NCBI GenBank assembly: GCA_025360125.1
Contig: JANYCU010000048.1
Coordinates: 1-45,903 of the forward strand
From: Armatimonadota bacterium
GTDB taxonomy: Bacteria > Armatimonadota > Fimbriimonadia > Fimbriimonadales > Fimbriimonadaceae
DNA: 45,903 nt
Direction: 5' to 3'
Positions 1 to 45,903 of this stretch are shown here, piece by piece; position 1 is the stretch's first letter, and every line of letters begins with the position of its first letter. The notes under the pieces are model-generated. The model made no database searches, was not told where the DNA came from, and was given only the letters and a program-made list of their open reading frames with translations. The position numbers and the translations under genes were made by a program.

Positions 1-82
1 CGAAGCCTGGACAAAGCAAGCTTCTCAGCAGGGTCTTTCACAAACGTTCTCTCCCCCAATAGTTTAGGAGATGGAATCTTAA

Positions 83-1192
83 TTGATTGTTTTAGCATTG
101 ATCTTCATGATTATGTTAGTCATGAAGCTTGACTGTACAGATCCAGTTACATGTACGGTTGCTGTTGATTTGCCATTTAATTCGGTAGCCACTGTTTCAT
201 GGGATGGTCTTGACTTTAAAGGACAAAATGATAGTCTAACGGTTACAGGCTATTTTCACCTGCCAGGCTTGAAAACACCAATTTGTCACATTACAGTTGT
301 GAATCTCAATGATTTTTCTGTTCGCTCAGCCGACGCTGTTTGTAAACGAGTCTATTGTATTGGCGGACCCATTGGATATGGACCATATGGTGGCGCGGAT
401 GGAACACCATCGAGGCATCCAACCTCGGATTCTAGAAAAGTAGGGCCAGTGTATGCCCAGTTTTTCCCGGGATGGACCGAACCAAGTGCCTGGCAAACAC
501 CGCAACGAATTTCAGCCGTTCCAATTTGGGCCGATCAGCCCGGAGTAACCTTTACTTGGTCAGTACCAGAAACTTTTAAACGAATCGATAGTGGAGGCGA
601 CCACCCTTCGTCAATTCAACTTGAGGCAAACGGCCAATCAGATGGTGTTGCATGTAAATTGACGTATAATTTTAACAACAGCGATGAATTTGACCCTGTT
701 ACTTTCCAATGTACGGATGATAGCCTATTTCAAATGTATGTTCTACAGACTGGCTCCAATTATTCAGGTGTAATTAATGCTAACATCGGTAAAATTGGGG
801 GCTACCAACCGACATCGCTTGACTTTATTTCTAAGAGTCACAGAATCAGAGCGAATAACATTGTTCAAACAGACTTCTTGTATCACCTTAACGACCAAAC
901 GCTAACGGCAATGAATGGCGTTTCGGTTGCCGAACGATGGCCTGTTGGATTTAAGCAATCCGCAGGCGATGTTTGGGATGCTTCTTCTACTTCTAGCAAC
1001 CTGGTTGACTCGTTCTGGTGGAATGCTCCTCCTTACAATCACCCAGTCAGCGGAGGAATCCCAATCAATAACCAAATTCACAAGTACTTTGCCGCCACTA
1101 CTTCTGGCGATCCAAATAATTCGACTGGCCTTAATATCCTAACAACCCTCACTAAATGGTACGACGATGATACAACGAACGACAAACAATAG
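83..1192 (+). CDS. Hypothetical exported protein
   Basis: This 369-residue protein of no recognised family probably starts at TTG 83, because an in-frame TAA (80-82) lies directly upstream. In-frame ATGs at 107, 113 and 122 are alternatives. An AGGAG stretch (66-70) lies 12 bases before the TTG. The first 17 residues are hydrophobic (MIVLALIFMIMLVMK), which suggests a signal peptide or membrane anchor. The following extracellular-looking part is rich in Asn, Thr, Ser, Gly and Trp, with several Cys near the N-terminus (C18, C24 and others). Predicted beta-rich segments suggest an exported or surface protein. The next gene on the same strand starts around its end, so the two are probably co-transcribed. 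Codon use is more AT-rich than in the neighbouring housekeeping genes. Existence of the gene is likely; its function is unknown. Confidence 0.6.
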   Translation: MIVLALIFMIMLVMKLDCTDPVTCTVAVDLPFNSVATVSWDGLDFKGQNDSLTVTGYFHLPGLKTPICHITVVNLNDFSVRSADAVCKRVYCIGGPIGYGPYGGADGTPSRHPTSDSRKVGPVYAQFFPGWTEPSAWQTPQRISAVPIWADQPGVTFTWSVPETFKRIDSGGDHPSSIQLEANGQSDGVACKLTYNFNNSDEFDPVTFQCTDDSLFQMYVLQTGSNYSGVINANIGKIGGYQPTSLDFISKSHRIRANNIVQTDFLYHLNDQTLTAMNGVSVAERWPVGFKQSAGDVWDASSTSSNLVDSFWWNAPPYNHPVSGGIPINNQIHKYFAATTSGDPNNSTGLNILTTLTKWYDDDTTNDKQ

Positions 1193-1211
1193 AGCCGTTC
1201 TTTATCGGAGG

Positions 1212-2486
1212 ATGACTTTACTATTATTGCTCTTAGTGACCTTGTCCGCCACTGCGTTGGGACAAATCGACAAGTGCATTCGGTTTTTTGAGTCAAAACC
1301 GGACATTTCTGCACAAGGGCTTCCGTACGCGGAACCTAAGAAGGCGCTTATCGTGGAAAGGCTTTCGGGAACCCAGTCAATGCTTGGTGTACCACGTTCA
1401 GATAGTTGGAAAGTAGAGTGGGCGTCTGAAACCCATGCGTCAATTCGGTTCAGTCAGTCATTCCAAATTCTTGATACTACGATTCGCGACTCGCCAAAAG
1501 TCATAACCCTCTATACGGACATGCCGTCAGAATTATTTAAGGTTCGTCGACTGAAAATCAGTGAATTAGATGTGGCAAAGCAGAATGTTGCTCCTTGGGA
1601 ACCTGGCAAGACATATGCCTTGTTGATCAATTCATACGACGCCAAAAAAGCACAGGCTCAAATGGTGTGCGAACGAGCGGTAAAGGCAACCCATCTGGAG
1701 GGTAAAGATGCCCAAACTGCGTTCTTTATGACTATTGTAAATCAGCTTGCAAAGCTGGAGTCACCAGAAGTGGACCCACTTCTTTACTACTTTGGAAAGG
1801 TTTCCATGCTCATACGAGGTGAAATTAGCGTTTCCTACGGCGGATCCGGAGAATTCGGGCAAGCGGTTGGTAACTATGCCCTTCAGTTAGCATCAAAAGC
1901 TTCGGGAAAGAAGCGAGTCTGGCTTTCTTTCGTTGGAGGTATTTGGGGGAACACTCGAGGATACGAGCCATTCTTTGCCGAGCTTCGCCCGGCCATTAAC
2001 GCCAATAAGTCAACCGTAGACACCAACGAGTTACGGATTTTGGCCGGCTGTATTCCAGCAAGGGAGCATTTCTATTTGGACTATGTGTTGACAGGAGTAC
2101 CACCAACTCGAAATTCAAAGTCCATGCTAGAATTCGCGCTCGGGTTTACCGACCGGCCAGACGTCATGGCTTTCCTGATGGAGTTTATGATTGCCGACTC
2201 TCGCATCAAACCGAAAGAATCAATGCCATCAAAAGAAGACTGGATCAAGGCGTACTTAGCGACGGACGAAGGAATGAGTTATCAGGACCGATACACCGTG
2301 TATCAAGGAATATCTGGATATTTCCTCTATTTGTCGGGAATTCAGGACCTAGTATCCGACGCAATCCAGAATAGAATGAACTTTCCCGATGGACTAAGAT
2401 ATCCGGGCGACGACAATCACGAAATTGAGTGGAAGCAAGCAATTGACAAGTATTGGGACGTAAAAAGGAAGATCAAGCCTTTATAA
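1212..2486 (+). CDS. Hypothetical exported protein
   Basis: I place the start at ATG 1212 because the product then begins with a classical signal peptide (MTLLLLLLVTLSATALGQ), giving 424 residues. An upstream in-frame ATG at 1167 would add 15 polar residues and overlap the preceding gene by 26 bases. A GGAGG (1207-1211) abuts the 1212 ATG, closer than usual, so the start is not settled. The mature part is helical and mixed-charge with two lone cysteines, and I recognise no domain. A strong hairpin terminator follows 30 bases after the stop. It probably forms a two-gene unit with the preceding exported protein. Confidence 0.65.
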   Translation: MTLLLLLLVTLSATALGQIDKCIRFFESKPDISAQGLPYAEPKKALIVERLSGTQSMLGVPRSDSWKVEWASETHASIRFSQSFQILDTTIRDSPKVITLYTDMPSELFKVRRLKISELDVAKQNVAPWEPGKTYALLINSYDAKKAQAQMVCERAVKATHLEGKDAQTAFFMTIVNQLAKLESPEVDPLLYYFGKVSMLIRGEISVSYGGSGEFGQAVGNYALQLASKASGKKRVWLSFVGGIWGNTRGYEPFFAELRPAINANKSTVDTNELRILAGCIPAREHFYLDYVLTGVPPTRNSKSMLEFALGFTDRPDVMAFLMEFMIADSRIKPKESMPSKEDWIKAYLATDEGMSYQDRYTVYQGISGYFLYLSGIQDLVSDAIQNRMNFPDGLRYPGDDNHEIEWKQAIDKYWDVKRKIKPL

Positions 2487-2515
2487 CTCAAATCGCCAAC
2501 CGCAGTACCGCGCTA

Positions 2516-2555
2516 AACTCCATGTGCCATTCGACATGGAGTTGCCTTCTTTCTT
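2516..2555 (+). terminator. Rho-independent terminator after the two exported-protein genes
   Basis: A 10-bp perfect stem, AACTCCATGT (2516-2525) with ACATGGAGTT (2534-2543) and an 8-base loop, is followed on the plus strand by the T-rich run GCCTTCTTTCTT. It is placed to end transcription of the 1212-2486 gene before the convergent symporter gene. Confidence 0.75.
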
Positions 2556-2562
2556 AAGTAGC

Positions 2563-3789
2563 TCAAGTTAGTTCAAGTGGCTTTGGGTCAATAACGATTG
2601 ACGTCGTCATATCGGCCAGCACGTTCGTCACCGAGCGCATTCGTGCGATGATCCAATCAACAGTCAGGAGGATGGGCAAAATCTCGGGCGTGAAGCCTAG
2701 GGTGCCAAGAATGACGGCTAGCGAAATGAGGCCAGCTTCTGGCACGCCAGCGATTCCCAGTGCCGTCAACACACAAAGCAATGCAACGGAGATTTGCGTA
2801 CCTATGGTGAGGTGCAGGCCAAGCCCTTGGGCGACGATCATGACTCCAAAGGCTTCGTAGAGGAGGATTCCGTCGTTATTGAGGTTTGTTCCGATGCAGG
2901 CACCCATTCGAGAACTTTCCTTTGAAATGCCGAGGCTGTCGAGAGCTTTCAGGGTCAACGGCAAAGACGCGAGGCTGCTGTTGATGCCAAAGGCATTCAT
3001 GACGGGCTCGGCAGCGGCCTTAAAGAAGTCTTTTAGCGTAACTCGTTTGGTCAATATGATCCATGCGGGATAGACGATGAACGCCTGAATGCATAAGCCG
3101 AGGATTACATATCCGACATAGGGAATCAGGCCCGTGAGGTGGGTGAAACCGTTGTCGCCCACGCTTTTCGCCACGACGGCAAGAACCGCGATCGGTGTCA
3201 GCATCACCAGCCAGGTGATGATCTTCTCCGAAATCTTGTAACCACCGTGAATCACCCTCTCCCAGTCGGTCACCCACGGCTCGTTCAGATTCTTGAAGCT
3301 TCGCAGTGCACAGCCGATGAGAACAGCAAGAAACGCAACGGCAAGGATGTTGTTCGAGCTGAATGGCTCGACAAGGCTAGTAGGCAGAAGGTTATGAATA
3401 AAGCCGACCAAGTCAACCGTGTGCCCCTTCGCCTGCGACAGGAGGCCCGTGTCGGGCACTTTAGCACCCAGATCGAGGTGTTTGCCGGGCTGAAACACGT
3501 TGGCCATCGTGATGCCGATGGTGGCCGCGATAGTGGTGTTGATCGCAATGACGCCAAGAAACCTTCGCGCGGATTTCCATTGGACCTCAGACGACACGAT
3601 GGCGTCGAGAATGGCAAAGAAGAGGAGGGGGGCGGCTACTGCCTTGATAAGATCAATATAGAGCTTGCCTACCTCGCCGAGCGGCTTAGCGCTGATATGC
3701 TGGCTTTGGCAGTAGAGGCCGATAAGGATGCCAACAATGATGGAGCCGATGATGAACGCGGTCGAGCGAATTGCTTTGCCGGCAATCAT
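2563..3789 (-). CDS. Sodium/proton:dicarboxylate (or amino acid) symporter, DAACS family
   Basis: This 408-residue protein has the length and hydropathy of the GltP/DctA family (PF00375), which imports dicarboxylates or acidic/neutral amino acids with Na+ or H+. Family landmarks are visible: a serine-rich re-entrant loop (NSSLASLPLTLKAL), the TM7 motif NNDGILLYEA in place of NMDGTxLY, HP2 GIAGVPEAG, and the TM8 motif DWIIARMRSVTNVLAD. In TM8 the residue aligned with the Asp that binds the substrate amino group in GltPh-type amino acid carriers (D394) is Ala, while the following Arg, Asn and Asp are kept. This resembles dicarboxylate carriers more than glutamate carriers, so a C4-dicarboxylate or other non-amino-acid substrate is my inference. 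The gene lies on the minus strand downstream of rpoC but is separated from it by a terminator. Confidence 0.88.
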   Translation of the reverse strand: MIAGKAIRSTAFIIGSIIVGILIGLYCQSQHISAKPLGEVGKLYIDLIKAVAAPLLFFAILDAIVSSEVQWKSARRFLGVIAINTTIAATIGITMANVFQPGKHLDLGAKVPDTGLLSQAKGHTVDLVGFIHNLLPTSLVEPFSSNNILAVAFLAVLIGCALRSFKNLNEPWVTDWERVIHGGYKISEKIITWLVMLTPIAVLAVVAKSVGDNGFTHLTGLIPYVGYVILGLCIQAFIVYPAWIILTKRVTLKDFFKAAAEPVMNAFGINSSLASLPLTLKALDSLGISKESSRMGACIGTNLNNDGILLYEAFGVMIVAQGLGLHLTIGTQISVALLCVLTALGIAGVPEAGLISLAVILGTLGFTPEILPILLTVDWIIARMRSVTNVLADMTTSIVIDPKPLELT

Positions 3790-3800
3790 GTCCGCAGTAT

Positions 3801-3836
3801 AAACAAGAATCCCCTTGAATTCATAGATTCAAGGGG
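3801..3836 (-). terminator. Rho-independent terminator of rpoBC
   Basis: A perfect 10-bp stem, CCCCTTGAAT (3811-3820) with ATTCAAGGGG (3827-3836) and a 6-base loop, lies 22 bases past the rpoC stop. On the minus strand it is followed by the T-rich ATTCTTGTTT. It isolates rpoC from the symporter gene, whose ATG (3789) lies just beyond it. Confidence 0.85.
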
Positions 3837-3857
3837 ACCCTTTTTACCTTCTCAAGA

Positions 3858-6800
3858 CTAAATAGTGTCTTTGATTTCTTCGAATCCATCAAGGCCAGTA
3901 GCCATATCGCTGAGGGACGGATAGTTGAGTGACTCAAATTCGTCCTCAAAGTCCATGTCATCGGACTCAACGAGAGCTTGGAGCGATTGCTCGGCCCATG
4001 AACCGCGTTGAACGTTGACATCGATATCTCGGTATTGCTTGACGCCCGTACCAGACGGAATCAAGCGACCAAGAATAACGTTCTCCTTCAAGCCGATCAG
4101 GTGATCTCGCTTTCCTCGAACAGCCGCTTCGGTAAGGACGCGGGTTGTCTTTTGGAATGATGCGGCTGACAAGAATGAATCCGTTGCCAACGATGCTTCG
4201 GTGATACCGAGGAGAATCCAGTTTGCGCTGGCTTCTTTCGGATCTCGCTCAATGTTTTCGCCAGAGATTGGGTCAACATATTTGATTTTTTTGCCGCTGT
4301 GGAGAGCTTCACGAACTGCTTCGTTGGCTCTTTGGAACGCAAATCGGTCAACGATTTGTCCAGGAAGGAATGGCGTATCGCCTGGCTCCTTAACCTGTCG
4401 CTTTCGCATCATCTGTCGAATGATGACTTCAACGTGCTTGTCGTTGATGTCAACACCTTGGCTCTTGTAAACGCTTTGCAAGTTCTCGACAAAGTACTCG
4501 TGAACTGCGGCTGCGCCAGCAAGCTCGAGAACCTCGTGTGGATCTCGTGGGCCTTCGGTGAGCGGGTCGCCCTTGATGACCTTGTTACCCTTCTCTACTG
4601 GTAATTTACCGAGAGGTGGAACAAGGATCGGGTAGATGATGTGAATGTTGCTAACTTCAGCCTTTCGGAGCATGGCAACCATTGCGGTCGTCAGCTTTTG
4701 GCCGATGACCTTGTGGAGGCCGTTCTTATAGGTTCCCGTATTGTCGGCTGGCCAAGTTTGGACGTCGCTAATGTAGGCATCCTTAATTGGGGTTGACAGT
4801 TGAACATCGGCTTCGATGACGACGAATCGGCCAAAGCTTGATTCCTTGATCTCTTTGACAACACCAGAGACTGGGCAAATAATTGCTTTACCCCGTGGCT
4901 GTCTTCGAGCTTCGAAGATTTCTTCAACTCGGACGATACCTGACGACTCACCAGTCCAAGAGTAGAAGAATGTCTTTCTCGACTTCTCCCACATCTTTCG
5001 GCTATCGCTGTCGCTCTTGTCGGCAGCCTTTTGGGCAGCCTTGGTTGCGCGCTCAGCTCGCTTCTTCAGCTTCGGATCTTCGATCTCTTCGACATTGTTG
5101 ATGGTCAAAGGAGCGAGGTCTTGGTTCTTGAAGAGTGACTTGACGATGGCTTCCTGGGTCTCAAGTAGTTTCGTTGGGTCAAATGCCTTCAGATCAGTGT
5201 CGGTGGCGGACGCAAAGTCCTCCATGAACTGTCGAATGAACTTACCAGTCTTATACTGGTTCGTACGAGCGATGGTAGCGGAACCCGCAACACCACCCGT
5301 GTGGAACGTTCTCATCGTGAGCTGCGTTCCTGGTTCACCGATCGATTGAGCGGCAATGATTCCGACCGAGACACCAACTTCGACTGGCTTGCTAGTGGAG
5401 AGGTCAATACCGTAGCATTGAGCGCAGACACCTTGAACCAACATACAGTAGAGCGGTGATCGAACGATCATGGCAAGCAGGCCATGATCGGTGATTTCGA
5501 AACCATATTCTTTGTATTTCTTTTGGATTTTGACTTTGGCTTTTTCGTCTTTAGCGCCATCAATTTCCACGTAGTATTTCTTCTCGATCTGGTTGATTCG
5601 ACCTGCAATTACCTTCGTAATTGCTTCTTGGTAGACAGTCAAGGCTTCGCCAGTTTCCGGATCGGTGACGACTGACAGAGCCAATCGGTCATGAATTCGG
5701 TCGCCAAGGGATTCGATTGCTTCACCCATCAAAACGATTCGATGAGCGGTCATACCGTCTCGGATTCCACAGTCGTCAGCTTTGATGATGACGTCTTGGG
5801 CGACATCGCAGAGACGTCGCGTGAGGTAACCAGCGTCAGCCGTTCTAAGTGCAGTATCGGCCAATCCTTTACGGGCACCGTGCGTGGTAACGAAGTACTC
5901 AAGCATGGACAATCCGCGGTGGAACGAGTTCTTAACCGGAAGCTCGTAAATCGTTTCGTTGAACTGGTTCAACATCAGACCACGCATTCCGGAGAGCTGC
6001 GCAAGCTGCTTGATCGAACCACGAGCACCAGAAACGGTAACGATGCTGAGCGGGTTGAACTGGGTCAGACCCTTAACGATCTCTTCTCCAATGACGTTAT
6101 AGGTTTCTTGCCAGAGTCGAACGAGCGTGCTTTGCATTTCGTTAAACGCGAGCATTCCTCGTCGGAACTGGGCGAGAACCTTGTTGGATCGGTCGTCTGC
6201 ATCTTTGAGGATTTCGTCTCGTCGAGCAGGTGGGTCCATATCGGTGATTGCAACTGAGAGGCCGTATTTGGTCGCCCATTTGAATCCAGAATCCTTCATG
6301 TCATCGAGGTATTTGATCGTTGCCGCAACGCCTGCTCGCTCGTGGATCACGAGGATGAGATCGGCCAAGGCTTTCTTGGTCAACTCGACGTTGAGGTAGG
6401 CATCGGAGTAACGAAGTGGCCAAGGAAGAACCGTGTGGAAAATCAATTGACCCGGCGTTACCGCTCGGACAACTTTTTCGACTTCCATGACATAGGCTTC
6501 GAGTTCTTCGAATTCTTTGCCTTCTTCGTCCGTCTTCGTTACCTTGTGATATTCCTGACCAGTTGCGACATCTCGGAAATCTACTTCAGTATCTAGTCGG
6601 AAGACTGGACGGGTGATTTGAACCATTACTGGATCATTGATTCCTAGTCGAACATCCATTGAAGGGCTTTCAAAGTTGAAAATAACTTCATTTGGGTTGG
6701 AATAGATGAACGGAGCAGCGTGCTTTTCAGCGTTCTTTCGGTGGGCTTCGACCTTTGCGTCGAGTTTAGCCTTCGCTTCTCGGCTCATCATGGTCAAGGC

Positions 6801-8585
6801 ATAGTTGCCAAGAACGATGTCTTGTACTGGCGCACAAGTTGGTCGTCCGTCCGACGGAGTGAACAGGTTCTGCGTCGAAAGCATCAAGACTCGACATTCG
6901 GCTTGGGCTTCGGCGGATAGCGGGACGTGAACAGCCATCTGGTCACCATCAAAGTCCGCGTTGTACATGTTACAAACAAGCGGGTGAAGCTGAATTGCCT
7001 TTCCGTCTACGAGTATTGGCTCGAACGCCTGGATACCGAGTCGGTGCAGAGTTGGAGCACGGTTGAGAAGGACTGGATGCTCCTTGATAACCTCTTCTAG
7101 ACCGTCCCAGACAGCTGGGTGCATTCGGTCAATCATTCGCTTAGCGGTCTTGATGTTCTGCGTAATTCGCTTTTCGACCAATGTCTTCATGACAAATGGC
7201 TTGAAGAGTTCTAGCGCCATTTCCTTCGGAATGCCGCATTGGTGCAGTTTAAGGTGTGGACCGACAACGATAACGGATCGTCCAGAGTAGTCAACTCGCT
7301 TACCAAGAAGGTTCTTTCGGAATCGACCTTCTTTACCCTTCAACATGTCGCTGAGGGATTTGAGTGGTCGAGCGTTTGAACCAACAACTGGTCGGGCTCG
7401 TCGGCCGTTATCGATCAACGCGTCGACGGCTTCTTGGAGAAGTCGTTTTTCGTGGTTGATGATCGATTCTGGTGCGTGGATTTCGATGATCTTCTTCAAC
7501 CGGTTGTTTCGGTTGATGATTCGTCGATAGAGATCGTTAAGGTCAGAGGTGGCAAAACGGCCGCCATCGAGTTGGACCATTGGTCGTAGCTCGGGCGAGA
7601 TGACCGGGATTACTCCTTGGATCATCCAATCTGGCTTCGTTTTCGAACCAATGAGGGCTTCGACGACTTCCAGTCGCTTGATCGCTCGGGCTCGTCGTTG
7701 ACTGGTAGTCATGACGATTTCTTGTCTAAGCCCCTTTGCAAGCTTTTCGAGTTCGACTCGGTTCAGAAGCTCTTTGATAGCTTCGGCACCAATGTTAGCT
7801 CGGACGAGGGGGCGAAGATCTCGCTCCATTCTCATTCCAACGCTGTCGAGTAGCTTAGAAACTGCGCGATACTTGTCTTCGTCGATGAGCTGGTTTCGCT
7901 CAAGCTTTCCGAGGATTTCGACAGCAATATCGAGATCCTTCAGACGATCGTCTGAGTCTCGATATTCGGCCTTGATTCGGTCATTGACCGCTTTGGATCG
8001 CTCTCGAACATAGGATTCATCATATTCGTCGCCGTTGTTCTTAAGGTCTTCGGCAAGTCGTGACAGTGACTCCTCTTCGAGGTCTCTCATGCCCAATTGG
8101 AGGTGCATTTTTTCAACTTCAACAAAGCGCCGAATTTCAGGAATTAATTCTTGAATTTGCTCTTGGTCAATATCGATGATGATGAAACTTGCAAAGTAAA
8201 TGACCTTTTCGAGCAATCGTGGAGAGATGTCCAGGATGAGCGAAAGTGGGGATGGTACGCCCTTTAGGTACCAAATGTGGCAAATTGGCGCGGCGAGCTC
8301 GACGTGACCCATTCGTTCTCGTCGGACTTTGCTTCGGGTGACTTCAACGCCACATCGTTCGCAAACGATGCCTTTGTACTTGATTTTCTTGTACCGACCG
8401 CACGAACATTCCCAATCCTTTACTGGACCGAAAATTTTCTCACAGAACAAGCCGTCTCGTTCTGGCTTAAATGTACGATAGTTGATCGTCTCTGGCTTCT
8501 TGACTTCGCCGTGAGACCAACCCATTACATCTTCTGGACTTGCGATTCCGATTTTAATTTTGTCGAACAGACTGACTGCTGCCAT
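3858..8585 (-). CDS. rpoC: DNA-directed RNA polymerase subunit beta'
   Basis: Largest subunit of core RNA polymerase, carrying most of the active centre. The 1575-residue product has the N-terminal zinc site C60-x-C62-x12-C75-x2-C78, the catalytic Mg2+ loop [10 protein letters not shown] at about residues 542-551 with three Asp, and the second Cys cluster ([27 protein letters not shown]) followed by the trigger-loop region ([19 protein letters not shown]). Its length is slightly above that of typical 1200-1400-residue RpoC. The extra sequence includes acidic and Lys-rich stretches in the C-terminal third (for example around [17 protein letters not shown]). It follows rpoB by 77 bases in the same direction and ends at a strong terminator, so it is the last gene of the rpoBC unit. 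Arg is often encoded by CGA. Confidence 0.98.
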
Positions 8586-8662
8586 ATTTACCTTTTGTTA
8601 ATAATTCCTTTGTGCTACTGCGCGATATTGGGCCAATTCGCCGTTGAATTGGCCCGGTAAGA

Positions 8663-11600
8663 CTAGTTGAAGAACCCGACTGATCGAGCGAGACGCATAT
8701 CTTCGCCACCGCTGAGTTCATCGAGATCTTTGAGAGGAAGTTCCTTGTTTTGTGCGTCTTCTACGCTGACCTTGAGGCCAAGTGATCGAAGTTCGTTGAC
8801 CAAGATCTTGAACGACTCAGGAATTCCTGGTTCGGCAAGACTTTCGCCTTTGACAATACTTTCGTAAGCTCGAACTCGACCCATGACATCGTCGGATTTG
8901 ATCGTGAGAAGCTCTTGGAGTGTGTAGGCTGCGCCGTACGCTTCCAGGGCCCATACTTCCATTTCACCAAATCGCTGTCCACCAAACTGAGCCTTACCAC
9001 CGAGCGGTTGCTGGGTGACCAAGGAGTATGGTCCAATTGATCGGGCGTGAATCTTTTCATCGACCAAGTGCTCAAGTTTCAGCATGTAGATCATGCCAAC
9101 AGTGATCGGATTTGGAACCGCGTCACCCGTTAGACCATCTCTGATCATCGATTTACAGGTTTGAGGATCGAATCCGGACCGCTTATAAACGTTCTTTTCA
9201 AGGTTCGCAAGCATCTGTTTATAGATGTCTTCCTTGCCCTTATACGGTTTCTCGTCGATTTCTAGTTCGATTTCTTCAGGAACGAAGTTATCGAGGTCGT
9301 AGTCGATCAGTTCTGAGACTGGCTTGACCGGGGTCGTACCGAGAATTCGTGAAACTCTCTCAAGTCGATTGATGCCGAATTCGCGGAACTTCGCGCCGAC
9401 CTTTTCCATCATTTGGTCAAGGTCATCGTCCTTTTCGAATGAGAGGTCGACCAAGAGTTCTGACTTCAAATAGCCTTCAAGGGCTTTTCGTCGGAAATGC
9501 TGGCCAAGTCGCTCGGTTTCTTCCAGGACTTCATGCTCGGTGGCGCCTTGGAATGCTGGACACTTATACTCAATATTGAGGTGCTTGCCAACATAGCCGA
9601 GGTGAGTTTCGAGAATTTGACCAATGTTCATTCGGCTTGGAACACCAAGTGGGTTCAAGACGATGTCGCATGGAGTTCCGTCTGCGAGGAATGGCATATC
9701 TTCGGCGGCGAGAACTCGAGAAATAACTCCCTTGTTTCCGTGGCGTCCGGCCATCTTGTCTCCAACCATGAGCTTTCGCTTCTGGGCAACGAAGACTTGA
9801 ACGGTCATGTTTGTTCCTGCGGGCAATTCGTCGCCAGGGATTTGCATCAATGGCTCTTCGGTGCGATCACAGATCAGACGATCTCGTTTCTTGGACTCTT
9901 TATAGATATAGTTGATGGATGGCGAAAGGTACTTATATCGGCTGAAGACTTTGACATCAACAACAGTTCCCTTTTCACCATGCGGCACTCGAAGCGAAAC
10001 GTCTCGCGTCTCTTCGGCTTTCTTACCGAAGATCGCGATGATCAATCGCTCTTCAGCGGTCATTTCGACCTGGCCCTTCGGAGCGACCTTACCAACGAGA
10101 ATATCTTCTGGACGGACTTCTGCACCGATTCGGATGATTCCGTTTTCGTCGAGATCCTTCAAGGCGTCTTCGCCTACGTTTGGAATGTCGCGGGTGATTT
10201 CTTCTGGCCCGAGCTTGGTATCAACTGCTTCGGTTTCGTACCGCTCGATGTGGATTGACGTATAAACGTCATCCTTGACCATTCGCTCGGAGATGAGAAT
10301 TGCGTCCTCATAGTTGTATCCATTCCACGGCATAAAGGCGACAAGAACGTTTTTACCAAGTGCAAGTTCACCCTTGTCAACGCATGGGCCATCGGCAAGT
10401 GGGTCTCCCTTGAGAACTCGTTGCCCGAGTCCTACTACAGGTCGCTGGGTGAAACAAGTTGACTTGTTCGATTGAACCAAGTGAACCAGATTGTAACATT
10501 CCAACTCTCCATCATCCTTTCGGACTTTGATTTCGAGTGAAGTTACAGACTCAACTACACCTGCATTGTGAGCAACAACGGCAGCACCGGAGTCAACCGC
10601 AGCTACTCGCTCATATCCAGTTCCGACGAGCGGCTTATCCGATCGAAGGCACGGTACAGCTTGTCGTTGCATGTTAGCGCCCATAAGAGCACGGTTTGCG
10701 TCATCGTTCTCAAGGAACGGAATGAGCGATGTTGCAACCGAAACGATTTGGGATGGAGAAACGTCGATGAAGTGAATTTGAGTTCGACCAACAGTTGGAT
10801 AGCTTGCTCCCTGAAGGACACCACCTGCACATCGAACCTGAATTCGCTCTTCAACGAATAGCCCGTTTTCGTCAGTTTTGGTATCAGCAGGAGCAACCAA
10901 GATTGCGGTTTCCTCTTGCGCCGTCATGTAAACAACTTCTTCGGTGACGTGACCTTCGGTGACCACTCGGTACGGCGTAACGATGAAACCAAATTCATCG
11001 ACACGTGCATGAGATGTCAACTGTGAGATCAGACCAATGTTTGGACCTTCTGGCGTTTCGATTGGACAAATTCGACCATAGTGCGAACGGTGAACGTCTC
11101 GAACTTCGAGCTTGGCGCTCGTTCGTTGCAAGCCACCAGGTCCAAGCGAGGAAAGACGTCGCTTGTTGGTAAGTTCCGAAAGCGGGTTCGTCTGATCCAT
11201 GAACGTTGAAAGCTGGTTGCTGCTGAAGAAGCTCTTGATCGATGCAGAAATTGGCTTGACCGACAGGATAATTCCCGGCAGCAAGTTTTCTTGATCTTGC
11301 GACGTCATTCGCTCTCGAGCGACCTTTTCCATTCGAACAAATCCTAGCCGAAGTTGGCTTTGAAGAAGCTCTCCAACTGATCGGACTCGCTTGTTCTTAA
11401 GGTCATCAATGTCATCTCGCTCTGACTCTCGACGAACATAAGGCTCCATTGCGAGCATCATGTGGGCAAGGTCTTCAGCGGTAAGGTTTCGAACATTCAA
11501 AGGAATGTCGAGCCCAAGCTTCTGGTTCAAGAAGCGGCGGCCTACCTTTCCAAGGTCATATCGTCGCACATCAAAGAAGAGACCGTAGACCAATTGCTTG

Positions 11601-12709
11601 GCGGCATCTTCGTTGGCGGCTTCTCCTGGACGCATTCGCTTGTAAATATCGAGCAGGGCTTCTCGGCTGTTGGAAGTCGAATCAGCTTCGAGGGTTGCTT
11701 CGACGAGCGGCGAGACGTACTTGAGTCGGATGGATGGAATTTCCATGTCTTCCATTCGCTTCGCGGTAGCAGCATCAATCTTCTCGTCGTTCTTGATGAG
11801 CAATTCGTCGCCTATCTTGATATCTTCAAGAACTCGCTTGCCAATCAGATCGTCGGCCATCGGTGTCTTCAATTCAATGATTCGAGTCAAAGCCAACAAG
11901 ATTTCGTCGTTGGTGCTGAGCGGAGTAACGGTGAAAGCTTGAAGATTTCGCTGTTCCTTATCGAGCTTGGCAAGGAGTTCTTCGGTGATGACAATGTTGA
12001 CATCAACCAAAATTTCCCCGGTCGAAGCATCAATAACCTTTTCGACGGTTTTCTTGCCGATTGCATCAGCAAGAGCTCGCTTTCGAGCGCCACGGCCATC
12101 GGTCTTCATCTTGCCGTTTTCGTCGACCATGTAGAACGAGTAAAGCGCCTTGACCAACTGAGTGATCGGCAACTTCTTGGTTTGAGAAATCTGAGTTCGA
12201 ACAATAAAGTTCGCATCGGACTCAACTTCGAGCCAAGGACCTTCGTTTGGAATCACACGGGCAGATACAACGACTTGCATCGACGAATCGACGCCTTCTT
12301 CGAAGTAAAGGCCTGGCGAACGACTGAGTTGCGAAACAATAACTCGCTCTCGACCGTTGATGATGAACGTTCCCTTGTCGGTCATGAGGGGAAGGTCGCC
12401 GAGGTAAACCTCGGATTCGATGACTTCTCGATCCTTTCCACCAAATCGCACGATGCCCTTAATTGGGGCCTCGAACGTGATGTCTCGATCTCGACATTCT
12501 TGAATTGAGTACTTCGGCTCTCCAAGGGAGAAGCTGACGAGCTCAATAAAATTTGTTTGAGTGAAGTCGTAGATCGGGCTGAAAGTGCGGAACAATTCCG
12601 GCAATCCCTCTTCCAAGAACCAGCGATATGAGTTAAGCTGTAATTCTATAAGGTTTGGGACTTCAATGTGGCGGTGAATTCGCTTGGACGCTGCGTGAAT
12701 AATTCTCAT
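8663..12709 (-). CDS. rpoB: DNA-directed RNA polymerase subunit beta
   Basis: Second-largest subunit of core RNA polymerase, 1348 residues, full length. The start ATG 12709 has a GGAG five bases upstream. Recognisable blocks are the rifampicin-region core (residues 496-523), [17 protein letters not shown], the active-site region with [28 protein letters not shown], and the C-terminal [24 protein letters not shown]. Two rifampicin-contact positions differ from the usual bacterial sequence. Residue 515 (E. coli 526) is Asn (codon AAC at 11165-11167) and residue 502 (E. coli 513) is Thr (ACG at 11204-11206). D505 (516) and S520 (531) are kept. The normally invariant segment TRERAG after GPGGL reads QRTSAK. 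The gene is not preceded by rplJL; small membrane-protein genes lie upstream instead. Confidence 0.98.
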
Positions 12710-12739
12710 TGAAACTCCGGGAGTAATCCAGGAACGTTT

Positions 12740-12769
12740 AGTCTATCCCTTCGGGCAGACGTTTATCAA
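12740..12769 (-). promoter_or_regulatory. Candidate rpoB promoter
   Basis: On the minus strand TTGATA (12764-12769) and TAGACT (12740-12745) are separated by 18 bases and lie about 30 bases upstream of the rpoB ATG. This would give a short 5' leader carrying the GGAG ribosome-binding site. rpoBC is therefore likely to have its own promoter in addition to any read-through from the upstream genes. Confidence 0.5.
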
Positions 12770-12798
12770 CACTTTGAACTTAAAATGTTTGCTTTTCT

Positions 12799-13131
12799 TT
12801 AAGAATTTTGACTTATTCGCTCTTGTATGGTATGCGTTGCCTTTATTTCGTCTCGCAGGTTGTCCAATGTGATCGCTTGTTGGTGCATTAGTTCTGTCAA
12901 TTGCCGAACTTCATCCTTCAATTGAGACTGATCGTTTAGCATCGGAATGCCGTGGTTATCTTCGTTCAGCGGGCGGCCGTGGATGATTTGAGCCATGTTC
13001 ATTTGATGCTTGGTCAAAATCGCCACGATGGGAATAATCAGGGCAATGATTGGAATGAGAACGCCCAGCATGCTAGGGTCAAAGACAGCTAACGGCATCG
13101 TGAGCGCTTTCAATTCATTTCCGTCAAACAT
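12799..13131 (-). CDS. Small membrane-anchored coiled-coil protein (paralogue 3 of 3)
   Basis: A 110-residue protein with one hydrophobic segment near the N-terminus (MLGVLIPIIALIIPIVAIL, residues 21-39). A polar, Gln/Glu/Leu-rich heptad-like region follows (QLKDEVRQLTELMHQ), consistent with a coiled coil. The segment PIVAILTKHQMNMAQ matches PIVAILTRHQQKMTL in the gene at 13398-13664, so the two are paralogues. The start codon shares one base with the stop of the preceding gene (TAATG, 13129-13133), implying translational coupling. The architecture resembles PspB-like or other single-pass scaffold proteins, but no family assignment is possible by eye. It lies directly upstream of the rpoB promoter. 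Confidence 0.75.
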   Translation of the reverse strand: MFDGNELKALTMPLAVFDPSMLGVLIPIIALIIPIVAILTKHQMNMAQIIHGRPLNEDNHGIPMLNDQSQLKDEVRQLTELMHQQAITLDNLRDEIKATHTIQERISQNS

Positions 13132-13397
13132 TATTCACCTACTCTTATTCTATCTTCCAAAGCAGACACGTGAGCATAATTGTCCTTCATGTTCTCCACA
13201 TTTATTGCCAAGGATGTGATCATTTGTCTTAATTCAGTCACTTCTCGCTTCATCGAGTCTATTTCGGACTTATCCAAGCTCGAACCTCGGTTCGGACCGT
13301 TGAGCTCCGCCATTCTTTGGGTGTGCCAGACAGCAATTCCAATAATTGACAAAATCAAAATGCTGCCCAGCACAATAATGCCGAGGATCAACTCCAT
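13131..13397 (-). CDS. Small membrane-anchored coiled-coil protein (paralogue 2 of 3)
   Basis: This 88-residue protein has an N-terminal membrane helix (about residues 2-24, LILGIIVLGSILILSIIGIAV), a short linker and a heptad-patterned region (MKREVTELRQMITSL). It ends in DRIRVGE, nearly the same C-terminus as the upstream gene product (DRVKVGE). The ATG follows the upstream stop with no gap and the stop overlaps the next ATG by one base, so the three small genes form a translationally coupled cluster. Length and layout are similar to phage-shock PspB, but that is architecture only. Function unknown. Confidence 0.75.
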   Translation of the reverse strand: MELILGIIVLGSILILSIIGIAVWHTQRMAELNGPNRGSSLDKSEIDSMKREVTELRQMITSLAINVENMKDNYAHVSALEDRIRVGE

Positions 13398-13664
13398 TTA
13401 TTCACCCACCTTGACTCGATCTTGGAGCTGAGAATTCGCACGGACTTCATTTTTGAGGTCATCGACGCTCATGGCAATTGACGCAACCATGCTCTTTAGT
13501 TGCTGGACGTCGTTTTGAAGCGCATAAATATCAGCATTTGAATTGTGAGGCTGATGGTCTTGCCGCATCAACAAAGTCATCTTTTGTTGATGGCGAGTAA
13601 GGATTGCGACGATAGGAATCATCATCACAAAAATTGATGCGATCATTGGCGCAATATCTTTCAT
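13398..13664 (-). CDS. Small membrane-anchored coiled-coil protein (paralogue 1 of 3)
   Basis: This 88-residue protein is first in the three-gene set. Residues about 5-22 (APMIASIFVMMIPIVAIL) form a single membrane helix. The rest is hydrophilic with a predicted coiled coil (LQNDVQQLKSMVASIAMSVDDL) and the C-terminus DRVKVGE. Similarity to both downstream proteins indicates tandem duplication. A 7-bp inverted repeat (GGTCTAA/TTAGACC) lies between hisB and this gene, without a T-run, so read-through from hisB is possible. If so, the set would come under the same c-di-AMP riboswitch as hisB. Confidence 0.75.
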   Translation of the reverse strand: MKDIAPMIASIFVMMIPIVAILTRHQQKMTLLMRQDHQPHNSNADIYALQNDVQQLKSMVASIAMSVDDLKNEVRANSQLQDRVKVGE

Positions 13665-13706
13665 CTTGGTCTAAGTACTTATTTTAGACCCTTTCGGTTT
13701 CAACGA

Positions 13707-14312
13707 CTAGTCAATTCGTCCTTTTGTCGAGGTTCCGTTTCGTCGTTCTGCCTTGCGAGTGGCTAGTTCAAGTGTCCGGCCCAGTCCTTTAAAAAGGGCT
13801 TCGATGACATGGTGATCATTGGTTCCGGCCTTCTTTTCAACATGAATTGTGAATCCAGCGTTGGCGCTAAATGCGCGGAGAAATTCTTTGACATTTTCGG
13901 TAGAAAGTCCACCAACGGTGTCGCGTGTGAACGGTACATCAAAGAAAAGCCCAGATCGGCCGCTGATATCCAAAGCAACCATGACGAGGGCTTCATCCAT
14001 GACCATATGACATGATCCGTAGCGTTCAATTGGGCCCGATGCTTCTAATGCATCTCGAAATGCTCGTCCGAGGACAATTCCGACATCTTCGACGGTATGG
14101 TGGTCATCAATATGAAGATCACCTTCAGCTTCAATTCCAACGTCAAATTGACCATGAAATGCCATTAGGTGGAGCATGTGGTCAAAAAATCCAATGCCAG
14201 TTGAAATATCTTGTTTGGTTCCACCATCGATATCGAGAACAACGTGAATTCGCGTTTCTTTGGTTTCACGGTCTACTTCGGCAAATCGAACTCCGGGTGC
14301 GGACTTACTCAT
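13707..14312 (-). CDS. hisB: Imidazoleglycerol-phosphate dehydratase
   Basis: Catalyses the dehydration of imidazole glycerol phosphate to imidazole acetol phosphate in histidine synthesis (cytosolic, Mn2+-dependent, 24-mer). The 201-residue protein is the monofunctional form without a phosphatase domain. Diagnostic motifs are GFFDHMLHLMAFHG (residues 41-54), DDHHTVED (69-76), MDEALVMVALD (105-115) and NDHHVIEALFKGLG (165-178), giving the two His-rich Mn sites. ATG 14312 is preceded by AGGGATTAAAAA. No other his gene is nearby. Upstream on the same strand are a ydaO-type c-di-AMP aptamer and a terminator whose T-run ends about 20 bases before the ATG, so expression is likely set by premature termination. 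Confidence 0.97.
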   Translation of the reverse strand: MSKSAPGVRFAEVDRETKETRIHVVLDIDGGTKQDISTGIGFFDHMLHLMAFHGQFDVGIEAEGDLHIDDHHTVEDVGIVLGRAFRDALEASGPIERYGSCHMVMDEALVMVALDISGRSGLFFDVPFTRDTVGGLSTENVKEFLRAFSANAGFTIHVEKKAGTNDHHVIEALFKGLGRTLELATRKAERRNGTSTKGRID

Positions 14313-14335
14313 TTTTTAATCCCTTGGCTATGTCT

Positions 14336-14374
14336 AAAAAGAAGATGGGGTCACGACAATAAAGCCACGACCCC
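14336..14374 (-). terminator. Riboswitch-linked terminator upstream of hisB
   Basis: On the minus strand GGGGTCGTGGC (14364-14374) pairs with GTCGTGACCCC (14347-14357), allowing G-T pairs, and is followed by ATCTTCTTTTT (14336-14346). It sits between the c-di-AMP aptamer and the hisB start, the usual place for the expression platform of this riboswitch class. A second long-range pairing upstream (GAACCTTGA with TCAAGGGTTC, about 14388-14450) may belong to the same switch. Confidence 0.75.
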
Positions 14375-14504
14375 ACAGGAGGTGCAAGAACCCTTGAGAG
14401 CCCCACAGGCTTCAATGCCCGTGAAAGATTGACCCTTTCAAGGTTCGAGCCGCAAAGGCGAAGCTTCTGCGTCGGAGCCATTTCGACTCGTCACATATTT
14501 CCTC

Positions 14505-14630
14505 TCTCTCACGCCTACGGGGTTAGCTGACGGGTTCGGGCCAAGAGCTTCCCTAGAACCGTTTCCGGTTCATTCACCCCAATAGTTTGGGTCCCCCGAT
14601 GACTCACAATAAATGCTCGTCACTCGGCGT
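14505..14630 (-). promoter_or_regulatory. c-di-AMP riboswitch (ydaO-yuaA type)
   Basis: The minus strand carries the hallmark conserved blocks of this aptamer in order: CGGGGGACCCA, TGGGGTGAAT, a small GAACCGGAAACGGTTC hairpin, AGCTCTTGGCCCGAACCCG, TCAGCTAACC, and CGTAGGCGT followed by GAGAGAGAGGAAA. The outer helix ACGCC (14626-14630)/GGCGT (14511-14515) closes the element. An inner stem CCGA(G)TGAC/GTCATCGG precedes the GGGGGACCC block. Known members sense cyclic di-AMP and usually switch OFF genes for cell-wall remodelling, K+ and osmolyte transport. Here the first downstream gene is hisB. A candidate extended -10, TGTTATGAT (14652-14660, minus strand), lies just upstream. Confidence 0.93.
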
Positions 14631-14702
14631 TTGGCTTTGCAACCATTAAATATCATAACACAGGTTTTCTGTTCTCGGTTCCTAAAGTGACAATTTTCCC
14701 GG

Positions 14703-14708
14703 TAAAAT
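14703..14708 (+). promoter_or_regulatory. Candidate -10 box for a leaderless sucD transcript
   Basis: TAAAAT lies 10 bases before the sucD ATG (14719) and there is no Shine-Dalgarno sequence between them. The start of transcription would fall at or next to the ATG. No good -35 is visible at the right distance. Confidence 0.4.
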
Positions 14709-14718
14709 TTGATGCTAG

Positions 14719-15591
14719 ATGTCAGTCCTCGTCGATAAAAGTACCAAGGTCATCGTTTGTGGCATGACCGGCCGAGAAGGAGCCTTCCACACAGAACAGA
14801 TGATCCAATATGGGACCAACGTCGTCGGAGGCGTAACTCCTGGCAAAGGTGGTCAGGAATTCCTCGGGAAACCAGTTTTTAATACCGTTCATGACGCCGT
14901 TGCTGCAACTGGTGCCGATGCAGCATTAATCTTTGTTCCACCCCCGTTCGCTGCCGACTCAGTCTTAGAATGTGAAGATGCATGCGTACCGTTCGTCACT
15001 TTGATCACCGAAGGGATTCCGATCTCTGACATGACAAAAGTAGTCAATCGCCTTCGTGCGAATGGGACGACCCGATTGCTGGGTGGAAACTGCGCTGGAA
15101 TCATCACCCCGGGCGAGTGCAAGATGGGAATCATGCCCGGCCACATTTTCTCAGCCGGAAATATAGGCGTTGTCTCTCGATCAGGAACCCTTACTTACGA
15201 AATCGTTTGGGAACTGACGCGCAATGGACTTGGCCAGACGACCTGTGTCGGAATTGGCGGCGATCCGTTGCCAGGAACCAGATTTATTGAGGTCATGGAG
15301 ATGTTCCAGAATGATCCAAAGACCACTGCAGTCGTACTCATCGGCGAAATTGGCGGATCTGACGAAGAAACGGCGGCCGAATATGTTGGCAAACATATGA
15401 CCAAACCAGTCGTTGGGTTCATTTCTGGTCGAACAGCTCCTCCAGGCAAGCGAATGGGCCATGCGGGCGCGATTGTCAGCGGAAATATGGGAACGGCTCA
15501 ATCGAAGGTAGATGCGCTTGAAAAAGCGGGTGCTTTGGTTGCTGAGCGGACGTCGGATGTTCCGGCATTACTGAAACAGCTGCTTAAGTAA
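14719..15591 (+). CDS. sucD: Succinate--CoA ligase (ADP/GDP-forming) subunit alpha
   Basis: Alpha subunit of succinyl-CoA synthetase, the TCA enzyme that makes ATP or GTP from succinyl-CoA. The 290-residue length is typical. Visible features are the N-terminal CoA-binding Rossmann fold ([15 protein letters not shown], residues 11-25, and GVTPGKGG), [17 protein letters not shown] (124-140) and the phosphohistidine loop [13 protein letters not shown] with H248. The beta subunit gene (sucC), usually adjacent, is not in this window. The gene diverges from the c-di-AMP riboswitch/hisB unit and ends at a strong bidirectional terminator, so it appears monocistronic. No Shine-Dalgarno is visible. Confidence 0.96.
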
Positions 15592-15603
15592 GAAAGTTAA
15601 ATC

Positions 15604-15640
15604 AAAAAAAGGCCTCGGATAGTCTCCGAGGCCTTTTTTT
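15604..15640. terminator. Bidirectional terminator between sucD and the cytochrome c gene
   Basis: A 9-bp perfect GC-rich stem, GGCCTCGGA (15611-15619)/TCCGAGGCC (15625-15633), is flanked by seven A on the left and seven T on the right. It can therefore stop both sucD and the convergent cytochrome gene. Confidence 0.92.
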
Positions 15641-15650
15641 ATTGATGAGG

Positions 15651-16070
15651 TTAGTTTCCGCCCGTTCCGCCGCCTGTTGTTGGAGGCGCTGGTGGGACTG
15701 GTGGTCGCGCGGGTCGCGGGAATGTAGCTTCGACCCAAGTCACAAATTTTGTTCGATCCTTATCAGACAATGTTGCATGATCCCGAGGGGGCATTTGCTT
15801 GTTTTTGACTTCTCGGCCAGAACGTGACCAGAGTCTTGCATTCTTCTTAGCGTCTTCCAGCGTCATTTTGTCAGGAAACATAACGTTATGCTTGGCGTTG
15901 TCTTTGTTGTGGCAGCCCAAACAACTTGCTTTCACGATTGGCACAATTTCTTTTTCAAAATCGATCTTTACCTTTGGTGGTTCGGTTGATTGTGCCGACG
16001 TCAAGATTGGTAATACTCCGATGGTAGCAGCGATAACCAGGGATACCAGGGGAACGAATGTCTTCCTCAT
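15651..16070 (-). CDS. Periplasmic c-type cytochrome (planctomycete-type)
   Basis: This 139-residue protein has a signal peptide (residues 1-26, ending TSAQ) and one haem c motif CLGCH at residues 50-54 in the context IVKASCLGCHNKDNAKHNV. That context resembles the planctomycete cytochrome C domain family, in which a short CxxCH domain is exported. M93 in KQMPP is the likely distal haem ligand. The C-terminal 25 residues are a Pro/Gly-rich tail. It probably carries electrons outside the membrane; the partner is unknown. It is a single gene divergent from the VOC protein gene. Confidence 0.85.
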   Translation of the reverse strand: MRKTFVPLVSLVIAATIGVLPILTSAQSTEPPKVKIDFEKEIVPIVKASCLGCHNKDNAKHNVMFPDKMTLEDAKKNARLWSRSGREVKNKQMPPRDHATLSDKDRTKFVTWVEATFPRPARPPVPPAPPTTGGGTGGN

Positions 16071-16162
16071 GAAAATAGTTGACGTTTTACGCGCATCATT
16101 GGTTCAGTTAAAATGGTGTCGAAACTGAATAATTTTGGTGATTGGTTGACGTATTTAACGAT

Positions 16163-16654
16163 ATGTCAACCTACACGGCCCCGACATCAACGTCAATTGG
16201 TCACGTTCACTTGAAAGTCTCTGACCTAGAGCGATCAATCGAATTCTATCGGAAAGCACTGGGATTTGAGCTGACTCAACGATACGGTGGGTCAGCGGCG
16301 TTTTTGTCGGCAGGAGGGTATCACCACCATTTGGGCCTGAATACTTGGCATAGCGCGGGCTCGCAACCCGGTCCAGAACGGGCCCCGGGACTCTATCACT
16401 TCGCCGTCCTTTACTCAATGAGGAAGGAACTCGCTGGCGCGTATCAGAACCTCCTTGACCAAGGTCTGTCGATTGACGGAGCGTCGGATCACGGCGTGAG
16501 TGAGGCGATCTATTTTAGGGATCCCGATCAAAACGGAATAGAGATTTATTGGGACCGGCCAAAAGACGAATGGCCCACTGATTCCGATGGCAACATTGCC
16601 ATGGTCAGTGAGCCACTTGACTTGAAGGATCTTTTGAGTACTTTGTCGTCCTAG
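16163..16654 (+). CDS. VOC family protein (glyoxalase/extradiol-dioxygenase fold)
   Basis: The product has two beta-alpha-beta-beta-beta modules of the vicinal oxygen chelate superfamily: IGHVHLKVSDLERSIEFYRKALGF at the N-terminus and LYHFAVLYSMRKELAGAYQNL plus EAIYFRDPDQNGIEIYWDRP at the C-terminus. Metal ligand candidates are the His in GHVHLKV, the His in LYHFAV and the Glu in GIEIYWD. The layout resembles CatE/YfiE-type proteins; the substrate cannot be deduced. ATG 16163 begins MSTYTAPT. A TTG at 16142 in the same frame is a weaker alternative. The stop overlaps that of the convergent gene within the palindrome CTAG (16651-16654). Confidence 0.85.
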   Translation: MSTYTAPTSTSIGHVHLKVSDLERSIEFYRKALGFELTQRYGGSAAFLSAGGYHHHLGLNTWHSAGSQPGPERAPGLYHFAVLYSMRKELAGAYQNLLDQGLSIDGASDHGVSEAIYFRDPDQNGIEIYWDRPKDEWPTDSDGNIAMVSEPLDLKDLLSTLSS

Positions 16655-17067
16655 TTCGAAGGCGCGTTAGTTTCCGGTGCGTTGTTGGTCGCAGCAGGAG
16701 CATTGTTTGATGAAGTTGCTGGCGCACTAGGGGTTGCAGCGTTGTTTGCCGTCGCCGAATCGACCGCAGGCTTATTTGCACCGTCAGCTGGCGTGGTAGC
16801 CGGCTTCGTTGACTTGGTCTTTGTTATCGCAGATTCTGGAACGTCAACGGGTTTGACTCCGTGAACCAATCCTAAGTAGCCAGCAGCGAGGAAGAAGACA
16901 CATCCAGCCAACCCACCTAAATAGACCAATCCATTGCCACTTTTATCGGTGGTTGGGGTGGACCGGGGCGCAACACTGCTGATTGGCGTCACTTTTTGAA
17001 CTGTGGTTGCCTCGGCTACCTCGTTGACATCGCCGACCGTGATTCGAACTGGCTTTTCGTTTGACAT
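16651..17067 (-). CDS. Hypothetical single-pass membrane protein with low-complexity tail
   Basis: This 138-residue protein has a polar N-terminal half, one membrane helix (about residues 47-68, VYLGGLAGCVFFLAAGYLG) and a C-terminal tail made almost only of Ala, Asn, Pro, Thr and Ser. Such tails are typically extracytoplasmic and unstructured. ATG 17067 is preceded by TATATT seven bases upstream and a TTGAGA box, so a leaderless transcript is plausible. Its stop codon lies within the same CTAG as the stop of the convergent VOC gene. No family recognised. Confidence 0.65.
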   Translation of the reverse strand: MSNEKPVRITVGDVNEVAEATTVQKVTPISSVAPRSTPTTDKSGNGLVYLGGLAGCVFFLAAGYLGLVHGVKPVDVPESAITKTKSTKPATTPADGANKPAVDSATANNAATPSAPATSSNNAPAATNNAPETNAPSN

Positions 17068-17074
17068 TGGTTCA

Positions 17075-17104
17075 AATATAGCAGAAACCGTGCCGTTATC
17101 TCAA
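17075..17104 (-). promoter_or_regulatory. Candidate promoter for the 16651-17067 gene (leaderless)
   Basis: Minus strand TTGAGA (17099-17104), an 18-base spacer and TATATT (17075-17080), followed after seven bases by the ATG. Transcription would begin at or beside the start codon. Confidence 0.5.
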
Positions 17105-17108
17105 AGCC

Positions 17109-17588
17109 TTAAGCAAAATACACATCGTCTATTGTTCGAATCATGAGGACCAAACAAGCCAGATCGAGCAGAAACACTAACATGAAAATGGATCCAACCA
17201 AACCCAAATGTAACATATATGGAGCAAGAATCATGACCATGAAGGCGAAGATCGCCGCCCGAACCATGCACAAAGTTTTTGTAACTGATCGAACCCACTC
17301 ATTATTCAAGATCAGCAGAATGCCCTGAACCATTGTGATGGTTCCGGCGATGAAGAGCCCCAGCATTGGGGATTTCAGGACTACTGTGCCGATAATTGCG
17401 AATGCAAAATACAAGATTCCGAGAACGAGGAAGGCCGGGCTAATCAGGCGGTAAATCTTCATGGCCCTGGAAAAAGCTATGGTGTTCGCTACGGGTCTTT
17501 CAACACGGACTACTGCGCCACAAAAGACACAATGACCCGTTTGCGTGAACGCTTTTTCCCCACATTTCGGGCAAGACTCGGTGGCCAT
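17109..17588 (-). CDS. Zinc-ribbon membrane protein
   Basis: A short N-terminal zinc ribbon (CPKCG ... CVFCG) is followed by about four membrane helices, among them FLVLGILYFAFAIIGTVVL and IFMLVFLLDLACLVLMI. I start at ATG 17588, two bases after the TGA of the upstream gene. A start at 17606 would overlap that gene by 17 bases. The upstream product has the same layout, so this is a duplicated pair, probably co-transcribed. Function unknown; the ribbon may bind zinc on the cytoplasmic face. Confidence 0.75.
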   Translation of the reverse strand: MATESCPKCGEKAFTQTGHCVFCGAVVRVERPVANTIAFSRAMKIYRLISPAFLVLGILYFAFAIIGTVVLKSPMLGLFIAGTITMVQGILLILNNEWVRSVTKTLCMVRAAIFAFMVMILAPYMLHLGLVGSIFMLVFLLDLACLVLMIRTIDDVYFA

Positions 17589-17589
17589 G

Positions 17590-18120
17590 TCAGTCGGTCT
17601 CGCCAATCAAATAGATCATCATCACGGCAGCACAAAGGTCAAGGACGCTGAAAATAAGGAACAGAATGCCCAACCCAGTGGAGATCATCATCATGGTTAA
17701 TGAACCCAAAATCCCGCGAAGCGCACCTAATATCTTGGCAAAGGACAAGTAGTTTACAATTGCACGGACAACCTCAATCTTCGCTAACAAGCCAAGTCCA
17801 ACTACCAATCCAATTCCATGTATCGCAATCATGGCGATGGTAAACGGGTCAGACAAGTCCTTCTTCTTGTCAATCATGATGAGGAAGATTCCGACAATAC
17901 CGGAAAGAGCAAAGTAGGCAGAAAGAGAATAATAAGCTGGATAGACCCAATTTGGCTTGCCGCCGCTATGGACTGGTTCATAAGAATCAGAATCGATAAA
18001 CATCGATTTTTTCTGAGTTGGAGCCATTCCCCTAAGATCGGAACCACAGAACTGGCAGGTGGCCATTCCCGATAGGACCTGCTTCTGGCAGGTCGGGCAA
18101 ATCATGATTTGAACACTCAC
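17590..18120 (-). CDS. Zinc-ribbon membrane protein (paralogue of the next gene)
   Basis: A zinc ribbon (CPTCQKQ ... CQFCGSDL, residues 8-27) is followed by a linker and about four membrane helices. The start is GTG 18120: a TATGAT box lies six bases upstream, fitting a leaderless transcript. ATG 18105 inside the frame would remove only five residues. It is the first gene of a two-gene unit with 17109-17588. No function can be assigned. Confidence 0.75.
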   Translation of the reverse strand: MSVQIMICPTCQKQVLSGMATCQFCGSDLRGMAPTQKKSMFIDSDSYEPVHSGGKPNWVYPAYYSLSAYFALSGIVGIFLIMIDKKKDLSDPFTIAMIAIHGIGLVVGLGLLAKIEVVRAIVNYLSFAKILGALRGILGSLTMMMISTGLGILFLIFSVLDLCAAVMMIYLIGETD

Positions 18121-18126
18121 TCGACA

Positions 18127-18132
18127 ATCATA
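18127..18132 (-). promoter_or_regulatory. Candidate -10 box for a leaderless transcript
   Basis: TATGAT on the minus strand, six bases before GTG 18120. No clear -35 and no Shine-Dalgarno. Confidence 0.35.
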
Positions 18133-18157
18133 TCAAACGAGGTCGTATTTAGGATAC

Positions 18158-18191
18158 AAAAAAAGAGCCTCAATAATAATATTGAAGCTCT
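18158..18191 (-). terminator. Rho-independent terminator of rpsJ
   Basis: On the minus strand AGAGCTTCAAT and ATTGAGGCTCT pair (one G-T pair, 6-base loop), followed by a run of seven T. It lies downstream of rpsJ, with a heptamer repeat array between stop and hairpin. rpsJ is therefore not followed by rplC and the rest of the S10 operon. Confidence 0.88.
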
Positions 18192-18204
18192 GGCTTGAAC
18201 TCTT

Positions 18205-18249
18205 GCTGAAAGCTGAAAGCTGAAAGCTGAAAGCTGAAAGCTGAAAGCT
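18205..18249. repeat. Tandem heptamer array (GCTGAAA)x6
   Basis: Six perfect copies of GCTGAAA plus GCT, continuing as GCTCCAA. The array sits exactly between the rpsJ stop and its terminator; in the transcript it reads as repeats of UUUCAGC. Related GCTNNNN heptamers occur at the same place after fusA (24548) and groL (42522). Confidence 0.95.
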
Positions 18250-18257
18250 CCAACGGA

Positions 18258-18566
18258 CTACATCTTAATTTCGATGTCTACGCCACTTGGAAGATCAAGT
18301 CGCATGAGAGCATCGATGGTTTTGTTAGTAGGTTCGTGGATGTCGATGAGACGGTTGTGCGTTCTCAGTTCGAAGTGCTCCATCGACTCCTTATCAATGT
18401 GTGGACCACGGATGACGCAGAAGCGTCGAAGGTGGGTTGGGAGTGGTACTGGACCCTTAACTCGGGCGCCAGTTCTCTTTGCAGTGTCAACAATTTTCTC
18501 AGCACTTTGATCGATCGACCGGTGGTCGTATGAGCGCAAGCGTATTCGTACGCGGATATTTGCCAT
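18258..18566 (-). CDS. rpsJ: 30S ribosomal protein S10
   Basis: S10 (102 residues) belongs to the 30S head and is also the NusE transcription factor. The sequence is typical: [30 protein letters not shown] at the N-terminus, [19 protein letters not shown] and the C-terminal [11 protein letters not shown] 18566 has AGGA upstream (AGGAATATCAC). In most bacteria rpsJ follows tuf and heads the S10-spc cluster. Here it is alone: a terminator follows it, and tuf lies about 4.5 kb upstream beyond unrelated genes. The S10 operon proper must be elsewhere. Confidence 0.97.
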
Positions 18567-18762
18567 GTGATATTCCTATTCGTGTACCGTGAAAACATGC
18601 GTGGCGGCTAACCAGCACCAACCTCTCGGTAACGGGATTGAGTATACCCAACGAGCGCGGGAAGCGAAAGAAGAGTCGGAAGCGAGGGAACCTGCTCTGA
18701 AGGAAGCCCTCTCCCGCTTCCTGGGAATCTCGTTCCTCTGCTTCTTCCGCTTCTTCCGCTAT

Positions 18763-20178
18763 TTAATACCGATAGCTGTCCGGCTTATATGGACCTTCCA
18801 CATCGACCCCGATGTACCCGGCCTGCTTCTCGCTCAATACTGTCAATTCTGCCCCGAGCTTTTTAAGCTGCAATCGGGCGACTTTCTCGTCGAGATGCTT
18901 TGGGAGGACATAAACGCCTGGCTCGTGCTGGCCAAAGTTGGCAAATAGCTCGATTTGAGCCAAGACTTGGTTGGCAAAACTCGAGCTCATAACGTAGGAC
19001 GGATGTCCGGTTCCGCAGCCAAGGTTAATCAATCGTCCCTCGGCCAGAAGGATGATTCGCTTGCCGTCGGGAAACTCGATGTGGTCCACCTGTGGCTTGA
19101 TGTTCTCCCACTTGTACTGCTTCAGCGAAGCTACATCGATCTCGTTATCAAAGTGGCCGATGTTGCAGACGATCGCGTTATTTTTCATCCGCTTCATGTC
19201 TTCGTGGCGAATGATGTCTCGGTTCCCGGTTGCCGAAACGAAGATGTCGGCCTTGTCGGCGGCGTAATCCATCGTCACGACTCGGTAGCCTTCCATCGCG
19301 GCTTGCAAAGCGCAGATTGGGTCGCACTCGGTGACCCAAACTTGGGCACTGAGGGCGCGGAGGGCTTGAGCACTTCCCTTTCCTACATCGCCGTACCCGC
19401 AGACCAAAGCGACCTTGCCCGCGATCATGACGTCGGTGGCGCGCTTGATTCCGTCGACCAAGGACTCGCGGCAACCATACAAATTATCGAACTTCGACTT
19501 GGTGACCGAGTCGTTGACGTTAAAGCAGGCGAATGGCAACTTCCCTTCGGCGTGGAGTTTGTAGAGTCGTTTGACGCCCGTCGTCGTCTCTTCGCTGACA
19601 CCCTTGATATTTGCCTTTACCCGGCTGTAGAACGTGCTATCGGAAGAGAGCTTCTTCTTGATGGCAGCGAACATGATGATTTCTTCTTCGCTGCCGGGGT
19701 TATCGAGCACTTTGATGTCTTGTTCGGCATCGGAGCCAAGCAGGACAAGTACGGTAGCGTCTCCGCCATCGTCGAGGATCATGTTTGGCGTTCCGCCGTC
19801 GTGCCATTCAAGAATCTTGTGGGTGAATTCCCAGTACTCTTCAAGTGATTCACCTTTGTAGGCGAAGACGGGGATGTTTGCCGCGGCGATTGCGGCCGCC
19901 GCGTGGTCCTGGGTGGAGAAGATGTTGCAGCTTGCCCAGCGCACTTCGGCTCCGAGATCGGCAAGGGTCTCGATGAGGACTGCGGTTTGGATCGTCATGT
20001 GGAGCGATCCGGCGATCTTAGCCCCTTTTAGAGGTTGTTGACCGCGATATTCATTTCGAATTTCCATCAAGCCGGGCATTTCGGTTTCGGCGATGGCGAT
20101 CTCTTTGCGGCCGAATGGAGCAAGCGAAAGATCTGCGACGTGGAAGTCGGTTTTGAGAGGATTTGTGACCGTATTCAT
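18763..20178 (-). CDS. ahcY: Adenosylhomocysteinase (SAH hydrolase)
   Basis: Cleaves S-adenosylhomocysteine to adenosine and homocysteine, clearing the inhibitor of methyltransferases. NAD+ is the tightly bound cofactor. ATG 20178 gives 471 residues beginning MNTVTNPL. A longer frame up to 20238 runs into the riboswitch terminator and is rejected. Signature segments are [15 protein letters not shown], the catalytic-region [11 protein letters not shown], the Rossmann motif [16 protein letters not shown], and the C-terminal KPDSYRY that reaches into the neighbouring subunit. It is directly preceded by a SAH riboswitch that should turn it on when its own substrate accumulates. Confidence 0.98.
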
Positions 20179-20202
20179 GTTCTGTATTTCATGATTGGTC
20201 GG

Positions 20203-20243
20203 AAACGAAAAACGCTCATGACCAATCTTTGTGATCATGAGCG
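20203..20243 (-). terminator. Switchable terminator of the SAH riboswitch
   Basis: On the minus strand CGCTCATGA (start 20243) pairs with TCATGAGCG (ending 20213), nine perfect pairs, followed by TTTTTCGTTT. Its 5' arm overlaps the conserved 3' block GGCGCTCATGA of the SAH aptamer, so terminator and ligand-bound aptamer exclude each other. Confidence 0.85.
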
Positions 20244-20296
20244 CCGTTTATTCGCCGAGCCTGGACTCATTTCAGAGTTGCAGCGCTCCTCGGCTA
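20232..20296 (-). promoter_or_regulatory. SAH riboswitch (S-adenosylhomocysteine aptamer)
   Basis: The minus strand reads CCGAGGAGCGCTGCAAC, then CCAGGCTCGG, then GGCGCTCATG, which are the three conserved blocks of the SAH aptamer. The pairs CCGAG/CTCGG (first helix) and GAGCGC/GCGCTC (pseudoknot) are present. Pseudoknot formation with ligand uses up the bases that otherwise start the terminator stem, giving an ON switch. It lies directly upstream of ahcY, its classical target. Confidence 0.93.
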
Positions 20297-20319
20297 ATAC
20301 CTAGTATTCCACATCTTGA

Positions 20320-20811
20320 TTAAGATTTCAAGGGTATGTAGAGTTCGGTTTCGAGTTCGTCGTCGGGGACAAATCGTGGCCGGGTTCGATACACTTGGAA
20401 ACCGGGTCCGGGACCGATTGACCGTTCTCCGCTGTGGGGCAACCACACTCCATAGAAGAATTCCCAGGCTTTTGCCAGTCCCGAGTAGGGGCCCTGGTAA
20501 ACCATCTTCGCATACTTCCCTACTGGGATCTCATCGGTTTGGACTTGTCGAGGCAGGTCTTCAACGGAGTCAACGAACACGCAGGCACGAGAATGGAGTT
20601 CCTCGGTTGGAGTGTCTTCGGGATCATCGAGCCATATTGAAGCCAAAGTTAGAGGCTCAGCCTCAAGCGAATTCTCCTCACACGAGGCCATGATTCGTTT
20701 AAAGGCAGTCCTAATTTCTTCATAGGCTCCTTGGTGTTCTTCGAAGACGTAGTGCTTTGGCGAATCGAAAAAAGCAACTTCAACCTTACTGAGGCCACGC
20801 ATTGTGACCAT
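20320..20811 (-). CDS. GyrI-like small-molecule-binding domain protein
   Basis: Resembles the GyrI/AraC effector-binding domain fold (SHS2 module, PF06445): an N-terminal VEVAFFDSPKHYVFEEHQGAY segment, a middle acidic strand region, and the C-terminal sequence KMVYQGPYSGLAKAWEFFYGVWLPHSG, typical of the ligand-binding half. No DNA-binding domain is attached. I use ATG 20811; GTG 20838 and ATG 20802 are possible. It precedes ahcY in the same direction, but the SAH riboswitch lies between them, so ahcY has its own control. Confidence 0.75.
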   Translation of the reverse strand: MVTMRGLSKVEVAFFDSPKHYVFEEHQGAYEEIRTAFKRIMASCEENSLEAEPLTLASIWLDDPEDTPTEELHSRACVFVDSVEDLPRQVQTDEIPVGKYAKMVYQGPYSGLAKAWEFFYGVWLPHSGERSIGPGPGFQVYRTRPRFVPDDELETELYIPLKS

Positions 20812-20900
20812 TATGTATCCAAAAAAATACTTTTTCACCGTTTTCTTTAAAAAAGCCCCTTAAAAAAGTTTTTGCTCTTAGTGGGCCGCACTAAGATTTG

Positions 20901-20930
20901 TTGGCGATTCTTGGGTGCGGAAAGTATAAT
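20901..20930 (+). promoter_or_regulatory. Strong leaderless promoter of the PhyH gene
   Basis: TTGGCG (20901-20906), an 18-base spacer and a perfect TATAAT (20925-20930), with the GTG start eight bases later at 20939. This is the best-formed case of the leaderless arrangement in the window. Confidence 0.7.
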
Positions 20931-20938
20931 CCGGGTTA

Positions 20939-21790
20939 GTGGCTCTCTCGATCGACTCCATTCCAGTCATGCCTTATGATTCCGGGCTCTATGCTCCTGA
21001 GGCACTGATCGAGCCTATTGGTTCATTTGCCGACATCACCGATTCGATTCGAGAGCAGTATCGAGAGCTTGGATTTATTTCGGTAGCGAGTGCGTTTTCG
21101 GCAGATCTTGTCGACGCGGCAAGGACGGCGTTGGTCGATTTGGTCAATTCGGAGATTCCAGAGGGTACTCAGCTACAATTCGAAAGCGAAGCGAAGAATA
21201 TTTTGGACACCCTTTCTCCTGAAGACAAGCAGGATTACGTTCGAAAGTTCATGTGGTTTAGCCATTTAAATCAAGCCACCCTCAACTTCATGGAGAACTC
21301 CGAGTTGATCTCCGTGGTCGAGTCTTTATTGGGGGGCGAATGTGAGATGTTTCAGGACATGGCGTTGTTTAAGCCGCCGGCATTTGGGCGAGAGAAGCCG
21401 TGGCACCAGGATCATGCTTACTTTAATGTTCCCCTTGGCACCAAGGTGGTTGGGGTTTGGATTGCGCTCGATGCGACCTTCCCGGAGAATGGATGCATGC
21501 ACTTTTTGCCGGGTGGGCATAAGGATGGTCCGCTGCCTCACTGGAATCGACGAGATTGGCAGATTTGCGATGCGGATGTGCTAGGGAAGACTGGCCAGGT
21601 CGCGGCTCCGTTACCTGCTGGTGGTTGCTTGATTTTCGATGGATTGACTCCGCATGGGACGCCGAAAAATACTTCGAATGCCCGACGGCGAGCCCTGCAA
21701 TACCATTACGTTTTGAAGGGAACGCCTCGGACGACTAGTGAAGACCGCATTGCGATTTTTGGCGACGAAGGCAAGAACGTTTCCTGTTAG
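20939..21790 (+). CDS. Phytanoyl-CoA dioxygenase (PhyH) family protein
   Basis: An Fe(II)/2-oxoglutarate-dependent oxygenase of 283 residues. The iron-binding facial triad is visible as H156-x-D158 (WHQDHAYF) and H239 (LTPHGT). The Arg near residues 249-251 is the likely 2-oxoglutarate anchor. The segment ENGCMHFLPGGHKDG is typical of bacterial PhyH proteins that hydroxylate small molecules. The GTG start at 20939 is supported by a perfect -10 eight bases upstream; ATG 20969 is the alternative. The next gene begins 10 bases after the stop. Substrate unknown. Confidence 0.88.
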   Translation: MALSIDSIPVMPYDSGLYAPEALIEPIGSFADITDSIREQYRELGFISVASAFSADLVDAARTALVDLVNSEIPEGTQLQFESEAKNILDTLSPEDKQDYVRKFMWFSHLNQATLNFMENSELISVVESLLGGECEMFQDMALFKPPAFGREKPWHQDHAYFNVPLGTKVVGVWIALDATFPENGCMHFLPGGHKDGPLPHWNRRDWQICDADVLGKTGQVAAPLPAGGCLIFDGLTPHGTPKNTSNARRRALQYHYVLKGTPRTTSEDRIAIFGDEGKNVSC

Positions 21791-21793
21791 AAT
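21788..21793 (+). promoter_or_regulatory. Candidate -10 box for a leaderless transcript
   Basis: TAGAAT overlaps the PhyH stop codon and lies six bases before ATG 21800. No clear -35. Confidence 0.3.
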
Positions 21794-21799
21794 TGAGCA

Positions 21800-22600
21800 A
21801 TGGAAAGCCGAGTCAGGTCTATCACGCCGATCCTTCCGGTAGCAGACATTGGGGCGACACTGACATATTATCGCGATGTGCTTGGTGCCGATGACGGCTG
21901 GAAATGGGGCGATCCACCTACTCACGCAGGCTGCCTGTTGGGTTCGGCTGAGCTACAATTTTCTCTTGATCCATCGTTGTCTGCGGGTAGTCGCGGTCTG
22001 TCGATATTCCTGAACGTCGTGAACATTGAAGATCACTACTCGGCGCGACGGAATGCAGGTGCGAGAATTGTGTCTGAACTTGAGTCGAAGCCTTGGGGAG
22101 TTCGGGAATACAACGTCGAAGACTGCAATGGGATTCGGTTACGGTTCGCGGAAGGCGGATTTCTTAATGCCCGTCGCGAGAAGTTGCAGGGGGTCGAGAT
22201 GGTTCGTCGGCATTTGTCGCCAAATGAGCTGAAGAATTTAATGATGGCCGTTCAGTGGCACTTTGATGATGACCTCGAGAAGTTAAGGGTTTCGGTTGAG
22301 GAGCCGATGTGTACTGCCGTCGCCGAATATCAAGGAAACGTGATCGGGACGGGTTCGATTTTAGGTCATGCCACTGGGAACTACTTGATCTCGAACGTCA
22401 TCGTTCATCCCGATTTTCAGTCTCAGGGAGTCGGGAAGCTGATCATGCAGGAGCTGGATAACTGGCTGAGCGAAAACAGTGTACCTGGCGCAATGGTGAA
22501 GCTGTTTACTGGTCTCGATCGGCAGGCGTTTTATGGACAGTTTGGATTTCGCGGACCTGAGCAAGGGCTGATTGGCATGAACAAGGTCTTGAAGAAGTAA
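21800..22600 (+). CDS. Fusion protein: VOC (glyoxalase-like) domain plus GNAT acetyltransferase
   Basis: Residues about 5-122 form a glyoxalase/bleomycin-resistance-like VOC module (ITPILPVADIGATLTYYRDVLG ... YNVEDCNGIRLRFAEG). Residues about 130-266 form a GCN5-related N-acetyltransferase with the acetyl-CoA loop HPDFQSQGVGKLIMQELDNWL and the C-terminal FYGQFGFRGPEQG. Each module is common, but the fusion of both in one 266-residue chain is less usual. The VOC part could hold the substrate that the GNAT part acetylates; that is inference. It follows the PhyH gene by nine bases and may be co-transcribed with it. Confidence 0.85.
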   Translation: MESRVRSITPILPVADIGATLTYYRDVLGADDGWKWGDPPTHAGCLLGSAELQFSLDPSLSAGSRGLSIFLNVVNIEDHYSARRNAGARIVSELESKPWGVREYNVEDCNGIRLRFAEGGFLNARREKLQGVEMVRRHLSPNELKNLMMAVQWHFDDDLEKLRVSVEEPMCTAVAEYQGNVIGTGSILGHATGNYLISNVIVHPDFQSQGVGKLIMQELDNWLSENSVPGAMVKLFTGLDRQAFYGQFGFRGPEQGLIGMNKVLKK

Positions 22601-22627
22601 TTTGTGGGGTGGGTGATTCAAGAGATC

Positions 22628-22930
22628 TTACTGCTTTGTCACCGGACAGCCCCAACCATCGTATTCCCCCTTTAATTCCGCCGCTTTTACCGTCAAAGTT
22701 GCAATTTCAAGATCAAATTCGGGACTTGCAACGCTAGTCTCCATCTTGAAAGCGACCTCAAATTCTTCAGCCGACGAGTCAATCGTATATCCACGATTTT
22801 GAACAAATGTCATATAAGTAGCTGTGTCTTATTCGTTCTTAAAGTACGCAAAGTGATCGACTAATCGAACTTTCGAACCGTCGTCGCCATTTTTGGCCAA
22901 TGCCATCCTTACAGCGTCATCAGGATGCAT
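22628..22930 (-). pseudogene. RraB-family (RNase E inhibitor-like) gene with an in-frame TAA
   Basis: Reading from ATG 22930 the frame gives MHPDDAVRMALAKNGDD and then HFAYFKNE, hits TAA at 22829-22831, and continues without a frame change as DTATYMTFVQNRGY ... to LKGEYDGWGCPVTKQ. Both halves match the RraB pattern (N-terminal region ending before a His-containing strand; C-terminal GEYDGWG). Without the stop it would be one protein of about 100 residues. Alternatives are two short peptides, a nonsense mutation, or a sequencing error. TAA cannot be selenocysteine. RraB in E. coli binds and inhibits RNase E; whether this organism has that partner is not visible here. Confidence 0.65.
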
Positions 22931-22986
22931 TTTTTGCGATTTTCCAAACAACTTCGTTAGAATTGACATTGCAAAAATTCTGGCAC

Positions 22987-23016
22987 AAAAAAGCCCTTGA
23001 GCTTCCTCAAGGGCTT
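22987..23016 (-). terminator. Rho-independent terminator of tuf
   Basis: An 11-bp stem AAGCCCTTGAG/CTCAAGGGCTT (22991-23016) with a 4-base loop is followed on the minus strand by a T-run. It ends the tuf transcript 24 bases past the stop codon, before the broken rraB-like gene. Confidence 0.92.
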
Positions 23017-23039
23017 TTCCATTTCAAGCAACCCGAAGC

Positions 23040-24266
23040 TTACTTGACGATTTCGGTGATAGCACCAGCACCAACCGTTCGTCCACCCTCTCGGATAGCG
23101 AACTTGGAGCCGACTTCCATAGCGATTGGTTGGATCAATGTGATCGTCATGCTGACGTTGTCGCCAGGCATACACATTTCAGCAACCGCTCCGCCTTGAC
23201 CGCGGATCTCGTCGATGGTTCCGGTAACGTCAGTCGTTCGGAAGAAGAACTGAGGTCGGTAACCAGGGACGAATGGCGTATGTCGACCACCCTCATCTTT
23301 CGAGAGGACGTAGACTTCAGCCTTGAACTGCGTGTGAGGCTTGATGGAACCTGGCTTACAGATAACCATTCCGCGCTCGATGCCTTCTCGGTCGATACCG
23401 CGAAGAAGCAATCCAACGTTGTCGCCAGCTTCACAATAGTCGAGGGTCTTTCGGAACATTTCAACGCCCGTACAGATCGTCTTCTTTGGAGCCTCTCGGA
23501 GACCAACAATTTCAACTTCTTCCATCGACTTGAGTTGACCTCTTTCGACACGTCCAGTGGAAACCGTACCACGACCAGTGATCGTAAATACGTCTTCAAC
23601 TGCCATGAGGAATGGCTTGTCCTTATCTCGGCTAGGAGTAGGAATCCATGAGTCAACTGCAGCCATCAAGTCGAGGATCGACTTAATGTTCTTCTCATCA
23701 TAATCAACCTTGCCAGCTTCAACTTGGTCGAGAGCCTTTCGAGCGGAACCGATGATGACTGGAGTGTTATCTCCGTCAAAACCGTACTTGCTCAAGAGTT
23801 CTCGGATTTCCATTTCGACGAGCTCAAGAAGCTCAGGATCGTCTACTTGGTCTGCCTTGTTGATGTAAACAACGATGTAAGGAACTCCAACTTGGCGAGC
23901 CAAGAGGATGTGCTCTCGTGTTTGCTGCATAGGACCGTCGGTTCCTGCAACAACCAAGATTGCTCCGTCCATCTGCGCAGCGCCGGTAATCATGTTCTTG
24001 ATAAAGTCGGCGTGTCCAGGACAGTCAACGTGGGCGTAGTGCCGTGTTTCCGTCTCGTATTCCTGGTGCGAGATGTTGATGGTTATTCCTCTGGCCTTTT
24101 CTTCAGGCGCGGAGTCAATTTCATCGTAGCGCTTCGCTTGAGCGAGGCCCTTAGTTTGGAGAATACCGGTGATAGCGGCGGTTAGTGTCGTCTTGCCGTG
24201 GTCGACGTGGCCGATTGTGCCTACGTTGACGTGCGGCTTGTTTCTTTCGAATTTTGCTCTTGCCAT
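23040..24266 (-). CDS. tuf: Translation elongation factor Tu
   Basis: The GTPase that delivers aminoacyl-tRNA to the ribosome. The 408-residue product is full length with G1 GHVDHGKT (residues 19-26), the switch I region [14 protein letters not shown]3 DCPGH, and G4 NKAD in place of the usual NKCD. It ends [11 protein letters not shown]. It lies about 300 bases downstream of fusA in the same direction, but with a terminator after fusA, its own promoter and its own terminator, so it is monocistronic. I counted about 24 Arg codons by hand: about half are CGA, which is unusual for such a highly expressed gene. Confidence 0.98.
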
Positions 24267-24363
24267 TTTTGTTCTTTTTCCTTAATTGGATTTGGTTTAG
24301 GGCGACCCGTCGCCCAACTTCGGTCCAACCCAATACCGCACGGCAGGGTCTCAGACAAACGAA

Positions 24364-24393
24364 AGTGTACCTTCGAAGTCAAGGCCTAAGCAA
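24364..24393 (-). promoter_or_regulatory. Candidate tuf promoter
   Basis: Minus strand TTGCTT (24388-24393), an 18-base spacer and TACACT (24364-24369) would start a leader of about 90 bases. The leader contains a GGCGAC...GTCGCC inverted repeat close to the tuf start. Between this and the fusA terminator (24394-24512) I see no gene. Confidence 0.45.
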
Positions 24394-24512
24394 GATCAAT
24401 TTAAGCGGGTCATAATATTCTTTGTCAGCCGTTTGCGGTTTGCCGTTTACCGAATCCACTATTGGCATTTTTCTGTTCGGCCAACGACTAACGGATCACG
24501 GCCGACGGAATC

Positions 24513-24541
24513 AAAAAAGCCCCAATCTTTCGATTGAGGCT
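24513..24541 (-). terminator. Rho-independent terminator of the rpsL-rpsG-fusA unit
   Basis: On the minus strand AGCCTCAATC and GATTGGGGCT pair (one G-T pair) with a short loop, followed by TTTTTT. It separates fusA from tuf, which are co-transcribed in many other bacteria. Confidence 0.88.
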
Positions 24542-24547
24542 CTTCTT

Positions 24548-24568
24548 GCTAGCAGCTTGAAGCTTATC
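24548..24568. repeat. Degenerate GCTNNNN heptamers after fusA
   Basis: GCTAGCA, GCTTGAA and GCTTATC stand in register between the fusA terminator and the fusA stop, the same position as the GCTGAAA array after rpsJ. Confidence 0.6.
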
Positions 24569-26693
24569 TTCCGCCTTGTGCTTTGGCGATGATTTCGGCT
24601 TCAACGCTCTTCGGAACTTCTTCGTAGTGCGAAGGAGTTACGTTTGGCTGGGCCCGGCCCTGGGTCAGCGACCGTAGCGTCGTTACATATCCAAACATTT
24701 CCGACAGTGGGACGTGGGCATTAACGATGCTCACTCCACCTGGCGCAGGGGCCATGCCTTCGATGCGTCCTCGTCGACCGTTGATGTCTCCAACTACGTC
24801 GCCAACATTTTGCTCTGGCGTCGTGACTTCAACGTGCATGATCGGCTCCTTAATGATTGGCGTAGCGGTCTTCATCGCAGCTTTGAAAGCCAAGACTCCG
24901 GCCTGCTTAAACGCGTTTTCGTTCGAGTCAACGTCGTGGTAGCTTCCGTCGAGGACCTTTACCTTGATGTCGACAACCGGATAACCAGCTTGAACGCCGC
25001 TCAGCATTGCTTCGCGAACACCCTTTTCGATCGCCGGAATGTATTCCTTAGGAATCGAACCGCCAACAACCTTGTTTTCAAAAACGAAGCCTTGTCCAAC
25101 TTCCATTGGTTCGATGGAGATCGTACACACACCGTATTGACCAGAACCACCTGACTGTCGAACAAATCGTCCTTCGGCCTTCGAGGTTCCTTTGATCGTT
25201 TCTCGGTAAGCGACTTGGGGTTTGCCTTGGTTGGCTTGGACGCCGAATTCACGGTTCAATCGGTCGACGATGATTTCAAGGTGGAGCTCGCCCATTCCTG
25301 AGATGATCGTTTGTCCGGACTCGGCATCGGTAAAGACTCGAAATGTCGGGTCTTCTTGCGCAAGTCGCTGCAGCGATTGTCCCAGCTTCTCTTGGTCTGC
25401 CTTCGATTTTGGTTCGATGGCGATTTGGATAACTGGCTCGGGGAATTTGATGGCTTCAAGGGCCACCATCTTATCTGGGTCACAAATTGTGTATCCAGTG
25501 ATGATGTCGTTGAGCCCAATAACGCCTACGATTTCGCCTGCGTATACTTCGTCGAGGTCGGTTCGAGCGTTCGCGTGCATTTCGAGAATTCGTCCAACTC
25601 GCTCCGTTCTTGTTCGAAGTTCGTTGGTTGAAGGATCTCGATAAGCAACTGCGACTTGGCTTCCCTTCTTAAGGAATCCAGAGTAGACGCGGAGGAACGT
25701 AAGCCGTCCCACGAACTTGTCAGACATGATCTTGAATGCAAGCGCAGAAAACGGCTCTTTATCATCAGGATTTCGAACAACTTCAGTTTCGGATCGTGGC
25801 TCGATTCCACCTACGCCGCCTCGATCGAGAGGGCTAGGAAGGAATTCGCAAACGGCGTCGCACATCGCCTGAACGCCCTTGTTCTTGAAGGATGAACCCG
25901 AGATCATCGGGAAGATTTGCAGCGCGATCGTTCCTCGGCGCAGAGAGGCCTTCAGTTCTTCGACCGAAAGTTCTTCGCCTTCGAGGTACTTCATGGCGAT
26001 CTCGTCGTCGTAATCCGAAATGGATTCGAGCAACTTGCCTCTCCATTCGTTGGCCGCTTCCATCATTTCTGCCGGAATCGGACCCGTTTCGGAGGTCTTG
26101 CCATCGTCTGACTTGTAGATCGTTGCCGTCATCTTGAGGAGGTCGACATATCCGGTGTAGTTGCCTTCGGCACCAATAGGAATTTGAATTGGAGCCACGT
26201 TGGCACCAAGTCGCTCTCGAATTCGGCTATGAACGCTAAAGAAGTCAGCGCCAAGTCGGTCCATCTTGTTCACATAGATAACTCGGGGAACCTTATACTT
26301 GGTTGCTTGTCGCCAAACCGTTTCGCTTTGAGGCTGGACGCCGCCAACCGCACAGAACACAGCAACACATCCATCGAGGACGCGAAGGGACCGCTCGACT
26401 TCAACCGTGAAGTCTACGTGTCCTGGCGTGTCGATGATATTGATCTTGTGCTCAGGGAATTGCTTGTCGGATCCGCTCCAGAAGGCAGTGGTAGCCGCCG
26501 AGGTAATCGTAATTCCTCGCTCTTGCTCCTGCTCCATCCAGTCCATGGTTGCGGCGCCATCATGCACCTCTCCAATCTTGTGAGTCTTTCCGGTATAAAA
26601 TAGAATTCGCTCAGTCGTAGTCGTTTTGCCGGCATCAATGTGAGCCGCAATACCTATATTTCGAACGAGTTCGAGGGGGTGGCTTCTGGGCAT
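24564..26693 (-). CDS. fusA: Translation elongation factor G
   Basis: The GTPase that drives ribosomal translocation, 709 residues, full length. The G1 loop [16 protein letters not shown] (residues 16-31), the effector region [15 protein letters not shown]3 DTPGHVDF and G4 [10 protein letters not shown] are intact. Domain IV carries GSGGQYGVC-like sequence ([13 protein letters not shown]) and domain V the final [12 protein letters not shown] and [16 protein letters not shown]. It is third in rpsL-rpsG-fusA, 72 bases after rpsG, and is followed by heptamer repeats and a terminator. Confidence 0.98.
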
Positions 26694-26732
26694 GGTTATT
26701 TGTTCTTCCTTTACTGAGTGAAGTGAGTTTTT

Positions 26733-26755
26733 GGGCTATACGTCTTGCATAGCCC
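26733..26755 (-). promoter_or_regulatory. Hairpin in the rpsG-fusA spacer
   Basis: A 7-bp perfect stem GGGCTAT/ATAGCCC with a 9-base loop on the minus strand, followed by AAAAAC and not by T, so it is not a terminator. It may be a processing or protein-binding site in the operon transcript; that is inference. Confidence 0.4.
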
Positions 26756-26765
26756 GGGTCGAATA

Positions 26766-27236
26766 TTAGAATCGATAGTGAGCGAAAGCCTTATTGGATT
26801 CAGCCATCTTATGCGTGTCTTCACGCTTCTTGATTGCCGAACCAGCGTTGTTGAATGCGTCGAGCACTTCATTGCTCAACTTATCGACCATCGACTTTCC
26901 GCTTCGCTTTCGAGCCGCTCCAAGCAGCCATCGGAAGGCGAGCGTTCGTCGTCGCTCGGGTCGTACGTCCATCGGTACTTGGTACGTCTGGCCGCCAACT
27001 CGTCGAGGTCGAACTTCAACGGCCGGAGTCACGTTCTGAATGGCTTTCTCAAACGCTTCAATCGCCGGAGTTCCGGACTTTTCTTCGACAATCTTCATTG
27101 CCGCGTAGAAAATGTATTCCGACTTGCCGCGCTTGCCGCTGTACATCATTCGGTTGATGAACCGTGCCGCGAGCTCAGATCCGTAGATCGGGTCAGGCAG
27201 GATGATTCGTTTTGGCGCTGCGCCTTTACGTGGCAT
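26766..27236 (-). CDS. rpsG: 30S ribosomal protein S7
   Basis: S7 (156 residues) nucleates assembly of the 30S head and binds the 3' domain of 16S rRNA. Typical segments are [10 protein letters not shown] at the N-terminus, [40 protein letters not shown], and the C-terminal [15 protein letters not shown]. The start overlaps the rpsL stop by one base (TAATG at 27234-27238), so translation is coupled. Confidence 0.98.
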
Positions 27237-27616
27237 TACTTAGCCGCCTTTGGCTTCTTAACGCCATATTTCGATCGACCCTGGTTTCGCTTGCTGACGC
27301 CTGCGGTTTGTTGGGTACCACGAATAATGTGATATCGCACACCAGGAAGGTCCTTTACACGACCACCACGGATCAAAACGACCGAGTGCTCTTGCAAGTT
27401 GTGGCCTTCGCCAGGAATGTAGGCGGTGACTTCGATTCCGTTCGTGAGTCGTACACGAGCCGTCTTTCGAAGTGCCGAGTTTGGCTTCTTGGGTGTCATG
27501 GTTCGTACGATGGTACAAACGCCCCGCTTAAATGGGTTTTGCTTGAGGGCCGGAGACTTGGATTTTGTCTTCGGTACCTTCCTTCCCTTTCGAACTAATT
27601 GGTTTACTGTAGGCAT
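27236..27616 (-). CDS. rpsL: 30S ribosomal protein S12
   Basis: S12 (126 residues) forms part of the decoding centre. The conserved blocks [20 protein letters not shown] and [20 protein letters not shown] keep the Lys residues whose mutation gives streptomycin resistance, so the wild-type sensitive form is expected. First gene of the rpsL-rpsG-fusA unit. A leader of about 165 bases containing a terminator-like hairpin precedes it. Confidence 0.98.
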
Positions 27617-27658
27617 TTTGCTTTTTCTCTGACGCCAGTCGATCCACTTTTGGACATT

Positions 27659-27680
27659 AAAAAACCCCTAAACAGGGGCT
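27659..27680 (-). terminator. Terminator-like hairpin in the rpsL leader (possible attenuator)
   Basis: On the minus strand AGCCCCT-GTTT-AGGGGTT followed by TTTT, 43 bases before the rpsL ATG. No other minus-strand gene lies just upstream, so it acts on the rpsL leader transcript itself. A 33-codon frame (27657-27758, starting MRKFGRQC) runs into the hairpin and could be a leader peptide. Confidence 0.6.
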
Positions 27681-27787
27681 CGCGAGCTTCGGTTGCGGTG
27701 TTAAAACGGATTCGAAACTCGCCTGCCCTCCTGGACATTGGCGGCCAAACTTGCGCATTTTGCGATGCACCCGCTCGACAAGGGAGA

Positions 27788-27817
27788 AGTATCCCCTAAA
27801 AGTTGATCCTTTGTCAA
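27788..27817 (-). promoter_or_regulatory. Promoter of the rpsL-rpsG-fusA unit
   Basis: Minus strand perfect TTGACA (27812-27817), an 18-base spacer and GATACT (27788-27793). Transcription would start near 27781 and pass through the leader hairpin before rpsL. Confidence 0.6.
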
Positions 27818-27829
27818 GTCTCTGGCTCA

Positions 27830-28320
27830 ATATGGAGGGTGGGCATCTTGCCCTCCTTCTTGTCGCGAAGCGACCTTGGAGTAGAGCTGCAACGCAGCCG
27901 AGAACGAAGTTCCCAGGTCCCTGCACACGCTTTGGCCTGGAGGAACGGAGTTCCCAGAAAGGTGGCAGGGGGGAGTTGCGAAGCAACCAAAAGCGATTTC
28001 ACGGCTCTTTCCCTCTGGCGAGAGAGAGCCGCGAAGCGGCAAAAAGGTGAGTTTACGAACCTTGGGAGTCGAATCCGCACTTTTTCTTAAGTCCAAAATG
28101 GGGTGAGGGCTGTTTCTCAAGTCCCAGGCAAGCTACCGAACCAATCCCCAAAACCGCGCATGTCTTGGCCAAGCTCTTCCTCAAGGATTGGGAGATTCGC
28201 GAAGCGACCAAAGGCAGTCGAATCATTCCAAATTCAATCGAAAAAGCATGATCCGACTGACGAGGGGGATGATCGCAGCTTGATGACAACAACCCAACAC
28301 CCAACTCCAAACTCCAAACC
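27830..28320. other. Gene-free stretch with many small GAA-loop hairpins
   Basis: I see no supportable gene here. The stretch holds a series of short perfect inverted repeats closing on GAA or GGA: GTCGCGAAGCGAC (27862-27874), GAACGAAGTTC (27902-27912), GGAACGGAGTTCC (27942-27954), GTTGCGAAGCAAC (27975-27987), GCCGCGAAGCGGC (28028-28040) and TCGCGAAGCGA (28197-28207). The stems differ from each other while the loop stays constant. At 28290-28320 there is a degenerate heptamer run (CAACACC, CAACTCC, AAACTCC, AAACCGC). Confidence 0.7.
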
Positions 28321-28322
28321 GC

Positions 28323-28328
28323 TAAACT
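28323..28328 (+). promoter_or_regulatory. Candidate -10 box for a leaderless transcript
   Basis: TAAACT lies six bases before ATG 28335; no ribosome-binding site is visible. Confidence 0.3.
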
Positions 28329-28334
28329 ATCCCT

Positions 28335-28682
28335 ATGCGCCGAAAAATCGGACTCTTCAAAGAATACGATATCGTCGAATTCACCGCCGACGACCCCGAC
28401 GGCCAATACTTCGCCGGCGAATCCGGCGTCATCGTCTCGATGAACGGAGCCCGCCCGTGGTCCCGAGCCGAATTCACGATCGAGCGAAACGAATCAGATG
28501 TTCTCGATGGTGAGGATTTCTTGCGTTGCATTGTCGTAACTGCCGGCACCCACCCCCCATTAAGAATCATCGATACCTTCTTCGGAACTAAAAAAGTGGA
28601 AGGCGACACTTTCGACTCGCTCCCCGACGACCGACGCTTCATTAACATCGAACTTCAACCTGAAATCACCGAGAATCCTTGA
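28335..28682 (+). CDS. Hypothetical protein (115 residues)
   Basis: A small, acidic, cytosolic-looking protein (MRRKIGLFKEYDIVEFTADD ... RFINIELQPEITENP). The phrases EYDIVEFTADDPDGQYFAGESGVIVSM and the later strand pattern suggest a small SH3-like beta barrel of the kind seen in DUF4926-type proteins, but I cannot confirm a family. It stands alone between the hairpin-rich stretch and the convergent hsdR gene. Confidence 0.6.
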   Translation: MRRKIGLFKEYDIVEFTADDPDGQYFAGESGVIVSMNGARPWSRAEFTIERNESDVLDGEDFLRCIVVTAGTHPPLRIIDTFFGTKKVEGDTFDSLPDDRRFINIELQPEITENP

Positions 28683-28864
28683 CGGACCACTTCGCTCCTC
28701 AGGGCCAAAGGCCCGACTTTACCCTTAGCCTAGCGGCAAAGCCCTAGGCACGAAAATCATTAATCCTTGCGGGCTGAAGGTTCGCGCTACTACTTTGATG
28801 ACTATGCATGTACCGATCACGGTATCGGCTTCGCCATACATGCGATGTTTCGTAAACAGCAGGT

Positions 28865-31800
28865 CTACGCCCTCGCCCATTCCGCGCTAATTAGGGCCGC
28901 CTGCTCCAAAACCGTCTCCGTGGCCTTCGCCTGCATATCCGGCGGATAGCCGTGCTTCCTCAAAATACGTTTGATGACCACTCGAAGGTTCGCTCGAACG
29001 TTCTCGCGCATGGTCCAATCGATGGTTACACTGGATTTGACGGCGTTAACCAACTCCACAGCGATGACTTTAAGGTTAACGTTTCCAAATACGTCTCTCG
29101 CGCTGTCATTCACGCTTAGGGCATCGTAGAATGCGATTTCGTGAGGATCGAGGCCAAGTTCTTCGCCTCGTTTGTCGGCATTTTTGATGTCCTTTGCAAG
29201 GTCAATCATTGCCTCGATAATCTGGGCCGTTTCGATTCCTCGGGTTTGGTAACTTTGGATTGCCTTTTCAAGCATCTCGCGGAAAGACCGAGCTTGAACG
29301 GCATTCTTGAGGCTCCGGGTTTTGATTTCTCCTTCCAGTAATTTGCGGAGCATTTCGACGGCAAGGTTCTTTTGCGGCATGCCCCGAATTTCGGCCAAGA
29401 AGTCGTCTGAGAGAATCGAAATGTCGGGCTTCTTGAGCCCCGCGGCATCGAAGATGTCGATTACTCCGTCGGCGGCAACGGCCCCGGAAATAATCTGCCG
29501 AATCGCATGCTCCGTCTCGCCGTGAGTCTTCTGACCCTCAACGATGTTCTTCGTCAAAACTGCCTTGACGGCCTGGAAAAATCCGACGTCATCCCTTATG
29601 CGAATTGCTTCGTCATGAGGTACCGCCAATGCAAATGCCTTCGAAAGATTGGCGACGGCTTCCGAGAATCGCTTCTTGCCATCTAGCGTATTGTCCGGAC
29701 CGATCAGTCCGAGAATGTGGTCTTGAGCGCGGGGAAGGATGGAGAGTCTTTCTTGGGCATTCCCAGCCCATTTCGACCAGTCGAATCCATGGAACATGTC
29801 ACAACACACTTCGAAGTGCTCCAGCATGATTGCGACGGCGTCGGCTTGGTCCACTGTCGCCGTGCCGGTTCCGCCGCTTTCGGTGTAGGTTTTTAGGGCT
29901 TGACGAAGCTGATCGGCAAGACCCAAGTAGTCGACGATCAATCCACCCGGTTTATCCTTGAATACGCGGTTTACTCGGGCGATGGCTTGCATGAGGCCAT
30001 GCCCTTTCATGGGTTTATCGACGTACATCGTGTGGAGACATGGAGCATCAAAGCCTGTCAGCCACATATCACGAACCAATACGATCTTGAATGGATCGCT
30101 AGCTTTCTTGAATCGCTCGGCCAAGACTTCGCGACGTCCTTTACTTCGAATGTGATCTTGCCAGGCGGCCGGGTCTGAGGCGGAGCCAGTCATGACGATC
30201 TTAATTTCCCCTTTCCCGTCGTCATGATCGTGCCATTCAGGCCTGAGCTTGACCAGAGCTTCGTAGAGCTCAATACATATACGTCGGCTCATGCAGACGA
30301 CCATCGCCTTACCTTCCATCGTTGCAGTCCGATTCTCAAAGTGTTCGACGAGGTCTTGGGCGATGAGATCAATTCGACTTTCGGCACCGACGAGGGCTTC
30401 GAGAGCGGCCCACTTCGTTTTAAGCTTCTCTTTCTTTTCGGTTTCTTCGCCTTCGGTCGCTTCTTCGAAATCGCTGTCGAGTCTGGGCCGGGCTTCGTCG
30501 CTGAGTTGGATCTTGGCTAGTCGACTTTCGTAATAGATCGGCACGGTTGCGCCGTCTTTAACGGCCCGTTCGATGTCGTAGACGCTGATGTAATCGCCAA
30601 AGACGCTTCTGGTGTTCGCGTCTGCGAGTTCGACCGGGGTTCCGGTGAAGCCGATGAAGGAGGCGTTGGGCAATGCGTCCCGCATGTGGCGGGCGTATCC
30701 ATCGATGAAGTCATATTGGCTCCTGTGCGCTTCATCGGCGATGACGACGACATTTTGCCGATCCGTGAGAAGCTCCATTTCTCGGCTATCGGGATCGGGG
30801 AAGAACTTCTGTATGGTCGTGAACACGACTCCACCGGTATCGACACTCAGCAGCTCCTTAAGATGCTCACGATTGCGAGCCTGGACGGGGACTTGGCGTA
30901 GGAGATCATGGCATCGGGCAAAGGTGCCGAACAGTTGTTCGTCGAGATCATTTCGGTCGGTGAGAATGACCAGAGTCGGGTTCTGCATCTTCGGATGCAG
31001 AACGATTCGACCGGCATAGAACGCCATGGTAAGGCTCTTGCCGGAACCCTGCGTGTGCCAAACGACACCAACCCGCCGGTCTCCTGGTTTGCCCTGGTCT
31101 TGTTCTTTGGCGTAGTAACCGCCTTCGGGCATCTTCACCAAGTCCGGAATGATACTCGCTCTTACTGTTTCTTCGACGGCAACGTTGACAGCATGGAACT
31201 GGTGGTAACCAGCCATTTTTTTAATCAGCCGACCTTTGTCGTCTTCTTCGAAGACGGTGAAATATCGAATGAGATCGAGGAAACGAAGTCGATCGAACGC
31301 TCCTTCGATCACGACCTGGAGTTGGGAAAACTGGTCGTCGACGACCGCGTCACCTTCGATGGTGCGCCAGGGCATGAATCGCTCTTTATCGGCGGTCATG
31401 CTCCCGATACGAGCGGTGATGCCGTCGGAAATCATTAAGGCTTCGTTGAATTGGAAGAGGGTTGGCAGCTGCTTGCGGTAAGTTTGGAGTTGTTCGAAAG
31501 CTTTCCAGATGTCGGCCTTTTCGTCAGCCGCATTTTTGAGTTCGATGACTCCGAGCGGGAGGCCATTAACAAAGAGGACGATGTCCGGTCGTCGCTCTAT
31601 ATTCGCTTCGATAATCGTGAACTGGTTTACGGCTAAGAAATCGTTGGCCGTCACTCGGTCAAAGTCGATGATCTTGGCTTGGGTTCCTCGGGTTTCGCCG
31701 TTGGCGGCCTTGTATTCAACGGTCACACCATTGACGAGGTGACGATGGAATGTTCGGTTACGCGCTTCGAGGGTGGAGTCATCGGGGTTAGTAAGCTTAC

Positions 31801-32014
31801 GGATGACCTCGGAGAGGTTGTCCTCAGAGAGTTGAGGATTGAGGCTACGGATGGCACTTCGAAGACGACCAGTGAGAACGACTTCGCGGTAGTCGCTCCG
31901 TTCGTCGCCAGCTTCACCTGGAGCGATTTCGAGTCCATTGACGACAAACCAGCCCTTGGCTCCCAGCCAAGCCAAGGCAGCATCTTCGACTATGGACTCG
32001 GTGAACTTTGTCAC
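28865..32014 (-). CDS. hsdR: Type I restriction enzyme, subunit R
   Basis: The motor and nuclease subunit of a type I restriction-modification complex, 1049 residues, apparently intact. The PD-(E/D)xK nuclease is at D144 ... E158-L-K160 ([16 protein letters not shown]). The SF2 translocase shows Walker A TQGSGKS (321-327), DEAH 427-430, and motif III GFTGTP. The C-terminal helical part that docks on HsdM/S follows. The start overlaps the preceding gene by four bases (ATGA). It is the last gene of the operon. It needs HsdM to work, and that gene is frameshifted here. Confidence 0.96.
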
Positions 32015-32871
32015 GGGCGCATTTTGCTCCCGCTTCTCGTTCCCGCCACATCAGCAATAGCAGCATTAAGGACTTGAAGGCAAATTTTTGCTGTATGTTC
32101 ATCGGGTTCAAAATTCTCTGCCATCTGTTGGTGAGGATGAATATAGTTCCGAAATTGCCTAAGACCATGACTGAAGTGCTTTACATCGGGAGAAACGACC
32201 CCGATTGCTGATGCTACGTCTATGAATTCGGCCAGCTTCCAATCGTAAAACTTCTTCACCGAGCCAGCGCTGTCTTTTGGGCTTGATGGGGCTTGATTGA
32301 AGAGCCTTGGGTTTGATGACGCATAACCAAGTAGCAAACCCTCCAGAATGCTGCCACATAGAAATATCGTAGCGAGATAAGCGTTGGCATCGAAACACTT
32401 GATCGCTTCAATATGTCGGGCATGTAAGATTGCAACCAGATTCGTATCTAGTCCGATTTTGTCAAATGATAGATTTGAAAAGTTCTCACTTAAGAACGTT
32501 GATTCGCTTTTTGGTTCGGGCGTCTTAAAGTCGTGTACGCCCTGCCCCGAGAGTCTTTTAACAATATTCCTGCATTGAAGTCGATTAGGATTTTTTTCAG
32601 GATTGCTTTCGCCATTGAGAGCAATCTCGTAATCAAGTAGCTCTGTCATGACTTTAGCGACCAAGGCGTCAGACTCTTTAGTCCAGAAAGCGCGAAGACG
32701 GTTAGCTTTAGATCCGCTTGCATGAGCGTATTTCTCGCTCATGATATCGATTTTGGCGTTTTCCGAGAAGAAAGCTTGAAAGCTAGAGTTGACAAAGTCT
32801 AGCACGTAACCACCCCCCATATCAAAGAGCCTTTCAAAGGATACTTTGTCTGAAGTCTTTAGAGAACTCAT
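32011..32871 (-). CDS. AbiJ-NTD/HEPN-like abortive-infection protein inside the hsd operon
   Basis: This 286-residue protein is encoded between hsdS and hsdR with four-base overlaps on both sides. Its N-terminal 75 residues ([20 protein letters not shown] ... [15 protein letters not shown]) look like the AbiJ N-terminal domain found in abortive-infection proteins. The C-terminal half is helical ([18 protein letters not shown]) and ends in a motif [10 protein letters not shown], which fits the HEPN ribonuclease pattern R-x(4-6)-H (R, five residues, H). HEPN proteins cut RNA. The position recalls anticodon nuclease PrrC, which sits within a type I hsd operon and fires when restriction is blocked. 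Family naming is from memory and should be checked; the gene itself is certain. Confidence 0.7.
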
Positions 32872-34190
32872 TCGTCCTGCTCCAAAATATTTAGGTCTCT
32901 CTGGAATATTCTCGGCAGAAGGAGATCTCTTAAATCTGAAAGAGTTCTGGACTCTTTATCCGCTTGCCTAGCTCGCAGCAACAATGGACTAACTATACTT
33001 CCGAATAAGTCAAGAATAGTTCTCGCTGGTTCAACAGTTTCAAACCGAGACAGAGCTTCAACTTGGACTCGTTGACGACCGCTTGAACCGCTCATACTTT
33101 GAATTGCGAATTCCTTTAACTTGTCATGTCTTGCGAGTAGGTAAGCGTATTCCCGCGGAAACGGATCTTTTGGTTGGAAGACAATAAATTCCGTAGAGCC
33201 CCATCCAACTTCTCCATTTTGAAGAAAATCTACGTAAGCAGCTTTTCCATTCTCCAGGCACGGCGTGATCCGAGCAAGCAAGGTATCGCCATTTATGAAC
33301 TTGGTGCCCGAAGTGAATTCCCGACTAATCGTTTTCGTGGGACTTTGACCCTGAGTAGGCGTATTAGACATGTCTAGATAGGCCGAGATTTGTCCTTTTG
33401 CCAGTTTTCGAGGTGGATTGATTTCCAGAATATCGTGTATGGCTCTGGCGGCCCAGCCACTTGGTATCATGCCCATCATCGACTCTTGGAGTGAGTCAGG
33501 GAATAGCACGTCGATTTCGGATGGGAGATCGGTTGGTCGTCCCTCGGCCTTTGCATGAACGGGATCGAAGTCGATGAACCAGGATTTGAAGAGGGCTCGC
33601 GCCATTTCTTCCAATGTCGCGCTCATTTTGCGATTTAGCTCGATCTTGTCATCGAGGGTGCCGAGGATGTGAGCAATTCGTTTTTGCTCGTCAAGGGATT
33701 TCCAAACAATTGGAATTCGTCGAATAATTCCCTCATTGAGCGATGGCATGGTTGAACCTGCGGCATGCTGCATCATCCATCCCTTATGCCTGCTGGTTTG
33801 TAGTTGATAAGCAATAAACCTAGGCACGCATTCATTGTGATTCAACCGAACGCGGATTCCATCGGAGCCTAGGAAATAGCCTCTCTCGCTCTCCTGAACT
33901 TGTGCACTTCTTTCAACGGAACCCTTCCTACCAAAAACAATGTCGCCCGGTTCAAGCAGATACTCAGGCATTCGCAAATATACTGATTCGTCAACTAAAG
34001 GAGTGTCATGCCTCAATCGGATTCGACCGTAACCTACCTCTCCCACGGAAATAACCGGCACGCCGGATATTGTATATTCAGAGGCTTTAAGCTTGGTACC
34101 AAATGGTCCTGTCTTGATTTCTCCCCCATACTTATCGATCAAGTCACCCAAAGTTTTAACGCCATTGAGGTCCGCCGCTGTAGTATTCAT
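32868..34190 (-). CDS. hsdS: Type I restriction enzyme, specificity subunit S
   Basis: Recognises the two halves of the DNA target. The 440-residue protein has two target-recognition domains (about residues 10-165 and 245-395), each followed by a conserved helical spacer. The first ends [25 protein letters not shown] and the second ends near [16 protein letters not shown]. The segment [17 protein letters not shown] is typical of this S-subunit type. It overlaps hsdM and the HEPN-like gene by four bases each. Intact. The target cannot be read from sequence. Confidence 0.95.
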
Positions 34191-35730
34191 GAGGTTAAAA
34201 AGAACCCTAGCGAGGTTAGGTTTGCTCGGATCTCCTCATCAACTGCGGCAGCTTCCTTGATTTGGTCGGAAAGTTGGCCTGTGAGGCGTGTCATTTTTTG
34301 AGCAAATGGCTCAACATCCTCTTCCTGCGCCTGGGCGCCAACGTAGCGACCAGGCGTGAGGACGAAGCCGTGGCTCTTGACCTCTTCGATCGGAGCCGAG
34401 TAACAAAAGCCGGATATGTTTTCGTAGACTCCTGCGTTACCTTCACCTCGCCAAGCGTGATAGGTGTCAGTTATGCGTTCGATTTCCTCGTCAGTTAACT
34501 CTCTATGGGTCCGATCCACGAGTTGACCCATTTTGCGGGCATCAATGAAGAGAATGTGGCCGCGGCGGTCTCGGAACTTATGATTCTTTTTGTCTCGGGC
34601 CAAGAACCAAAGGCATACGGGAATTTGAACGCTATAGAATAGTTGACCGGGCATCGCAACCATACAATCGACAAGGTCGGCCTCGACAATCTTTTGCCGA
34701 ATCTCACCTTCGCCAGATTGACTACTGGACATCGATCCGTTGGCGAGGACCAAGCCAGCAACGCCGGTCGGATTAAGCTTATGGATCATGTGCTGAATCC
34801 AGCCGTAGTTTGCGTTTCCTGCAGGCGGCGTGCCGTAAACCCAACGTTTGTCATCTTTTAGCCTTTCACCGCCCCAATCGCTGATGTTAAAAGGTGGGTT
34901 GGCGATGACGAAGTCAGCCTTGAGGTCGGGGTGCTGATCGTTGAGGAAGGTGTCGCCGTGCTTGATATTGCCATCGATGCTGCGGATGGCGAGGTTCATC
35001 TTGGCGAGCCGCCAGGTGGTGTAGTTGCTCTCTTGGCCATAGATGCTGAGGTCGTCGAGTTTGCCGCCGTGGGCAACGATGAACTCTTCGCTTTGAACGA
35101 ACATGCCGCTTGAACCGCAGCACGGGTCGTAGACACGCCCTTTATATGGTTCGAGCATTCGACAAGGAGTTTTACGACGCAACGCGGCGTGTAGAATTCG
35201 CCCCCTCGTTTGCCTTCGGCGCTGGCGAATTGGGAGAGGAAGTATTCGTAGACTCGACCGAGGACGTCTTTGGAACGGGAGGCTTTGTCGCCAACCTTTA
35301 TATTAGAGACGGTATCGATGAGTTGACCGAGTTTGGTTTTGTCCAGACCTTGCCGAGCATAGTCCTTGGGCAGGACGCCTTTGAGGCTCGTATTGTCTCG
35401 CTCAATACCAGCCATGGCGTCGTCGACGATTTGGCCGATTGTTGGCTGTTTCGCTTGAGCTTTAAGGTTTTGCCAACGGGCTTCGACGGGCACCCAGAAA
35501 ACGTTGATGGCTCGGTATTCGTCGGGGTCTTCCGGGTCGGCTCCGGCAAGGATTTCACTTTCGAGTTTTGCGTGTTGTTCTTCGAAGGCGTCGGAGATGT
35601 ATTTGAGGAAGAGGAGGCCGAGCACGACGTGCTTGTATTCCGAGGCGTCCATGCTTCCTCGTAGTTGATCGGCGGTTTTCCAGAGTTCCGCTTCGAATCC
35701 AATATTTGCTCCGTTTGTTTCTTTGGCCAT
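34187..35730 (-). pseudogene. hsdM: Type I restriction enzyme, methyltransferase subunit M, frameshifted
   Basis: Two overlapping frames together make one HsdM of about 514 residues. The first (from ATG 35730) gives the N-terminal helical domain up to [16 protein letters not shown]; the second resumes [18 protein letters not shown] (SAM-binding motif I) and contains NPPFNISDW (catalytic motif IV for N6-adenine). The break is at about 35157-35160, where the minus strand reads GTCGAATGCTC and one additional A (GTCGAAATGCTC) would restore the frame. It is either a real one-base deletion or a sequencing error in a short A run. If real, modification and hence restriction are lost. First gene of the operon hsdM-hsdS-HEPN-hsdR. 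Confidence 0.88.
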
Positions 35731-35980
35731 TGATAAAAACTCTCGCTGAGTTTAACAGATTTCGCAACGGGTTCGAATCTCCATCTCTCCTCCAGCGCTC
35801 GAATTCACCCCGCAAACCCGCCCGCCCATTCAAGCCCAGCACCTTCGCCCGCGCCAAGTTCTTCCCGGCTCAGCAAAACCGCAGGTGAGCCACATTCTGC
35901 CGGCGATCCATCGGCGCCGCATAGCGCCGAAAATAATCGTCCTCACAGTCGGCATAAAGTCCGCAGGTGGACTCTTCCAG

Positions 35981-36250
35981 CTAAAACAGGCTCGCCCGGT
36001 CCGAGAAAATCTGGGCCAACGGATACCCTCCACGCTCGGCAGAGCTTGTCCGCTTGTTGCTGCCGCGATCTTCCGCCCGAATTTCCGTTTCCGGCCAGGT
36101 TGCGACCATCGACCGCATGTGGTCAAACCGGTTCGATGGTTCCAGCCAAATTGGAATATCGGCCGAACGCAACACCAAGGGCATCCGCTCGTTATACTTC
36201 GCCCCCAGCGGGTTGGCGGTACGGTCACGATTCCAAACATCGGCTGCTGG
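35981..36250 (-). pseudogene. Decayed gene fragment, possibly SRAP/YedK-like
   Basis: On the minus strand one open stretch reads DVWNRDRTANPLGAK, then YNERMPLVLRSADIPIWLEP, which resembles the conserved C-terminal part of SOS-response-associated peptidases (AN ... H/YxRMPVIL ... WL). It has no start, is open only between stops, and is followed past a TAG by further in-frame coding-like residues (LEESTCGLYADCEDDYFRRY). I see no intact gene between 35731 and 36297. The rest holds only out-of-frame remnants and, at 35768-35782, a GGGTTCGAATCTCC string that looks like a tRNA T-arm without pairing partners. Confidence 0.35.
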
Positions 36251-36297
36251 CTACAGGCGAGACGCCTATGCTCCGACTACACGCTCCTAGTCGTCGG

Positions 36298-37209
36298 TTA
36301 TCGAGGAAGATTCAAGGCTTGAACCCGCGCGAGGCGAACTACGGCTTTCGTTAGTCTTAGGTGGGCGCGGTTGAGTCGGCGGGTATAGGGTCGATAGTTG
36401 TAGCGGTAGTATTCGTATGGTTCGAAATCGACGTCGAGGATGAGTTTGACGTGGAGGTCTTGCCAATAGGTGATGATTTGTTCTTTGAGCAGTCGTTCGA
36501 TGGGGGAGTCGTCGCGGATTTTGATGGAGTCGGTTAGTTGGGCGGCTTCGAGGGTGAGGAGGGATTTTAGCGACTCATTATTCGCTTCGCTAAATCTACT
36601 CTCCGCGTTGTAAAGGGTTCCCGAAGAATCATCCCCCTCGTAGAGCCCTATTTTTTCAACGTTTGGGTTATTCAACCACCTCGTCTCTTCAGCTATGGCC
36701 CCTGAAGAGCCACTCCTCCATTCTTGGGAGGAGATCTTTGTCTGATTGATATCGAGTTGGTTGGATGCTTGCTGGCGGATTTGGAGTCCGAGGGCGAAGA
36801 GAGCTTCTAGCTGGCACTTCCTCGTTTCAGTATCTACCTCACCTGTTCCCATGCTCGCCTTTTCTTTTGAAAGGCTCGCGGGAACGTCCTCTCCTAAAAG
36901 GAGAGGAATTGATCTGCCACCTGATTTTGAGAGCAGGGGATTGCGGAAGCGGCCTTGATCGCGGATGCAGCCGTAGGGGGTGAGGAGTTCGACAAAGAGT
37001 TGATGGGCTTCGGCGTCGAATCGATCGACAAGGAGATCTTGGGCACGGGCGGTGGCTTCGCGGCGGCGGATCTCGGTTTTTCGTTGTTCGTGCGCTTGCT
37101 CGGCTTGTTTTCCCACTTCTCCGGTGCCGATCCATTTTCGATGGCGTTTGCCGTCGACTTCTTTGATGAGGACGTAGTACTGGCGGCCTCGATAGGTTTC
37201 CCAGGGCAT
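36298..37209 (-). CDS. Hypothetical protein with an in-frame repeat insertion
   Basis: The 303-residue protein begins MPWETYRGRQYYVLIKEVDGK and ends HLRLTKAVVRLARVQALNLPR. The N-terminal pattern (short beta segment with xxYY...VGTG, then a charged helix) resembles a family of uncharacterised proteins in environmental phyla, but I cannot name it. Residues about 92-122 (SKSGGRSIPLLLGEDVPASL ...) have the flavour of a translated intergenic repeat. The DNA there (36887-36907) is a perfect hairpin TCCTCTCC-TAAAA-GGAGAGGA. ATG 37209 is preceded by TATAAT five bases upstream. Confidence 0.6.
   Translation of the reverse strand: MPWETYRGRQYYVLIKEVDGKRHRKWIGTGEVGKQAEQAHEQRKTEIRRREATARAQDLLVDRFDAEAHQLFVELLTPYGCIRDQGRFRNPLLSKSGGRSIPLLLGEDVPASLSKEKASMGTGEVDTETRKCQLEALFALGLQIRQQASNQLDINQTKISSQEWRSGSSGAIAEETRWLNNPNVEKIGLYEGDDSSGTLYNAESRFSEANNESLKSLLTLEAAQLTDSIKIRDDSPIERLLKEQIITYWQDLHVKLILDVDFEPYEYYRYNYRPYTRRLNRAHLRLTKAVVRLARVQALNLPR
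36887..36907. repeat. Palindromic repeat inside a coding frame
   Basis: An 8-bp perfect stem with a 5-base loop inside the 36298-37209 gene. A comparable hairpin, CTCCCTCG-ACCAG-CGAGGGAG, lies in the intergenic DNA at 37369-37389. Confidence 0.7.
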
Positions 37210-37214
37210 GGTTT

Positions 37215-37220
37215 ATTATA
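37215..37220 (-). promoter_or_regulatory. -10 box for a leaderless transcript
   Basis: A perfect TATAAT on the minus strand, five bases before ATG 37209. No clear -35. Confidence 0.45.
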
Positions 37221-37250
37221 GTAGATATTTGTCTGGTTATTAGTGGGGGA

Positions 37251-37278
37251 GCTGTTAGCTGCTAGCTTCTGGCTGGCA
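37251..37278. repeat. Degenerate GCTNNNN heptamers
   Basis: GCTGTTA, GCTGCTA, GCTTCTG and GCTGGCA follow in exact seven-base register between two divergent genes. Confidence 0.55.
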
Positions 37279-37423
37279 CCCCTCAGTCTCGTGCCTCGAC
37301 AGCTCCACCAGGGGCGCAGCGTGGTCATTTCCTTGCACTCCACTCCCACCCGTTCGCAGGCTCACGGACTCCCTCGACCAGCGAGGGAGATAAATTGGGC
37401 TTCCCTTGCCCTTCAAAGTGGCA

Positions 37424-37429
37424 TACTAT
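37424..37429 (+). promoter_or_regulatory. Candidate -10 box for a leaderless transcript
   Basis: TACTAT lies five bases before ATG 37435, the start that gives a clean signal peptide. Confidence 0.3.
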
Positions 37430-37434
37430 CTGGG

Positions 37435-37923
37435 ATGGGGTTGCCGTTGAAGATTGCTTTTGTCGCATGCCTTCTTCCGGGTTTGCTGCTCGCGTCACCA
37501 GTTCGAGCGGATGACAAGGATTTGGTCGACCGGCTGATCCTCGATCCGTCGCTCAAGACGTTTACCAAGTTGATCGCGAAGGCGGGGCTGATCGAGATGC
37601 TGAAGGGCGACGGGCCTTACACGATCTTTGCGCCCAACGACGCGGCATTCGCCAAGATGTCGCCAGCGGCATTGGAGGCCCTGATGAAGGACAAGGCGCT
37701 GCTGCGGCGGACCCTGAATTTTCATGTCGTGAGCGGCACGGTCCTGGCGAAGGATTTCAAAGAGGGTCCGCTGAAAACGATGGCGGGCGACGCGTTGACG
37801 ATTAAGCTCAAGAGCGGCTTGACCGTCGGCGGCGTCAAGGTCGTGTTGGCGGATGTCGTCGCGCGCAATGGTGTGATTCAGGTTGTGGGGAGCGTCTTTA
37901 TGGTGCCACCCACAAAGAAATAG
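37435..37923 (+). CDS. Secreted fasciclin-domain protein
   Basis: ATG 37435 gives 162 residues with a signal peptide (MGLPLKIAFVACLLPGLLLASPVRA). A frame extending upstream to 37243 runs through repeats and is rejected. The mature protein is one FAS1 domain: TFTKLIAKAGLIEML, the H1-type motif GPYTIFAPNDAAFAKM, LRRTLNFHVVSGTV and the final GVIQVVGSVFMVP. FAS1 proteins mediate adhesion or matrix contacts. Single gene between the hypothetical gene on the other strand and the convergent PPC-domain protein. Confidence 0.9.
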   Translation: MGLPLKIAFVACLLPGLLLASPVRADDKDLVDRLILDPSLKTFTKLIAKAGLIEMLKGDGPYTIFAPNDAAFAKMSPAALEALMKDKALLRRTLNFHVVSGTVLAKDFKEGPLKTMAGDALTIKLKSGLTVGGVKVVLADVVARNGVIQVVGSVFMVPPTKK

Positions 37924-38073
37924 CCGTTAACCAAGAATCATCCACCTCGTCAACCTCGACACATTTTTCGATTTACTTTTTTGGCGGGACTTCGGTCGCC
38001 ACTCCTGCCAGCTTCGGAGGACAGGGTTTGCTGGCGGGACTGCAATTTGCTAAAACCTGAAGCCTGAATCTCA

Positions 38074-38096
38074 GCCCTGCGCCCTGCGCCCTGTGC
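38074..38096. repeat. Heptamer repeat GCCCTGC
   Basis: GCCCTGC, GCCCTGC and GCCCTGT plus GCC, in seven-base register, just after the stop of the 38100-39836 gene (minus strand). Another post-stop heptamer array. Confidence 0.7.
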
Positions 38097-38099
38097 CAA

Positions 38100-39836
38100 C
38101 TAGCCCCCAAGGTTCGGAAACGCAGCCGCATCCAACCGAAACCTCGTGTCCTTATTACCATTCTGAACCTTAATCCGAATCGTCCCCCTTCGGGCCGGCT
38201 GGAAGAAGTAGATGCCCTGCGGACCAAACCGACTGTGAATGACACCAATCGTATCGCCTTTGTCGTCCAAAAGCACGTATCCGCTCGCCCCGCCTCTCAC
38301 CGTCAATTGGTACCAATTGTTGGCTTCGACCGTGACCGAATAGGTGCCAAGCGCCGGGCCATCCTTATAATCCACCACAGTTGCGATTGCCAGCGGCTCG
38401 GGTTTTGCCGAGTCGAGATTCATCGCGTACGACCCGCTGCCACCACCCTGCGGCGACGACACCATGACGAGGTATTTCTTGGTCTCTTCGTACTGCAACT
38501 CGGTGCTGGGCATGTGCTTCTTTTGGTCGATATATTCCGTGGTGCTGCCTTCCATCGACATCAGGGTGAACTGGAGCTCGAATCCGTCTGCCTTGCCATT
38601 GATGCGCTGAATATCGCCTTTAACCCCACTAATCATATAGAATTGGGTTTCGCCCAGTTCTATGCGGCCTGAGATCGGTTTGCCGTCTTGCCACGTCGGA
38701 ATGTCCATCCGATTCACCATCGAAACCGTCGTGGGTTTGTTGGCGTTCGAGCTCACAATGAGCGTGACTTCGCCTTTCTCATGGAACAGTCGATAGCTGT
38801 CTCGGTCGTTGGTCATCAGTGGCTGCAGCGTCTCGAAACTGATCGGCTTGCTCCCGTCGGCTTCTTTGTCGGGCGTGGTTTGGGCTTTAAATTGGAAGCC
38901 CGTTTCTTCCGGAGCGTCGAGCGTTGTTCGCACAATGTTGCTACGCTCCACTTTCATCTTGAAGATTCGTTGCGCGGTGGGTGCGAGGTCGAACTTGATG
39001 GTGCCCGTCTTCTCCAAATTGGCGACTTCGACGATGTCGAGGCGAGGGTCGGCGGTTCCGTCGGCCGACGGCGAATCGTAGACGAGGTAAAAATCACCTT
39101 TGACTTTGGCTTCGAAAAGGGGTGAATTTGCCCCATCTTGTTGGTAGAACGAATAGTCAGTCTTCTTGACTCCGGTCGGACCAATAATGCCCCGATAGGC
39201 CAGGTCCCAGTTTCGGCCCGACGTCGCAAAGTGAGCGCGCCGCACGCTGTAAACCTTCCCAGCTTCACCTTTGAAGTGGAAGTAGACGAAGTGGCCGCCG
39301 TGGCCGGGCTTATCGTCGGGGTTTTTGAGCGGTTTATTGTTCGCTCCGGGCGCAATTTCCATCGGAATAAAGGTTTGGGTGTAAATCTTGAACGGTCCAC
39401 CACCCGACGAGCGATAGTTTTGGACGATCAGCTTGTACTCTTTGTCATCCGGAAATTGGAAGGTGAGCAACGGCGATTGATTACCCTCATACTGGTCATC
39501 GTTCTCGGCGACGACTTTCCCCTTCGCGTCAAGGAGCTTGAGGCCGGGGTCGAAGACGCTGCTGTGGACGGTGGCGAAAATCGTTTGCCCGGGTACCCCT
39601 TTGAACTTGTATTCGACTTTGTCGCCTTGGGTGAGGATGGCGGTTGTCGAGTTCCAGCGGTTGCCTTCTTCTCCGCTATCGATGTTGTGGGGCGGGTACG
39701 AGTCCTCTTCTTGGCCGCCGATGTTGCCTTGGAAGCCACCGCCAGCACCGCCCTGGCCTCCCTGGGCTTGGGCACAAATTGTCGCAACAAGGGTTCCTAG
39801 CAACGCTAGGACACGAAAACATCTGGAAATCCCCAT
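38100..39836 (-). CDS. Large secreted protein with pre-peptidase C-terminal (PPC)-like domains
   Basis: I start at ATG 39836, which gives the signal peptide MGISRCFRVLALLGTLVATI and about 578 residues. The longer frame to 39953 adds 39 residues before it. After a Gly/Gln-rich linker comes a PPC-type beta sandwich (GDKVEYKFKGVPGQTIFATV ... PGLKLLDAKGKVVAENDD ... YKLIVQNYRSSGGGPFKIY). More beta-rich repeats follow, ending with a possible second one (YQLTVRGGASGYVLLDDKGD ... FFQPARRGTIRIKVQNG). PPC domains are usually attached to exported enzymes, but I see no catalytic domain here, so a structural or binding role is likelier. Confidence 0.75.
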   Translation of the reverse strand: MGISRCFRVLALLGTLVATICAQAQGGQGGAGGGFQGNIGGQEEDSYPPHNIDSGEEGNRWNSTTAILTQGDKVEYKFKGVPGQTIFATVHSSVFDPGLKLLDAKGKVVAENDDQYEGNQSPLLTFQFPDDKEYKLIVQNYRSSGGGPFKIYTQTFIPMEIAPGANNKPLKNPDDKPGHGGHFVYFHFKGEAGKVYSVRRAHFATSGRNWDLAYRGIIGPTGVKKTDYSFYQQDGANSPLFEAKVKGDFYLVYDSPSADGTADPRLDIVEVANLEKTGTIKFDLAPTAQRIFKMKVERSNIVRTTLDAPEETGFQFKAQTTPDKEADGSKPISFETLQPLMTNDRDSYRLFHEKGEVTLIVSSNANKPTTVSMVNRMDIPTWQDGKPISGRIELGETQFYMISGVKGDIQRINGKADGFELQFTLMSMEGSTTEYIDQKKHMPSTELQYEETKKYLVMVSSPQGGGSGSYAMNLDSAKPEPLAIATVVDYKDGPALGTYSVTVEANNWYQLTVRGGASGYVLLDDKGDTIGVIHSRFGPQGIYFFQPARRGTIRIKVQNGNKDTRFRLDAAAFPNLGG

Positions 39837-40001
39837 AAAATCTTGGACGCGCGAATGGCGCAGAGGATACATGGGAACGGAAGGACTGGCAGACTTTGAA
39901 CTAACAGTCAAGATTCTTGAATAACCCTGTAACTTCGTAGATGGGTGGTTCATTTAGAAGTAATCACGCAGCCCACAAAGTGGCTAGCAGTGCAAACCGA
40001 G

Positions 40002-40541
40002 TTACTTGCTCTTAAACTCCTTCACGAATTTCAGAACGTTTTCTGCGGCTGGCCTAACCTTGTAATCATCAAGCGAGGTCGCAAAAGTGATCTTGCCTGC
40101 ATTGCCGACCACAATCGTCGCGGGCTTCAGATATCCCTGGGGATACTTGCCAGCATAGAGCGCGGCAAGCTTCCCTTCTGGGTCAGACAAAAACACGAAC
40201 TGTGGGCCAAGTTTTTCCGCTTCTCGCATCTTCTTAAGCTTATCTGCGGGTTCGTATGATACGGCGTAGACAGTTGCTTTCGCCGTCGCGAGGTCCTGAG
40301 ACAACTTGCCAAGCTCTCCGAGCTGGCGGTGGCAATAGGGTCACCAAATGGCACGATAGAACACGAGTACAACTGGCTTTTTGCCATATTGCTTGCTCAG
40401 GTCAACGTCGTTTCCGTCTTCGTCTTTTACGATGACGGACCTGGCCGCTTTCCCGATCCACTCGGTCCCATGGTCGACAACTGCCTTTGGTGGCTCTTGG
40501 TTAAGCAAGAGCGAACAGGCAAACATGCAAGTCAGAGACAT
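40002..40541 (-). CDS. Putative selenocysteine-containing peroxiredoxin/thioredoxin-fold protein
   Basis: Reading from ATG 40541 gives a short signal peptide-like start (MSLTCMFACSLLLNQ), a thioredoxin-fold strand KKPVVLVFYRAIW, then TGA (40341-40343), then PYCHRQLGELGKLSQ in the same frame, and on to VLKFVKEFKSK (stop at 40002). The TGA sits exactly at the first Cys of the AhpC/TSA-type motif WCPYC. Translating it as Sec gives FYRAIW-U-PYC, and a 179-residue protein with U67 and C70. A SECIS-like hairpin follows at the right distance. This is the expected picture of a bacterial selenoprotein with Sec at the peroxidatic site. The alternative is a simple TGC/TGT to TGA nonsense mutation. Sec machinery is not in the window. 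Confidence 0.75.
40306..40343 (-). promoter_or_regulatory. Candidate bacterial SECIS element
   Basis: Directly after the in-frame TGA, the minus strand folds as TTGCC (40331-40335)/GGCAA (40306-40310) outside and AGCTC (40320-40324)/GAGCT (40312-40316) inside, with apical loop GGA. The loop starts with G, 21 bases after the UGA, within the 16-37 base range known for bSECIS. Confidence 0.6.
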
Positions 40542-40611
40542 GGCGGGAGTCTACCAGTTCACCCACTTTTCTGAGTCTCCGGGCTAGCCACGTACGTGGG
40601 CACATAATTCG

Positions 40612-40778
40612 GCTGCCGCGGGAATCCAAGGGTCTGATTCCGAATACAATTCTTAATGTGCCAGACTTGACTCGACTTTCCTGGGGACTGAGCGAGCCAT
40701 TTAAGCCACGGAAAAGTCGGATCGAATAGCGGCGTCCAAAGTACAACCCCGACAGGTTTCTTGGATTCCCGCGGCAGC
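40612..40778. repeat. Inverted repeat element (19-bp arms)
   Basis: GCTGCCGCGGGAATCCAAG at 40612-40630 and its exact complement at 40760-40778 flank 129 bases without a gene. Perfect 19-base arms make this a small inverted-repeat element, perhaps a MITE-like insertion. A perfect 12-base palindrome CCACGTACGTGG (40588-40599) lies just outside. The region 40542-40872 has no gene. Confidence 0.75.
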
Positions 40779-40860
40779 AAATTTGCGCTTACCCCACCCA
40801 CACGGTGGCTCGCCAATCATTGGCTGGGTAAAAAGGCCCATGAAGTTTGTTGGGACCCGG

Positions 40861-40866
40861 TACTCT
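40861..40866 (+). promoter_or_regulatory. Candidate -10 box for a leaderless transcript
   Basis: TACTCT, six bases before ATG 40873. Confidence 0.25.
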
Positions 40867-40872
40867 GGCGTT

Positions 40873-41928
40873 ATGAAAGCCCTTTTTGTGGCCCTTGGGA
40901 TTTTCCTGATGACAGGATTGGCCCAAATTAGTTTTTCCCAACCAGTTCCAGTAGACACACCTAGGGATTTTGCGCCAAATCGTTATTTTTCTAGGCAATT
41001 CCGTACACGTACTAGTGGCAAATTGATGGAGGTTCGCTCCTCGTTTGGCAACTCGGGTCGAATTGTTCAGCTTTGGGATTATTATGTACAAAATGGTTTC
41101 GTTCCGGGAACAGTTCAGCAGTGGTTGCTGCTTCCCGCTGGCCGAATTGGAGGCGACATGACCTACTTTATCTACAATGTGGAATACGACAAGTATCTTG
41201 ATGCCAGGACTGAAAATGGTTCCGTGACGGTCAGTACTGGCGACAATTCTAACTACCAACGGTGGTTTCAATTCTCTTTCCGCTATTCAGATCCACCTAC
41301 GGTCACTTATATGAATGTCGAAACAAACTCGGTATTAACACGATCTGGAGAAACTAACGGATCAACCTTTGTGATGCGGACCTTGACCTTTGCCGACAAC
41401 CAAGCCTTTGTTCCACGAACGACACCTGGCTGGATTGACACGGATTTCCCAAATGGCGTCAGTTTTCAAACATTTCCCTCGGAGACAATCTCATGTGCAG
41501 CAGACCTTGCCTACTCAATTAATGGCGCAACCTTTGGTTCATTTAACCTTAACTTAGCTGGAAATGTAAGTTCCGGAGTCAGGCGGTGGAACTCATGGCA
41601 TCCGGCCAGCGGTAGCTTTCTTACGGGCATTTCTGCTTCGCAATACGGAGTTATTCAAGAGCGATACAGCGGATTCTTTCTTGGTTCGCTAGGTCCGCAA
41701 TCTCCGGGCACCACCATTGGCGCCACATATCCGGTCTATCCAATCGGCGAAGGTAGGCAAAGTTGGTACGTGATCGATTCGAAAATCAACGGTGAATATT
41801 ACATTATCAATGCGGAATATGGTTATGCTTTGACTGCCAACTCTCCACTTGGTCCAGGTTCGGGTATGTCTACCGAGCTATTGGGATCGGCCGGAGCCAG
41901 ACAACGCTGGCGCTTTGATCAACCTTAA
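40873..41928 (+). CDS. Secreted ricin-type beta-trefoil lectin-like protein
   Basis: ATG 40873 gives a signal peptide (MKALFVALGIFLMTGLAQI) and about 351 residues. A longer frame to 40783 is rejected. The mature protein contains QxW-type motifs of ricin B-like beta-trefoils: TVQQWLLLPAG ... YFIYNVEYDKYLDARTENG ... NSNYQRWFQF, and near the end EGRQSWYVIDSKINGEYYII ... GARQRWRFDQP. These sugar-binding repeats suggest binding of an external glycan. It is flanked on both sides by similar short palindromic strings (TAGCCAC...GTGGGCA at 40585-40602 and 41959-41979). The codon use is more AT-rich than in the neighbours. Confidence 0.75.
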   Translation: MKALFVALGIFLMTGLAQISFSQPVPVDTPRDFAPNRYFSRQFRTRTSGKLMEVRSSFGNSGRIVQLWDYYVQNGFVPGTVQQWLLLPAGRIGGDMTYFIYNVEYDKYLDARTENGSVTVSTGDNSNYQRWFQFSFRYSDPPTVTYMNVETNSVLTRSGETNGSTFVMRTLTFADNQAFVPRTTPGWIDTDFPNGVSFQTFPSETISCAADLAYSINGATFGSFNLNLAGNVSSGVRRWNSWHPASGSFLTGISASQYGVIQERYSGFFLGSLGPQSPGTTIGATYPVYPIGEGRQSWYVIDSKINGEYYIINAEYGYALTANSPLGPGSGMSTELLGSAGARQRWRFDQP

Positions 41929-42485
41929 ACCCAATTCGTGATCTACGATATTTTTTGTAGCCACCCACTTATGTGGGCAGGGTTAGAACGATCTTGCGGC
42001 CCTAGAGACGCGAAGTGACCAGGAAGACAATCTGTGCCATCTGCGCTTTCTTGTCCGCCGAAGCAACATCACGCGAAGGCAGAGCCAGTGGAATCAAGAC
42101 TATCGATAGGTAGGCAGGTCATTGAGTTTAATCCGCCCATTATCTTTCACCAGGTTGTGGACCAGTTTTCCATTTGGGAGGACCAAATTCATGTTCACTT
42201 GCCACGTGTCGTCGCCCATATTGCATTACACGAACAAAATATGAACGGTGTGGTCCAACTTACTCTTGGTTAGCGGGAGTCAACCCCGACGGCTAAGGGC
42301 GACATTTTGTAAAGCTCGTTTACCGTGATAGCCTTGACCCTCCTAAACGAGGTGGTTGCGAGGCAAGTTAGGGCCAAGAGGAACATTTGATGTTAGTATC
42401 GCTGGGCTAGCTAGAAGCTCAGCAAAGCAGGCTTTGCGATTGCAGGCAATTGCACTCCCAAGGATCGCTTCGCAATCGATGAAAG
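41929..42485. other. Gene-poor stretch between lectin and groL
   Basis: No convincing gene. It holds a short palindrome CCCAC-TTAT-GTGGG (41964-41977), a GAA-loop hairpin on the minus strand (GATTGC-GAA-GCGATC, about 42463-42477) and a small coding-like frame listed separately. Confidence 0.5.
42100..42219 (-). CDS. Possible small protein or gene remnant
   Basis: A 39-codon minus-strand frame MGDDTWQVNMNLVLPNGK ... LNDLPTYR has a protein-like amino acid pattern but no ribosome-binding site and no recognised family. It may be the remnant of a larger gene. Confidence 0.2.
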   Translation of the reverse strand: MGDDTWQVNMNLVLPNGKLVHNLVKDNGRIKLNDLPTYR

Positions 42486-42486
42486 C

Positions 42487-42514
42487 AAAAAGCCCCGGAA
42501 TTTCTTCCGAGGCT
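42487..42514 (-). terminator. Rho-independent terminator of the groE operon
   Basis: On the minus strand AGCCTCGGAA and TTCCGGGGCT pair (one G-T pair, short loop), followed by TTTTTGC. It lies beyond the heptamer array that follows groL. Confidence 0.88.
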
Positions 42515-42521
42515 TCTCCTT

Positions 42522-42549
42522 GCTGAAAGCTGAAGGCTAACAGCTTCTT
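42522..42549. repeat. GCTNNNN heptamers after groL
   Basis: GCTGAAA, GCTGAAG, GCTAACA and GCTTCTT in seven-base register, between the groL stop and its terminator. The first unit is identical to the rpsJ array unit. Confidence 0.7.
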
Positions 42550-42556
42550 GGCTATA

Positions 42557-44206
<1,650 letters not shown>

Positions 44207-44255
44207 TTAAATTGATTTTTTTGGTTTTGTTACTTTGGGTTTAGTGACTTTTTTC

Positions 44256-45230
44256 TTAGTCTCTGCGAGGAGGCCTTCCGCCACCACCGCCGGGTCTGAA
44301 TCCACCACCGCCACCGGGACGTCCACCGCCACCGCCGGGCCTGAATCCGCCACCACCGGGTCTGAATCCACCGCCGCCACCGGGTCGGTCACCGCCGCCG
44401 CCTCGATAGGGGGGACGATCTCCGCCGTCGTTGCCTCGGAAAGGAGGACGGTCGCCTTGTGGGCGGTCGCTGTTGCCGCGGTACGGCGGGCGGTCACCTT
44501 GGGGGCGATCACTATTTCCTCGGTAGGGAGGACGATCTCCGCCGTCATTACCTCGATAGGGGGGACGGTCTCCACTGGGTCGGAATGGGGGGCGATCTCC
44601 TTGGGGACGATCTCCACCGCCGCCACGATAAGGGGGTCTTTCGTCGCGGTCGCCGCCACGAAATGGGGGTCGATCCGAATAGGGTCGATCTCCTCCTGGC
44701 CTATCGCCTTGGGGGCGATCTCCGCCTTCTTGTCTGTCTCCGCCTTGAGGACGGTCATCTCGTTGAAATTCTCTTCGAGGTCGATCGTCTCGATCTCCAC
44801 CGCGATCACGATCACCGAAGTCTCGGCGAGGTGGTCGGTCGTTAGCATCGAATTGTTGGCGTCGAACACCAAAAGCTTCGGACTCGATTTTCTGAGCCAT
44901 GGCTCGGAGCTTGAGGCTGAGTTCTTTGGTTCGCTTCTCGATGTCGTGAGTATGAAACTCTTCGACATATTCGAGATCGGCGGCCAAAAGCACCAGCGTA
45001 TCGAGTGCGGCAAGGGCGCCGAGGGCGTCTTGCAGGAACCGAAGCAATTGGACGTCGTTTGCCCGTCCAGTTCCGTCGGCGATGGATGAAGGAACGGCAA
45101 TTGCCGCGCCCTTAATTTGTTGTGAAAGGCCGTCTTTTTCGGCTTCTGGCAACAGTTCTGTGAATCGGTAAGCAGTCGTCACCAAAGTGCGAGCTTGCTG
45201 CCATACGTCGAGATTTCGATAATCGGCCAT
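44256..45230 (-). CDS. Four-helix-bundle (S23/IVP-type) protein with a long RGG-rich disordered tail
   Basis: Residues 1-115 match the four-helix bundle of the 23S rRNA intervening-sequence protein family (LDVWQQARTLVTTAYRFTEL, LSQQIKGAAIAVPSSIADGTGR, LLRFLQDALGALAALDTLV); related proteins include Avd of diversity-generating retroelements. Residues about 130-324 are disordered: first RD-rich, then eight PP(Y/F)R units in repeats such as DRPPYRGN, then GGGGFRPGG stretches. Such RGG/aromatic tails bind RNA and promote phase separation in other proteins. The gene lies between groES (12 bases upstream) and groL (64 bases downstream). In another frame the DNA after the repeats encodes a basic tail (ETKKKVTKPKVTKPKKSI, stop 44207), so repeat indels may switch the C-terminus. 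Confidence 0.85.
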   Translation of the reverse strand: MADYRNLDVWQQARTLVTTAYRFTELLPEAEKDGLSQQIKGAAIAVPSSIADGTGRANDVQLLRFLQDALGALAALDTLVLLAADLEYVEEFHTHDIEKRTKELSLKLRAMAQKIESEAFGVRRQQFDANDRPPRRDFGDRDRGGDRDDRPRREFQRDDRPQGGDRQEGGDRPQGDRPGGDRPYSDRPPFRGGDRDERPPYRGGGGDRPQGDRPPFRPSGDRPPYRGNDGGDRPPYRGNSDRPQGDRPPYRGNSDRPQGDRPPFRGNDGGDRPPYRGGGGDRPGGGGGFRPGGGGFRPGGGGGRPGGGGGFRPGGGGGRPPRRD

Positions 45231-45242
45231 AAGTTTGTTGGT

Positions 45243-45539
45243 TTATTTCTTCGCCAAAATAGCGTAGATCTGGTCCTCGTCCAGGATGGTGTATTCCCTT
45301 CCGTCGAGCGCAACTTCGTTTCCGCCGTACTTACTGAAAAGTACTTTGTCGCCGACCTTGACGGTCAGCTTATTTCGCTCACCATTGTCCAGGACACGAC
45401 CGTTTCCGATTGCGATGACGGTGCCTTCTTGCGGTTTTTTCTTCGCGCTGTCAGGCAGGTAGATGCCGCTTGCAGTTTTTTCTTCTGCGTCGAGCACCTC
45501 AACAACGACTTTATCACCGAGTGGTTTTAGGTTTGCCAT
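45243..45539 (-). CDS. groS: Co-chaperonin GroES
   Basis: The 98-residue lid of the GroEL chamber. The segments [23 protein letters not shown] (including the mobile loop), the roof loop, and [20 protein letters not shown] are typical. First gene of the groE operon; a CIRCE operator lies 47 bases upstream of the ATG. Confidence 0.98.
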
Positions 45540-45585
45540 TGTGGTTTTCTGTTTGTCTTCTCCAAAATTTTTCCGACACGAAAAG

Positions 45586-45617
45586 TTGGCACTCTCGCGT
45601 TGGGATTGCTAATTGTA
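45586..45617 (-). promoter_or_regulatory. CIRCE operator (HrcA site) and -10 of the groE operon
   Basis: On the minus strand TTAGCAATC-N9-GAGTGCCAA (45586-45612) matches the CIRCE consensus TTAGCACTC-N9-GAGTGCTAA with one mismatch in each arm and the exact nine-base spacer. A TACAAT (45612-45617) overlaps its upstream edge and is the likely -10. HrcA repression relieved by heat stress is expected for all three genes of the operon. Confidence 0.9.
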
Positions 45618-45671
45618 CCCTTTTGATTTACTCCAGGGGTAGGTTACGCGTTCCGAGTTTTGAGCCAAAAA

Positions 45672-45699
45672 GTGCGAAGTGCGGAGTGCGAAGTGCAAA
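45672..45699. repeat. Heptamer array GTGCGAA-type x4
   Basis: GTGCGAA, GTGCGGA, GTGCGAA and GTGCAAA in register, upstream of the groE promoter. Confidence 0.8.
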
Positions 45700-45767
45700 T
45701 TTGAAACATTCACTTGAAGGATATCGTCTTCCTACCCTTCCTTGCTTCTTGGGAACTTCGTTCTGAA

Positions 45768-45903
45768 GTGCGTGGAATTAGTTGGACACCTACTTTATCC
45801 GTAGGAGAAAATAGAGATGGTGTCTCGCAGAAGTTATAGTCGTGAGTTTAAGTTGGGCATTTGCCAAGGGATTCAATCTGGTGTTATGTCCAAATCCCAG
45901 GTA
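45768..45903 (+). mobile_element. Left end of an IS3-family insertion sequence (partial)
   Basis: The transposase start described below is preceded by GTTGGACACCTAC, with a CCTAC-TTTATCC-GTAGG hairpin. TGGACACC-type ends are common in IS3-family elements. The exact left end cannot be fixed, and the element continues beyond the window. Confidence 0.6.
45817..45903 (+). CDS. IS3-family transposase OrfA, N-terminal fragment cut by window end
   Basis: ATG 45817 begins MVSRRSYSREFKLGICQGIQ and continues to SKSQV at the last base of the window. The pattern R-x-Y-S-x-E-F-K followed by a helix and an S-K-x-Q-V turn is the start of the helix-turn-helix of IS3-type OrfA proteins. GGAG lies about 10 bases upstream. 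Confidence 0.75.
   Translation, partial: MVSRRSYSREFKLGICQGIQSGVMSKSQV

Follow-up and report, generated by a model that had tools for sequence, protein, structure and literature searches.

A probable peroxiredoxin-like UxxC selenoprotein with a predicted thioredoxin-type active site in a Fimbriimonas-like member of the Armatimonadota

Introduction

The question raised by this locus is whether a TGA codon that interrupts a thioredoxin-fold reading frame stops translation or is read as selenocysteine (Sec) and, in the latter case, what kind of active site that residue would belong to. The frame lies in a contig of 45,903 nucleotides (JANYCU010000048.1; the window, meaning the whole stretch of DNA that was analysed) from an Armatimonadota genome of 4.13 Mb that is 98.6% complete (G000).

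Results and discussion

Reading frame and UGA codon

Translated on the minus strand from 40541 to 40002 with TGA read as U, the locus is one frame of 179 codons, MSLTCM...VVLVFYRAIWUPYCHRQLGELGK...EFKSK followed by the stop, and its sole internal stop is the TGA at 40341-40343, codon 67. The features of the gene are as follows.

40002-40541, minus strand: predicted Prx-like selenoprotein gene, 179 residues plus a TAA stop (40002-40004), with Sec67 (translation with TGA as U; PF00578; AlphaFold)
40341-40343, minus strand: UGA, the predicted Sec codon, residue 67, first position of UPYC (in-frame, single internal stop; TGA in a 72%-identical orthologue; Cys in others)
40332-40334, minus strand: Cys70, predicted to pair with Sec67 in UxxC (aligned with PDB chains 5epf and 2cx3; invariant in 47 homologues)

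A reading made earlier from the sequence alone had described a thioredoxin-fold frame broken by this TGA only, without giving the strand, and the translation bears it out. The same reading expected gene callers to split the gene with a false TTG start at 40304, and a TTG open reading frame at 40002-40304 (100 aa) is indeed found in the ORF list; the gene is of a type that annotation pipelines will split. Among the 26 AhpC/TSA matches in the genome, this gene is the only one with an internal stop, a TGA, and the position of codon 67 is that of the first Cys of FYRGxWCPYC in relatives.

The genome also has the means of decoding such a codon. SelA (E=1.9e-107), SelB (E=1.7e-102, the remaining matches to the SelB model falling under the cut-off) and SelD (E=5.0e-107) are present, SelD itself having an in-frame TGA near the N-terminus in the motif CAGUAAKLG. 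A tRNA-Sec scored 68 bits (cut-off 47), and ARAGORN called it tRNA-SeC with anticodon tca (UCA). The genes selA, selB, selD and selC (tRNA-Sec) lie on four separate contigs (C44, C10, C56 and C26; loci L001, L002, L009 and L011). The sequence-only reading had made its Sec assignment depend on this machinery, all of which was thus recovered.

Sec and Cys forms among relatives

A scan of 61 near genomes gave G002, of the same genus, as the best match beyond the organism's own genome, at 72% identity; its orthologue has one TGA, at the same codon as Sec67. A third species of the genus, G010, has a Cys form, WCPYC, with 45% identity, and no SelA was seen there. When 291 genomes of the phylum were scanned, the closest clade included Sec forms in G000, G002, G113, G079, G119, G115 and G148 and Cys forms in G010, G076 and G077. 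SelA was found in all six Sec-form genomes of this clade with a completeness of at least 87% and in none of the three Cys-form genomes; it was also not found in the Sec-form genomes G113 (73% complete) and G066, both of which are 72-73% complete. The variation between U and C at the Sec column that the earlier reading had proposed to look for exists among homologues, with UxxC at L052, L054, L075, L083, L124, L138, L141 and L142 (L075, L083 and L124 being beyond the phylum) and CxxC in the remaining ones.

In a tree of the family the Sec forms cluster, with 6 label changes versus 10.4 in shuffles, most branches being weak. The two Sec forms of the genus and the Cys form of G010 fall in one group (support 91/93), which is compatible with a change from Sec to Cys alongside the loss of SelA, or with the reverse. 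The genus is a natural comparison: two of its species have a Sec form and SelA, and a third has a Cys form and no SelA.

Several other relatives were noticed in the course of this work. Beyond the closest clade, the phylum has further UxxC-type proteins at L143 1624, L144 1621 and L151 1618 (WUPNC, WUANC and WUPVC). At L033 (UGA at 1576) lies a remoter selenoprotein of the same family, in which the motif is FYRGVWUSFC and the candidate hairpin differs. A Deltaproteobacteria MAG (L075) has a pair of Prx-like UxxC selenoprotein genes separated by about 0.8 kb, with UGA at 3156 and 3928, and the first of these has a different candidate hairpin with its loop at 16 nt.

A hairpin downstream of the UGA

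The RNA from the UGA onward is UGACCCUAUUGCCACCGCCAGCUCGGAGAGCUUGGCAAG, in which two structural features were recognized.

40312-40324, minus strand: apical hairpin of a putative bSECIS, AGCUC-GGA-GAGCU, with its loop at 40317-40319 (comparison; both-side changes at three of five pairs)
40306-40335, minus strand: extended putative SECIS region, lower stem UUGCCA (40330-40335) with UGGCAA (40306-40311) (minimum-energy fold)

The bSECIS model asks for an apical loop of 3-9 nt, a stem of 4-16 bp, a G in the first two loop positions and a loop 16-37 nt after the UGA (PMC13188914). The hairpin here has a stem of 5 bp and a GGA loop starting 21 nt after the UGA, so that the bSECIS geometry described in the sequence-only reading is present. 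Nevertheless, a bSECIS-like stem of at least 5 bp follows 34% of all TGAs in the window, and the fold z-score ranged from -0.9 to -2.1 with the span used, single-sequence folding energies being uninformative. In a single sequence the hairpin is within chance, and it is the comparison that carries the case.

The five Watson-Crick pairs were present in all seven Sec homologues of the first set, and in seven of nine once two remote ones were added, whereas all five pairs were formed in one of 84 Cys homologues, where one of them is G-U (Fisher p = 1e-9 for 7/7 or 3e-8 for 7/9, values that are rough and not exact probabilities because the sequences are related). In an enlarged set of ten Sec sequences nine were fully paired, 96% of cells pair and both members change at three of the five pairs; with the partner shifted by 1-3 columns, pairing was at most 46%. 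The 21-nt hairpin is not formed in the Sec homologue L141, nor in the remote L033 and the second L075 copy. Between this gene and its G002 orthologue the extended region is nearly identical, and the codons right after the UGA that encode unchanged residues are identical in 10 of 13 cases versus 41 of 111 elsewhere (p = 0.007).

Two other explanations of the TGA and the hairpin have to be weighed against these data. If the TGA were a real stop or a sequencing error, the locus would be a pseudogene or two ORFs, and it is true that gene-caller lists contain only fragments of it and that the hairpin alone is within chance. We give this next to no probability, since the same TGA is present in another species, whose orthologue conserves the remaining frame at 72% identity, and in several further genera, the Sec machinery is in the genome, and the hairpin is conserved in TGA forms only; on the independent TGA in other genomes we reject pseudogene and error alike. 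It is conceivable too that the hairpin is a by-product of the peptide QLGEL or QLGQL, whose codons would be prone to pair, Sec being inserted through some other signal. The amino acids dictate two of the five pairs, and about 8-10% of random synonymous recodings of the same peptide yield all five. Against this, Cys homologues with similar peptides seldom pair, and pairs 21-31 (Gln third base with Leu first base) and 22-30 (Leu first base with Glu or Gln third base) covary at synonymous positions, for which protein constraint is no explanation; we therefore consider a by-product highly improbable.

With the machinery in the genome, the TGA kept in the orthologue and the hairpin specific to Sec forms, the in-frame UGA 67 very probably encodes selenocysteine, as had been proposed from the sequence alone.

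Active site and proposed mechanism

The protein matches PF00578 (AhpC-TSA) over residues 29-153 with E=3.7e-25 and 88.7 bits against a cut-off of 26. Among the fold matches listed for its confident AlphaFold model (pLDDT 92.6), PrxQ/Bcp and AhpE type peroxiredoxins were the best, with Bcp4 at Z 22.8 and an rmsd of 1.9 over 152 aligned residues; a Foldseek search agreed with this. In sequence alignments to 5epf and 2cx3, FYRAIWUPYC aligns on FYPAAMTPGC and FFPAAFSPVC, which pairs Sec67 with the Thr or Ser of PxxxTxxC, Cys70 with the peroxidatic Cys and Arg63 with the catalytic Pro. In the profile of the family, the position of the catalytic peroxiredoxin Arg is taken by the Pro of a vPAvFV segment, here Pro139, and this is the site of the ResA Pro. 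The Pro, Thr and Arg of peroxiredoxins activate the peroxidatic Cys. Of the signature of true peroxiredoxins, PxxxTxxC with a catalytic Arg, the Cys alone is kept here. The assignment of Sec to the peroxidatic position in the sequence-only reading is therefore not supported, because Sec67 falls on the Thr or Ser, Cys70 on the peroxidatic Cys, and Arg63 and Pro139 on the catalytic Pro and Arg positions. Judged from these alignments, the predicted Sec takes the attacking place, nearest the N-terminus, in a CxxC motif of thioredoxin type, and the predicted active site combines a thioredoxin-type redox pair with a peroxiredoxin scaffold.

The best explanation of the whole, in which we have high confidence, is a thioredoxin-fold, Prx-like UxxC selenoprotein with a SelB-decoded Sec67 and thioredoxin-type chemistry; its decoding is well supported by comparison, and we infer its chemistry, substrate and location. 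SelB and Sec-tRNA(UCA) would read UGA 67 as Sec, directed by the hairpin just downstream. Most likely as in a thioredoxin-type CxxC enzyme, the Sec67 selenolate would then attack a disulfide or a peroxide as its oxidised substrate. Resolution of the intermediate by Cys70 would give a Sec-Cys selenenylsulfide, and the enzyme would be re-reduced by a thiol donor that is probably outside the cytoplasm. The protein is thus probably a thiol-disulfide or peroxide-reducing oxidoreductase, with Sec67 as the predicted attacking and Cys70 as the predicted resolving residue.

Because the overall fold is peroxiredoxin-like, the Sec protein may have peroxidase activity. Perhaps the Sec is decoded and the protein is nonetheless a true peroxidase, with Cys70 peroxidatic and Sec67 resolving, as the alignment of Cys70 with the peroxidatic Cys and the peroxiredoxins among the top structural matches would suggest. 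We regard this as unlikely, given that the activating Pro, Thr and Arg are replaced by Arg63, Sec67 and Pro139, that the first position of UxxC is the usual Sec place for attacking residues, and that the literature reads the Prx-like UxxC family as thioredoxin-like (PMC1088965).

Comparison with known families

A 2005 paper on the Sargasso Sea described Prx-like proteins whose motif is a thioredoxin-like UXXC and not TXXU (PMC1088965). The Prx-like thiol:disulfide oxidoreductase or Prx-like 1 family shares with our protein PF00578, UxxC, a distance from true peroxiredoxins and the occurrence of both Sec and Cys forms (PMC1088965, PMC2398784, PMC13188914). The reference for the family is the Geobacter protein WP_010940744.1, and the window protein was placed by domain, motif and published description, having PF00578 over the cut-off and UPYC at 67-70 in place of TxxC or TxxU. 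On these characters the predicted protein is one of an already known Prx-like UxxC selenoprotein type, and what is new is this member, which differs in its host, a Fimbriimonas-like member of the Armatimonadota.

Other families are less close. Sec-containing peroxiredoxins (Prx, TxxU) share the fold and the Pfam family, but their Sec replaces the peroxidatic Cys, while that of the window protein would be at the Thr position (UxxC). The best NCBIfam match was the SelL-related redox protein NF040769 at 41.9 bits, although the cut-off of 120 bits was reached neither by the window protein nor by five relatives tested, and no NCBIfam model matched the window protein at its cut-off. ResA/TlpA-type thiol-disulfide oxidoreductases share WCPxC at the same place and a Pro at the cis-Pro position, yet the profile and fold of the window protein are nearer to the PrxQ/AhpE types. 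A partial literature search for selenoproteins in Fimbriimonas or Armatimonadota returned only a Planctomycetes genome paper, which is no proof of novelty. The present work adds a well-supported selenoprotein from the phylum Armatimonadota, which the selenoproteome papers found do not discuss.

N-terminus and location

40476-40541, minus strand: short hydrophobic N-terminus that may be an export signal, though a weak one (residues 2-13 with hydropathy 2.0; low pLDDT)

The N-terminus of the window copy, MSLTCMFACSLLLNQ, has no basic n-region. The orthologues at L052, L054 and L024 have clear hydrophobic stretches at the start, whereas in the window copy and G002 the stretch is shorter, with no basic residues before it. 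From these leaders, export of the family is likely and export of the window copy uncertain. The signal-peptide-like start and extracytoplasmic role suggested earlier are plausible through the stronger leaders of those three orthologues, but the signal is weak in this copy.

Retention of the Sec trait

A 2006 survey considered formate dehydrogenase important for keeping the Sec trait and observed Sec-SelD, and mostly selenouridine, in Sec-decoding bacteria without it (PMC1794560). In our genome the model for Sec-formate dehydrogenase gave a partial match of 78 bits without a TGA (cut-off 666), and selenouridine synthase had no match to its model. With the models used, the genome thus has Sec-SelD and neither of the other two, a combination less expected from that survey. 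The two absences are to be taken as a lead, because genome completeness is 98.6% and the models may miss divergent genes. It is possible, and we offer it tentatively as somewhat short of an even chance, that this lineage keeps the Sec pathway without Sec-formate dehydrogenase or selenouridine, essentially for SelD and a few possibly exported redox selenoproteins, and that within one genus the Sec and Cys forms have switched with the gain or loss of SelA. Having Sec-SelD without the other two makes retention of the trait in this genome a testable question.

Genomic neighbourhood

No neighbourhood is conserved with G002, where 0 of 11 neighbouring ORFs tested were found near the orthologue. Downstream of the gene, on the same strand, is an ORF of 617 codons with no Pfam match, and upstream, on the plus strand, is the gene of a protein that has a ricin-B-type lectin domain. 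The neighbourhood suggests no operon partner for the UGA-containing gene. In the window a GroEL gene (42557-44191) is found some 2 kb upstream of this gene, and in G010 one is found some 3.7 kb downstream of the Cys form (L133); the G002 stretch has none. The proximity of GroEL in the window and in G010 is probably a coincidence. Elsewhere in the window, at 34187-35730, a type I restriction-modification HsdM is split over the overlapping frames 34996-35730 and 34187-35182, possibly by a frameshift.
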